A stretch of 64,000 bases of DNA from Panopea generosa (lineage: Eukaryota > Mollusca > Bivalvia > Adapedonta > Hiatellidae), in assembly GCA_029582155.1 (NCBI GenBank), contig CM055909.1, forward strand, positions 18,648,301 through 18,712,300. The letters are read 5' to 3'. This document shows, piece after piece, positions 1 to 64,000 of the stretch; position 1 is the first letter of the stretch, and the number at the start of each line of letters is the position of its first letter. A program made the translations under genes and the position numbers. The notes beneath the pieces were generated by a model, which saw only the letters and a program-made list of their open reading frames with translations, was not told the DNA's origin and did no database searches.

Positions 1-275
1 ACATTGTCACACCAAAACACACATATCTTCACCAAAACACCCACAACTTTACACCAAAACACCCACATCTTTACCAAACACCCACATCTTCGCACCAAAA
101 CACCCATACCTTCACTAAAAACACCAACATTATAACCAAAACAAATACATCTTCACCAAAACACCTACATCTTCACCAAAAACAACCACATATTAACCAA
201 AACACCTACATCTTCACCAAAAACAACCACATATTAACCAAAACACCTACATCTTCACCAAAAACAAAAAAAAAG
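1..275. repeat. ~20-bp tandem repeat (ACCAAAACACCTACATCTTC-like)
   Basis: About 13 degenerate units of roughly 20 bp. The unit is purine-poor on the plus strand and varies in length by 1-3 bases. The array enters from the left window edge and ends in a run of A at 262-274. No reading frame is maintained. Confidence 0.8.
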
Positions 276-590
276 GCCTGAAAGACCTGAGGGAAGGCTT
301 GCTACTTGAACAAATCCATTAACATTATGTTGGGTTATTGAAAAACTTGTTCCAAATTGTATACAATGTTATGTAATATGCACAAAAAAGTTGGACAGAG
401 GATGGATAATAGTCACTATAAATCATGACATTAGCCTCTTTGAAACACAACAAACATGACATACTTTTAACTTCGTGAGGGTCTATGAGTATATTGGCTA
501 TAGGTTTGACCACTCTAGACAAGGTTCTGGTCAATGCAGTAAAAACTAGAATAGTGTCCATGAGACACAGATGCCCCAGCTTTGTAACTA
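276..590. other. Unassigned single-copy-looking DNA
   Basis: AT-rich sequence. Short open frames on both strands overlap each other and show no recognisable domain or splice pattern. I see nothing else in it. Confidence 0.4.
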
Positions 591-660
591 CACTGTGGTC
601 CCGTTATAACGCGAATTCCGTTATAACGCGGTTTTTGCTTGGCTCCCATTTTTTCGGCGG
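591..660. mobile_element. Solo pogo/Tigger-like transposon end with paired CGTTATAACG palindromes
   Basis: After CACTGTGGTCC the perfect palindrome CGTTATAACG occurs at 602-611 and again at 619-628, 17 bp apart, each followed by CG. Repeated 'GTTATAACGCG' modules next to a CA(C/G)TG start are typical of pogo/Tigger-type termini. I found no matching inverted end nearby, so this is a solo end or a fragment. The family call is inference. Confidence 0.4.
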
Positions 661-1085
661 GGTGGAAAAGTCTTGATATAAAACTTGAAAATCTGCGCGA
701 ATGATCAAATGACAACCAAACAATAGATTGTCGCCATGTTTTGATCATCTTTTACTCACCAATTAGCCTTGATTACAACAAACTATTATTCTTGAATTCA
801 AACCAGAGCGTACATGGCGTATTTAGACTTTCCATTTTCAAAATAAGGACAAAGTTGATCATTTTTTGCACATTTACACAAATACACACCTTATCTAGAG
901 TGCTGCTATTTATGTATCTGTTTTTATCAATGAAAAGTAAATGTGCAGTGAGATATCAACAGAAATTGTGTGCTGTCAGTGTTTCATCGTTGGAGTTTTT
1001 GCTCTCTGTTTGATAGAAGACAAACTGCAATAAAATAAAACATTGAATGGCTAATTGTATAATACGCCTTCTGCTATGGCACTGC
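661..1085. other. Unassigned AT-rich DNA
   Basis: Contains a 90-codon open frame on the plus strand with a hydrophobic, low-complexity translation and no recognisable domain. It begins at TTG, not ATG. I do not consider it a gene. Confidence 0.4.
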
Positions 1086-1089
1086 CAGG

Positions 1090-3095
1090 TTTATTCTATC
1101 CCTCCCATTCATAACCCCCACTGACAGATGGGTTCTCTCCCTCCCATACACACCCACTGGCAGGTGTGTTCTCTCCCTCCCATACACTCCAATTTATAGG
1201 TGTGTTCTCTCCCTCCCATACAAACCCACTGACAGATGTGTTCTCTCCCTCCCATACACCCCCATTTATAGGTGTGTTATCTCCCTCCCATACATTCCCC
1301 ACTGACAGACTTGTTTTCTCCCTCCCATACACACCCACTGATAGAATGTGTTCTCTCCCTCCCATACATTCCCCACTGACAGACTTGTTTTCTCCCTCCC
1401 ATACACACCCACTGATAGAATGTGTTCTCTCCCTCCCATTCATTCCCCACTGACAGACATGTTTTCTCCCTCCCATACACACCCACTGACAGAATGTGTT
1501 ATCTTCCTCACATACAGATCCAAAGTCTCACTGGCAGTTGTATTCTCTCCCTCCTATAAACCCCCACTGACAGATGTGTTCTCTCCCTCACATGCAGATC
1601 CACAGACCCACTGACCTGTATTTTCTCCCTCCTATACATACAAACAGACAGATGTGTTCTCTCCATCACATACACCCCCACTGACAGATGTGTTCTCTCC
1701 CTCCCATACTGATCCACTGACAGGTGTGTTCTCTCCCTCCCATACACCCCCACTCCCTCTAATACAGATCCACTGACAGATGTGTTCTCTTCCTCATATA
1801 CAGATCCATAGACCCATTGACAAAGGTATTCTCTCCCTCCCATACACCCCCACTGACAGATGTATTCTCTCCCTCCCATATAACCCAATTGACAGATGTG
1901 TTCTCTCCCTCCCATACACCCCCACTGACAGATGTTTTCTCTCCCTCTCATACAGATCCACTGACAGGTGTGTTCTCTTCCACACATACAGATCCACAGA
2001 CCCACTGACAGATGTATTCTCTCCCTCCCATACACCCCCACTGACAAATGTATTTTCTTCCTCCCATAAACCCCTACTGACAGACGTGTTCTCCCCCTCA
2101 CACATACCTCCACTGACAGATGTGCTCTCTCCATCCCATACAGATCCACTGACAGACATGTTCTTTCCTTCCCATACACCCCAACTAATAGACCTGTTAA
2201 CTTCCTCCCATATACCCCCACAGACAGATATGTTCTATCCCTCCCATACACCCCCACTGACAGATGTATTCTCTCCCTCTCATATAACCCAATTGACAGA
2301 TATGTTCTCTCCCTCCCATACACCCCCACTGACAGACATGTTCTCTCCCTCTCATACAGATTCACTGACAGATGTGTTCTCTTCTTCTAATACAGATCCA
2401 CTGACAGATGTGTTTCCTTCCTCTCATACAGATCCACTGACAAATTTGTTCTCTCCTTCCCATACACCCCCATTGATGTGTGTGTTCTCTCCCTCCCATA
2501 CACCCCCATTGATATGTGTTCTCTCCCTCCCATACACCCCCACTGATATGTGTGTTCTCTCCCTCCCATACACCCCCACTGACAGACATGTTCTCCTTCT
2601 CCCATACACCCCCACTGATAGATGTGTTCTCTCCTTCACATAAACCCACACTGACAAGTTAAACACATTTTCTCCCTCCCATCCATCCCCACTGACAGAC
2701 GTGTTCTCTTCCTCCCATACATTCCCATTGATAGGTGTGTTCTCTCACTCCCATAATTTTCTCCTCCCATTTGTTACTCCACTTACAGACATTTCTTTTC
2801 CTCCCATACAACCCCACTATATATATAGAGAGAGAGGTATATTCTCTTCATTAAATTATTAACCCTGTAACAGGCATGTTCTCTTTCTCCCGTACACCCC
2901 TTCTGACAGGTTTGTTCTCTCACGTCCATAGTTTTCCCCTCCCATTTGTAGCCCACTTACAAACAAGTTTTCTTCCTCCCATACAGCCCCACTGAAAGAT
3001 ATATTCTCTTTGTCAAATTCATTACACCTGTGAAAGGTGTGTTCTCTCCCTCCCATACAACCCCACTGACAGGTGTTCTCTCTCTCCCAAACATC
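1090..3095. repeat. 36-bp minisatellite (~55 units)
   Basis: The unit is 36 bp, anchored by ACTGACAGATGTGTTCTCTC followed by CCTCCCATACACCCCC. Point variation is heavy (for example ATTTATAG for ACTGACAG). Units near 2750-3000 are more degenerate, and a TA/GA microsatellite at 2818-2835 interrupts the array. Because 36 is a multiple of three, the array gives long open frames on both strands with 12-residue repeats (VFSPSHTPPLTD on plus). Frames are broken by indels every few units and switch phase, so I read it as non-coding satellite. Confidence 0.9.
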
Positions 3096-3754
3096 ACCCA
3101 GTGTTCTTTATAAAGATATAATGAACAAGTACATAAGCATCATGGATATTTGATAGTGTTTCCCAAAGTTAGATCTCAAAATAAAAGGGACAGTGGCCTC
3201 AGAAAAGATATTCTACTTTATGCAGTACAAGAAACCAATCCTAGCTCTATGGATCTGATAGAAGTACAGTGCTCTCCTGATGACTGACGAAAAGTGAAAA
3301 TTACTCACTTACAGAGAATGTGAAACTGCCTGATGTGTATATATGTGATAGATACAGGAACATAGGTCGATCAACTTCCACAACACCAATAAACAATGGT
3401 GAACGTACAGATTGGCAGTGGGGGATCAGGTTGTTTATAAATATTTACAAGTAATAAGTCAAAGCTAATGGAAAATGCTTCCAGTGTCAATATTTACTAC
3501 AGTTTTTAACAAAATTGATACAATTGGCTTAATTGCAATAATAAATAATTAATTGTGGAATTACCAAAAGAATGCACCCTTATTTTCCATGTAGCTTGTT
3601 TTTGCACAATCAGAAATCATTCCCTGTTCTTATCATTAAATAACAGATTCCAATAAGGTTCTTTACCATGCTTCAAATAACCTTACCTTTCTAAATTGGA
3701 TGGTTTTTTAACACATCTAAGCTTATATAAGGCAAATCCAGTTTAAATGGCGCA
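3096..3754. other. Unassigned DNA
   Basis: AT-rich, no sizeable open frame and no repeat that I recognise. Confidence 0.4.
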
Positions 3755-3935
3755 GGAACACTTCTGAATGAATCTTAACCAAGAACCAGGTCTGTCCTTC
3801 CACATATCACTGGCAAACTTTCTCACATGAAATTTTTGGAGTGAGCGAGCAAAACTCGAACTTACAACCTAACCGATGAGAGGTAAGTGCTCTTGAGACA
3901 GAGCCATAGCCCACTCAGCCACACAGAACCCTTCT
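3755..3935 (-). mobile_element. SINE, tRNA-Leu-like head (family L), copy 1
   Basis: On the minus strand the head reads GTGGCTGAGTGGGCTATGG, then CTCAAGAGCACTTACCTCTC, then a T-loop-like GTTCGAG. It matches the better preserved copy at 48892. The body 'AAAATTTCATGTGAGAAAGT' follows. The tail is truncated relative to other copies. A SINE with pol III boxes fits better than a gene, since no acceptor stem can form. Confidence 0.7.
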
Positions 3936-4347
3936 AAATTGCTACACCATCATGTTTAACAGTTTTTGTATCAAATTATTTAAAAGGTGTTTAATTTATC
4001 ATTCTGTAAAGTAGTACAGCTGTACTGATAAAACACATGTGTAAAAAAAAAAATAGGATGAAATAAAAAAAACAATACCTTTTTATTGTTCTTCATGAAG
4101 AATAAATGTTATTGTAAGATTGCAGATTTTGAACAAACTCAACAGCTGTAATTTATGAATCAGGAACATTTCGAAATACTTTTATAACCTGGATATCAGC
4201 ACTTCAAATGGTATACACATTTGCCAGTTTTTCTGGTGGAAGAAATGAATGTTTCGATCTCAAACACACAGAAATCAGTGAAAAACTCGTTTTGAAGTGA
4301 AGTGTGAAGTGTTTTGAATTTTATAAAAAATAGCATTACATTGCTAA
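3936..4347. other. Unassigned AT-rich DNA
   Basis: Low-complexity A/T runs. No gene signal seen. Confidence 0.4.
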
Positions 4348-4410
4348 ATTGTAAGCTTGTCAGACTATCAATCGAGGGATCTTGAGTTCAAATCCTCGTC
4401 CGGCCAAATT
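4348..4410 (+). mobile_element. tRNA-Lys-like SINE head (family K), fragment
   Basis: Shares GTCAGACTATCAATC and the B-box-like GAGTTCAAATCCTCG with the family K SINEs at 8370, 32985 and 51001. The body that follows differs, so this is a head fused to another tail or an old diverged copy. Confidence 0.55.
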
Positions 4411-4644
4411 CTCTCTGTATGTAGAAGTTTTTCTTTACCCTCACAGCTTTGCTCTAGGCATTTTGGTGAGCATCACAAAGTCTCTCCGATGGTTAGTCAT
4501 GAACTTTGTCCTACAGTCATGAATCTCCCACCTATAAACATGTGGGGGAGAAGTCAGTGATTTGCAGTGATAAGATGTGCCTAGAACTGTTTAATTTAAA
4601 CTTATTTAGTTAACTTTCGATTGCAAAACAAGTTATTACAACTT

Positions 4645-4790
4645 GTACAATTCAAACTCAAAGTCTTCGTGGGTAGAACCAGTAATAAGAATATGTGGGA
4701 AAAGTATCGTGCTAAAGGTAAACCACCTACTGAATCCCCAAGATGGATGATAAAGTTACTGCAATCATCACTAATTGGCATTATATCACT
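4645..4790 (-). repeat. Dispersed repeat fragment (family D)
   Basis: The stretch AAAGTCTTCGTGGGTAGAAC and what follows matches 9207-9270 (CTTCCTGGGTAGAG...CATATGTGG) and a short piece at 37384-37420. This marks a dispersed family seen three times in the window. Confidence 0.5.
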
Positions 4791-7195
4791 AAAATACTCT
4801 TGAAAACAGCAAAACAAAATAAATATACACATGGGACTGTACTTTGTATGTTATTATGATTACAAACAACTGGTTGGGACAATATACAGTGAGGTATTTA
4901 TAACCAATACTGTTTGTCACATTAATTGCCAGTACTACAACACCCATAACCAATTCAGAAGTATAGTTTTCAACCAAACACTGAGATATCAAAACGTAAT
5001 GAAAACAAAATGAACTAACCTGATATCAGGTAAAGTCTACCTTGACAAAAATATGTCAATTTTTCTACGAGGAAGTTGTTTATTCCAGATAAACCTAATC
5101 TATTCACAAAATCCCATTTAGAACATTGAACATCCTTGTCGTGTTACTGTATTTATAACTTTAACCATCCTTATTGTGTTCCAGTATGGCTAACATTAAA
5201 GGGAGTATAACACTAACAGGAAAAAAAATCCATAAATATCTTAAAAATAGCCCAAGTTAGGGAATCACTTTTCAATATATTATCTTGGTATGTTTAAACA
5301 GATATCCTTTTGGCAACCTGGGGTCAATGTGTATATATTAAAGGCATGATATATTGGTAAAAAAAAGGTTTTAATCCAATTTTGAAATTTTGAACAATCC
5401 TGATATAAACTCCTTTTAAGCACCTTTTCAGTGTTCCAATATGTTCATATTGTCAACCCTGTCATTAAGTTACATGTATATAAACTGGCAAGATAACTGG
5501 TGTGCGCTATTAATATTCTTAATATAAATCAATTGGAATATTCTAGACGGCTCAGTGATCTAGTTAACATACGTAAGATATGGTTATACACGTTATTAAA
5601 CATACTGGTACTCAAGGCAGTAAAATTATACCACAACAATAAGGGCCTTATAGAAGGTTTATTTTAAACATTGAATTTTTTACACTATTAAAATAGAGTA
5701 TACAGTGTTTACATCCTTATCTAGAGAAGAGATGTAACTGTATACTGACTTATAATTTTCAATGTTTGTTTACTTTTTAAAATGTTGTACATTAATACAG
5801 GCCATGGCGGTATCAATTCATGATTGATTGACTGAACTAGATTCTATTAGACAGTGCATCGTTTGTCTGTTTTTAGGGCTCAGTTTTCCCCCTGCCCTGA
5901 AATATACTTTTTCATCTAATTTTACTGAAAGTCTTCCCCTCCACCCCCTAAAAAACACTTCATTATTTTGTAATTACACTTATTAAGTTATTAGGATGAA
6001 TTTTCTGGTTAAAGAAACTAAGGAAACCTGCGACTGGTTAAACTAATGTCCCCTTTTTTTCATGTATTATGAGTTTTTCTACATATTAACCACAGATACA
6101 ACACAACACAAAACCCCCCCCCTCAGAGGGCTCTCCCAGTCCCATTCCCAGAGAGGGCCCTGTTAGAGCATATTTCATTCATTTGTTACCATATATTATT
6201 CTTATTAAAACAACCTGTGGGTTAGAATAAGATCATTGTTGATATCTGTAGAAGTATACTTCAAATGGGTGAAAAGTTTATTATATGATCAAGTGAATAA
6301 CATAAATACTGTAGCTCATGCATGTTTTAAGAAGTGACAAACTGAGTATTGGACAGAACAACTAGCACTCCGCTCACTGGACAAGTGACATTGTTTGTCC
6401 ATGTAAATACAATGTAGCGTTTGTTTGTCCGCGGAAAATGGTGGAATAGCAACCTATATCGATCGCTGATGGGATTATCGACTTGTTTGATTGACAACCC
6501 AATCATTTTGACTGATGAAACTCTGCATTTCTGCAGGTATCAAGGTTCTAGGTTCATCGTTTATATTCATTTGTTTATATTTAGTTTGGTTGCAAAGTAG
6601 GCTCAAATCTTATATGGATTACTCTCTAGTTGGCTTCCTGGATATTGAACTGGGGCAAGCCTACAAACTCTAGCTTGAGCTGCCAACTCTCTATCCACTC
6701 TACTACAGCAACACTCCTGTTTTTCTTTTTTAGATCTTCATGTTATTTTTTTTCTGTACAAGGGGGGATGAACCGGGAATCTTTCTCCCTTTAGGCATTA
6801 CGTAATTTGTTATGTGTTGTTACATCGTAAAACCCAAATTCGTTCTTATTAAAAACAATATGCAATATTTTAACAAGACTGGTCGTCAATATGAGCTATT
6901 TTACTTAAATGTTCTCCAGTTTGAAACTTTCAAACCCTAAGCAATAACAGTTATCATAATAATAACTAAACCACATTATAACAACAATATTTTCAGTAAA
7001 CACCACTTTTAAATCAAGCCGCTTCATAACAGAATAGCTTCATCATAACGCAAGAAGAAATACGACATAATTATGCCACACAACACTGTCTATCCATCTA
7101 ACATCAGGTTATAAATACATCCAGCATACAAAACAATCAGTTAAAGAAGAAACTATCCATCATGTCAGAAATCAAGTTAACCCTAGCAATTCAAC
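4791..7195. other. Long stretch without a recognisable gene
   Basis: AT-rich DNA. Open frames are short and overlap on both strands. The segment near 6640-6720, read on the minus strand, has a weak tRNA-like look (GTAGTAGAGTGGATAGAGAG), similar to 34570-34640. It may be a decayed SINE head. Nothing else is supported. Confidence 0.4.
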
Positions 7196-7199
7196 AGAT

Positions 7200-8190
7200 G
7201 TGAGCTTTTACACTACTTGGCTACCATGATTTTTTTATACTACTATGATTTTACAATACTTGTACCATTAATTTACAATACTTGGCTGTCATGAATTTAC
7301 AATACTTGGCTACCGTGATTTTACAATATTTGGCTACCATGAATTTAAAATACTACCATTTATTTACAATACTTGGCTACCGTGAATTTAAATATTTGGC
7401 TATCATGGATTTAAAATACAACCATTTATTTACAATACTTGGCTACCATGAATTTACAATATTTGGCTACCATGTATTTAAAATACTACCATTAATTCAC
7501 AATACTTGGCAACCATGAATTTTAAATACTTGACCACCATGAATTTAAAATACTTCACTACCATGAATTTACAATACTTGGCTATCATGAAATTAAAATA
7601 CCACCATGAATTTACAATATCACCATGAAATTACAATTAACCACCATAGATTTACAATATTTGGCTGCCATTAATTTAAAATACTACCATTATTTTACAA
7701 TACTTGGCTACCATGAATTTACAAAACTTGGCTACCATGAATTTACAAAACTTGGCTACCATGAAATTACAATTTCATCATGAATTTATAATACCACCAT
7801 GAAATTACAAAACCACAATGGATTTACAATATCACCATGAATTTACAATACCACCATGATTTTACAATACTACCATTAATGGCTACCATGAATTTAAAAT
7901 ACTACGTTTAATTTACAATACTTGACTACAATGAATTTACAATACTTGGCTACCATGAATTTACAATATTTGACCATCATGAAATTACAATACCACCATG
8001 AATTTACAACATTTGACCACCATGAAATTACAATACCACCATGGATTTACAATATTATCATTAATTTACAATTCTTAGCTACCATGAATGAAAACACTTG
8101 GCTACGATGAATTTACAATACTTGGCTACAATGAATTTACAATACTTGGCTACCACGAATTTAACATACTTGGCTACAATGAAATTCCAA
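7200..8190. repeat. Degenerate short tandem array (ACCATGAATTTACAATACTT)
   Basis: Built from the word 'ATTTACAATACTTGGCTACC' and shorter 'AATTACAATACCACCATG' variants, with unit length varying from about 18 to 24 bp. Variation in length as well as sequence suggests an old array. No coding frame persists. Confidence 0.85.
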
Positions 8191-9137
8191 TTGCAACTAA
8201 AGAAGATAAGGTCCGGACAGCAGCGGACAGACAGATGGAGCTGTGACCTTGACCTTTGATGAACAGAACCAAGTCAGTCGCATGACACATCGTCTTGTTC
8301 TAGTGAACATTTGTGCCAAATTATTTAAAATTCCAATCACAACTAAAGAAGATACTGTCGGGACAAGAGATTGATTGATTGATTGAATATTTAGCGTCAT
8401 TTTTATGCCATCGAGGGCTAACAGACGATCAGTTAACCTAACCACTGTTTCCTGGGATTAACCAGTACTCGAGCACACCCCATCTCCGCAAGTAACTGAT
8501 AACTTTCCCACTTGAATCAGTGGTGAGAGACGAATGATAATGAGACTCAATGTCGTATATCAATCATCACGGAGACCGTTGCCGGGCGGGGGATTCGAAC
8601 TCACGACCCCTGGATTGATAGTCAGACGCGTAACTGACTGAGCTAATCGGGCCCGGCAACGGGACAAGAGGAAACACAGTGTATACATTGGATTGTCAAA
8701 CACTTGATCTTGAGTTATGACCTTAACCTTTGAGGAACAGACCAAAGTCATTTGCATGACACACCATCTTGTCCTAGTGAACATTTGTGCAAAGTTATTT
8801 AAAATTCCAATCACAACTAAACAAGATACGGTCCAGACAAGAGAAAACACAATGATATTGTATACACTCGATTTTCAAACACTTGACCTTGAGATATGAC
8901 CTTGATCTTTGACGAACAGACCCAAGTCTTTCGCATGACACATTGTCTTGTCCTAATGAACATTTGTGCTCAGTTATTCAAAATTCCAATCACAACTAAA
9001 GAAGATCCAGTCCAGACAAGAGGAAACAATGTGTATACATTTGATTTCCAAACACTTGACCTAGACCTTTGACAAACAGGCCCAAGTCATTGGCATGACA
9101 CATCATCTTGTCCTAATGAACATTTGTGCTAAGTTAT
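8183..9137 (-). repeat. ~178-bp tandem-dispersed repeat, about 4 monomers, split by a SINE
   Basis: The monomer carries GACCTTGACCTTTGATGAAC, GCATGACACATCGTCTTGT and CATTTGTGCCAAATTATT. Landmark CATTTGTGC falls at 8308, 8782, 8961 and 9121. After removing the 301-bp insertion at 8370-8670 the spacing is 173, 179 and 160 bp. Related monomers on the other strand occur at 41840-42600. Confidence 0.8.
8370..8659 (-). mobile_element. Full-length SINE, tRNA-Lys-like head (family K), with 11-bp target duplication
   Basis: Read on the minus strand it starts GCCGGGCCCGATTAGCTCAG, has GTCTGACTATCAATCC in the anticodon-arm region and the B box GAGTTCGAATCCC, then a ~200-bp body. It ends in a (TCAA)n-type tail, seen as ATTGATTGATTGATTG at 8370 on plus. 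The direct repeat CGGGACAAGAG flanks it exactly (8359-8369 and 8660-8670). This is the best-delimited SINE in the window and likely the most recent. Confidence 0.9.
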
Positions 9138-9340
9138 AGCCCATTTCTATATCCTCCTGCTCCACTGTACGAGCCGTGGCAGGGGATAAAACATAAGACA
9201 AATTACGCTTGAAGACTTCCTGGGTAGAGTCAGAACTAAGCATATGTGGATAAAGTGTCTTGCTCAAGGACACTACACATAGCCGTGGTGGAGGATCGAA
9301 CAGACTGTACCACATGATCCACATACACCAAGGTAAGTGA
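9138..9340 (-). repeat. Dispersed repeat family D, longer copy
   Basis: Contains CTTCCTGGGTAGAG, TGTCTTGCTCAAGGACAC and GCCGTGGTGGAGGATCGAAC. The last is a B-box-like sequence on the minus strand (GTTCGATCC). Fragments recur at 4645-4790, 37384-37420 and 43295-43368. Confidence 0.55.
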
Positions 9341-9409
9341 GGCGCATAAGCATTTATAAATTGATAAAACATATCTACTATTACTAAATTTTTTTGGAGG
9401 GTTTAATGC

Positions 9410-9625
9410 TATTTTCAGCACATTTCAGGTTATACATGGCATAACCCAAGTTTTATTGGTGGAGGAAAACCTCAGAATAAATATGAGTAGAACCACTGTC
9501 CTGTCCCAATAACTGGTAAACTTACTCACATAAAGTTTTTGAAGCGAGTGGGACCCAAACCTATGACCTAGCAGTGAGGTGTGTAATCTTGCATTGGCAC
9601 CTCAGATCACTCAGCCATGGAAAAC
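9410..9625 (-). mobile_element. SINE family L, copy 2
   Basis: Minus-strand copy with the tRNA-Leu-like head at 9541-9622 and a tail ending near ATGTATAACCTGAAATGTGC. It aligns through its length with 12771-12991 and with the plus-strand copy at 48892-49117. Diverged: the anticodon-loop region no longer reads CTCAAG. Confidence 0.75.
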
Positions 9626-9857
9626 CCTCAATAATATCATATGGCTGCAGCCAATAAAAACAATTAAAACTTAAATATCCAAACACCTTTGCTCATGAAC
9701 TGTTTTTCATAAGTAATGTAAATAAACAAATTAAATACTTAAATACATCCGTTGAATTAACATCAGTCTCATATAAAAAAATGTTTTGGTTTTTGCTTCT
9801 TAAATATAAAATTATATATAAATAGTAAGACTGTGCTAGAAATTTTACAACTAATTT
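9626..9857. other. Unassigned AT-rich DNA
   Basis: No gene or recognisable repeat seen in this short spacer between two SINEs. Confidence 0.4.
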
Positions 9858-10172
9858 AGACCGTGGCGTGGTCTAGTGGTAGGGAATCCGCCTCACATGC
9901 AGAAGGTTGTGGGTTCAATCCCTGGCCGGGTCATACCAAAGACTTATGGTACTAGAAGCTTCCTCGCTTGACACTCAGCATTAAGAGGAGAGTCCTAGAT
10001 CTGGTCGACCCGGTGTCAGTATAATGTGACTGGGTGGGGTATCATACCATATGTCTGCGGCATGATACTCCAGTGTGACAGCGCTTAGAATACTGTCTCA
10101 AGTAGACACCGTCGCGATATGACTGAAAAGTTGTTGAAAGCGACACTAAACACCATACAACAACATACTTAT
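9858..10172 (+). mobile_element. SINE, tRNA-Ala/Val-like head (family A), full length
   Basis: The head GTGGTCTAGTGGTAGGGAAT and B box GGGTTCAATCCC are followed by a body with GACCCGGTGTCAGTATAATG and GTAGACACCGTCGCGATATG. The 3' end is AAACACCATACAACAACAT. The loop CTCACAT reads CAC here but CTCGCAT (CGC) in the copy at 44946. Other copies are at 39366 (minus, nested) and 41740 (fragment). Confidence 0.85.
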
Positions 10173-11149
10173 ATATCATGTATATCACGAGTTTGAATTT
10201 AAAGGATTGGACATTTGCAATCTAATTACAGCCATTTATATAGGACAATTAATTTGGACATGTTCAAAATGTCAACAAATATATATTATATACTCAGGCG
10301 TTGAAAACAAAATATCTGTAAGACAAAAAAAGCACATAAAAAAACCTACATTTTATAACAAATTCAATGGTAGATAATCTCCAGACAGTTTTTTTTCACC
10401 ACTTAAGTTGTGCTTGCAATTCCATGTTATTTCCCCTGACAAATACAATAATGTAAACTCCCATAAAAAAAAAACACATTCATGAACTCTAAATATTAAG
10501 TCAAAATTTACAAAGAAAACTCCCACCAACATTAACATTTACTTAAGATCAACAGCAACTTAATCAAAACACGAATCATCAAAATCGTTTAATCATCCAT
10601 CGTAGAAACAAAATATATCAAGAGAAGAACCACCGTGCCAGAAAGAGAATTAACTCCGAATATTCTGATAGAATGGCGAAAAAATAAATAAAAGAATAAA
10701 ATTCTTTACACATTACCTTGTTGGGGACAGAGTCCCTGACGTCCACTAGAAAAAGTACATACAAAAGGGTTATCCTGAACTAAATGACAGAGAGGTCAGG
10801 TATACACTGCATAGTTTGGCTACTGATTCTGACTGCCTAATTTAGCAGAGCCCTGACTCACCATCCAGGTATATAACTGTACAGATGGTGCTGCACTGAA
10901 CACAAGTTGTATCTCTCACTGTGTAGACATACTACAGGCAAACACTGTTTACAGCCACTGGTGAAAGTAATCACAAACTTATACTGTAGACATGCCACAG
11001 GGAAACACACTGTTTACACAGATGAAAGTATTGTACATAAGAATTTACCTGGCATTCATTAATCTTCTCCAATATGTTCGGATGTTTTCATTATTTTAAG
11101 CGATAATTACATGGGCAAAATATTTATATTAACATTACCAATAAAATCA
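10173..11149. other. AT-rich DNA with a small dispersed repeat near 10920-11030
   Basis: Holds two copies of a ~60-bp word around GTAGACATGCCACAGGGAAA and ACACTGTTTACA (about 10923 and 10985). The same word returns twice at 13740-13815. Otherwise I see no gene. Confidence 0.45.
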
Positions 11150-11226
11150 ACCACTTACCCGGTAGCATAGTGGTAAGATGTCAGACTCCTACATCAGATA
11201 CCATAGGTTCGAATCTAGTTACGTAC
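11150..11226 (+). other. tRNA-like relic
   Basis: TAGCATAGTGGTAAGATGTC resembles a D-arm/A-box and TAGGTTCGAATCTAG a T-arm/B-box, at tRNA-like spacing, with CTCCTAC at the anticodon-loop position. The ends do not pair as an acceptor stem. It is a tRNA pseudogene or an isolated SINE head. Confidence 0.35.
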
Positions 11227-12770
11227 AATTTTGACTATATTTTTAATGTAATGTAATTTTCTCATTATTTTTACATTATTTTAATATGTAACTTACCGGT
11301 AGTTCAATTTTTTGTTATATTTTAATACTTTTTTACCATATTTTATTATTAGTATTCGGTCTCTTTATAACAATACATAAAAACAATGCCTATCAATTCA
11401 AGTAAAGTCATCTGACTTTGCTAACTGTATCAGTCATGATGCTGTCCATACTCAAAGTCACTGAAAATACCTGGATATGCTGGCAACAAGTAATTTATCT
11501 TCATATCTGATATATTTCAAAGATTTCTTGGTCAACATTTTCTCAAATGATTTACATGTACATAGCAAAATATTCAATACTGGTATATTTTTTTCAATAA
11601 CTGAACCTTCAAAAAGTCATGTCAATTTTCTCGCCAGTTAGTTATGCAGGTAAAACTGGTGCTTCAGATAAGCTGCATACCTGCATTTTTTACATAAAGA
11701 AAATTGACAAATACGCAAAAGGTTTTTAATATGTGCATTTAAAAATGCAGACATTTTCCCTTTCATGCACGTTTCTATACTTCCTTGCATTTTTGCGCAT
11801 TCCTATCAGTATCAATTCCCACTTTGCACATTTGTATATATATTTATAAACAGATGTTATGGGTTTCAGCCCGTCTGTATCAACATGTAATTGCCGATAA
11901 AATACGACTGAAAATGCGTATTTGAGGGGAAAAAATACTGCCCTCTTCACAGTACATAAAGCGATTGCAAAATAAAGGCTTTTGACATTCTGAATGAAAC
12001 CAGTGTTATTGATGCCGAGACAAATGCCGTACAAACTCTGAAAGAAAAAACAATTCTAAACTTTTTTAAACAGAGAGAAGAAAAATAATAATTCTGAGCA
12101 AACAGTGAAATGAATAGGAGATAAATTAATAACGGAATATGTAAAGTCAGATAAAATGTACGATGGCCAAAAAATGTTAAAATAACAATAGAAACACGAA
12201 AATCGTTGCTCCCGTGAAATTTCTTCAGAAAACAATTCAATAATGGGACTTAACTAGATCTTCCCTTAAAAGTAACAGTTTTCTTCATATCAACATGTGT
12301 TGTGCTCGAGTTAAACATGATCCTACTGCAGCTTATAAACTTTGGCTCGTGAAAAGAAGAAGGAAAAACAGACTTTGTCAAGACTAGTTACAAACCTAGG
12401 CAGTCTAAACCTAGAACCAAAATGTCAAAATCATGCTGTTAAAATGAACTGGTAAAGACAACTACTGACTCCAGGATGCTTCAGTGCCTCATATATGGCC
12501 TTATATAACAGTTCAAGTAAGTATGTTTAATATGTAACAATTTTGAAAGAGATAGAAAAAAGAACAATAACAAGCAAATTCAGTGAATTTATGTCCCCTG
12601 AATTTTCAAAAAATTTGATTCAAGCGTTCTTAAGTTATTGCATGGAAATCCCCAAAAATACAATTTTTCACAAATTAAAGGGGCATAACTACAGAATGAC
12701 AAATGCCACAACCCCTAAAATCAATCTTAGTCTGTGTTTTATCATTATTTTTCTTTTGAATGGGTTTCAA
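11227..12770. other. Long AT-rich stretch, no gene recognised
   Basis: Several 80-100-codon open frames overlap on both strands near 11726-12240 and 12543-12797. Their translations are low-complexity and resemble no family that I know, and none shows flanking splice sites or a start context worth calling. Confidence 0.4.
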
Positions 12771-12991
12771 TGCCATTTTCAACACATTTCAGGTTAAATA
12801 TGGCATATCCAGTTTTAGAAATTAGTGGTGGAGGAAGACCTCAGACTGAGTAGAACCACCATCCTTCCGCAAGTAACTGGAAACTTTCTCACATAAAGTT
12901 TTTGGAGCAAGCGGGACTCGAATCTACAACCTTAACAGTGAGAGGCAAGTGATCTTGAGACGGCGACTTAGATCACTCAGCCGTGGCGGAC
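12771..12991 (-). mobile_element. SINE family L, copy 3 (well preserved)
   Basis: Minus strand: GTCCGCCACGGCTGAGTGAT, a head retaining CTCAAGATCACTTGCCTCTC, and the T-loop-like GATTCGAGTCCCGC. Then the body AAAACTTTATGTGAGAAAGT, and a tail matching 49040-49115. The anticodon-loop CTCAAG matches tRNA-Leu(CAA). Confidence 0.8.
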
Positions 12992-15329
12992 CCTTTTATC
13001 ATTATAAACATTGTATTAAAATTTCAAAATATTAAATTCAGGCATTCTTAAAATATTGCACTGAAACCCAAAAATTTGTGACAGTGGATAGACCCAAATT
13101 AGTGTCTTCCGCTTTTTGCAAAGCGGGGAACAAAAAATTAAATGCAAATAGCTATTGGTATACAATTCCACATCTTAAACAATTCCCTCTTTATACAGAA
13201 TCCTCAATTACTGTAACATTAAACATTTAAAATATAATAAATTAACCAAAGACTTGAGTGCATTAGAGTTGATAGTGTTTTCACTCAAAATTGAAAAAAG
13301 GATGAGTGAAAATAGTTTTTGTTGTTGTAGAGCCAAAAGTATGGAAATTTAGTTAATTTAGCTTTATACATCATTTCTATAACATAATATGAATGTGTTT
13401 ATGAAGTTCAGTCACCATAACATGAATAGTTTGTTCAGAAACAGCGATAAGGCTGAGCTAAAAAACGTTAACTAGCAAACAACGATTTAAAAAAGTATAA
13501 AACAAGACAAAAGAATCAAACACACAAGCCAAAGTTTTGCAGCTTAATGATATGAGATCAATTTAGTAATGTATTGGTATTGGTTTATCAACAGTAAATT
13601 AATAATGTATTACTATTTATGTTTGGACATAGAAAATTAATTTACGGATATACACGGAATATTTATGAATGCCAGGTAAATATTTCCAGACAATAATCTC
13701 AAACACGGTTTACAGATGCTGATTAAAGTTATTTCAAACTATGTGGACATGCCACAGGGAAACACTGTTTACAATCACTGTCAGATTAAAGTAATTTATG
13801 TTGACATGCCACATAGAAGTTACTATTCTTCTATACACAAGTCCTTGAAATATCTAATAACAAAAATGAATACAGAAATAAACTTCTAAACTTTAGTCTT
13901 CTAAAATACAATGGTAATCACTGAGGTAGTCAGATTATTTGCAGCAACCATTCAGAAACTTTATCAGAATCAAGTTAACATTTTTTTTTCAAAGAAGATA
14001 TTGTCAAGATGCATGCATGTCTCTTAGAAAAGCAATGTTGCAGGTGATCAAGACCAACTGTAACAAAATATTTCTCAGATTTAACAAGAATTCTCTTATA
14101 CTAAAAGATACTGTTAATGAACACTCAATGTCAATTTACAATCATTTCATGATAACTAAAACAGAAAGAATAAATACTTTAACAATTTCAAATAAGATTT
14201 GTCATTGGACAGATTGTCAAACTTAATTTTTTAGCAAGGATATATAAAAAGACCTCTTTGACTTCTACATCTTTGTTTTTTATTAGACATTCACACACAC
14301 ACACACTTTATTTCATGTTTTCAGACCTTCTACTCGCATTTTGTAAAACTGTGCTAATTTTGAACCTCAGACTAAAGTCACACTTATGTATAAAGCAACA
14401 GAGTTTCTTTTTCAACACTTTGTTTGTTATCTCAGCCAAGGACTTGTACAGAAGGATAGGAAACTTGCATAGATCTTCTGACTAAATGTTGATGAAATAG
14501 CAAACTAATGATTCATAATTTGCAAATTAATTATTCATAATTCACAGGCACCTGATTTCATGAACATAAACTGTAAGTTGTATGTAACCTTAGATGTTTA
14601 AACATGTTTCGATATAGGAATGGTATTGTTTTGATGACAATTTCATTCTGCAATGTAAGAATTTTGATTTGTGTTCCTGAGATGAATGGTTATGAAAATT
14701 AAAAACAAAATATTGTGAGATTTTGCGTGAAAACACAAGCGCTCTCAATCAGTTACCTTTCCATCTCTATATAATTTCTTGTCTCAACTGAGAAATCAAG
14801 CATGAGCTGAACTGAATTCCAATTGGATAGACAACCAATGAAAACATTTGTTTTACATATAAACAAGCACCAAGCCTATGTCAAGTTGATTCTTTAGGAA
14901 GCAATTTGGATTTAAAAAATAGCGTAACCGCCGATGTTTATGAGTATTTACACATATATTCATTTGGTTGATAACGTATTTGAAGAAAAAATATAGCATA
15001 AAATACATTGCTACTATATTTGTCTGGAGCTCTGTTGTCTGGTATAGTGTCTTAAATAGTGACGGATCAACTGATTGAACATGACTGAAAGCAGTTAACA
15101 GTAGTCTGGTTTCTCAGAACCGAAGCAGCCTATTGTGACCTTACTTAAGATCTTACCTCCAAACCAGCAACATCAAAAACTTACATAGATCATCAAAGTT
15201 AATCTGCTATTTGGGAGTTCCTGATAAACCATCATGGGCATTAAAGAGAATATCAAATATTGACTTTGTCAACAATGAACTATATTTGCATATTTTTGGG
15301 ATGATTGTCTTTTTATTGTGACTGGCAGA
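12992..15329. other. Long stretch without a recognisable gene
   Basis: Contains a perfect 7-bp-stem hairpin CCGCTTT-TTGC-AAAGCGG near 13108-13126. Two copies of the ACATGCCACAGGGAAACACTG-type word lie at 13740-13815, and a (CA)n tract is at 14291. Open frames of 75-95 codons (13939-14485) have no recognised domain. Confidence 0.4.
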
Positions 15330-15334
15330 CTGTT

Positions 15335-16280
15335 CAGTGCTCCAAGAATAGGATAGCCCGAGGCTTGTCAAATCTTGATCCGGGCATGTGCCTTTTTCAA
15401 AGCTACTTGCCCGTCGGGCTTGTCTTAAAAAATCGGCAAGCTAGTTTTCACAATACACAGGTCTGCAAATATCTCTATTCGAAACGACACAGGTCAAACT
15501 GTTGTTCAAAGACCGTAACTAATCAGTATAAACAATTGACCCCTGCGGTGTTTATCATACCACATACCCGATAATGCGACTTCGGTAAACCTCTCATGCA
15601 TATTCATTTATCTATTTTAATTCCTCTAATGTGATTGGTTGATAGCTTTGAATATAAAGTAATCTATTTTTAATAACCGCTCTGATTGGTCGGATATCTA
15701 CGCCCAAGGTAAACATGTTTCTTACCACCTACCCGAGCAAAGACTAAAAAAAAGACGATGACGTAATTCGCGGGTGTTTCTCAAATTCTCCATTATGAAG
15801 AGTATAAAATTACCTCCCTTTGCCAAAATGGTAACGATTTCTAAAATCTGGTAATGTTTTTGCAGATAATTTGCGATCGATCGCGTTATGTAAAATGTCA
15901 GCGTTAGGTTCTGGTAATTTTATAAGTATTTCGTAGATTTACAATAATTGGAACTGTATGTATATAAATTTTCTTCTGTGAAAACATGAGAGTTGATATT
16001 GAAATTGAGTTTACGGTAAAGAAAAATGTGGGTGGTCTTATTCAAACTCTAAAACTTGTGAATTAGACATGCATAATGTTATGGGGAGCTTACCCTACAT
16101 AAAATGAATACATTTAAGTCTATGTTTACATATTTCATATTATACCGCAAGGTGTATTGGTAATAAAAATCTGGGCATGTGAACCGTTGATCAGGGCAAG
16201 TTATTTTTCAGTAAGGGCAAGTAGATTTTTTCAATATACTTGCCCTGGGCTAGTCCCAATTTTTTTTTCTTGGAGCACTG
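15335..16280. mobile_element. 946-bp non-autonomous DNA transposon with TIRs and a 5-bp target duplication
   Basis: The left end CAGTGCTCCAAGAA is repeated exactly, inverted, at 16267-16280. Looser inverted similarity extends inwards (GGATAGCCCGAGGC against GGACTAGCCCAGGGC). CTGTT flanks both sides (15330-15334 and 16281-16285). The words GGGCAAG/CTTGCCC recur just inside both ends. No transposase is present inside. The superfamily is uncertain: a CAGTG start is hAT-like, but hAT elements usually make 8-bp duplications. Confidence 0.8.
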
Positions 16281-16285
16281 CTGTT

Positions 16286-16829
16286 ATGCGGATCAAAAAA
16301 TCATAAACATGAAGCAACACTATGGTTTCTCGTATTGTTTATATTTGATATTGATGATGTATTTGTAAATTTGGAAATTTATTTCGGCAGCATCTTTTTA
16401 GATTTGTCATGGATAAAAAGGCTACATGAGATCCCATCCAATCTTAATTCCCCATACAGAAATAAACATTAGACAGAAACATAACGAAAGTTCTGCATCC
16501 AGAGAATTGGGGAAAATTTATAATTCCATTTTTCAAACGATTATTTTAGTTATTTCAAACAGAATTAAGTAATTGACTGTTTGCACTTACCACAACTTGA
16601 ATAAAAGCAATCAGATTTTATTATCTGAGAACGATTCTTTGTCCTTAAAGTAGATAAATATGAGTTTTCTTGTTACTTGTTTTTTCCTTTCTTAATAAAA
16701 ATGCAAATTCAATAATCCGAAGTAATCCGAATGAAATCGTAATCGTGCAGCCGCGCAAAGTATTAATGCAAGCGCCTGACATGCTATTCGTCTGGTTCTC
16801 TGTTTTTTTGTTTAAAAGATATAAATGGA
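16286..16829. other. Unassigned AT-rich DNA
   Basis: Nothing recognisable. It separates two transposon ends. Confidence 0.4.
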
Positions 16830-17325
16830 GGGTATTACTAAAACCCGGTCAAATTCCGGCTGATCCGGTCATTTTTCCGGCCGTAGGGAAAGGCAAATGT
16901 GGCGTGTATACTTGTGATTATGATGTTTAACTGCCCTAATCCGAATAATTATGTACTGTCTTTGACATATATTTCAAGAAAATATATGAAAAAAATAAAA
17001 ATTTTGGTCTTGAAGTTTACCTTTTCATGACGTTTTTTGACGAGTTTTCGACGTTTTTTACTAATTCCGGCTGAGTTTGAATGGGTATTTAAAGTATATT
17101 CGTTGTAAATAAGTATGTTTTAATCAGTTCTTACAAAGTTAAAGATATCCTGAATCTATAACAATGAAAATAAAAACAAAATCAATAACATATAATTGTT
17201 TATTTCGCTAGAAACAGAGGACATATTTTCTATAAAGACCTGACGATTTCACCGGTGTGGCATATTTACCGCACGTTGTAAGATTTACACAATATTTACA
17301 AGACGTAACAAAACTAACAAAGTTA
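16830..17325 (-). mobile_element. End of a GGGTA-type DNA transposon, ~500-bp copy (inverted relative to 61780-62351)
   Basis: Starts GGGTATTACTAAAACCCGGT and is alignable for about 500 bp with the reverse complement of 61780-62351. Shared landmarks are CCGGCCGTAGGGAAA, CTGCCCTAATCC, GGTCTTGAAGTTTACCTTTT, AAAGTATATTCGTTGTAAAT, TTTCACCGGTGTGGC and TTACCGCACGTTGTAAGATT. Homology stops near AACAAAGTTA at 17325. The partner carries a Ulp1-PHD gene, so this is probably a decapitated 3' end of the same family. No partner TIR with a target duplication was found for this copy. Confidence 0.7.
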
Positions 17326-17531
17326 AACCCCAAACTTTTCTATAAAAAGAAATGGGAGGAGCCTAATTTCAAATGGTGGCTCTTTTTTTGCAACAATGTT
17401 GAATTGGGAGATGTTTTTCTGCAAAACATAGTAACAAATTTGTCATTATTTTCAAAAAGAAGTGCATTTGTAGGGACATATTTTGTCTATATAAAAATGC
17501 CCTTTATTCACAAAAGCTCCCTGAAACAAAG
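17326..17531. other. Spacer between the transposon end and the Tc1-like element
   Basis: A ~120-codon plus-strand open frame covers 17257-17628. It runs out of transposon-end sequence and across the Tc1 terminus, so it is not a gene. Confidence 0.4.
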
Positions 17532-17725
17532 TACACTCAAGAGATACGAAAACGCAACACTGGACTTAGAGGTGTATATCTGTGGATTGAAAACAGTGAC
17601 AGAAATATCAAAGGTGCCAAATTATTAAGTAATATCTCAATTAAACAGCCAATAACAAAAAAAGTGGCAATTTAGTTGATAATGTTATCTAATCGTCCTT
17701 CCACTGACATCGGACATCAAAAGTC

Positions 17726-18736
17726 TTAGTACCGGGTATGGCCACCGTGCTTGGTAATGACTTCCTGTATCCGAGATCGCATTGATCGGCAAAGTGTTCT
17801 GTACACCTGACGTGGAATGCGATTCCACTCTTTAACAAGTGCAGCAGTGAGCTCTTGTACGCTGGTAGCAGTGTTAGGACGTCGACATATTCTACTTCCC
17901 AACTCGTCCCACATGTGCTCTATAGGATTTAGATCTGGAGACAATGACGGTTATGCTAACACGGGAATGCCATGTGCGTTAAGGAAGCTCATGGTAACTC
18001 TTGCCCGATGAGGGGGCGCATTATCCTGTTGAAATGTCAACCGGTTATGTGCATGAAACAATGGCAATACACTGGGTGTAAGAATCTGGGTGATATACCG
18101 GTTGGCATTTAAATTCTCATAGCGAATTACCAGTTCTGACTTAAAGTCCCAGTTGATAGCCCCCCAAACCATCACGCCGCCACCACCGTAACGTTCATGT
18201 TCCTGTATGCAAACATCGGCGTAACGTTTGTTGCGCCTACGGTATATTCTTATCCTGCTGTCGGCATTGAACAAATTGAACTGGGACTCATCGGAAAACA
18301 CAACACTGTTCCAATTAGGACGTTGTACATTATTACATGCCCATTGTAGTCCCGCACGTCGATGTTGGGCGCTTAAAACGGGTACTTTCACAGGCCTCCG
18401 ACAACGTATCCCATAATCCCGCAAACGTTTGGTCACTGTGGTACGGTGAATTAGCCGACCCCTTGTACCGACAACTAAGTTGGCTGTCGATGATGCCGTC
18501 AGAAATCGATTATGGAGATGACGTTGACGGATATAAACGTCCTGATGTCTAGTGGTTGCACGCATTGCACCCGGTCGGGGTTGGTCTGAAACGGATCCAG
18601 TAGCGTTGAAGCGTTGAACAAGCCGAGATATCGTCGAACGGTTGACGTTTAAACGTCTAGCAACAACAGTTTGTGTTAATCCACCTTGCAAAAGTCCCAA
18701 AATTCGGTTTCGATTGTCATTATTTAACCTTGGCAT
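17726..18736 (-). pseudogene. Tc1/mariner-family transposase (DD34E), one internal stop
   Basis: Cuts and pastes its own element at TA sites; acts on DNA in the nucleus. The start is placed at the ATG giving MPRLNNDNRNRILGLL. The frame runs open further upstream, but only this start matches the usual Tc1 beginning. A helix-turn-helix region (QTVVARRLNVNRSTISRLVQ) lies at about residues 18-40. The catalytic acids are D in VVFSDESQFNL, D in FQQDNAPPHRA and E in LNPIEHMWDEL, with 34 positions between the last two, i.e. DD34E. A TAA at 17951-17953 stands where the family has Trp in the WPS.SPDLNP motif, so the protein would end just before the catalytic Glu. Length without the stop is ~336 codons, normal for the family. 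The gene ends 167 bp from the left TIR. Apart from the stop it looks intact, so inactivation is recent. Confidence 0.93.
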
Positions 18737-18808
18737 GTTGCATAATAAAAGTATCCAATATTTCAAACGATTTTCACATTCGCAATCGGAGAATACATGT
18801 CGAGGGAT

Positions 18809-19075
18809 CAGCGCAAAACTATTGTAACTCCATTTTTTCCAAAAAAATTTTTTTTGCATAAATTACTATAGTTTTACAATGTGCATCTTGTGTTAAAATT
18901 TGGTCCTGATATTTTGAATAATTTTGAAGATATTCACTTTTGGTGAAAATATTGTATCTCAAATACACTAATTCTTTAGCGCAAAACTATTGTAACATGA
19001 GTTACAATAGTTTTGCACCAAATAATATCTTGGAAACCTTTATTTATATTGGTGCAAAACTATTGTAACTTGAAT
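18809..19075. repeat. GCAAAACTATTGTAAC motif module, left
   Basis: The 16-bp word occurs forward at about 18813, forward then inverted at 18981-19015 (forming a hairpin with a short loop ATGA) and forward again at about 19053. The block FR-gap-F recurs in direct orientation at 23626-23716. Repeated words inside transposon ends often bind transposase. That role is inference here. Confidence 0.75.
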
Positions 19076-19669
19076 TTAAATTTTATTAAACCCAGTTATC
19101 ATGTATAACCACACTTTTATTTAGTCCAAGAATATTGCAATATAAGTTTCAAATGATAGCTTAGGAAAATCTTTCAAGATTTTGAAGAAATACAGATAAA
19201 GAGACTTTTTTTTTTTTTCTACTAAATTTTTAAAAACATTTTAATTTGATAAAAAAGTAATTTTATTCAGAAGAGTATGTTAAATGTTTTATTGATTTGG
19301 ACATTAGTGACAATAAAATGGATGATATAGTTATTGTACTATAAAAGAACCATTTGTTGATATTTTGTTAAAAATCTGATTATTAAAATTTGCAACTTGA
19401 ATTTTTTGGTTCGCATTTTTTTTTAATAAAAAGGCCGTCCAATCTAACAATATTACTCAACACACTTTTAATTTATACCAATTATAACTTTACCAAACCA
19501 ATATATCCCTTTTGAATACTTCCAGAATGAGATATGACCTGGTACACTCAGTATTATTCTTTTTAATATATCAGTACTAGAATTCAACAGTATCTAATTA
19601 TTTTAAAATGGCTGTTAACTTAGAACTAAAACAATATATTTTAGATATTGATAAATGTTGATTTCTCAG
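19076..19669. other. AT-rich interior of the Tc1-like element
   Basis: T- and A-runs, no frame. It separates the motif module from the 39-bp array. Confidence 0.5.
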
Positions 19670-22600
19670 AGTTAACTTTTAATCATACCAATTGAATAAA
19701 GCACAATGTGGGTAGTGGGGTTGGTATGGGGTTTGGTGGACGGTGGAAACAGAGTGTACAGCGGATAGTTGAGATGGTGAAGTGGATCTAGATGGTACAG
19801 CAGCTGCTGGTAATTTTGTTGGTATGATGGATCAGGGAGTACATCAGGGTGCTGTAGTTGGTATGACGGATGTAGAGGGTACAGCTGGTACTGTAGTTGG
19901 TATTGCTGGTAGTATAGGGTTATAATGGGTGAAGAGGGTACAACTGGTAGCATAGTTAGTATGGTGGGTGTTGAGGGTACAACCCAGGTGGTGGGTGTTG
20001 AGGGTACAGCTGGTAGTGTATTTGGTATGGTAGATGAAGAGGGTATGACAGGTAACATAATTGATATGGTGGGTGTATAGGGTATGGCTCCTACCATAGT
20101 TGGTATAGTGGGTTTGGATACCACAACTGGTAGCATAGTTGGTATGGTGGGTGTAAAATGTACAGCTGGTAACGTAGTTGGTATGATGGGTGTAGAGGAT
20201 ATGGCTCGTACCATAGTTTGTATAGTGAGTGTGGATACAACAACTGGCAACATAGTTGGTATGGTGGGTGTTGAGGGTACAGCTGGTAGTGTAGTTGGTA
20301 TGGTGGGTAAAGAGGGTATGACAGGTAACATAGTTGGTATGGTGGGTGTGGATGGTACAACTAGTAGCATAGTTGGTATGGTGAGTGTTGAGGGTACAGC
20401 TGGTAATGTATTTGGTATTGTGGGTGTTGAGGGTACAGCTGGTAGTGTAGATGGTATCATGGGTGTAGACTGTGAGTACAGCTGGTAGTGTAGTCGATAT
20501 GGTAGGTGTAGAGGGTACAGCTGGTAGAGTTGTTGGTAAAGTGATAAAAGAGGTTACAGTAGGTAGTATAGTTGGTATGTTGGGTATAGAGGGTACAGCT
20601 GGTAACATTGTTGGTGTTGTGAGTGTAGAAAGTACAGCAGGTAGTGCAATTGCTATTATGGATGAAGCGTGTACAGCTGGTAGTGTAGTTGGTATGGTGA
20701 GTAGCATAAATGGTATAGCAGTTGTGGATGGTACAACTGGAAGCATAGTTGGTAAGGTGGGTGTTGACGGTACAGCTGATAGTGTAGTTGGTACGGTGGG
20801 TAAAGAGAGTACAGCTGGTAGTGTAGATGGTATCATAGTTGTATATACAGTACAGCTGGTAGTATAGTTGATATGGTGGGTGCAGAGGGTACAACTGGTA
20901 GTGTTGTTGGTATAATGGGTGTAAAGGTTACAGCTTGTAGCATTGTTGGTGTTGTGAGTGTAGATGGTACAACTGGTAATGTATTTGATACTGTGGGTGT
21001 TGAGGGTACAGCAGGTAGTGTTGTTGGTATAGTGGGTGTAGAGTATATGACTGCTAACATTGATATTGTAGATATAGAGGGTACAGCTGGTAATGTTGTT
21101 GGTATAGTGGGTGTATAGAGTGTTTGGCTGGTAGCGTAGTTGCTATGGTGGGTGTAGAGGGTATGGCTGGTAGCATAGTTTTTATAGTGGGTGTAGATGG
21201 TACAACTAGTAATGTAGTTGGTATTGTGGGTGAAGAGGGTGCATCTGGTTGTGTAGATGATATCATGGGCATAAACAGTACAGCTGGTATTATAGTTGGT
21301 ATGGTAGGTGTTGAGGGTACATATGGTAGTGTAGTTGGTATTGTGGGTGAAGAGGGTACATCTGGTAGTGTAGATGATATCGTGGGCATAAACAGTACAG
21401 CTGGTAGTAAAGTTGGTATTGTGGGTGCAGAGGGTACATCTGGTTGTGTAGATGATATCGTGGGCATAAACAGTACAGCTGGTAGTAAAGTTGGTATGGT
21501 GGGTGTAGAGGATACAGCTGATAGTATGGTGAGTTTAGAGGGTAGACTGGTAGCATAGTTGGTACGGTGGGTGAAGAAGGTACAGCTGGTAGTGTAGTTG
21601 GTATTGTGAATATGGAGGGTATAGATGGTAGTGCAGTTGGTATTCTGGGTGTAGAGGATACAGCTAGTAGTGTAGTTGGTAATGTGAGTATAAAGGGTAC
21701 AGCTGGTAGTGTAGATGGTATTGTGAGTATAAAGGGTACAGCTGGAAGTGTAGTTGGTAATGTGAGTATAAAGGGTACAGCTGGTAGTGTAGTTGGTAAT
21801 GTGAGTATAAAGGGTACAGCTTGTAGTATAGTTGGTATGGTTGGTAATGATATTAAAGCTTATAGTGAAGTTGGTATGGAGGTTGTATAGGGTACAGCTG
21901 GAAGTATAGTTGGTATTATGGGTGTAAAGGGAACAATGAGTGATTAAGATGGTTGATATGGTATAGTGGATGTAGTAAGTATGGTGAGTAGTTATAATGG
22001 TATTGTGGATGCAGAGTGGACATTGAGTAGTGGTGTTGGTATAGTGAATATGATGGTTGCAACGGGTAGTGATGTTGATATTAAGGGGGTAGAGTAGTGA
22101 AATTAGTAAAGAATTATAGAGGATGTAGAAGGAACAGTGAAGAGTCGAGATGGTATGGTGGATGTAGTGTCCATGAAACAGACGGTAGTGATGTTGGTAT
22201 GGTGAACGCAGTGGGTAAAGTGGGTAGTGATGTTGATATAATGTGGATTGTGAGTAATGAAGTTGATATGGTGGATGTTTAGGGCACAGGTAGTGCTGTT
22301 GGTGTTTTTGATGTAGAAGGTACAGTGTAGTTGAATCTAAATGGTGGGTGTAGAGGGTACGGTAAGTAATGGGGTTCTGGTTGGTATTTTAGATAATGGT
22401 TGGTAGAGAGAAAACAGTACCTATATATTGGAGTAATGTAGAGGGACCATTGGAGTGAATGTAGATGTTACAGCGGATAATGCTACTGGATTGGTGGGTG
22501 TAATGGTTCAGTAGTTAATTAGGTCAGTATGATGGATGTAATGGATGCAATGGGTAGTGGGGTTGGTATGGTGGATGTTAAAGGTACAGTCACTGTGGAT

Positions 22601-22965
22601 AGTTGAGTTGGTATGGTGACAGAGTCGATACATGTAATGAATATAAAGGATCAGTGTCTAATGGATTTGGTTTGGCGGATGTTAAGGATGTAGTTGAAAA
22701 TGGTGCTAGTATACTAGATGTAGAGTGTAGAAGTGATGATGTTGGTATGGTGGTTGTATTGGGTACAGTGGGTAGAATGATGTTAGTTTGGTGGGTGTAA
22801 AGGGTACAGTACCATGGTGGTGATGTTGGTACATGTATGAAGACTGAAAGGTGTTTAATTAATTTGGTATGATGGATTTTGAAGGTGCAGTTGGAATTGG
22901 AGTTAGTATGATGAATGTAGATGGTACAGTTGTTAATGATGTTGGTAAAGTTGGGCCCATGGGGC
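19670..22965. repeat. 39-bp minisatellite (~84 units) inside the Tc1-like element
   Basis: The unit is GGTATGGTGGGTGTTGAGGG followed by TACAGCTGGTAGTGTAGTT, 39 bp. It is tidy from 19850 to 21850 and increasingly degenerate to the right. The period is 13 codons, so plus frames give a GMVGVEGTAGSVV repeat and minus frames a Thr/Pro-rich TIPTTLPAVPSTP repeat. These resemble elastin- or mucin-like proteins. Frames break and change phase repeatedly, there is no plausible start or terminal exon, and both strands are equally open. I call it satellite, not gene. Confidence 0.9.
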
Positions 22966-23625
22966 ACAGTTCCCACTTACTTTTTCCAAATTTTTAACTA
23001 AATAAAACACAGGTATCTTTTTGTCTTTTTGTCTAAAAATAAAGTTTTAACCAAAACAATCATGTAGTATGCAATTTGATCTAAACTGCCTATTGCACCC
23101 CAGGTAAAAAATCGTCAATAATTTTTTAAGACTGAAAACAAGTTTTAAAATCTTGTTTGATATATACTGGTATATTAATATCAAAATGACACATTCTTAA
23201 ACATGACTGTTAGTTACGATTATGCTGTGGTCCAGAAAGTATCCGCATACTATATAAATTTACACAATATCAATTTCTAAATATGAATTTGGAAATATAA
23301 TTATATAAATATTAACTTATATTAACATAATTTAATACTTTCATAACTGAAATATTATGCTTTACATTGTAAATGACATAGGTTAATTGATTGTTAACAC
23401 GAGAACTATCAAAATTATTGTATTTATAGGCTAAAACATAAATAAAACAGCTTAATGTACTTTTTTATATGTTTTTCTTTATTTCCAATACTTCTTATAT
23501 GTTTGTTTTAACCTTTAATAGAATTAAAACTAGTTTTGGGGTAATAACAACTTAATTTTAATCAATTTTATATTGAGTTACAATATTTTTAAACCCAGAA
23601 ATTAATTATTTATCTCATAAAACTT
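22966..23625. other. AT-rich interior of the Tc1-like element
   Basis: No open frame or recognised repeat apart from isolated weak relatives of the GTAAC-containing motif (about 23575, GAGTTACAATATTTTT). Confidence 0.5.
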
Positions 23626-23897
23626 GGTGCAAAACTATTGTTACTTGAGTTACAATAGTTTTGCACCAAATACAAATTCAGTTTTATTGAATTTTCAACG
23701 CAACACTATTGTAACTCAAACTTTTACAAATAAATCAAGTTATATTAAAGCTTTAATTGATAACACTTGTTTATATTGTAAGTAATTTGAATTTTGAAAA
23801 GTATTAGCAAAAATATCTAAAGAAGAAAATAAAAAACAGTTTTTTCCTCCTCCTGAACAATTTGCAAAAAAACTAGTTACAATAGTTTTGCGCCAAG
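23626..23897. repeat. GCAAAACTATTGTAAC motif module, right
   Basis: The word occurs forward then inverted at about 23627-23663, separated by a short CTTGA-type loop with one T for A. A degenerate forward copy (CGCAACACTATTGTAAC) is at about 23700, and an inverted copy at 23876-23895. The first three copies match the order and direct orientation of the module at 18981-19070. The last faces the left module's 18813 copy as an inverted pair. Confidence 0.75.
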
Positions 23898-24250
23898 CCT
23901 TCGATGTGTTGATGCAAAAATTACATCCAACAGACCACATGGTTAAGCGTGCACGGAGCGCACGTGAAAATGGACCGGATGCAGCCTATTCGACTTGCGG
24001 TAAATCGTGATCGATAATTTTATTCACGATTAGTGCAAGATATAGCTATAAATAGGTGTGTTAAATTGTAAGGTTATACCATTTCAATTAAGAAAAAAAT
24101 TAATAGATTTCTTGTTGCGTTTTCATATCTCTTCAGTGTAGTAGTAGTAGTCCTTACAAAATTGAAATATCAAGGAAAATTTGCTAAATATTTGAATTTT
24201 GAACCCCGTTTGACCCTTGTCACGTGGTGTAAACAGCAACACTTGCTTAC

Positions 24251-24497
24251 CCACTTGTCAGGAGCCATGCAGTGTTTGATATCTCCGAGTAGAATAATGT
24301 GTTTGACTTTCAGTTTGTGAACTACATGTTTAGGAAGATCAATCTTCATGATGTTTCTGCCCTTTTCATCTATAAACAAATGATTATACATTGTAGTTTA
24401 TGGCTTATCTCAGATACATGCATACTTGCTTTTTTATTTGGATGCAAATAAGTTACAATTCACACTTACCTTGGCTGATCATTGTTTTAAATCCCAT
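24251..24497 (-). CDS. Candidate 5' two-exon start of an unrecognised host gene
   Basis: On the minus strand ATG at 24497 opens MGFKTMISQ and exon 1 stops at 24470 with CCAAG|GTAAGTGTG. A 100-bp intron (24370-24469) ends GTTTATAG. Exon 2 (24369-24251, 119 bp) encodes EKGRNIMKIDLPKHVVHKLK followed by VKHIILLGDIKHCMAPDKW and ends at a GTAAGC donor. The codon split across the junction (G|AT, Asp) keeps frame. An in-frame TGA just upstream supports this ATG. The mixed, non-repetitive composition is unlike anything nearby. I do not recognise the family, and the hydrophobic VKHIILLGD stretch suggests a beta strand only. The next exon is not found; the Tc1-like element begins 112 bp downstream and would sit in the next intron or truncate the gene. 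It could also belong to an unknown transposon. Confidence 0.5.
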
Positions 24498-25420
24498 AAT
24501 TCACAATAGCTTCCTTTTGGAAATAACTTTTAGTTTTGTGTTTTAGCAAATGAATGTCATTTTATTGTTTATACAGTTCTTATGCCACAGCCTTCAATTA
24601 AAAACACTTAGTGCTATATAGGTGGCCTTGGATGTTTGTGTATGAACCATGTACTAGGTTCAAAACACAACTTGGAATAATTTAGATCTTGGTTGGTTTA
24701 ATATTCTTTGCTTTTTTTCTTACATAATGAAGTAGGAACCAAACTCCTACATTTGAAAACATATTCCAGCATTTTCTGTATCTATGTTTTGGTAAATGAC
24801 TGTTTCTTTGATTAGGAAATGAAAATTCACCTAGCCAAAACTGATGACATGAAAACAATATCCATAACTGTTCTACAAGAATGTATTGATTTTCATTATC
24901 ATCATCAACATCATAATCACATCATCATTTTCCCCATCTGTGCTTCTATTTTGTCCTGATTGCCATCTGACAATAAATATTCCTTTATGTTCTGTGTCTA
25001 ACTATAGTTATTTTCATCAACATTAATTGACCAGTCTGGTGTAACTAAATGATCCTCAAAATCACACTCATTATAATTAAATAAATAAAATAATATACAA
25101 AACTGCTCCCTCAAAACCTTCAAAGTATTTCCACGATTTTCTTCAACTTGTAAGTTTTGTCAGGGAAATTGTGAACCTAAATGAAATCAGAATTTCCACA
25201 AAATAGGTATAAGAAAACTGCGGCTAGCACAACTTTTTATTGACTTTCAAACGCAGAATATCCATTTCTCTTTAAAGCGACTATAAAAACTTGAAATGAC
25301 CAATTGGTTTTCGTAATCCTGTATTGCCAAATGCAACACCCGTTATTAGCACGGCGGGTGTTGTTAATCCAATCAAGGTGTTGCTGACACCTGTTGTTTA
25401 TTCTATCAATATAATCTGAC
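24498..25420. other. Putative upstream region of the 24497 gene start; no other gene seen
   Basis: AT-rich. An inverted pair CAACACCCG...CGGGTGTTG at 25336-25366 can form a hairpin. I found no convincing further exon on either strand. Confidence 0.4.
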
Positions 25421-25442
25421 TACCGGGTTTTAATAGTACCCC
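25421..25442 (+). mobile_element. Isolated GGGTA-type transposon terminus
   Basis: TACCGGGTTTTAATAGTACC is the reverse complement of the terminal 20 bp at 16830 with two differences. Only the extreme end is shared. It faces the 16830 end as an inverted partner 8.6 kb away, but the flanks show no target duplication. Confidence 0.45.
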
Positions 25443-26015
25443 AAACGGCGGAAGTTTCGAAATAGGAATCTTGTGATTGAGGGACATAAATCATGACAAT
25501 ATTCAACCTAAAATGTTTCCCCCCTCCCCACCCCTCCCCAAACAAAATGTTGATATTATATGCATAGTAGAAACAAACTTAAAACTGATCGTGTTTTGAC
25601 ACCAAATGGTTATCCAGTTTTTGGACAGCAGTAAAGTATTCGTCTAATTTACATTATTTAGAAATATTTTGGTAATTATAAGAAACCAAAGAAAATCAAA
25701 ATAAAAAAACAAAAAAACTAACTAAACGTTTTTTGGAATAAAGAATATATAAAATGAAAAAGAAACTTCATGATTGGTAAATATGAAATGCAAAACAATA
25801 ATAGTTAGAAAGAATTTTGGAATAAGTTAAAAATGTAGATATAAACAAAATAACAGTATTCGGTATGAAATTCTTTTGAATGATGTAACTTGTTCAAAAT
25901 AAAATATTATTTTAGAAAAAAGGCGCACTGATTTCTCAAATCTACTGAACCCAAATTCTGATAACATTAATGAAAACGATTTCTTAAATAATAGAATTTT
26001 AATATATCGATAATT
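25443..26015. other. Unassigned AT-rich DNA
   Basis: Poly-A-rich, with C/T-rich runs near 25520. No gene recognised. Confidence 0.4.
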
Positions 26016-26890
26016 ATGTATTCGAAAAATGTAAAACGAATCTTTATCAATAGAGGAATGCAAACAAACATTGTTCATCAATTATTAAAATCATTATTTA
26101 ATGAATGCTTTAAGTCGCATATTGTATTGTCTATATGGACAAACTCCATTATAAAACCTATACCCCCCCCCCCCCCCACCCAACCCCCCAAAAAAACCAA
26201 AAAAAAACAAAAAAACTCAAGAGTTCCTACAAATTATTATGGGACCAGTTTTATATCTATGGTATGTAATCTTTATACAAATACATTGCATACTTAATAA
26301 ACGTTAAGTCAAACATTTAGAAACAAATGATATTATAGAAGATGAACAAAATGGTTTTCGCAAAAAAAAAGGCAATGTTATGAATACATATTCACATTAA
26401 TAACGATATTATAAGTAGGAAAACACAACCTTTAGATACATCGACGTGCTCTTTTGATATGGCAAAAGCTTTCGATTGTGTAAATAGAGGCATTTTATAT
26501 AAACTTGCAAACATAGGTCTATCAGCCAATATTTTCGCATCACTTAAAAAGTTTATATGAGGAATGTAAAGCCAACATTGAATTAAATTGTAAATATTCA
26601 AATTTATTTGATATGTGTAGTGGTGTAAAGCAATGGGATGTTATTTCCCCCAAAGTGCATTCTTTTTCAGAATTGGTGATACTATTATTGAAATACGTCA
26701 TAACTATATATATCTTGGTGTAGGTTTGTATGAATATCTAGATTTAGAATTGCTAATGTTTTAACAGTATCAGCCAGTTTATACTTCTCTAGTCTTGTAA
26801 CAAACTTATTCAATAAAAATGACTTAATGTTTTCTTTATACAGTCAAATCTATGATGTGAGAATAGTACCTATATGGACTATTTATCTTC
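26016..26890 (+). pseudogene. LINE (non-LTR retrotransposon) reverse transcriptase remnant
   Basis: Reverse transcribes its own RNA when intact. In order, in shifting frames, one can read FNECFKSHIVLSIWTNSIIKPIP (entry to the RT domain), RVPTNYYGTSFISMVCNLYT (RT motif 1-2), a degenerate DEQNGF-like block (ATAGAAGATGAACAAAATGG at ~26334), CSFDMAKAFDCVNRGILYKL (motif A, catalytic Asp present) and SGVKQWDVISPK (motif B, normally GVRQGD). The 3' region reads IANVLTVSASLYFSSLVTNL and YSQIYDVRIVPIWT. The YADD catalytic block is deleted. A C/A-rich tract at 26163-26216 interrupts the domain. Several stops and frameshifts make it dead. Its 3' end runs straight into a 35-bp minisatellite. Confidence 0.75.
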
Positions 26891-26892
26891 GC

Positions 26893-27262
26893 TACAACTG
26901 GGTTACGTTTTGATGTTGCTGAAAGGTTACAACTGGGTTACATTTTGATGTTGCTGAAAGGTTACAACTGGGTTACGTTTTGATGTTGCTGAACAATTAC
27001 AACTGGGTTATGTTTTGATGTTGCTGAAAGGTTACAACTTGGTTACGTTTTGATGTTGCTGAACAATTACAACTGGGTTATGTTTTGATGTTGCTGAACG
27101 GTTACAACTTGGGTTACGTTTTGATGTTGCTAAATGGTTACAACTGGGTTACATTTTGATGTTGCTGAACGGTTACAACTGGGTAACATTTTGATGTTGC
27201 TGAATGGTAACAACTGGGTTACATTTTTGATGTTGCTGAACGGTTACAATTTGGTTACGTTT
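26893..27262. repeat. 35-bp minisatellite (~10 units)
   Basis: Unit GGTTACAACTGGGTTACGTT + TTGATGTTGCTGAAC with small indels. It abuts the 3' end of the LINE remnant, and the first unit overlaps what would be LINE coding sequence. The array may have grown from it. Confidence 0.85.
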
Positions 27263-27344
27263 TTTGCATTTGTAAGCTAGAATATTTTAATCTATCAGTT
27301 TTGTTTCTTACATGCTCTTAATTGTTTGTTTTGTTTAAATAATT

Positions 27345-27395
27345 ATCATCAGTTTTATGCCACCGATGGTAAACAGATGATCAGTTGGCATAACA
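27345..27395 (-). mobile_element. SINE family K tail fragment
   Basis: TTTTATGCCACCGATGGTAA and CAGATGATCAGTT match the 3' part of the full-length copy at 8370-8659 (8400-8430). The head is missing. Confidence 0.5.
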
Positions 27396-27838
27396 GAATC
27401 ACAGAATCAACTGAGACATAAAGACAGATACATTATTTTATTCCTCCATTCAGGGGAGCATTTAATACAATACAATCATTTAAACAGACAGTCGTATAAT
27501 CATTTGAACACAACATGATAAAAGTCAGCAAAATAGTGCAAAACAGCATATTATAATAATTGTAGAATTACATTAAATTGTACAGAATTGAATAATTAAA
27601 TTATAGTAGATAAACATGACAATACTTTATTATAATTTCGATTGTTATACATTGCAATATTTTCAGACCAAACCGATTTATCTAGATTAAGTTATAACAC
27701 ATCAAAGATAATATATGCCTTACCGAAAATAAAATTGAAACAATGCAATACAAGTTACTAATAGGTGAAATGTTATTTAGCATATGTTATAGCATTCGCC
27801 CGTTTTATACGTTTGTCTTACCGAAACTGAAAATGTAT
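27396..27838. other. AT-rich DNA to the left of the 44-bp array
   Basis: No gene or recognised repeat. Confidence 0.4.
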
Positions 27839-30800
27839 ATTGCACGTCACTCAGCAGACCTATACAGTTGCATACCTTGTATATCGTATGTCACACAGCA
27901 GACCTATACTGCTGCATACCTTGTATGTGGCCCGTCACACAGCAGACCTATACTGTTGCATACCTTGTATATGGGACGTCACATAGCAAACCTATACTGT
28001 TGCATACCTTGTATATGGCACGTCTCACAGCAGACCTATACAGCTGCATACCTTGTATATGGCACGTCACACAGAAGACTTATACTGCTGCATACCTTGT
28101 ATATGGCACGTCACAAAGCAGACCTATACAGCTGCATACCTTGTATATGGCACGTCACACAGAAGACTTATACTGCTGCATACCTTGTATATGGCACGTC
28201 ACAAAGCAGACCTATACAGCTGCATACCTTGTATATGGCACGTCACACAGCAGACCTATACTGCTGCATACCTTGTATATGGCACGTCTCACAGCAGACC
28301 TATACAGCTGCATACCTTTTATGCGGCACGTCACAAAGCAAACCTATACTGCTGCATACCTTGTATGTGACATGTCACTCAGCAGTCCTATATTGCTGCA
28401 TATCTTGTATGTGGCACGTCACACAGCAGACCTATACTGTTACATACCTTGTATGAGGCACGTCACACAGCATACCTATACTGTTACATACCTTGTATAT
28501 GGCCCGTCACACAACAGACCTATACTGTTGCATACCTTGTATGTGGAACACACAGATGACCTATACTGTTGCATACCTTGTATGTGGCACGTCACACAGC
28601 ATACCTATACTGCGGCATACCTTGTATATTGAACTTCACACAGCAGACCTATACTGCTGCATACCTTGTATATGGCATGCCACACAGCAGACCTTTACTG
28701 TTGTATACCTTGTATATGGCACGTCACACAGCAGACCTATACTGTTGTATACCTTGTATGTGGCACATCACACAGCATACCTATACTGCGGCATACCTTG
28801 TATATTGAACTTCACACAGCAGACCTATACTGCTGCATACCTTGTATATGGCACACTACACAGCAGACCTTTACTGTTGTATACCTTGTATATGGCACAT
28901 CACACAGCAGACATATACTGTTGCATACCTTGTATGTGGAACACACAGCAGACTTATACTGTTGCATACCTTGTATGTGGCACCTCACACAGCAGACCTA
29001 TACTGCTGCATACCTTGTATATGGAACTTCACACAGCAGACCTATACTGATGCATATCTTGCATATGGCACGTCACACAGCAGACCTATACTGCTGCATA
29101 CTTTGTATATGGCACGTCACACAGAAGACCTTTACTGTTGCATACCTTGTATATGGCACGTCACACAGCAGACCTATGCTGCTGCATACCTTGTATATGG
29201 AACTTCACACAGCAGACCTAAACTGCTGCATACCTTGTATATGGCACGTCACACAGCAGACCTTTACTATTGCATACCTTGTATATGGCACGTCACACGG
29301 CAGACTTATACTGCTGCATACCTTGTATATGGAACTTCACACAGCAGACCTATACTGTTGCATACCTTGTATGTGGCACGTCACACAGCAGACCTTTACT
29401 GTTGCATATCTTGTATATGGCACATCACACAGCAGACCTTTACTGTTGCATACCTTGTATATGGCACGTCACACAGCAGACCTATACTACTGCATACCTT
29501 GTATATGGAACTTCACGCAGCAAACCTTTACTATTTCATACCTTGTATATGGCACGTCACACAGCAGACCTATACTGCTGCATACCTTGTATGTGGCACG
29601 TCACAAAACAGACCTACACTGCTGCATACCTTGTATATGGCACGTCACACAGCAGACCTTTACTGTTACATACCTTGTATATGGCACGTCACACAGTAGA
29701 CATATACTGCTGCATACCTTGTATGTGGCACGTCACACAGTAGACCTATACTGTTACATACCTTGTATATGGCACGTCACACAGTAGACCTTTACTGTTA
29801 CATACCTTGTATATGGCACTTCACGCAGCAGACCTTTACCATTACATACCTTGTATATGGCACGTCACACAGCAGACCTTTTCAATTACATACCTTGTAT
29901 ATGGCACGTCACACAGCAGACCTTTACCATTACATACCTTGTATATGGCACGTCACACAGCAGACCTATACTGCTGCATACCTTGTATATGGCACGTCAC
30001 ACAGCAGACGTTTACTATTACATACCTTGTATATGGCACGTCGTCACACAGCAGACCTTTACCATTACATACCTTGTATATGGAACGTCACACAGCAGAC
30101 CTATACTGCTGCATACCTTGTAGATGGCACGTCACACAGCAGACCTTTACTATTACATACCTTGTATATGGCACGTCACACAGCAGACCTTTTCAATTAC
30201 ATACCTTGTATATGGCACGTCACACAGCAGACCTTTACCATTACATACCTTGTATATGGCACGTCACACAGCATACCTATACTGCTGCATACCTTGTAGA
30301 TGGCACGTCACACAGCAGACCTTTACTATTACATACTTAGTATATGGTACATCGTCACACAGCAGACCTTTACCATTACATACCTTGTATATGGCACGTC
30401 ACACAGCAGACCTATACTGCTGCATACCTTGTATATGGCACGTCACACAGCAGACCTTTACTATTACATACCTTGTATATGGCACGTCACACAGCAGACC
30501 TATACTTTTACATACCTTGTATATGGCACGTCACACAGCAGACCTTTACTATTACATACTTTGTATATGGCACGTCACATAGCAAACCTATACTATTACA
30601 TACTTAGTATATGGTACTTCGTCACACAGCAGACCTTTACCATTACATACCTTGTATATGGCACGTCACACAGCAGACCTATACTGCTGCATACCTTGTA
30701 TATGGCACGTCACACAGCAGACCTTTACTATTACATACTTAGTATATGGTACGTCGTCACACAGCAGACCTTTACCATTACATACCTTGTATATGGCACG

Positions 30801-32598
30801 TCACACAGCAGACCTATACTGCTGCATACCTTGTATATGGCACGTCACACAGCAGACCTTTACTATTACATACCTTGTATATGGCACGTCACACAGCAGA
30901 CCTATACTTTAACATACCTTGTATATGGCACGTCACACAGCAGACCTTTACTATTACATACTTTGTATTTGGCACGTCACACAGCAAACCTATACTGCTG
31001 CATACCTTGTATATGGCACGTCACACAGCAGACCTATACTGTTACACACCTTGTATATGGCACGTCACACAGCAGACCTTTACTGTTACATACCTTGTAT
31101 GTGGCACGTCACACAGTAGACCTATACTGTTACATACCTTGTATATGGCACGTCACACAGTAGACCTTTACTGTTACATACCTTGTATATGGTACTTCAC
31201 GCAGCAGACCTTTACCATTACATACCTTGTATATGGCACGTCACACAGCAGACCTTTTCAATTACATACCTTGTATATGGCACGTAACACAGCAGATCTT
31301 TACCATTACATATCTTGTATATGGCACGTCACACAGCAGACCTATACTGCTGCATACTTTGTATATGCCACGTCACACAGCAGACGTTTACTATTACATA
31401 CCTTGTAAATGGCACGTCGTCACACAGCAGACCTTTACCATTACATACCTTGTATATGGAACGTCACACAGCAGACCTATACTGCTGCATACCTTGTAGA
31501 TGGCACGTCACACAGCAGACCTTTACTATTACATACCTTGTATATGGCACGTCACACAGCAGACCTTTTCAATTACATACCTTGTATATGGCACGTCACA
31601 CAGCAGACCTTTACCATTACATACCTTGTATATGGCACGTCACACAGCAGACCTATACTGCTGCATACCTTGTAGATGGCACGTCACACAGCAGACCTTT
31701 ACTATTACATACTTAGTATATGGTACGTCGTCACACAGCAGACCTTTACCATTACATACCTTGTATATGGCACGTCACACAGCAGACCTATACTGCTGCA
31801 TACCTTGTATATGGCACGTCACACAGCAGACCTTTACTATTACATACCTTGTATATGGCACGTCACACAGCAGACCTATACTTTTACATACCTTGTATAT
31901 GGCACGTCACACAGCAGACCTTTACTATTACATACGTTGTATATGGCACGTCACACAGCAAACCTATACTATTACATACTTAGTATATGGTACGTCGTCA
32001 CACAGCAGACCTTTACCATTACATACCTTGTATATGGCACGTCACACAGCAGACCTATACTGCTGCATACCTTGTATATGGTACGTCACACAGCAGACCT
32101 TTACTATTACATACTTAGTATATGGTACGTCGTCACACAGCAGACCTTTACCATTACATACCTTGTATATGGCACGTCACACAGCAGACCTATACTGCTG
32201 CATACCTTGTATATGGCACGTCACACAGCAGACCTTTACTATTACATACCTTGTATATGGCACGTCACACAGCAGACCTATACTTTTACATACCTTGTAT
32301 ATGACACGTCACACAGCAGACCTTTACTATTACATACTTTGTATTTGGCACGTCACACAGCAAACCTATACTGCTGCATACCTTGTATATGGCACGTCAC
32401 ACAGCAGACCTATACTGTTACACACCTTGTAAATGGCACGTCACACAGCAGACCTTTACTGTTACATACCTTGTATATGGCACGTCACACAGCAGACCTT
32501 TACTTTTACATACCTTGTATATGGCACGTCACACAGCAGACCTTTACTATTACATACCTTGTATATGGCACGTCACACAGCAGACCTATACTGTTGCA
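27839..32598. repeat. 44-bp minisatellite (~108 units) with a 1376-bp higher-order duplication
   Basis: Unit GTATATGGCACGTCACACAG + CAGACCTATACTGCTGCATACCTT, 44 bp. Variable positions are concentrated in the middle (TATACTGCTGCA, TTTACCATTACA, TTTACTATTACA, TTTTCAATTACA). A 3-bp CGT insertion (CGTCGTCAC-type) marks some units. These markers, at 30040, 30351, 30617 and 30753, recur exactly 1376 bp later at 31416, 31727, 31993 and 32129, so a ~1.4-kb block was duplicated. The period is not a multiple of three, so all three plus frames stay open by turns. The Cys/Tyr-rich translations are artefacts of the repeat. Each unit contains GTGACGTGCC on the minus strand, a CRE-like word. Confidence 0.95.
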
Positions 32599-32984
32599 GC
32601 AGGTAACTGAGTATCTGGTGCTACATGCACTACTGTTGTCATTGTTTCTGTATTCACTTCCCACTTCTGGTAAACCATACCGCTACAGGTTCTCCAACGC
32701 TGAATAATCATAAAAAGGATATAATATTTTTGTAATTGATCAATCTTGTGGCATATTTCATTATATGATTGATATACACAACTTTATACTTGAAAAAAAG
32801 AACATTGAATGAATATTGTGCATACATTGTAACTGTATTTTTTTATGTATTGGTTTGTTTGTGAAGGAAATCTGCATTTGGTGATTCTTTTTTTAACTAG
32901 GGAGATTCTTGCCCCAGAGCAATTATTCTTGTTTAGTAAATTATTTTGTAGTTTTTTACCCAAAGATGGCGAATATGTATCATA
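32599..32984. other. Spacer between the 44-bp array and a SINE
   Basis: AT-rich, nothing recognised. Confidence 0.4.
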
Positions 32985-33237
32985 TTTCTGTCTGATGATC
33001 AGTTAGTCTAACCACTGTTTCCTGGGATCCTGGAAGGTTAACCAGTAATCAAACATACCCATATATCAAAGTAACTGATAACTTTCCCACTTGAATAAGC
33101 AGTGAGAGATGAATGACAATGAGACGCAATGTCATATATCAGTCGTCACATAAACTGTGTCAGGGCTGGAATTTGAACTTGTGATGCCTGGATTGATAGT
33201 CAGACGCACTACTTACTGAGCAAACAGGGCTTGGCTG
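32985..33237 (-). mobile_element. SINE family K copy (diverged)
   Basis: Aligns with 8400-8659: GATGATCAGTTAGTCTAACC, CACTGTTTCCTGGGAT, AGTAACTGATAACTTTCCCA, and the head region GGATTGATAGTCAGACGC. The head lost its intact B box (GGAATTTGAACTTGTGATG). Confidence 0.75.
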
Positions 33238-33383
33238 GAAATATCAACATAATGTTTACTTTGAGGACAAATTTACAATATAAGACAGCATTTCATTTCA
33301 TTTCCTATTTTGATGAATGTGATGATTTTTACTTGGCATGTATACTTGAATTCATTAAACCTGTATATAAAAAATATTGTTTA
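33238..33383. other. Short AT-rich spacer
   Basis: No gene recognised. The open frames here run into the 21-bp array. Confidence 0.4.
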
Positions 33384-33884
33384 TTACATATTGTATACCA
33401 GTCCTGCTCTATTATATACCAGTCCTGCTATACTGTATACCAGTCCTGCTGTATTGTATACCTGTCCTGCTACATTGTATACCAGTCTTGCTATATTGTA
33501 TACCAGTCCTGCTACATCGTATACCAGTCTTGCTACATTGTATACCATTCCTGCTATATTGTATACCAGTCCTGCTATTTTATATACCAGACCTGCTTCA
33601 TTGTATACCAGTCCTGCTACATTGTATACCAGTCCTGCTACATTATACACAGTCCTGCTATACTGTATACCAGTCCTGCTACATAGTATAACAGTCCTGC
33701 TATATTAAATACTAGTCTTGCTATATCGTATACCATTCCTGCTTTATTGTATACCAGTCCTACTACATTGTTTAATAGTCCTGCTATATTGTATACCAGA
33801 CTTGCTATATCGTATATCAGTCCTGCTTTATTGTATACCAGTCCTGCTACATTGTATACCAGTCCTGCTATATTGTAACTATCA
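33384..33884. repeat. 21-bp minisatellite (~24 units)
   Basis: Unit GTATACCAGTCCTGCTACAT(T), 21 bp (seven codons), which keeps frames open on both strands. Left boundary after TTATTACATATT, right boundary at 33884 before AACTATCAG. GTATAC inside each unit is a palindrome. Confidence 0.9.
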
Positions 33885-34527
33885 GTATCTTATTTCCACT
33901 ATGTTTGTGCCACAAAACAACCAATGCCACCATTGCCAACTTGACGTTTATTAGCCAGTTTTTGGATCAAGTTGAAAGAATCTTGGCCAAATGGTTATAC
34001 ATTCGCCTGCTTTAAATTGTTTGTGTCCAATAAGTTTGTGACCCCTGTGACCTCTGTCTTTGTATACATTTAGGTGTGACATCACAGCGCACTTCTGAAT
34101 GAATATGTTAGTCTTGTGTACATGCATTGTAGGGTTGGAATGCAATTAATTGTTTGAATGCATGCATGTTTGTTAGATTCCACTTACTAAAATAAAATAA
34201 CTCCATGTAATTAACCCACCAAATATAGTCGCATGTCTCAATCTCGTACTTATTTTCACTAGAATGCTACTGGACTTCAACCTGACAAGATCTTATTTAC
34301 CTTATGTAAGACATATATATCATATTTAATCATTATTTCATAATTATGATAAGTAATTAATATTATAATAATACACTTAATAAAACCAACTATAATTATA
34401 TACTTGGTGTTGAACATTCGTCAATTAAGACCTGGTTACAATAATATTATATAACATTATATAAACAGCTCATTAACAAATACCCAGAGCTCAATGCAGC
34501 TTATTACAACTCTTTAAAACATATCTA
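33885..34527. other. AT-rich DNA, no gene recognised
   Basis: Nothing beyond short overlapping frames. Confidence 0.4.
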
Positions 34528-34640
34528 CACCCATCTCCGCAAGTAACTAATTAATAACTTTCCCACTTGAATCAGCAACCTAAATGTCAACCTCTGTTGT
34601 GAGTAGTCAATTCTCTATCCACTGTACTACCACCTCATAT
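34528..34640 (-). mobile_element. SINE fragment: family K body joined to a different tRNA-like head
   Basis: ATCTCCGCAAGTAACT and AACTTTCCCACTTGAATCAG match the family K body at 8488-8520. The adjoining head, on minus GTAGTACAGTGGATAGAGAA, differs from the Lys-like head but has A-box character. This suggests a chimeric or variant SINE. Confidence 0.5.
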
Positions 34641-35049
34641 AAGGCTTTAAGTAAAACATTAAGTAAAGTTATGGAAGTTAGGTTATAGGTGATTGAGGTA
34701 GCTTTTAAAATAGTCTTTACCAGTACGTGACAATGAAGTGAATTATACTTTTAAAAGATGTTCATAAATTTTCATCATTAAATTTTACGTACATGTACAT
34801 GTAATTTCAATCAAATTGATCACAGGGAAGCATATGATCACCTCAGTACATTAGTAAAGAACACAAATGGCCATAAAGTAAACTATGTCTAGTATATCCA
34901 CAAGGCCAATAAAACAGCAAGTTGATCTTAAACCAGTTAATATAACTTTGTATATATTATCCTGAAATAGACTAACAACAGGCTCTAAGTAATTCACCTC
35001 ATTTCACCTGTAATTTCTTCTCAAATTTTGAGAATTAACTGTGTTGACA
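34641..35049. other. Unassigned AT-rich DNA
   Basis: Nothing recognised. Confidence 0.4.
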
Positions 35050-36340
35050 TAGTTCTCCTTACTGGGCCACAATAGACGCAAGTCCCTTTACTTGAACAAA
35101 CTTGAAAACCTTAGTCATAGAGATAATTTACACCAAATATAAACAATTTTTTTTTTATTGAAATTTACAATTTGATATCTTTTTTGGCCCTGCTGGCCCT
35201 TTATGGATATTGCTCCACTCCCAATCCCAACCCCAACCCACCTTTAAAGGGGATATATCAGGATTTTTCAAAATTTCAAAATTGGTTTAAACATTCTTTT
35301 CCAATATATCGTGCCTATATATATATATATATACTCATTGACCACAAACTGTCAAAAGGATCTATTTAAGCATGCAAAAAATATACTGAAAAGGGATTTC
35401 CTATCTTAGTCTAAGCACCTAGGTTAGATTAAAATAGATTTCCGTTTAAATTTGATATATATTTTGTGACGTAATAAATGAGCCGCCATTTGTTTTCATT
35501 TTTATTGTAATTTGGTCCGTCATTTAGGTTAACACGTTGTAAACATCGTTTCATCTTAAAAAGAATCGGAATGGCGATGAGTTGTTCATCCAGAAGAATT
35601 TAAGGGCAGTCTATTTTTAGAATGGGAGTTTCATTTCAAGTTTGCAACTCCTATTGTAACATCGATTTTGTTATGTTTTGGAGGATGTGACAAACCAAAC
35701 CATTCGGATTTTATTTATTTATGATAATGAGATGCTATTTATCCATTTTAAGAATAATTTTATTTTTAACACATTCATCGCATTTTTACCCTCTTTAAGG
35801 ACCCAGTCTCAACTATTTTCACTAACCAATACTCCTGCTCTCAAGATGATTAAAATAATTACTAAAAAGACAATTTACTGTTTTCCTGTATTGTCCTTAT
35901 GCCAAAATGAAGTCCCCTAACTGGGCTCCAATAGATTGAACAAAGTTGAAACTCCTTCTCAAAGTGATCATTTATATCGAATATGACTGAACTTGGCTCA
36001 GAAATTCTTGATGTTATCCCTTTCTTGACCCCTGCTTATTCCTTATTGATATACAGTCCCCTTTGAAGGACCCAGTCTCATTTGTTATGACTAAACAAAG
36101 CTTCAAACATCAATATGATAAGAATAATACCAAATATGTATAAGAAACATATACGTTAGGAGTACAGTTCCTGTTTTCCCAATTTATTCCTATGAAAAAA
36201 TTGAAGTCCCCTTACTGGGCCTCAATGGTCCCTAGCCCCTTTATTTGAACAAACTTAAAACCCTACCCCTAGTGAACATTTATACCAATTATGAACAGTT
36301 GGTTCTTGAGAAAATTTCACAAATTTCCTAAAATCCCCAG
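35050..36340. repeat. Degenerate ~270-290-bp tandem-dispersed repeat
   Basis: Landmarks recur: TTACTGGGCC...CAAT near 35060, 35918 and 36210; GGACCCAGTCTCA at about 35801 and 36069; TTGAACAAACTT at about 35092 and 36245, with TTGAACAAAGTT at 35937. Several old monomers are implied. A (TA)n tract lies at 35318-35332. No gene. Confidence 0.55.
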
Positions 36341-36344
36341 GGCA

Positions 36345-37375
36345 GGCAAATTTTTACTTCGATAATGGTGCAGCTATCCCAAACAAGGTATGAAATATAA
36401 ATCTGATTGAGTGTTGAGCGTTTTAGCTTGAATTTTAACATTTGCATTGAACCTAAAACTGTTGCTGCTGAAGAAGAGATTTTCAATATATGTTCGTGCC
36501 AGGAACCGTCTTTACTTAAAGTAACACCAAGATGCTTGTGGTGCTGAACAGAAACTAGATCAGTTCCATCGAAAATTAATTTTGGAAGTTATTTTTTGGC
36601 CAGCGAAAAAGTTACTACTTGTGTTTTAATGGATTAAAGTTTACCAGCCATTGTCTTGACTAAGCAGAAATCTTTTGTAAATCAGAATTAAGGATTGTTT
36701 CAATTGGTCTTGTGTTAAATGATGATACTGCAAGTCTAGTAGTACTTACTAAAGATTCCGCTATATCATTGACATAAATTAAGAATAAAAGAGGGTCTAG
36801 TACCGAGCCTTGAGGAACACCGGCATTTATATATTTAGTTTCTGAAAAAGATGAGCATACAAATATTCTTTGCATTCTATTATTTAGATAATTTTCAACC
36901 CATTTGTTAAGTTTGCCTGTAACTCCATACTGACGCAGTTTCTGTAATAGACCTGAATGCCAAACTCTGTCAAATGCTTTTGATATATCACAAAAAACTA
37001 TACTGGTGGTTTTCTTTTCATCAAATGCCTTATTAATTTGGTGGTACATGTCAATTAACTGATATATTTTTGGATGAACAGGAAGAAACCCAGACTGTTT
37101 TTTATAAATCAGGTAATTTAAATGTTAATAATTGTATAAATGCTTGAATATTACTGTTTAGATGACCTTGCCAATACAACTAATTAATGAAATAGGTCTA
37201 TAGTCTTTAGCACCCTTTTTAGATAATGGCATTATATTTGCTAATTTTAAACAATTTGGGTATGTGCTTTCTTGTAGAGACCTATTAAAAATGATGCAAA
37301 GTGGTCGGCATAGTGTTTTAGCTGTTTCTTTTAACATATGATGACTTATTTCGTCTTGGCCGCTAGCTTTTTTAA
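36345..37375 (-). pseudogene. LINE reverse transcriptase remnant (CR1/Jockey-like)
   Basis: Minus-strand reading in order: KASGQDEISHHMLKETAKTL, LANIMPLSKKGAKDYRPISL, a frameshift, QSGFLPVHPKIYQLIDMYHQ, then VFCDISKAFDRVWHSGLLQK (motif A, catalytic Asp present) and AGVPQGSVLDPLLFLIYVND (motif B). Next, where F/YADD should be, TTRLAVSSFN, so the second catalytic pair is lost through a small shift. The thumb-like KHLGVTLSKDGSWHEH follows. Stops and shifts near 37140, 36720 and 36560 disable it. The central open part (36660-37049) is ~129 codons. Motif style fits CR1/Jockey-type elements. The clade is inference. Confidence 0.85.
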
Positions 37376-37383
37376 CAACGCTC

Positions 37384-37420
37384 GAAGTCTTCCTGGATAG
37401 AACCAGAACTATGCATATGC
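37384..37420 (+). repeat. Family D repeat fragment
   Basis: GAAGTCTTCCTGGATAGAAC matches 9207 and 4660. It sits exactly between the RT and endonuclease remnants. Confidence 0.45.
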
Positions 37421-37591
37421 GTTTACAATTTTAAAAAAATCCCGCCTTGTCTCTCGACTTTTGCCATTAAACCATGATGTATCTTTTTAACAACTCATTT
37501 TGAAGAAAATGTTTAACAAAAACACTGGAATGAGATATTATAAACAATATCAGAAAAACAATTTAGTTACTTATATCATTTGCACCGGAAG

Positions 37592-37936
37592 TCATCTTTT
37601 CCGATAAATCGTCAAGTATGTATTTTTTTTTAATTTAAACAACTTAAAAAAAAAACTATATACATTGTTGGTATGCCATACAATTTTATTTGTTGTTTGT
37701 ACAAACCAATTCACGCTCATTTTCATATTACATTTCAAAGAAAGTGTTATCGGACAGTTATCCGAACACTCTGTGATATCAAATATATGAACATTACATA
37801 AACACTCAAAATTGTTCAAATGTGTAATAATATAATCAACAGTACGAGACATTGGCCTGTTGCTACATGTACATAGGCCATGGTATGTGCACTGACCGGG
37901 CATTATTCGGCCTTTACAACACTTTACAAAGAGCAA
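37592..37936 (-). pseudogene. LINE APE-type endonuclease C-terminal fragment
   Basis: Minus strand: GRIMPGQCTYHGLCTCSNRP, MSRTVDYIITHLNNFECLCN, then ITECSDNCPITLSLKC. This follows the ending of APE-like endonucleases of non-LTR elements (G..TY, S.IDYI, SDH.PI). The catalytic His of SDH is Asn here, so it is inactive even where open. It lies upstream of, and on the same strand as, the RT remnant at 36345-37375. The ~120-codon gap is shorter than normal, so either a deletion joined parts of one copy or two fragments abut. Confidence 0.6.
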
Positions 37937-38814
37937 TGGCGGGTCTTTTCCTTAAATTCCATTTTTTTTTTAAATTCACTATATTTCTACTGATATATGT
38001 GCTCGTTCAGATTTTGTGTTGCGCCCAATAAGTACGTCCTCTCTGTACTGAAATGCTGGATCCGCCCCTGTAGAGTTAATAATTCATGCTCAAATGAATT
38101 TACCTGTGGATCATTATTTGCACGGGTTTGTAAGTCTGTACTACACAATTCATTGCACGGAATATCCACACAACAGCCCAAAGTGTATACTTATCTACAC
38201 AGTCGGACAATTGACCTGCGCGAGTATTCGTTATAATATCGTATATCATTACTAATGTGTTTGAAAATCATATTCATCTAAACTGGACTTCATGTTTTTT
38301 ATATAAAGTGGATTCTTCACCTGGAATATAACACGTGCAGAAGTAGGCATTAGTTTCGGTATGTTGTTAACTCTTTATTTCCCATTGAGAAAGAACCAAA
38401 ACCATTAAGCATAGTATACAGAATAAGCATGAAATTAATATAAACAAAAAATGTCAGCAAGTAAGAATTGTTATGAATATGGAGCACGACATAATAGCAT
38501 GCCATTTAAATATGACATATGACACGAGTTGAGTATGAAACTTTACATGCCAATGGAACCTGAACTATATAGGTTTGAAGTAATACATTATTTAACTCTG
38601 ACATATTATGTTATGAAGCTGAAGGTTTTATTTGATATAAGCTTGACGCATTGCATTGTCTTTTACATAGCTAGCTGTTGGGCAACTTTCAAGTGTTAGT
38701 GTTGTTGTTTTTAATTAAAACCAAATACAACAATTATTATTTAGAGTAATCAGTGACTTAATTACACTTGTAACAGAGACTGGCAGGCTAAAATCAATAT
38801 AATCTACACGGCTC
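37937..38814. other. No gene recognised
   Basis: AT-rich. Overlapping frames at 37987-38236 on both strands have no known domain. Confidence 0.4.
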
Positions 38815-39677
38815 AAATTTCAGGTGGCACCTTTAGTATTGCTTCAATAACTCTTTGAATCTTTATCTGAATTTAATAATTTTAGTATCAAAGTAAAGCT
38901 GACAAATATGATGACTACTTTTATTTATCAATCATTTGATATTTTTCTTTTAAATTTAAATTGTTACGGTTTGAAAACGAGAAATGTTGGATTTTTTACG
39001 AAATTTTATTTCTTTAAACCGAAAAAGGTATCGTAATTGATTTAATGAAAACAATTTAACAACACATAATAAAAAAGACATAATATGTAGAAATATACAA
39101 AGGTAAGTTCTCCATCGGTGGTGAACATTCCATATAGATATTCGTTACGAGTTATTTTCATATTTTTTACTTTATAATTGGTATAAAATTAAGAAAAGGA
39201 TCACAAAAAATAACTGTAACGCATTTGTTTTTAATTTCTTTAAATCTAAAAAAGGCAGTTCACCACCCAAAGTACAGTCAATTCCTTTCTTTTGATACCA
39301 AAATCACAATAATATGTTGGTTGGTTCAGGACGAGATGTGTTTCCAAGATTAATAACATTGTTGTTGTTTTTGTATGGTGTTTAGCGTCGCTTTCAACAA
39401 TTTTTCAGTCATATCGCGACGGTGTCTACATTAGACAGTATTCTTAGCGCTGCAAAACTGGAGTATTATGCCGCAGACACATGGTATGATACCCCGCCCA
39501 GTCATATTATACTGACACCGGGCCGACCAGACCTACAACTCTCCTCTCAATGCTGAGCGTCAAGCGAGAAAGCTTCTAGTACTATTTTTAAATGACCCGG
39601 CCGGGGATCGAAACACAACCTTCCGAATGCGAGGCGGATCCAAGATAAAAAATCGCCAAATGTGCCACCTGAAATTT
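38815..39677. mobile_element. 863-bp TIR element with a nested SINE
   Basis: AAATTTCAGGTGGCAC at 38815-38830 is repeated inverted and exactly at 39662-39677. The next bases (NTTT) also agree. No flanking duplication is evident. About 270 bp of its interior is the family A SINE, leaving ~590 bp of original AT-rich sequence without a frame. Consistent with a non-autonomous DNA transposon. Confidence 0.6.
39366..39640 (-). mobile_element. SINE family A nested in the TIR element
   Basis: Minus-strand copy: the 3' end is seen as GTATGGTGTTTAGCGTCGCT, the body as CATATCGCGACGGTGTCTAC, and the head as GACCCGGCCGGGGATCG...GAGGCGGATCC. It aligns throughout with 9858-10172 and 44946-45238. Confidence 0.8.
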
Positions 39678-39704
39678 AGATGAGTGTCTCCAGTTGTTCA
39701 TCTG

Positions 39705-40075
39705 TGACAACGTTAAATATCGCACTAACGTTATATGTCGCAACCAACGTTATATATCGAACTAACGTTATATGTCGTAACCAACGTTAAATGTCGCACT
39801 TACGTTATATGTCGCAAAACTGATGTTAAATGTCGCACTAACATTATATATCGCAACCAACGTTATATGTCGCACTTACGCTAAATGTCGCAACCAACGT
39901 TAAATGTCGCACTAACGTTAAATGTCGCACTTACGTTATATGTCGCAAGACTGGCGTTAAATGTCGCAACCAACGATATATGTCGCAAAATCCTCTTCCA
40001 CTAAATGTCGCAAGATTTGTGCCACCGGTATTGGTCGCAACTCAAACGCTAAATCTCGCACTGTTTTATTAGTGC
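39705..40075. repeat. ~18-bp repeat block (AACGTTAAATGTCGCACT)
   Basis: About 18 copies of TAAATGTCGCA or TATATGTCGCA alternate with CCAACGT or CTAACGT spacers. It begins 28 bp after the TIR at 39677. A GTGCCACC word like the TIR core occurs at 40020. It may be subterminal repeats of a transposon. Compare the CTCCATTTCGCAC block at 59998-60610. Confidence 0.7.
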
Positions 40076-40683
40076 AAAAATATAGTAAAATTGCATCGAT
40101 TGTTTTAGTGGTATCATCTAAAATATAGTTTAGAAGATATATTATTTTGATATTTTGAGCGTGTTATTTGGTGTTGTGTAGATTGATGTGGTGCGGTGCG
40201 ATGCGATCTGACTGTCTGTCTAATTTGTAATATATGTATGTTCGTCCGTCCGTAATATGTATTATTTAAAGTTCATTCATTATCTGGCAAACAATCGCTA
40301 GCATTTCTATCATTTTTTTTCTTTCAGTTTCAGACTCCAAAGTGGAGTTCCATTTATTCTCCCCGTCTCATGCTGTATGAGGGGTCGAGGAGGAACATCC
40401 CCTCATACAGCTTACAATAAGTGTACATATAAAAGAGAAATAGTAATGATTGAAATTGTATATGTTCTCACTTTCATTCAATATTCACACACTGCTTTCA
40501 TGCACTGTTTAAACTGGTAGTTAAACCTAGTAAATATTATATTGTAATTACTAGCCTTTATACAATAATGTATCTTGGAGATAACTGAAAAAAGGTCGGT
40601 GGTGGGTAAGGGAGGGGGTTCTCTGGCTTGAAGCTTTTGTTTTCAAACATGCACGTACATCAAAAGTGTCTTTATATACAAAA
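40076..40683. other. No gene recognised
   Basis: Contains GGGGAG/CTCCCC-type inverted words around 40355-40410 (CTCATGCTGTATGAGGGG and CCCCTCATACAGC), which can form a hairpin. Otherwise nothing. Confidence 0.4.
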
Positions 40684-41317
40684 CTAAGTAAGTATGTCAT
40701 GAAACAATTCCCAAGTTTTCAAAAACATATTGTATTTGTTTTCAGTGATACATATTTCTTTGTATGTTTTATATAAAAGTTGAAGAATATGGCCATGAAA
40801 ACACTGTTTTCCAAGTTGCTTCGTCAAAATTATATGGTTTATTCCATGATGTTTTTCCACTAGGAATTTCATTGTTATGATTCAATATAAGATACATACC
40901 TTGAATTCTCTGTTTCATGTATATTTTGATAGGGTTAGGTATGATCGGTCTTTGAAGCTTATTATTTGCTTTTATTATTTTTTTCATTTTTTTTTTTAAA
41001 TTTTGAATTCCAGTAATGATACTGTGGTATTGTAGAAAGTTTCTATTAATACTGTATATATTTTTTAATTCTTGAAGAGAATATAAATGTCCGTCATCTT
41101 TTGTAATGTCGTTGATCAAATGTATTCCCTTTTCATACCAGTTTTTTACAAAATAAGCTTGGTTTCCTATTTTTATATCTTCATTGTCAAATATTGGTGC
41201 TGATAAGATTGTTTTATCGTTTATAGGTGGGTGAGCCTTTAAAATTTCAATATGTGATTTTAAAACATCTTTCCAAAAAGTGTTTGTTACACTTGATAAG
41301 ATTTCTTTTACATACAT
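40684..41317 (-). pseudogene. LINE ORF2 C-terminal fragment (L1/Tx1-like)
   Basis: Minus strand, ~182 codons open from 41317: FWKDVLKSHIEILKAHPPIN, SAPIFDNEDIKIGNQAYFVK, NWYEKGIHLINDITKDDGHL, and SWNKPYNFDEATWKTVFSWPY. The order 'FW..V..S', 'P.W.N..I', 'W...GI..I.D....DG', 'W..iF..P' matches the region after the RT in Tx1/L1-type LINEs. The frame shifts after 40769, and KHTKKYVSLKTNT-like sequence continues in another frame. No RT part is attached, so it is a 3' fragment. The clade is inferred from pattern only. Confidence 0.55.
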
Positions 41318-41739
41318 ACTACCACAGACAGAAACTTTTGTTATATATAAAATGTTTTTAGCTAGGCTAGCATAATTGCTTTTTTCTAAAATAAGTCTCC
41401 TAAGCTATGTTGCTTTTATACTGTTATATATGCAAACATATTAATCATTTTCAGATCACCATCTACACAATCTTTACACAATACAGCATTTCTATCATAT
41501 TATAGTAAAATGAATGAAGTTTAATATATGTAAATTTCAAGAACTTGTACTAGCGCACTTCTTGTGCAATCAGGCGTGAACGTTCAAAATGTGTTGTTTA
41601 TATGTCTCTGAACTAACACGCTCATTATATGATTTAATAACTTATTCTTAAAATAGACAGATACTCTGCTGCTTTTCCTCCTAACCCTCCGTTTAAATTT
41701 AGGACGTGGGAAACTGAAATATGTATACCCATCTATATA
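41318..41739. other. No gene recognised
   Basis: AT-rich spacer. Confidence 0.4.
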
Positions 41740-41842
41740 CCCCACCCAGTCAAATTATACTGACACCGGGCCGACCAGACCTAGACCTATCCTCTGAATG
41801 CTGAACGCCAAGCGAGGTAGGTTCTAGTGCCATTTTTCATCG
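41740..41842 (-). mobile_element. SINE family A fragment
   Basis: CCCCACCCAGTCAAATTATA, CTGACACCGGGCCGACCAGA and AGCGAGGTAGGTTCTAGTGC match the middle of the full-length family A copies in minus orientation. Both ends are missing. Confidence 0.7.
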
Positions 41843-42605
41843 CAGTGTTCGTCCGTCTGTTCGTCCGTTCTTCCGTCCGATATTTCGTGTCCGGCCTGTA
41901 ACTTTGCCATTTATAGATGGATTTTATCAATACTTGCAACAAATGATCAGCATAACATGACGATGTGTCGTGCATAAGACCCACATCCGTATCTCAAAGG
42001 TCAATGTCACAGTTAAACTTTGTTTGACGACACGTTAAGTCTGTTTGAGATTTCGTGTCCGGTCTGTAACATTGTCATCTGGATAAATTTAAAAAACACT
42101 TGGCTCAAATACATCGGCATAACATGATGACGTGTTGCGCGTAAGACCCACACCGTACCTCAAAGGTCAAGGTTCACTTTGAGTTTGTTTGACACCACTT
42201 TGAGTCTGTGTGAGATGTAATGTCCGGTTCTTAACTTTGTCATACATGGATGGATTTCAATACACTTGACTACGTTGATCAACATGACATGATGATGTGT
42301 TGCATGGAACCTTTTCTCTAAGGTCAATGCCATACTTTCAATTAGTTTGATACTTCGTGTCTGGTCTGTAGCTTTGTCTTTAATTTGGCTCAAATGATCA
42401 AGATGACATGACGATGTGTCGCACGTAAGACCCAGACCCGTACCTAAAAGGTCAGGGTCACACTATGAGCTTGTTTAACAACACTTGAATTTTGAGTCTG
42501 TAACTTTATCATACATGGATTGATTTCAAAAAAACTTGGCTCAGTTGATCCATTGATCAAATGACATGATGATGTGTTACGTGCAAGATCCGCGCTTTTA
42601 ACATT
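41840..42605 (+). repeat. ~165-bp tandem-dispersed repeat, five monomers
   Basis: Landmark GA(C/T)G(A/T)(T/C)GTGT(C/T)G or similar falls near 41961, 42129, 42293, 42411 and 42571. Each monomer has TTCGTGTCCGG...TGTAAC, CATGATGATGTG and AAGGTCAAGGTCA-type words. Reverse-complementing the monomer gives the GACCTTGACCTT / GACACATCGTC words of 8183-9137, so the two blocks belong to one superfamily on opposite strands. A TCCG-rich microsatellite precedes it (41851-41880). Confidence 0.7.
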
Positions 42606-43294
42606 TCACTACAGTTGAGGAAACAGTAAACTGATTAGGAAATTGGGGTATGAATATATGATTTCGGAACTCTACTTTCACTTTGCCAACAGTGTACACA
42701 CTGAACAGGAAACAAAGACACCAAAGTATGGGACGGAGAGAGAGAGATTAAATATTATATTTGTTTCACTTAAATAGATTAGCTGAAATAATACAATATA
42801 GCCATATTTAGTTTCAGGCACATGTATATCGTAGACAGTACTATCGTTTCATGTAACTAATATTTAGTAACCCCTGTGTTTCCCCTCTACCTCTTAAACT
42901 CTTTTGTTATTTAAATTACGTAACGTGTGAATCGATTGGTCATTACACTTTATAACTGACCATAGCATATGACCATTGTAGTCATGACTTATTAATTGAT
43001 AAACATATAAATAAACATTTAAACAACTATACTGTTTATACCAGGTAAGAATAACGCTATGATCAATTATGATATCTTTATCTTCATAATGTAGTTTTCA
43101 TAATTGTTCAATTTTGTTTGATAAGGGTGTATTTTTTGGATAATTGTATAAACATATTCCCTTTGAGTACTGGCGGCCATGTTTTATTTTATATTTTATT
43201 ATGTGAAGACAGTTTATCATGAATTGGCCATCGTATATGACCATTGTAGTTATGAATTATACATTCATAAACTTATTAATATATTATCAATAGA
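42606..43294. other. No gene recognised
   Basis: Contains a short GA run (42735-42747) and two related ~50-bp words around 42950-43010 and 43215-43270 (CATATGACCATTGTAGTCAT). Otherwise nothing. Confidence 0.4.
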
Positions 43295-43368
43295 GAACCC
43301 AGTAAGCAACCGGCAACACGAAGCCGTGGCGGTGGAGATCGAACCTACCGGGGTCCAATGCTTTTAAT
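43295..43368 (-). repeat. Family D repeat fragment
   Basis: GAAGCCGTGGCGGTGGAGAT and CGAACCTACCGGGGT match 9270-9305. On minus it carries a GGTTCGATC B-box-like word. Confidence 0.45.
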
Positions 43369-44046
43369 ACATTTGTACCATCATATCATGCAGAACACAA
43401 TTATGTTTCGTTAGTGTGTGTTTTATTTCTTACTTTCTAAAAAAAACTTATTTCCTCCTTAAAATGTAATCATTTGTATTATGTATTGGATACTTTATGT
43501 TTGGGCCCTGTTGTCTTGTATGTATTCAAGTATACGTTATCACATGGATCATTGACTTGTTGGTATTTGTTAGTTCAACAATATCTCAGAATAATTGTTG
43601 ATATACATACATAGTAAAAATCGTTTACTGTTTACGCCATAACATATTTTTGTGTTGATACGCCGTAAAACCCCACGTCACTTCACTGGACGATTGGCAC
43701 TGATTAACATACCCGTATCAATTGATCAAACGAAACATGTCATGTTTAAGACTATTTTTACCTTTTCGCGTTGAACTGGTCATTTTGGCGAGCAGTAACG
43801 GTACATTATAATCACATAATTATTTTTTTATGTTTTGAAACGTGTACTTACTTATGTTGCTCTATTTCGCACCTGCGTTTAGTTTCTATCGCATTTTTTT
43901 CGTAAAGGGCATACGAACAATACAAATCCGAACGACATGGTCAGGGTGAGCTGTTGTCAAGATTTCGATATACATTATCAGTTGTCGGATTTTAAAGTTG
44001 CTTAGACATATACTAAATTTGCTGGATCTCTACGATTAGAATCGCA
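43369..44046. other. No gene recognised
   Basis: Possibly a 5' flank for the small frames at 44047. No TATA-like or other element can be argued. Confidence 0.35.
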
Positions 44047-44216
44047 ATGGTGCTGTCTGCTGCTCAGTTCATTGTGCATGTGATGAAGGGTGTGGCTGCG
44101 ACTGGTACTGCTACTGCTGTTGCTGCTGCTATCTCCATGCGGGACGTTTGATGGACGATTTTGGTGTCTTGCGGACGTTCTGGTTTCCTGGTAACGCTCT
44201 GCAGAACTGCTCCTGA
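44047..44216 (+). CDS. Pair of overlapping small open frames, possible 5' exon
   Basis: ATG at 44047 opens a 34-codon frame, MVLSAAQFIVHVMKG then VAATGTATAVAAAISMRDV, stop TGA at 44149-44151. A second ATG overlaps that stop (TGATG) and opens MDDFGVLRTFWFPGNALQNC, stop at 44214-44216. GAG|GTAAAA at 44216-44223 could be a splice donor. The segment is GC-richer and less repetitive than its surroundings. I recognise neither peptide. The Ala/Thr run reflects GCTGCT-type repeats and may be chance. Confidence 0.2.
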
Positions 44217-44275
44217 GGTAAAAACATTTTCAAATCAATTTTTCATCATTGTTATGATCAGTAAGCAATTTTACA

Positions 44276-44470
44276 TTACGCGGAGGCCAGGCCCGGTAAG
44301 CTATCAATCTAGAGGTCGTGAGTTCGAATCCCAGCCCGGCCACAGTTTCCGTGGTGATTAACTTGGGAAAGTTAGCAGTTACTTCCGAAGGTGGGCGTGC
44401 TTGAGTACTGGTTAATCTTCCAGGCTCACAGGAAAACGTTGTTAGGTTGACTGTATAGATTAGTAGTTGG
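44276..44470 (+). mobile_element. SINE family K copy
   Basis: CTATCAATCTAGAGGTCGTG, AGTTCGAATCCCAGCCCGGC, then TTTCCGTGGTGATT, GGGAAAGTTAGCAGTTACTT and CTTGAGTACTGGTTAATC, in the same order as the minus-strand reading of 8370-8659. The 5' part of the tRNA-like head is shortened. Confidence 0.8.
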
Positions 44471-44824
44471 ATGGATGGGTGGACTGAAGGGCGATTGTGC
44501 TTCCTGTTGAACGGGCGGACGGATGTAATTCCATGTGAACGGTGGTACAGGCGGTTGGGCGGACGCACGGACAGAATATACATTTTCAAGTGCATATTTG
44601 TAATGGCATAAGGCATTTTATTTGACCTGTATTTATAGGCGTAGCATAGTTTCATTTAATGGGGGATAGGCAACCTGGGGAGTGGGAGATTATGAGGGAC
44701 ATCTCTTTCGCCAGTTGGCCTCTCCAGAAAATGTCGATATTTTGAACACCAAAGGCTGCGTCTTAGTGAGTGTTTATGGTAAATTATGATTTATATTTCT
44801 CCACAATATTTTTTTAGTTAAAAA

Positions 44825-45600
44825 CGTTTTAAGCTCGACTATTCGTACTCGTTTCGGCGTCGGCGTTTGTTTTTCCGGTTAAAGATTTGAGCAGGAACAT
44901 ATTTCATCATATACGAAACTTCACATTTGTGTTCAACATTAATAGGAGACCGCAGCGCGAACCAGTGGTAGAGCGTCGCCTCGCATGCGGAAGGTCGCGG
45001 GTTCGATCCCCGACCGGGTCATACCAAATACTTTAAAAAATGGTACTAGATGCTTCCTCGCTTGACTCTCAGCATTTAGAGGAAAGTTCTAGGACTGGTC
45101 GGCCCGGTGTCAGTATAATGTGACTGAGTAGGGTATCATACCATGTGTGACAGCGCACAGAATACTGTCTCAAGTAGACACCGTCGCGTTATGACTGAAA
45201 AAATGTTGAAAGCGACCGGCTAAACACCATACAACAACATAAACATTATTAACGGAACGGATAGAACCATAACTCTGGATTGCCTGTTGGCAGAATTATC
45301 GCTTATTTGGTTAAAGTTTTGAGCAGGTGCATATTTCATCAAGCTATCGGTGAATATGAATGAAACTTTACATGTGTATTCAACATCATCAGCAAAACGC
45401 ATAGAGACAAGAACCATAACTGTGGATTGCATTTTGGCAGATTTATGGCCGTTTTGGTCTTAGAACACTTGGTTACAGTTTTTAGCTGGTTAAAATGTTT
45501 GCGCTCATAAATGGGAATAAAGGTCAATGCAATGCATAACATGTCATAGTTGACAACCTGTACTTGGTGCAAAAATCTCACTAGTTAGATGCATGAATTA
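44825..45600 (+). repeat. Dispersed bivalve-type repeat interrupted by a SINE
   Basis: AAGCTCGACTATTCG, GGCGTCGGCG and GGTTAAAGATTTGAGCAGGA lead into CATATTTCATCA...GAAACTTCACA. After the SINE, GAACCATAACTCTGGATTGC and a second partial monomer follow (45290-45440). The opening words recur at 45930 before the ~178-bp array. Confidence 0.6.
44946..45238 (+). mobile_element. SINE family A, full length
   Basis: GAACCAGTGGTAGAGCGTCG with CTCGCAT loop (CGC, Ala-like) and B box GGGTTCGATCCCC. Body as in 9858-10172, 3' end AAACACCATACAACAACAT. AACATTA before the insertion (44936-44942) and after it (45240-45246) may be the target duplication. Confidence 0.85.
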
Positions 45601-45609
45601 CTGCATAAA

Positions 45610-45718
45610 ACTACTTGTAACGACAGGAACTTACCCTCACAACATCAGTAGTGAGAGGTAAGTGACCTCGGTGCAGCAACATGAACCACTTTACCACGGC
45701 ACAGAGGACTTTCCACGG
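45610..45718 (-). mobile_element. SINE family L fragment
   Basis: On minus, CCGTGGTAAAGTGGTTCATG then GAGGTCACTTACCTCTCACT matches the family L head, with several substitutions. Only head and early body are present. Confidence 0.55.
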
Positions 45719-45929
45719 ATATTTTTAAAGGATTCATACATGCATATATTTGTGCATCATGTCCTATTCTTAATATCGTATATATTTCTATATTTCTTTA
45801 ACATGCTTAGAGAACACATTTGATACACACGTAACTGACATAATTACACGCTTACCACAATGATGTTAAATAATATACTGCTCTACGTTGAAAAATAGTA
45901 AATAAATACAAATAAACATTTCATTTTAG
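45719..45929. other. AT-rich spacer
   Basis: Nothing recognised. Confidence 0.4.
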
Positions 45930-46860
45930 CTCGATTATTCGGAGAATAAAGAGAGCTATTCTACTCACCAAGGCGTCGGCGTCACACCTTGGTTAAAGTT
46001 TAGCATGCAAGTACCATCAAGTCCATATCTCACCAACCACTCAAAGTATTTTATTGAAACTTTCCACAAGCTTTCCGAGTCATCAACCCTACTATAGAAA
46101 CTAAGTTAGCTAACATTTGCATGAATATAATGCAAATTATTGCCCCTGTTTGACTTTGAAAATCTGGTTAAAGTTTTGCGTGCAAGTACCATCAAGTCCA
46201 TATCTCAGTAACCAATGCATGTATTGACTTGAAACTTCACACAAGCCTTCCTAGTCATCAAACATACTACAGTAACTAAGTTAGATAACTCTTGCATGAA
46301 TATACTACAAGTTATTGCCCTTGTTTGACTTAGAATTTCTGGTTAAAGTTTTGCGTGCAAGTACCATTAAGTTCATATCTCACCAACCACTCAATGTATT
46401 TGATTGAAACTTTACACAAGCCTTCCAAGTCATCAACCCTACTACAATAACTAAGTTAGATAACTCTTGCATGAATATAATGTAAATTATTGTCCTTGTT
46501 TGGCTTAGAAATTATGGTTAAAATTTTGCGTGCAAGTACCATCAAGTCTATATCTCACCAACCACTCAATGTATTTGATTAAAACTTTACAAAAGCCTTC
46601 CCAGTCATCAACCCTACTACATACACTAATTTAGATAACTTTTTTATGAATATAATGCAAATTGTTGCCCTTGTTTGACTTAAAAATTCTGGTTAAAGTT
46701 TTGCGGGCAAGTACCATCAAGTCCATATCTTAGTAACCATTACCAGATTTTTGGCAAATTAGGGCCTTTGTTTTACTTAGAAATTCTATAACTCAGCAGT
46801 CACTGCATGTATTTGATCAAAACTTCATACAAGATATTGCAGGTATAAGACCAACTTAAT
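45930..46860 (+). repeat. ~178-bp tandem repeat, five monomers
   Basis: GCAAGTACCATCAAGTCCAT recurs near 46008, 46186, 46365, 46543 and 46708, with TATCTCACCAACCACTCAAT, GAAACTTTACACAAGCCTTC, CATCAACCCTACTA and GCATGAATATAATGCAAATT in fixed order. Introduced by CTCGATTATTCGGAGAAT and GGCGTCGGCGTCAC, the same opening as 44830. A typical tandem block, 165-180 bp like the other two in this window. Confidence 0.8.
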
Positions 46861-46949
46861 ATTGTCAATTTTGTCTCATTTGCTTGGTCTTGTCATCAGT
46901 CTTAATCAAATTTGTACTTCCCCCCGACAGCTCTTGTTAACCAATCCTG

Positions 46950-47294
46950 TTGTCCACGGAGACCCGTCAGTCGGCCGCGGAGTCCCTTCAGTCGGCTACG
47001 GAATCCCCTCAGTCGCTTATTTCAGACATATTTGGAAAAAAAACACGAGTCATCACACTTTTTAAGTTGAATAATCTGTTCTCCCGTCTGTGGCGGATTC
47101 GTGATTTTAGATTGGGGTTCAGGTGGTTTATGTTATCAATATGGCATGCAGTGCATCATTCAGCCGCTATTGCTCGGTACATGGACGGAATGTACGCGGA
47201 AATGGATATTGTTATGTCAGTGCATGGTTATGTTCATTATTTCGGTGAATATATAAACACCCTGTGTGTTCCAAATAGGAATCTGTGGCATTAA
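46950..47294 (+). CDS. Unrecognised 114-codon open frame
   Basis: The frame begins at a TTG and reads STETRQSAAESLQSATESPQ (from three ~18-bp CAGTCGG...GGA units), then KTRVITLFKLNNLFSRLWRI, RDFRLGFRWFMLSIWHAVHH, and ends EYINTLCVPNRNLWH. There is no ATG near the start, so as an exon it would need an upstream acceptor. CCCGACAG at 46923-46930 could serve. Composition is more protein-like than the neighbourhood, with a Trp/His/Met-rich second half. I do not recognise the family. It may be transposon-derived or chance. Confidence 0.2.
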   Translation: MSTETRQSAAESLQSATESPQSLISDIFGKKTRVITLFKLNNLFSRLWRIRDFRLGFRWFMLSIWHAVHHSAAIARYMDGMYAEMDIVMSVHGYVHYFGEYINTLCVPNRNLWH

Positions 47295-47570
47295 TGCTGG
47301 TGAGACGACAATGAATTTTCGATAAATCGCTGAAATAAGGCAGGGCGGCATTGAAGTGGATAGGGTGTTAGGCGTTCACATCAGAGGTTGTGGAGGCGAT
47401 CATCGGCTTGACGCGATGTCTCTTAAAATGCAACACTCAGTAATGATTTCCCCAAATATCGAAAACATAGGTGTTTTTTTAGGTCACCTGAGACTTTGTG
47501 CATCCGTAAACAATTCACATTTTCAACTTTTCCTTAAAAAACCTTAAGCTCAGTTGTAACGAAATGTTGT
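47295..47570. other. No gene recognised
   Basis: Spacer. A short plus-strand frame at 47356-47547 has no known domain. Confidence 0.4.
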
Positions 47571-48400
47571 ATGCAACTTCGGTATAAGGGTGAATAAAAA
47601 TTGTGAATTACATGGTCCCCACCAGTCCCCTGGGGCCTTGGGGGTGGGGCCAAAACAGTCAAATTTAAGGTAAACTTTAAAATTCTTCTTCTTAATATAG
47701 GAAGTACTGTGAAACAAATAGTGAGCATGATAATGGACACATATGGGTCCTTTATAAAAATTGTGAATTGCATGTCCCTGGGTGTCACGGTTTGCTAAAA
47801 AAAAAGGTAGCCTTTAAAAAGCTTCTTATTATTATAGGAAGCACTCAGGAACAAATTGTGAGCATGATTCTTGACGCCTATGGGTCCTTTATAAAATTTG
47901 TGAATTTCATGCCCCTGGGTCTCACGGTATGGTCCTGGGATCGGGTCTACTTTACTAAATCTATATAAGAGAAACTGACAAAAAACGTTATTTCTTATGA
48001 CTGAATAGACTTATGTGAGTGCTTTTTGGTGTGATTTGTTGTTGCTGACATGACGGTTGATACCTTTGAGAATTTAATGGTCCCCACCGTATGAAGTCTT
48101 AGGAGTCTGGCGGAGCTAAAAAAGTCAAATTCAAGGTAAACTTTAAGAATCTTATTGTTATAGGAAGCACCCAGAAACAAACTGTGAGCATGATTATTGA
48201 CGACTATGGGTCCTTTATAAAATTTGTGAATTTCATGTCCCTGGGTCTCACGGTTCGGCTCTGGGGGGTGGGGCGTACTTAACTAAATCTATATAAGAGA
48301 AATTGACAAAAACGTTTATTTCTTATGACTGACTAGGCTTGTGTGAATGATTTTTGGATAATCAAGTAACCGTTAGCTCTAATTTCTAACTTAGGATTTA
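47571..48400 (+). repeat. Tandem-dispersed repeat with three related monomers
   Basis: GGAAGCACTCAGGAACAAAT / TGTGAGCATGATTATTGACG / CTATGGGTCCTTTATAAAAT / TTGTGAATTTCATGTCCCTG recur at about 47700, 47838 and 48167. AGTCAAATTTAAGGTAAACT and TAAATCTATATAAGAGAAA recur at matching offsets. GGTCCCCACC opens two of them. No coding capacity. Confidence 0.75.
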
Positions 48401-48891
48401 TGAGGTATTTTTGCACCCATTCTCACGAAAATTCCTGGATTCGCTCATGTATTCTACTTAGAGAGCGGTTAAAAAAGCTTTAAGATCTCTTTACAATCGA
48501 GTTAAAATAAATCGGTATATATTATTTGCTGAATTGCTGTTTAACAAGTTACAGTTATTTTTTTCCATTTTATTCTGTTCTGTTACATTATTTTCTGTTC
48601 TAAGAAACGTTTGTTCAAACCATGTGTTATTTTGCAACCGGATGTTGACTTTCATGGTTACACTTAAAACCTTTGTATGTAAACGGAAGCTAAAGAATGT
48701 CGTACGTATACCATACACTTCCAGATTATGTTCTTGGCGTATCCAATGCTATTATAATATATAACTCTTTCCCGGGTAACTAAGGTGGTGGTTTGAATGT
48801 TGCCGTCGGTTCTATTGCTGTTCGAACAAGACACATGTTTTAGCCATTTATTCAAGTACAATTTTAGCGATATGTATTTGTAAATCAGAGG
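48401..48891. other. No gene recognised
   Basis: Overlapping frames on both strands (48491-48861), low-complexity. Confidence 0.4.
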
Positions 48892-49117
48892 GATCCTCCG
48901 TGACTGAGTGGTTTAAGGCGCCGTCTCAAGATCACTTACCTCTCACCGCTAAGGTCGTAGTTTCGAGTCCCGCTCGCTCCGAAAACTTTATGCGAAAATG
49001 TTTGTCAGTTACTTGCGGAAGGACGGTGGTTCTACTCAGATTCATTCTTAAGTCTTCCTCCTCCAATATGCCATATATACCCTGTATAGAAATGGCGTTA
49101 ACCCCACCCATTCTAAA
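48892..49117 (+). mobile_element. SINE family L, best copy
   Basis: GACTGAGTGGTTTAAGGCGC, then CGTCTCAAGATCACTTACCT, with TTTCGAGTCCCGC as B box. The head follows tRNA-Leu closely (GAGTGGTYTAAGGCGC, CTCAAG at the anticodon loop, i.e. CAA). The body runs AAAACTTTATGCGAAAATGT, GTTACTTGCGGAAGGACGGT, TTCTACTCAGA and ends near CACCCATTCTAAATTAG. No clear flanking duplication. Confidence 0.85.
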
Positions 49118-51000
49118 TTAGAAAAAAAACACACCAAGGGCGTACCTGATCTGATTTGAACTGTACGCCAGAAAAAATATCAGCGGTGCTGCAAGTAGGG
49201 GTAGGTGTCGGAGAATGCGTTTAGAGGTCTCCCCTAAGTAAACTTCGGAAGTTAGACAAATGATGTGTTCGGACTTTATTTGATTTGTGCGTGATTCGAC
49301 ATTCTTTACACATAAATAACAGAAAAAATGAATTTAATCCTATACTAAAAATCCTATATCACTTATCACGCCGCTCACGCTGACCGACAAGAGTAACAAG
49401 TAACACTGCAGTATAGTTCAAGCAAGAGAAACCAGAGATACATTGGTCATTCTTAGCAATAACTAATGAGGGAGAAATAGGTGAGCTTCCACTAATTTAT
49501 TCGGAAGAAATTAACATACACGGTTTTTATGCAGATTTGGAGTTACTCTGTTCTCTTTTTGCTGACGAATTGTAACCAAGGGCTTTCTTGCGTATGCCTG
49601 GATTTATAAGCCCCTGATTAATTGATAGAGTAAAGACAAAGAAAACATTTTATAACAAATCTGATTTTAAAATAACAAAATTGATGCAAATAAATTTGTT
49701 TCCAAAACAGCAGACGTTCACATATTATTTGAATAAACCTTTGGAACGTGCTTATATTTGGGTTATATTAAAGGTTTCGCGTAAGTGAATAGATGGCCGA
49801 AACTATACTTTGATGTTTTACATAAACGACCTGCATAATTGTGTTTACATAAATTGCAGATGTCAACGGAAACGTTTGCTGATGGTACCGGTGTCACCCA
49901 TGGTTGTTCCTAAGTTACAGTTCATATGTTAGGAAGGCTTCCCTATCAAACTCAGACTCTAGAGGTAAATAGAAATTAGCAAATTATAACTGAGTTCAAT
50001 ACAGCCAAACCCATCAGAATCAGTCACAATGAATAAAGATTGACCCCTTAAAACAGGTTGGCTGCTGATTACAAGCAGTCTATATATCTACGTGTATATT
50101 AGAAACCCTAGCCTCATACCTTTCAATGAAAAAAATCCCTTTCGTAGGTTTATATTCATTTATCCGTCCGTCCGTCCGTTTATCCGCACACACGAATGGG
50201 TAGTTAAGTGTGTTGGGATAGTAATTTCTTTGAACGATTGAAAAACAGTTGAATATAAATTAGCCACACAAGTAAATAAGCTGAGTGCAAAGAAGCTGCA
50301 TACATACCCATTTGTTACAACGTTGGTCCGTTCGTATGTCCGTCACACTTATCCATATGTTCAGTACTCAGTTATAATGTCATATCTGAAGCATTGTTTT
50401 ATGACTGTCGCTAAGCTTACTATTCAGGTGATTGCAGACATGCTTCGCTTAGGGTTTAATTTATAGCACGAAAACCCAAGGAAAATTAGCGGGTTTGTTA
50501 CCAAAATCAATGTGAAAGCTTTAAGATGCATTTATCACGTATCTGAACCTACATGTGTACTTGTACGTTAATACCAGCATGCGTTGCAGATTTACCGGAC
50601 TGATGGCAGAAAACGCTATATCGTCTGCTAGAGTTGTATTTCCGTTTCGCTTCTTTCTAAAATGATCAGTAGTTCGTCTATAAATAGGTTAAAGGTAAGG
50701 TGGAGATAACCCCTCGTTAGTCGGATTCCTTGTTTTACAGCGAAAAAACTTGAATAGATACAATTGGCAAGAATGCAACTAAACATATAAGAATGGATAT
50801 CAAACGGTATAGACCACATTTTCCCATTAACACCTAACCGATTAAGTTTGTAAAAGACAGCACTTATCTCTGAAAATCACTAATAACTTCCTCACATATC
50901 CAGAGGTAGGAGAATCCTGGCCGCAAAAGAAAGTAAACGACCGAGCACAAAAACGCTGACCAAATTGCAGTTTGAAACACTATTTTAAAGGTAACCGTGC
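49118..51000. other. Long stretch without a recognisable gene
   Basis: Includes a TCCG microsatellite (50161-50178). I find no coherent exon. Confidence 0.4.
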
Positions 51001-51235
51001 TCGGTAACCTCAGTCGGTATAGTGAGTCTATCAATTTAGGGTTGCGAGTTCGAATCCCCATCAGGCCACAGTTTCCGCGATGATTGATATACGACATTGC
51101 ATATTATTTTCATTCATCTCACCGCTGATTCTAGTGGAGACCGGAGTACTCCAGATTTGGATAACAGGAAAGAGTGGTTAGATCAGCTAATCGTATTTTA
51201 GCCGGCGATGTCATCAATTGATGCCAAATATGCAA
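51001..51235 (+). mobile_element. SINE family K copy
   Basis: GTAACCTCAGTCGGTATAGT, GAGTCTATCAATTTAGGGTT, GCGAGTTCGAATCCCCATCA, then TTTCCGCGATGATTGATATA and GACATTGCATATTATTTTCA. The order matches 8659-8370 read on minus. Tail degenerate (AGCCGGCGATGTCATC). Confidence 0.8.
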
Positions 51236-52259
51236 GCAAGTCAAATCAAATTAATACTGCATCCGAACATTTTAAATACTGTTATCATTTTGTTATGAAG
51301 TTCTACAAATAATGAAAGAACGCATTTTGAGAAGTGGCACGCATTAAATTTACGTGACCATTGAAATATATTTGTTAGTAATTCCGCCAAGTTGCCAAAT
51401 ATTATTTTATATTACTATGTACGTCTGGTGACGATTTCACGATACAGGGTGGTCAGAAATGCTTACAGTGTGCCACTGGCTCATACCAGCTAAACTCGTA
51501 ATGTGGCATGATTTTGCTTTCTACTATATCTAATGAACACGTTTATGTGCATACATATAAGTTTTGGTTCAATTGCATTTTAATGACAGTTTATATTTAT
51601 ACGATTCCAAATTGAATTCATTCCTTTACAATTTATCAGAAAACATCGCCGACTTTTATTTTAGAATAAGCAAATCTGCCGTGTGTAAATGAAACGACAA
51701 TTTAAGTTTAAAACCGTTATAATAATTAGTGTAAATTCAATATTTTTAATTAAAACATACAAATGTAAACTCAGTTGCTTACCTCCATATCACTGTCCAT
51801 CTAGAAAGTCCGGGTTATCCTAGATAAATTATAATATAAAATTTAAAAACACACTGACATTCAAAGTTTATGTCGGCGAAATACTACGTGTCATATGGCG
51901 TTGGTACTTTGACCGGAATTTTCTTGACGTCATACATATCCTCATAGGTCTAAGACGGTCGAACTAGGTATACATATAAACAAAATCGTTTATTTGTCTT
52001 TTACATAAATAATAGGCCTATGTATATTGTGAATTAAAAGTTTGTAACTTTCATGACTGTGGGTAAAAACAAGCAGAAAAACTGCACGTTGTATGGAATG
52101 GGATATCATGCGGTTACCAATTTCCTCCCCTTAGTGACGGTAGCAAGATTACTGCGCCCAAGAAATTAGTGCTGTGTTAATCGGCTGGGCATTATTTTTG
52201 TTGAAACTGCTTCAATGGTCATATTATTTTGTACATGATTATGAAAACATTGGAACATT
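51236..52259. other. No gene recognised
   Basis: AT-rich, nothing supported. Confidence 0.4.
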
Positions 52260-52690
52260 TTTACAAGTTTTGTCAAGTTTAGATGACATTGGTTGGTGAC
52301 GGCGGCGGCGACGACGGGAAGGCGGCCGAGGTCGGCGAGTGCGGCGACATAGCGCCTGTGTTCAGAGCAGAGGTTTGGTGGTAATTGTGGAAAAGGGTAC
52401 GTGTTCCATTTTTTGCCATATTGCTTTTTTAAACACAAGGTGGGCGTGCAATGCATTGTCATTCGTCGCGTTGTTGTAATTGCTTATTGTAACAGTCTCC
52501 TTTCTGGGAAGCTCACGGAAAGTGTGTCAATGGAGGGGGCAGTCGTTTTTGTTTGCTTGCACTCATGAAGACTGTCGTACGTACAATAAGCTCCCGCACT
52601 GCAATGTACACGCACAATAGACCCAGTGCAACGCGTACATCTGCACCTCTGAACGCACCTGCACAATTCATACTTAAGGGGTCTTTGAAT
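52260..52690. promoter_or_regulatory. Local GC/CpG-rich island with CGG runs
   Basis: GACGGCGGCGGCGACGACGG and GGCGGCCGAGGTCGGCGAGT (52299-52339) stand out from AT-rich flanks, and CpG stays frequent to about 52690 (CGTCGCGTTGTTG, CGTACGTAC, CACGCAC). Overlapping frames exist on minus (52166-52462, 52484-52666) but carry no known domain. It could be a promoter or 5' exon of an unseen gene. This is inference from composition only. Confidence 0.3.
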
Positions 52691-53364
52691 GTAATAATTA
52701 GGACAGGGTCAATACCTGAGCCGTGATGACACTTTAATGATTATTACACTTCCTGTTTAACGCCGTTTTCAGTAAAATAGTAGAGGGTATTTATGGCCAA
52801 AATGGCAAATAAAGGAATTAAATCCTACAGAAATGATTTTTGGTGTGTGCAATTTATATTATGTGTCGAGGTCACTCCCTGGAAGCTAATAAAATCTGCT
52901 GGTGCGTTTCCATTATTTTTGGGGTAAAACGATGAAAAATTGTAACAAAACTGGGGATTTCTGGAATCCATTAATAGCATGATTACTTTACTTCAGAGGA
53001 GATCAGAACTTGGTAATTTTGTACTTTAGTATGTCATCTAGTATTAACTTACCAATTTGTCATTATATCTATTCAGTATAAATCAAAAATGGCCGCCAAA
53101 ATTCAAAATGACCGCCATAAAAACACAATGTAATAGCATAAAACTTGTTTCTTACGATATCATACCGTCTAACTTGCACAATTTTCTATTAAAAGTATTA
53201 ACAACTATTAGGTAATTGCATAAAAAGTTCAAAGCAGCATATTAGAATATGATCTACGACATATATATGTATTATTATATGTATATATGTATATATGTGT
53301 TATATATTTATCAATGAACGTTTTTTACAAGGTTCTTTTCTTGAAGGCCAGTGACGTTATTTGC
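52691..53364. other. No gene recognised
   Basis: Two nearby ATGGCCGCCAAAATTCAAAA / ATGACCGCCATAAA-type words (53089-53120). A (TA)n-rich tract lies at 53260-53310. Confidence 0.4.
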
Positions 53365-56300
53365 GAGGATTTGAGTTGATATACAACAGAGTTAAATGCG
53401 GCGAGTCTTTATTGGCGCGGATTAGAGTTGATAACTAACAGAGTTTAATGTGCCGCGTCTTATGTCAGTGCTTTAGTTAAGTTCATAACTAATATATGTT
53501 TCTGTGCCGCGTCTTCTGTCGGTGCATCAGTTAAGTTCATAACTAATATATGTTTCTGTGCCGCGTCTTCTGTCGGTGCTTCAGTTTAGTTCATAACTAA
53601 TATATGTTTCCGTGCCGTGTCTTGTGTCGGTGCTTTAATTAAGTTCATAACTAATAACTAATATATGTTTCTGTGAGGCGTATTCTGTCGGTGCTTTAGT
53701 TAAGTTCATAACTAATATATGTTTCTGTGCCGCGTTTTCTGTCGGTGCTTCAGTTAAGTTCATTACTAATATATGTTTCTGTGTCACGTCTTCTGTCGGT
53801 GCTTCAGTTAAGTTCATAACTAATATATGTTTTCGTGCCGCGACTTGTGTCGGTGCTTCAGATAAGTTCATAACTAATATATGTTTCTGTGCCGCGTCTT
53901 CTGTCGGTGCTTCAGTTAAGTTTATTACTAATATATGTTTCTGTGCCGCGTCTTCTGTCGGTGCTTCAGTTAAGTTCATTGCTAATATATGTTTCTGTGC
54001 CGCGTCTCTGTCTGTGCTTCAGTTAAGTTCATAAATAATATATGTTTAGTTAAGTTCATTACTAATATATGTTTCTGTGCCGCGTCTTCTGTCGGTGCTT
54101 CAGTTAAGTTCATTACTAATATATGTTTCTGAGCTGCGTCTTCTGTCGGTGCTTTAGTTCAGTTCATTACTAATATATGTTTCTGTGTCGCGTCTTCTGT
54201 CGGTGCTTCAGTTAAGTTCATAACTAATATATGTTTCTATGCCGCGTCTTCTGTCGGTGCTTCAGTTTAGTTCATAACTTATATAAGTTTCTGTGCCACG
54301 TCTTCTGTCGGTGCTTCAGTTAAGTTCATAACTAATATATGTTTCCGTGCCGCGTCTTCTGTCGATGCTTTAGTTAAGTTCATAACTAATAACTAATATA
54401 TGTTTCTGTGCCGCGTTTACTGTCGATGCTTTAGTTAAGTTCATTACAAATATATGTTTCTGTGCCGCGTCTTCTGTCGGTGCTTCAGTTAAGTTCATAA
54501 CTAATATATGTTTCTGTGCCACGTCTTCTGTCGGTGCTTCAGTTAAGTTCATTACTAATATATGTTTCTGTGCCGCGTCTTGTGTCGGTGCTTCAGTTAA
54601 GTTCATTACTAATATATGTTTCTATGCCACATCTTCTTTCGGTGCTTCAGTTAAGTTTATTACTGATATATTTTTCTGTGCCGCGTCTTCTGTCGGTGCT
54701 TCAGTTAAGTTCATTACTAATATATGTTTCTGTGCCGCGTCTTCTGTCAGTGCTTCAGTTAAGTTCATAACTAATATATGTTTAGTTAAGTTCATTACTA
54801 ATATATGTTGATGTGCCGCGTCTTCCGTCTGTGCTTCAGTTAAGTTTATTACTAACATATGTTTCTGTGCCGCGTCTTCTGTCGGTGCTCCAGTTAAGTT
54901 TATTACTAATATATGTTTTTGTGCCGCGTTTCTGTCGGTACTTCAGTTTAGTTCATAACTAATAAAATGTGTCTGTGTCGCGTCTTCTGTCGGTGCTTCA
55001 ATTTAGTTCATAACTAATATATGTTTCCTGTGCCGCGTCTTATGTCGGAGCTTCAGTTAAGTTCATAAATAATATATGTTTCTGTGCCGCGTCTTCTGTC
55101 GGTGCTTCATTTAAGTTCATAACTAATATATGTTTCTATGCCGAGTCTTCTGTCGGTGCTTCAGTTAAGTTCATAACTCATATATGTTTAGTTAAGTTCA
55201 TTACTAATATATGTTTTTGTGCCGCGTCTTCTGTCGGTGCTTCAGTTAAGTTCATAACTAATATATGTTTCTGTGCCGCATCTTCTGTCGGGCTCCAGTT
55301 AAGTTCATTACTAATATATGTTTCTGTGCCGCGTCTACTGTTAGTGCTTTAGTTTAGTTCATTACTAATATATGTTTCTGTGTCGCGTCTTCTGTCGTTG
55401 CTTCAGTTAGGTTCATAACTAATATATGTTTCTGTGCCGTGTCTTCTGTCGGTGCTTCAGTTAAGTTCATTACTAATATATGTTTCTGTGCCGCGTCTTC
55501 TGTCGGTGCTTTAGTTAGGTTCATAACTAATATATGTTTCTGTGCCGTGTCTTCTGTCGGTGCTTCAGTTCAGTTCATTACTAATATATGTTCTGTGCCG
55601 CGTCTTGTGTCTGTGCTTCAGTTAAGTTCATAATTAATATATGTTTAGTTAAGTTCATTACAAATATATGTTTCTGTGCCGCATCTACTGTCGGTGCTTC
55701 AGTTATGTTCATAACTAATATATGTTTCTGTGCCGCATCTTCTGTCGGTGCTTCAGTTAAGTTCATAACTAATATATTTTTCTGTGCCGCGTTTTCTGTC
55801 GGTGCTTCTGTTAAGTTCATTACTAATGTATGTTTCTGTGCCACGTCATCTGTCGGTGCTTGAGTTAAGTTCATTACTAATATATGTTGATGTGCCGCGT
55901 CTTCCTTCTGTGCTTCAGTTAAGTTCATAACTAATAAAATGTGTCTGTGCCGCGTCTTCTGTCAGTGCTTCATTTTAGTTCATAACTAATATATGTTTTC
56001 GTGCCGCGTCTTCTTTCGTTGCTTCAGTTAAGTTCATAAATAATATATGTTTCTGTGCCGCGTCTTCTGTCGGTGCTTCATTTAAGTTCATAACTAATAT
56101 ATGTTTCTGTGCCGCGTCTTCTGTCGGTGCTTCAGTTAAGTTCATAACTAATATATGTTTAGTTAAGTTCATTACTAATATATGTTTTTGTGCAGCGTCT
56201 TCTGTCGGTGCTTCAGTTAAGTTCATAACTAATATATGTTTCTGTGCCGCGTCTTCTGTCGGTGCTCCAGTTAAGTTCATTACTATTATATGTTTCTGTG

Positions 56301-59300
56301 TCGCATCTTCTGTTGGTGCTTTAGTTTAGTTCATTACTAATATATGTTTCTGTGTCGCGTCTTCTGTCGTTGCTTCAGTTAAGTTCATAACTAATATTGG
56401 TTTCTGTGCCGTGTCTTCTGTCGGTGCTTCAGTTAAGTTCATTACTAATATATGTTTCTGTGCCGCGTCTTCTGTCGGTGCTTTAGTTAGGTTCATAAAT
56501 AATATATGTTTCTATGCCGTGTCTTCTGTCGGTGCTTCAGTTAAGGTCATTACTAATATATGTTCTGTGCCGCGTCTTGTGCCTGTGCTTCAGTTAAGTT
56601 CATAACTAATATATGTTTAGTTAAGTTCATTACTAATATATGTTTCTGTGTCGCGTCTTCTCTCGGTGCTTTAGTTAAGTTCATAACTAATATATGTTTC
56701 TGTGCCGCGTCTTCTGTCGATGCTTCAGTTAAGTTCATAACTAATATATATTACTGTGCCGCTTCCTCTGTTGGTGCGTCAGTTTAGTTCATTACTAATA
56801 TATGTTTAGTTAAGTTCATTACTAATATATGTTTCTGTGCCGCGTCTTCTATCGGTGCTATAGTTAAGTTCATAACTAATATATATTTCTGTGCTGCATC
56901 TTCTGTCGGTGCTTCAGTTAAGTTTATTACTAATATATGTTTCTGTGCCTCGTCCTTTGTCATTGCTTCAGTTAAGTTCATTACTAATATATGTTTCTGT
57001 GCCGCGTCTTCTGTCGGTGCTTCATTTAAGCTCATAACTAATATATGTTTTGTTAAGTTCATAACTAATAACTAATATATGTTTCTGTGCCGCGTCTTCT
57101 GTCGGTGCTTGAGTTAAGTTCATAACTAATATATGTTTCTGTGCCGCGTCTTCTGTCGGTGCTTCAGTTAAGTTCAAAACTAATATATGTTTCCGTGGCG
57201 CGTCTGGTGTCGGTGCTTTAATTAATTTCATAACTAATAACTAACTTATGTTTCTGTGCCACGTCTTCTGTCGGAGCTTTAGTTAAGTTCATAAATAATA
57301 TATGTTTCTGTGCCACATCTTCTGTCGGTGCTTTAGTTAAGTTCATAACTAATATATGTTTAGTTAAGTTCATTACTGATATATGTTTCTGTGCGGCGTC
57401 TTCAGTCGGTGCTTCAGTTAAGTTCATAACTGATATATGTTTTTGTGCTGCGTCTTCTGTCGCTGCTTCAGTTCAGTTCATAACTAACATATGTTTTCTG
57501 TGCCGCGTCTTCTGTCGGTGCTTTAGTTCTGTTCATAACTAATATATGTTTCTGTGCCGCGTCTTCTGTCAGTGCTTCAGTTAAGTTCATTACTAATATA
57601 TGTTTCTGTGCCGCGTCTTGTGTCAGTGCTTCAGTTAAGTTCATAACTAATATATGTTTAGTTTAGTTTATTACTAATATATGTTTCTGTGCCGCGTCTT
57701 CTGTCAGTGCTTTAATTAAGTTCATAACTAATATATGTTTCTGTGCCGCGTCTTCTTTGGGTGCTTCAGTTAAGTTCATAACTAATATATATTTCTGTGC
57801 CGCGTCTTCTGTCGGTAGTTCAGTTTAGTTCATTACTAATATATGTTTAGTTAAGTTCATTACTAATATATGTTTCTGTGCCGTGTCTTCTGTCGGTGCT
57901 ATAGTTAAGATCATAACTAATATATATTTCTGTGCTGCATCTTCTGTCGTTGCTTCAGTTAAGTTTAATACTAATATATGTTTCTGTGCCTCGTCTTTGT
58001 CGGTGCTTCAGTTAAGTTCATTACTAATATATGTTTCTGTGCCGCGTCTTTTGTCGGTGCTTCAGTTAAGATCATTACTAATATATGTTTCTGTGCCGCG
58101 TCTTTTGTCGATGCTTCAGTAAAGCTCATACCTAATATATGTTTAGTTAAGTTCATAACTAATCACTAATATATGTTTCTGGCGCCGCTTCTTCTGTCGG
58201 TGCTTCAGTTAAGTTCCTAACTAATATATGTTTCCAGGCCGCGTCTTGTGTCGGTGCTTTAATTAATTTCATAACTAATAACTAATATATGTTTCTGTGC
58301 CGCGTCTTCTGTCAGTGCTTCAGTTAAGTTCATAACTAATATATGTTTCTGTGACTCGTCTTCTGTCGGTGCTTCATTTCAGTTCATTTACTAATATATA
58401 TTTCTGTGCCGCGTCTTCAGGTCCGTTGCTTCAGTTTAGTTCATAACTAATATATGTTTCTGTGCTGCGTCTTCTGTCGGTGCTTCAATTAAGTTCATAA
58501 CTTATATATGTTTCCGTGTCGCGTCTTGTGTCTGTGCTTTAGTTAAGTTCCTAACTAATTACTAATATATGTTTCTGTGCCGCGTCTTCTGTCGGTGCTT
58601 GAGTTAAGTTCATAACTAATATATGTTTCTGTGCCGCGTCTTCTGTCGGTGCTTCAGTTAAGTTCATTACTAATATATGTTCTGTGCCGCGTCTTGTGTT
58701 TGTGCTTTAGTTAAGTTCATAATTAATATATGTTTAGTTAAGTTCATTACAAATATATGTTTCTGTGCCGCATCTTCTGTCGGTGCTTCAGTTAAGTTCA
58801 TAACTAATATATGTTTCTGTGCCGCGTTTTCTGTCGGTGCTTCTGTTAAGTTCATTACTAATGTATGTTTCTGTGCCACGTCATCTGTCGGTGCTTCAGT
58901 TAAGTTCATTACTAATATATGTTGATGTGCCGCGTCTTCTTTCTGTGTTTCAGTTAAGTTCATAACTAAAAAATGTGTCTGTGCCGCGTCTTCTGTCAGT
59001 GCTTCATTTTAGTTCATAACTAATATATGTTTCCGTGCCGCGTCTTATGTCGTTGCTTCAGTTAAGTTCATAAATAATATATGTTTCTGTGCCGCGTCTA
59101 CTGTCGGTGCTTCAGTTAAGTTCATAACTAATATATGTTAAGTTAAGTTCATTACTAATATATTTTTGTGCCGCGTCTTCTGTCGGTGCTTCAGTTAAGT
59201 TCATAACTAATATATGTTTTCGTGCCGCGACTTGTGTCGGTGCTTCAGATAAGTTCATAACTAATATATGTTTCTGTGCCGCGTCTTCTGTCGGTGCTTC

Positions 59301-59497
59301 AGTTAAGTTCAAAACTAATATATGTTTCCGTGGCGCGTCTGGTGTCGGTGCTTTAATTAATTTCATAACTAATAACTAACTTATGTTTCTGTGCCACGTC
59401 TTCTGTCGGAGCTTTAGTTAAGTTCATAAATAATATATGTTTCTGTGCCACATCTTCTGTCGGTGCTTTAGTTAAGTTCATAACTAATATATGTTTA
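53365..59497. repeat. 54-bp minisatellite (~110 units), truncated by an assembly gap
   Basis: Unit GTTAAGTTCATAACTAATAT + ATGTTTCTGTGCCGCGTCTT + CTGTCGGTGCTTCA, 54 bp. The leftmost units (53365-53470) are diverged. A 27-bp-deleted form (ATATGTTTAGTTAAGTTCAT) recurs through the array. The period of 18 codons gives minus frames with MNLTEAPTEDAAQKHILV and plus frames with VKFITNICFCAASSVGAS. No frame survives more than ~115 codons, so it is not a gene. Multi-unit blocks are repeated: 57022-57427 returns at +2135 (59157 to the gap), and 55439-55633 returns at +972. Confidence 0.95.
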
Positions 59498-59997
59498 NNN
59501 NNNNNNNNNNNNNNNNNNNNNNNNNNNNNNNNNNNNNNNNNNNNNNNNNNNNNNNNNNNNNNNNNNNNNNNNNNNNNNNNNNNNNNNNNNNNNNNNNNNN
59601 NNNNNNNNNNNNNNNNNNNNNNNNNNNNNNNNNNNNNNNNNNNNNNNNNNNNNNNNNNNNNNNNNNNNNNNNNNNNNNNNNNNNNNNNNNNNNNNNNNNN
59701 NNNNNNNNNNNNNNNNNNNNNNNNNNNNNNNNNNNNNNNNNNNNNNNNNNNNNNNNNNNNNNNNNNNNNNNNNNNNNNNNNNNNNNNNNNNNNNNNNNNN
59801 NNNNNNNNNNNNNNNNNNNNNNNNNNNNNNNNNNNNNNNNNNNNNNNNNNNNNNNNNNNNNNNNNNNNNNNNNNNNNNNNNNNNNNNNNNNNNNNNNNNN
59901 NNNNNNNNNNNNNNNNNNNNNNNNNNNNNNNNNNNNNNNNNNNNNNNNNNNNNNNNNNNNNNNNNNNNNNNNNNNNNNNNNNNNNNNNNNNNNNNNN
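59498..59997. other. Assembly gap (500 N)
   Basis: Exactly 500 N, a conventional placeholder. It cuts the 54-bp array on its left. The sequence on the right is unrelated, so true array length and what lies between are unknown. Confidence 0.98.
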
Positions 59998-60615
59998 AAA
60001 CTCCATTTCGCACTTTTCGCAGATTTTCGAGCTAAAGAATTAAACTTTTCACAATGTCTGTAACATAATTAAAACCAAACCTTTATTAAAGTAATTATTT
60101 ATTTAAATTAACTTAACAATAAATAGCAATGTTATTACTCAATTTCGCACTTTACATTAGAAACTCCATTTCGCAATTTACCCATTGATCTCCATTTCGC
60201 ACTTTACATACGGATCTCCATTTCGCACTCGATGTTTGAGCCATGGTATTAAACTTTTCACAATGTATCCTGTGTCTGTGTTATTTAAATCAAATCTTTA
60301 TTGAATTAATTTATTTTTGTTGTTTTAACGAAGCTGAATTATATTTGATAGCTATATCTATGTTAGTATAATTATAACGAGTATCGATATTGCTAATATT
60401 ATAATTATATATGTGTGGGAATTAACGATTAATTTTGACTTTTTTTTAACTTGACACATCAACCATATTATCATACATCAGTAATAGCATTTATATACGT
60501 GTTTAGTTGTTTTATTTAAGAATCAAAGCAAAGTAGCAATTTCATATCTCATTTCGCTATTTACACTCCATTGCACTCCATTTCGCAATTTACACTCCAT
60601 TTCGCATTTTAGTCC
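59998..60615. repeat. Spaced repeats of CTCCATTTCGCACTTTACAT
   Basis: About nine copies of CATTTCGCA(C/A)TTTA with CTCC before it, at 60001, 60142, 60163, 60190, 60220, 60548, 60581, 60597 and others, irregularly spaced. A longer ~240-bp unit (TTAAACTTTTCACAATGT, then AAATC or AACCAAACCTTTATT) occurs twice (60040 and 60249). It could be the subterminal repeat region of the Ulp1-PHD transposon that follows. Confidence 0.6.
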
Positions 60616-60757
60616 TACCGGTAAATGTAAGCAATTAACGTCAAATTATAATTCAACAGATAGTAAGCGTGTAAAATTAATTTTACCAACCCTGTCACCA
60701 AAAGTTTAAGATGATCACATTGTTACAATTGATAGTCCGAACAGCAGCTTTACAAAA
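60616..60757. other. AT-rich leader to the Ulp1-PHD remnant
   Basis: No separate feature seen. Confidence 0.4.
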
Positions 60758-61496
60758 TCCGATGACTGGTGGTTAAAATTGTATGACCTTAAATTATAGG
60801 ATAAACATGACATATCAAACTGTTAATGGTTAAACGATAAACATATGTCAGCAGTTAATATAGATGAGAAAAACAAATGGAATATTCAGAAAACTTTTAT
60901 ACGCTAAAATAGAACCTGCTTGCCAAATTCACTTTAACGACTCTAATCATTGGACGATGAGTTTTAAAACATCTTCCAACAGCGACTTCATTTACTATAT
61001 AAACAGTTCCGGAGAAAATATGAAAGACATATATTTAAACGTAAAAATTCAACTGTCACAAATATACACAACGCTTAATGATACATTTATTAACGTTAAA
61101 ATTCCCAGAGTTCAACAACAGCCCAATTCCTTTGATTGTGGATTATTTGCGATTGCGAATGTAGTAGAGTTTTGTCATTCATCCCTTTCATTTAATTTTC
61201 GAAACATATATATTGTACCAGTTATGTGCCAGCATTTTATAAATTGCCTTGAAAGTGGTAAAATGACACCTTTTCCAAAGGAACCCAAGCGCGGAAGAAA
61301 TTTAAGTCTTGTGTGCTTCAATCCCAAAGTTATAAACATCCAATAATGATGCCACTGCAGAATGCCAAATTTTGTTGACAATCGCATTTCATGTCAGAAT
61401 TTTAAATGTAAGCAATGGTACCATTATCAATGTGTAAATCAAAATAACTTGAAATTCTGGAATTGTACGTCGTGCTTAAATGAAAATGAAATATAG
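60758..61496 (+). pseudogene. Transposon-borne Ulp1/SENP-like (C48) protease plus PHD finger, broken
   Basis: Ulp1-type cysteine proteases cleave SUMO-like tags. PHD fingers usually read histone tails. Reading in order: DDWWLKLYDLKL (60764-60799), then stops TAG and TAA, then WLNDKHMSAVNI (60827-60862), the classic C48 substrate-side motif. A 1-base shift leads to a 160-codon frame from 60864: KIEPACQIHFNDSNHWTMSF holds the catalytic His (NHW), and PNSFDCGLFAIANVVEFC the oxyanion Gln region and catalytic Cys. The usual catalytic Asp after the His is replaced (IYYINSS has Asn). TAA TGA at 61344-61349 end it, yet the same frame continues CHCRMPN, then KCKQWYHYQCV and FWNCTSC to TAG at 61494, a PHD finger. 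Ulp1-PHD fusions occur in animal DNA transposons. The transposon end lies 0.85 kb downstream. Confidence 0.8.
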
Positions 61497-61735
61497 ATAT
61501 TTTGATAGTTAAACTATTGCATCAGATCATCCGTAAATCCTATACTAATAATCTGTCGTGTACTATATATTATATTCCCCTTTCTTTTGGATCATTTCTT
61601 TGTATATGAATGCTTGTACCTTTTGTTACTACATGTTGTATCGTTAAAATGTACAAATATGATTCGTAAAGGTAAACGTTCTATACACAGCAAAGAAGCT
61701 GCATGTACACAACGTTGTATTCTTTATTCGTCTAA
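61497..61735. other. 3' region of the Ulp1-PHD element
   Basis: AT-rich, no frame. Confidence 0.4.
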
Positions 61736-61905
61736 CTTTGTTATTAAGTTTTGTTACGTCTTGTAAATATTGTCTTAATCTTACAACGTTTTGTTACGTC
61801 TTGTTAATAGTGTCTAAATCTTACAACGTTTTGTTACGTCTGGTAAATATTGTCTAAATCTTACGTCTTGTAAATATTGTATAAATCTTACAACGTGCGG
61901 TAAAT
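61736..61905. repeat. ~47-bp tandem repeat (3-4 units)
   Basis: GTTTTGTTACGTCTTGTAAA + TATTGTCTAAATCTTACAAC, with deletion in the last unit. In the partner copy (17260-17325) only one unit is present, so it has expanded here. Confidence 0.75.
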
Positions 61906-62351
61906 ACGCCACACCGGTGAAATCGCAAGGTTTCATAGAAAATATATGTCCTCTCTATCGAGCGAAATAAACATTTATATGTTATTGTTTTTGTTGTTAT
62001 TTTCATTGTTATAGAATCAGCATATCTTAATCTTTGTAAGAATAGATTAAAACCATGGTTATTTACAACGAATATACTTTAAATAGCCATTCAAACGCAG
62101 CCGGAATTTGTCAAAAACGGCGAAAAATCTTCAAAAAACGTCATAAAAAGGTAAACTTCAAGACCAAATTTTAGGCATTATTTTTTTTTTTCATGTATTT
62201 TATTGATATATACGTCAAGGGCAGTACATAATTAATGGGATTAGGGCAGTTTAACATCATTATCACTAAAATATACGCAACATTTGCTGTTTCCCCACGG
62301 CCGGAAAAGTGACCGGATCGGCCGGAATTTGACCGGGTTTTAGTAGTACCC
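61780..62351 (+). mobile_element. 3' end of the GGGTA-type (Ulp1-PHD) transposon
   Basis: Ends GACCGGGTTTTAGTAGTACC+C at 62351. Homologous over ~500 bp, inverted, to 16830-17325, including ACCGGTGAAATCG, TTTACAACGAATATACTTTA, AAGGTAAACTTCAAGACC and GGCCGGAATTTGACCGGG. The subterminal region is rich in CCGG/CGGCC. The opposite end of this copy is not seen and may lie in the gap. Confidence 0.7.
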
Positions 62352-62625
62352 GATACAAATATTGGACAGTCTTTGTGAACGGCGTATTTTCATTCGGAGA
62401 TGTTCATTTATTTAAAATGTAAACACGCAAACTTCGAGGATCTTTTGTGAAAACCAACATTTAACAATTAATAATGGCAGAAAAAGAACAGGTTGAGTTT
62501 TTTTACTACAAATTTAATTAATCAATTCACACATACATCCAGGGACATACAAAAAAATCACTAATCCAGTGTAAAAGCGTCTGTCCACCCATGAAACAAA
62601 ACTTTTCTTGTAAAAGTCATACGTG
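62352..62625. other. Spacer; possible tiny first exon at 62474-62491
   Basis: ATG at 62474 in a fair context (AATAATGG) reads MAEKEQ and meets CAG|GTTGAGT at 62491, a plausible donor. With only six codons this is suggestive at best. Confidence 0.2.
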
Positions 62626-62703
62626 TGTAGTGAATGTACATAGGTCACTTACAACAGCCTCGCTGTTAAGCTAGCTTTTATGGCGACATGTTTGAAGTGC
62701 ACT

Positions 62704-62765
62704 GACTGTATTGGAAGTTAAGCAATGAAGTACAGGGTGAGTACTTGGACGGATGACCGCAGTCA
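62704..62765 (+). other. 5S rRNA-like segment in LTR 1
   Basis: TTGGAAGTTAAGCAATGAAG and GTGAGTACTTGGACGGATGA correspond to the A-box/C-box region of 5S rRNA (GGAAGCTAAGC ... GTTAGTACTTGGATGGGAGACC). The upstream part (GGCGACATGTTTGAAGTG, CTGACTG) is weakly 5S-like. Confidence 0.65.
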
Positions 62766-62980
62766 CTTTAATGGCAACGAGGATTAACTTTCGAACCTAT
62801 GTCTGCACGAATCTCTCTTTCCTTGGGATACGGCCAGGAACTGTGGGGAGCCACAGACTGTGCAGTTGGGGCTAAGTCCTAAAAGTTAAAGAGGGGAGGA
62901 GTGTAGTGAATGTACATAGGTCACCTACAACAGCCTCGCTGTTAAGCTAGCTGTTTTAGCCACATGGTTAAAGTGCACTG

Positions 62981-63040
62981 ACTGCATTGGAAGTTAAGCA
63001 ACAAAGTACAGGGTTAGTACTTGGATGGGTGGCTGCTGTC
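62981..63040 (+). other. 5S rRNA-like segment in LTR 2
   Basis: TTGGAAGTTAAGCAACAAAG followed by GGGTTAGTACTTGGATGGGT. The 16-base TTAGTACTTGGATGGG (63014-63029) is identical to the conserved core of animal 5S rRNA as I know it. Not a functional 5S gene: the middle and 3' parts diverge. Confidence 0.7.
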
Positions 63041-63048
63041 TCTTTACA

Positions 63049-64000
63049 TGTGGAATTGATGAGATGGACCACTGAACTACGCATGACAGCTCCAAATGAT
63101 AAAATTGTTTTACTCAGTCATCTCTACAGTGTCGGGGAAAGTAAACAAGTAACATGGTGCCAGTCACTCAATGAGCTGTCATGTTATTATGGTTGAGAAG
63201 TGCACAATACCATCAAATTAAGAATTGCCGGCAACATACCACACTTTGTTCTTGTTGATGTTTGGTCAGAATTTTTGGGAATGACCTGGCACACAGTCTT
63301 AACATATTCAGTTCATCATGAATAGTTTTTAATAGCAATAGTGCAATTCGCCCTCTCAACAATTTCACGTATCGTGTGTGATGGTCATTAAGGGACAGGT
63401 GTAAAACCTGGTGGTAGTGTTAAATTTAAGATTTTTAGAAGGAGTAGCTGGCGGTGCATACTAATTCTTCATTCATTAACAAATTTTAAAAATGTTTAAT
63501 ACCATTTAAAAGCTCAGAATATCTAGTTTCTGAAACTGAAAAGATAAACAAAATCCATTATCAAATGAATGAGATACGGACAGTTAAAATGAACACATCA
63601 TGGCGACTAAATTTACGCCATATTTTTCGCTTGAAAACCTGGCGGTACCCTTTAACTTTTTTGTTTATTATTGGAAATTCAATTTTTTATACGTCTATGT
63701 AAGTAACAATGTAGTTTAAGAAAAGCTTAAGTTATTAAAAATCGATCAAGTATTACGGAAGATACACTCTTACAAAATACATACTTAAAATGTAATATTT
63801 CGCAATAAATTTTGCTGACGTAAAAACCACGCGGTACCACTTAAAATCTTTATTTATATTTTTATTTTTATTTGCTTTACATGCTTGTAATGCTGAAGCT
63901 CTGTAGTTTTCTGTGACATATAGAAAATTAAAATCGGATAAGAAATAAAGATGTTACAAAGTGATGAACTTGAGCAATTATTTTAGTACAAAAATGTGTC
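63049..64000. other. Right-edge DNA with a thrice-repeated ACCTGGCGGTACC-like word
   Basis: AAAACCTGGTGGTAGTGTTA (63402), AAAACCTGGCGGTACCCTTT (63634) and AAAACCACGCGGTACCACTT (63824) mark a degenerate repeat of ~190-230 bp. No gene recognised. The plus-strand frame 62987-63196 starts inside LTR 2 and is chance. Confidence 0.4.

Follow-up and report, generated by a model that had tools for sequence, protein, structure and literature searches.

A dispersed TRIM-type LTR element with 5S rRNA promoter sequence in its LTRs in the bivalve Panopea generosa

A 421-bp element near the end of a 64,000-nt stretch of the Panopea generosa genome (contig CM055909.1; hereafter the window) is a genuine TRIM-type LTR element with 5S rRNA promoter sequence in each LTR. 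The traits of a TRIM are all present: a short LTR pair, a short non-coding interior, a primer-binding site (PBS), a polypurine tract (PPT) and a short target-site duplication. We consider it likely that this 5S-promoter TRIM is transcribed, by inference, by RNA polymerase III (Pol III) and moved by the enzymes of another element.

Anatomy of the window copy

The element occupies positions 62626-63046 of the window and is an old copy of a dispersed family. Its features are as follows.

62622-62625, no strand: left target-site duplication CGTG, imperfect (3/4 bases match the right CATG)
62626-62770, plus strand: 5' LTR, 145 bp, TGTAG...CTTTA (direct-repeat comparison and duplication test)
62676-62679, plus strand: TTTT (LTR nt 51-54), a candidate Pol III terminator (TTTT count)
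62714-62760, plus strand: 5S promoter block of the 5' LTR (LTR nt 89-135, corresponding to host 5S nt 48-94), 37/47 identical
62771-62901, plus strand: non-coding interior, 131 bp (sequence reading)
62772-62784, plus strand: primer-binding site, 12/13 complementary to the 3' end of tRNA-Ser(GCT)
62888-62901, plus strand: polypurine tract AAAGAGGGGAGGAG, 14 bp (sequence reading)
62902-63046, plus strand: 3' LTR, 145 bp, diverged from the 5' LTR by 11.7%
62990-63036, plus strand: 5S promoter block of the 3' LTR, 38/47 identical to host 5S
63047-63050, no strand: right target-site duplication CATG, imperfect (3/4 against the left CGTG)

The first-pass annotation had described two direct repeats starting with TGTAGTG, adjoined by a primer site and a purine tract, and all of these were seen: the repeats begin at 62626 and 62902 (88% identical), the primer-site sequence TGGCAACGAGG lies at 62772 and the purine tract at 62888-62901. 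Several of its measures required correction: the repeats, given as 146/147 bp within a 423-bp element, are 145 bp long; the interior is indeed non-coding, at 131 rather than 130 bp; and the PBS does follow the first repeat, with a single A (62771) intervening. A 5S core had been reported in each repeat, and 5S-like sequence is present in both; the exact string TTAGTACTTGGATGGG has a single occurrence in the whole stretch (63014, in LTR2), its LTR1 counterpart being the diverged TGAGTACTTGGACGGA. The LTR end was placed at CTTTA, two bases inside the earlier end, because of the 4-bp duplication pattern: with this end exact 4-bp duplications were obtained at 22 of 29 distinct insertion sites, and with ends shifted by -2, -1, +1 and +2 at 0, 2, 0 and 0 of the 29 respectively. 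The window copy is shorter than most, with typical copies ~431 bp in total and an interior of ~141 bp.

The remainder of the window holds further repeats and coding remnants: a 44-bp minisatellite (27834-32598; ~108 copies) that contains several long open frames overlapping one another; a 54-bp minisatellite array with higher-order periods (53426-59496), followed by an N stretch within 59353-60068 (500 N in the window); a Tc1-type transposase reading frame (17951-18862, minus strand; HTH_Tnp_Tc3_2, E 1.4e-11); a reverse-transcriptase fragment (36660-37124, minus strand; RVT_1, E 1.1e-17); and an Ulp1-like cysteine protease frame (60864-61346, plus strand) that scored 20.9 bits against a Pfam cut-off of 20.7.

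Copies, insertion sites and forms of the family

A genome search with the element yielded 1705 first-look candidates, of which the best 48 were scored; these 48 fall in 40 loci, all of which were read. The 40 loci have identical outer ends, or truncated or tandem versions of them, and grouping by flanks resolved them into 29 distinct insertion sites. Flanks are shared by thirteen loci (one pair common to nine, another to four), and these thirteen multiplied within larger repeats. The TRIM is carried inside a larger repeat at L030, L031, L033, L037, L039, L046, L047, L049 and L054, which have one flank pair in common.

The 22 exact 4-bp duplications among 29 distinct sites compare with 4/812 among mismatched flank pairs (cross-pair control), three or four of the four bases match at 26/29 sites, and exact 5-bp duplications were found at 0/29. 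In the 1.47-Gb assembly the LTR-PBS junction, the PPT-LTR junction and the LTR start (first 23 bases) had at least 150, 251 and 475 exact matches respectively, lower bounds that miss copies without the exact string, and the reversed-pattern control gave 0 for each. Copies are spread across many chromosomes and contigs, away from the 5S array on contig C2.

A second set of 60 loci, 20 from each of the three junction lists, brought the total read to 100. The PBS list gave six loci with two complete LTRs, three tandem and 11 incomplete; the PPT list gave two complete and 18 others; and the LTR-start list gave seven complete solo LTRs, two complete elements and 11 others, the solo share being biased upward as these loci were picked for having no second LTR start listed nearby. 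Exact 4-bp duplications flank four of the seven solo LTRs (L097 and L098 have identical flanks). Of the 21 two-LTR entries in the second set, only nine show an exact 4-bp duplication, and seven of these have flanks in common. Some of the 21 are tandem forms with a deletion, in which the real element end is located beyond the one used. A longer relative was suspected at L066-L069, L088 and L089 from different sequence after LTR2; it was rejected, being a deleted tandem form. Locus L038 is a tandem array with seven LTR matches. The first-pass annotation had proposed looking for constant LTR boundaries in many copies, target duplications of 4-5 bp and solo LTRs; constant boundaries, duplications of 4 bp and solo LTRs were found.

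Among 26 distinct two-LTR copies, divergence between the LTRs of a pair is 4.1-13.8% (median 7.25%), which places the window copy (11.7%) among the most diverged.

The 5S block in the LTR

Host 5S genes were located with Rfam: 46 of 47 scored matches are on C2. At C2:1137561-1163509 (L058) the 5S genes stand in groups of three to five, separated by genes for U1 snRNA; one 9-kb piece has fifteen 5S and five U1 matches. Linkage of 5S and U1 snRNA genes is known from bivalves, although no bivalve paper on this point came up in the literature searched. A muscle myosin fragment of the host is most similar to 3i5f, a squid myosin, followed by several scallop entries, with arthropod and vertebrate myosins behind them. 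Both observations agree with a molluscan host, and would agree with other lophotrochozoans too, among them nemerteans.

As the first-pass annotation had led us to expect, the LTR could be aligned with the host 5S gene: LTR nt 89-135 match 5S nt 48-94 over 47 bp, gap-free and with the box spacing kept. Alignment scores of the LTR matches in the 40 loci have a median of 62 (range 38-72; 54 and 58 for the window LTRs), and all exceed the maximum of 31 reached by 1000 simple shuffles of the best-scoring LTR; thus the likeness to 5S is beyond chance. In 52 LTRs of the 26 distinct copies, the majority base equals host 5S in 41/47 columns.

The six differing columns (LTR 103, 104, 106, 107, 109 and 110; 5S nt 62, 63, 65, 66, 68 and 69) are confined to one 8-column stretch between the cores of box A and box C. 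We take the box limits in 5S numbering to be 50-64 for box A, 67-72 for the intermediate element and 80-97 for box C. With these limits, the majority sequence retains box C as far as nt 94, G70-G71-T72 and the core of box A, and the changes affect the last bases of box A and some of those in the intermediate element.

Such alterations would suit a TRIM that is transcribed by Pol II and whose 5S block is a relic without function, as would the variability among copies, which is not lower in the 5S block (0.054) than in the first 88 LTR bases (0.042); by this copy-level measure no selection on the block was seen. The relic reading is nevertheless improbable in our judgement: the box spacing is retained without a gap, and all six host-5S differences cluster between the box cores, an arrangement with a chance of 2.6e-6 if the stretch had been named beforehand (the stretch was picked out only after the fact, which weakens this figure).

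The LTR upstream of the block gave p values of 0.03-0.25 against 5S nt 1-47 in seven copies, above 0.05 in six of them, so that the 5S content of the LTR is in practice only the promoter part. At its gathering score the Rfam 5S model reported nothing in the window, and in four better copies it reported nothing up to E = 5, which counts against a function of the block.

SINE3 elements also have 5S heads (PMC10886601), and some copies of the present family are tandem, which would be compatible with a SINE3, a 5S pseudogene or a tandem repeat of the 5S cluster that never replicated through LTRs. Several lines of evidence make this extremely unlikely: i) the 5S block is internal (LTR nt 89-135), not terminal; ii) LTR pairs, PBS, PPT and 4-bp duplications recur; iii) copies are scattered over many contigs and lie outside the C2 array; iv) among the 100 loci read there was no full-length single-repeat copy with a SINE tail, nor were copies found only in 5S clusters or with inconsistent boundaries, patterns that the first-pass annotation had named as evidence against an LTR element. 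SINE3 elements lack paired LTRs, PBS and PPT. The trait in common is the 5S-derived promoter, and the LTR pair, PBS and PPT set the present element apart.

Reverse-transcription signals and the primer tRNA

In most copies the interior starts with A followed by TGGCGACGAGGAT, the complement of the last 13 nt of the host tRNA-Ser(GCT) including CCA; the window copy has TGGCAACGAGGAT. The tRNA-Ser(GCT) search pattern occurs at 24 places with at most one mismatch, and ARAGORN, run on four loci, assigned tRNA-Ser(gct) in three (in one of the three the patterned place was called tRNA-Gln, and the adjoining gene tRNA-Ser). The 100 loci contain 88 TTTAATGG junctions; the match to the tRNA is exactly 13 nt long at 39 of them, 15 nt at one, 19 nt at one and 12 nt or shorter at 47, the 39/88 being inflated by 20 loci that had been selected for an exact PBS match. 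The PPT AAAGAGGGGAGGAG is identical in 20 of the 26 copies.

The L041 junction reads TGGCGACGAGGATGGGAT followed by TAACTTT, which is what would result if reverse transcription had copied 18 nt of the tRNA end, stopped before A58 and realigned via the terminal GGAT of the copy; m1A58 is the usual stop of reverse transcription. In the TRIM copy L146 the tRNA match extends over 18 nt, after which the sequence jumps to the interior. Matches of 18 or 19 nt are footprints indicating the tRNA that primes reverse transcription.

Search for an autonomous driver

The first-pass annotation had suggested an autonomous Gypsy or Copia partner, and none was established. The twenty loci of the PBS list, taken from the 100 LTR-PBS junction matches listed out of 150, all belong to the TRIM, either as ordinary copies or with deletions. 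When the PBS was extended to 17 nt complementary to the tRNA, six places were found: two (L041 and C12:16679586) are TRIM junctions, L146 is a TRIM copy as noted, and L143-L145 have an 18-nt tRNA match and are not TRIMs (L145 is a Gypsy element).

In the Gypsy family of L145, a site of 18 nt for tRNA-Ser(GCT) begins after a single base beyond the LTR, and seven pairs of complete LTRs were found at distances of 4.6-4.7 kb. One piece of another copy encodes the RNase H domains RT_RNaseH and RT_RNaseH_2, and a Gag-like piece of L145 matched no Pfam family. As a driver of the TRIM this family was rejected: 5-bp duplications, read by eye, flank 7/7 copies, and the purine tract differs in all six copies where it was read. 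Since duplication length is set by the integrase, the 5-bp duplications make the L145 family an unlikely driver despite the same primer.

A pattern of TACA plus PBS occurs at six places, of which two were read. One of them, L168, has a 13-nt tRNA-Ser(GCT) site followed by a Gag-like frame; among 46 matches to its LTR no pair was found 3-10 kb apart. Viral contigs had 0 matches to two patterns. Separately, at C6:69049129-69050530, nt 1-76 of the L168-type Gypsy LTR are tandemly repeated at ~118-bp spacing, possibly an LTR-derived satellite.

Our best guess is that the driver would be a Gypsy-type element, because the animal families of Helenus combine 4-bp duplications with Gypsy-like primer sites (PMC10886601).

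Proposed life cycle and possible transcript

In the cycle that we propose, TFIIIA/TFIIIC and Pol III would read the 5S block of the 5' LTR, with transcription starting upstream of box A; given the spacing of a 5S gene, the start would be near LTR nt 42. An autonomous element, probably of Gypsy type, would supply the enzymes that reverse-transcribe this short RNA from a tRNA-Ser(GCT) primer, and the product would be inserted by an integrase producing 4-bp duplications. Because the promoter would sit within the transcribed portion of the LTR, every new copy would inherit it.

TTTT is the minimal Pol III stop. In the 26 copies TTTT begins at LTR 49-55 in 25/26 first LTRs and 23/26 second LTRs, and elsewhere in these elements it occurs only five times, one being the same site displaced by an insertion. 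An RNA that begins in the 5' LTR and stops at the 3' LTR's TTTT would include both PBS and PPT and have a ~13-nt repeat at its ends. Against the Pol III reading stands the TTTT of the 5' LTR, ~10 nt past the predicted start, which the polymerase would need to pass if TTTT stops Pol III.

Novelty and meaning

In the literature searched (Repbase and supplements lay outside it, so an entry in a database only is possible), no molluscan LTR element carrying 5S sequence was found; the carriers described there are Cassandra of plants and Ajax of two nemerteans (PMC10886601). A 2026 meeting report (PMC12859917) mentions Helenus and Ajax, in the portion seen, without a new host, and the portion seen of PMC10294476 held nothing relevant for four terms. 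The presence of 5S promoter sequence in an animal LTR element, as first proposed from this DNA, is borne out. It is not the first animal case: Ajax precedes it, and the kind has already been proposed as TRIMp3 (PMC10886601).

At somewhat less than even odds, the family may represent one more independent capture of 5S sequence after Cassandra and Ajax, this time in molluscs, primed by a tRNA of its own, tRNA-Ser(GCT), and served by a separate integrase partner. The element's RNA might then form a complete Pol III unit starting at ~LTR nt 42 and stopping at the TTTT (51-54) of the 3' LTR, with only the ~13-nt terminal repeat left for strand transfer. A bivalve case with another primer and duplication length suggests that LTR elements gained a 5S promoter more than once, and the question of repeated acquisition becomes testable across mollusc genomes. 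Moreover, such elements disperse Pol III promoter sequences and 5S look-alikes through the genome.

Comparison with known elements

TRIMp3 elements are TRIMs with a Pol III promoter in the LTR (PMC10886601), and the present element has this structural trait, namely small-RNA-gene promoter sequence, here a predicted promoter, in each LTR. Helenus, found among others in Pteriomorphia bivalves, is a tRNA-promoter TRIM (PMC10886601): both have a Pol III-type promoter in the LTR, tRNA-derived there and 5S-derived here.

The closest comparison is with Ajax, the 5S-LTR TRIM of two nemerteans (Kojima 2024; PMC10886601), which has only the promoter part of 5S in its LTR, is 421 or 434 bp long, makes 5-bp duplications and has a tRNA-Leu primer site. 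The two have in common the TRIM form, promoter-only 5S, a PBS matching a tRNA 3' end, a PPT and a length of 421-434 bp. These likenesses (421 bp, typically ~431, for the present family) would be expected if the family belonged to the Ajax lineage, whether the host is a nemertean not recognised as such or some other animal. We regard such membership as very unlikely, as Ajax differs in its 5-bp duplications (here exact 4 bp at 22/29 sites and exact 5 bp at 0/29) and in its tRNA-Leu primer (here tRNA-Ser(GCT), 13 nt exact). By primer and duplication length the present element is thus distinct from Ajax as described.

Cassandra of plants resembles the present element in its 5S promoter in both LTRs, non-coding interior and tandem forms. 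However, its 5S core of ~70 bp lies within 25-75% of the LTR (PMC10853983) and its total length is 565-860 bp (PMC10886601), whereas the block here is 47 bp long at LTR nt 89-135 of 145, i.e., at 61-93%. The family biv-TRIM (PMC6934838) is, like the present element, a bivalve TRIM with PPT, solo repeats, tandem arrays and no driver found, but has terminal repeats of 202-218 bp, an interior of 77-80 bp and no clear PBS, in contrast to the LTR of 145 bp and interior of 131 bp (~141 bp in most copies) measured here. The conserved TGATCCCAAAGGAC of biv-TRIM before a GGGGAGA tract had, as a combined pattern, 0 matches in the whole genome, and the terms "5S rRNA", "5S rDNA" and "polymerase III" are absent from the biv-TRIM main text (PMC6934838). 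Thus the present element is distinct from both biv-TRIM and Cassandra by measured structure.
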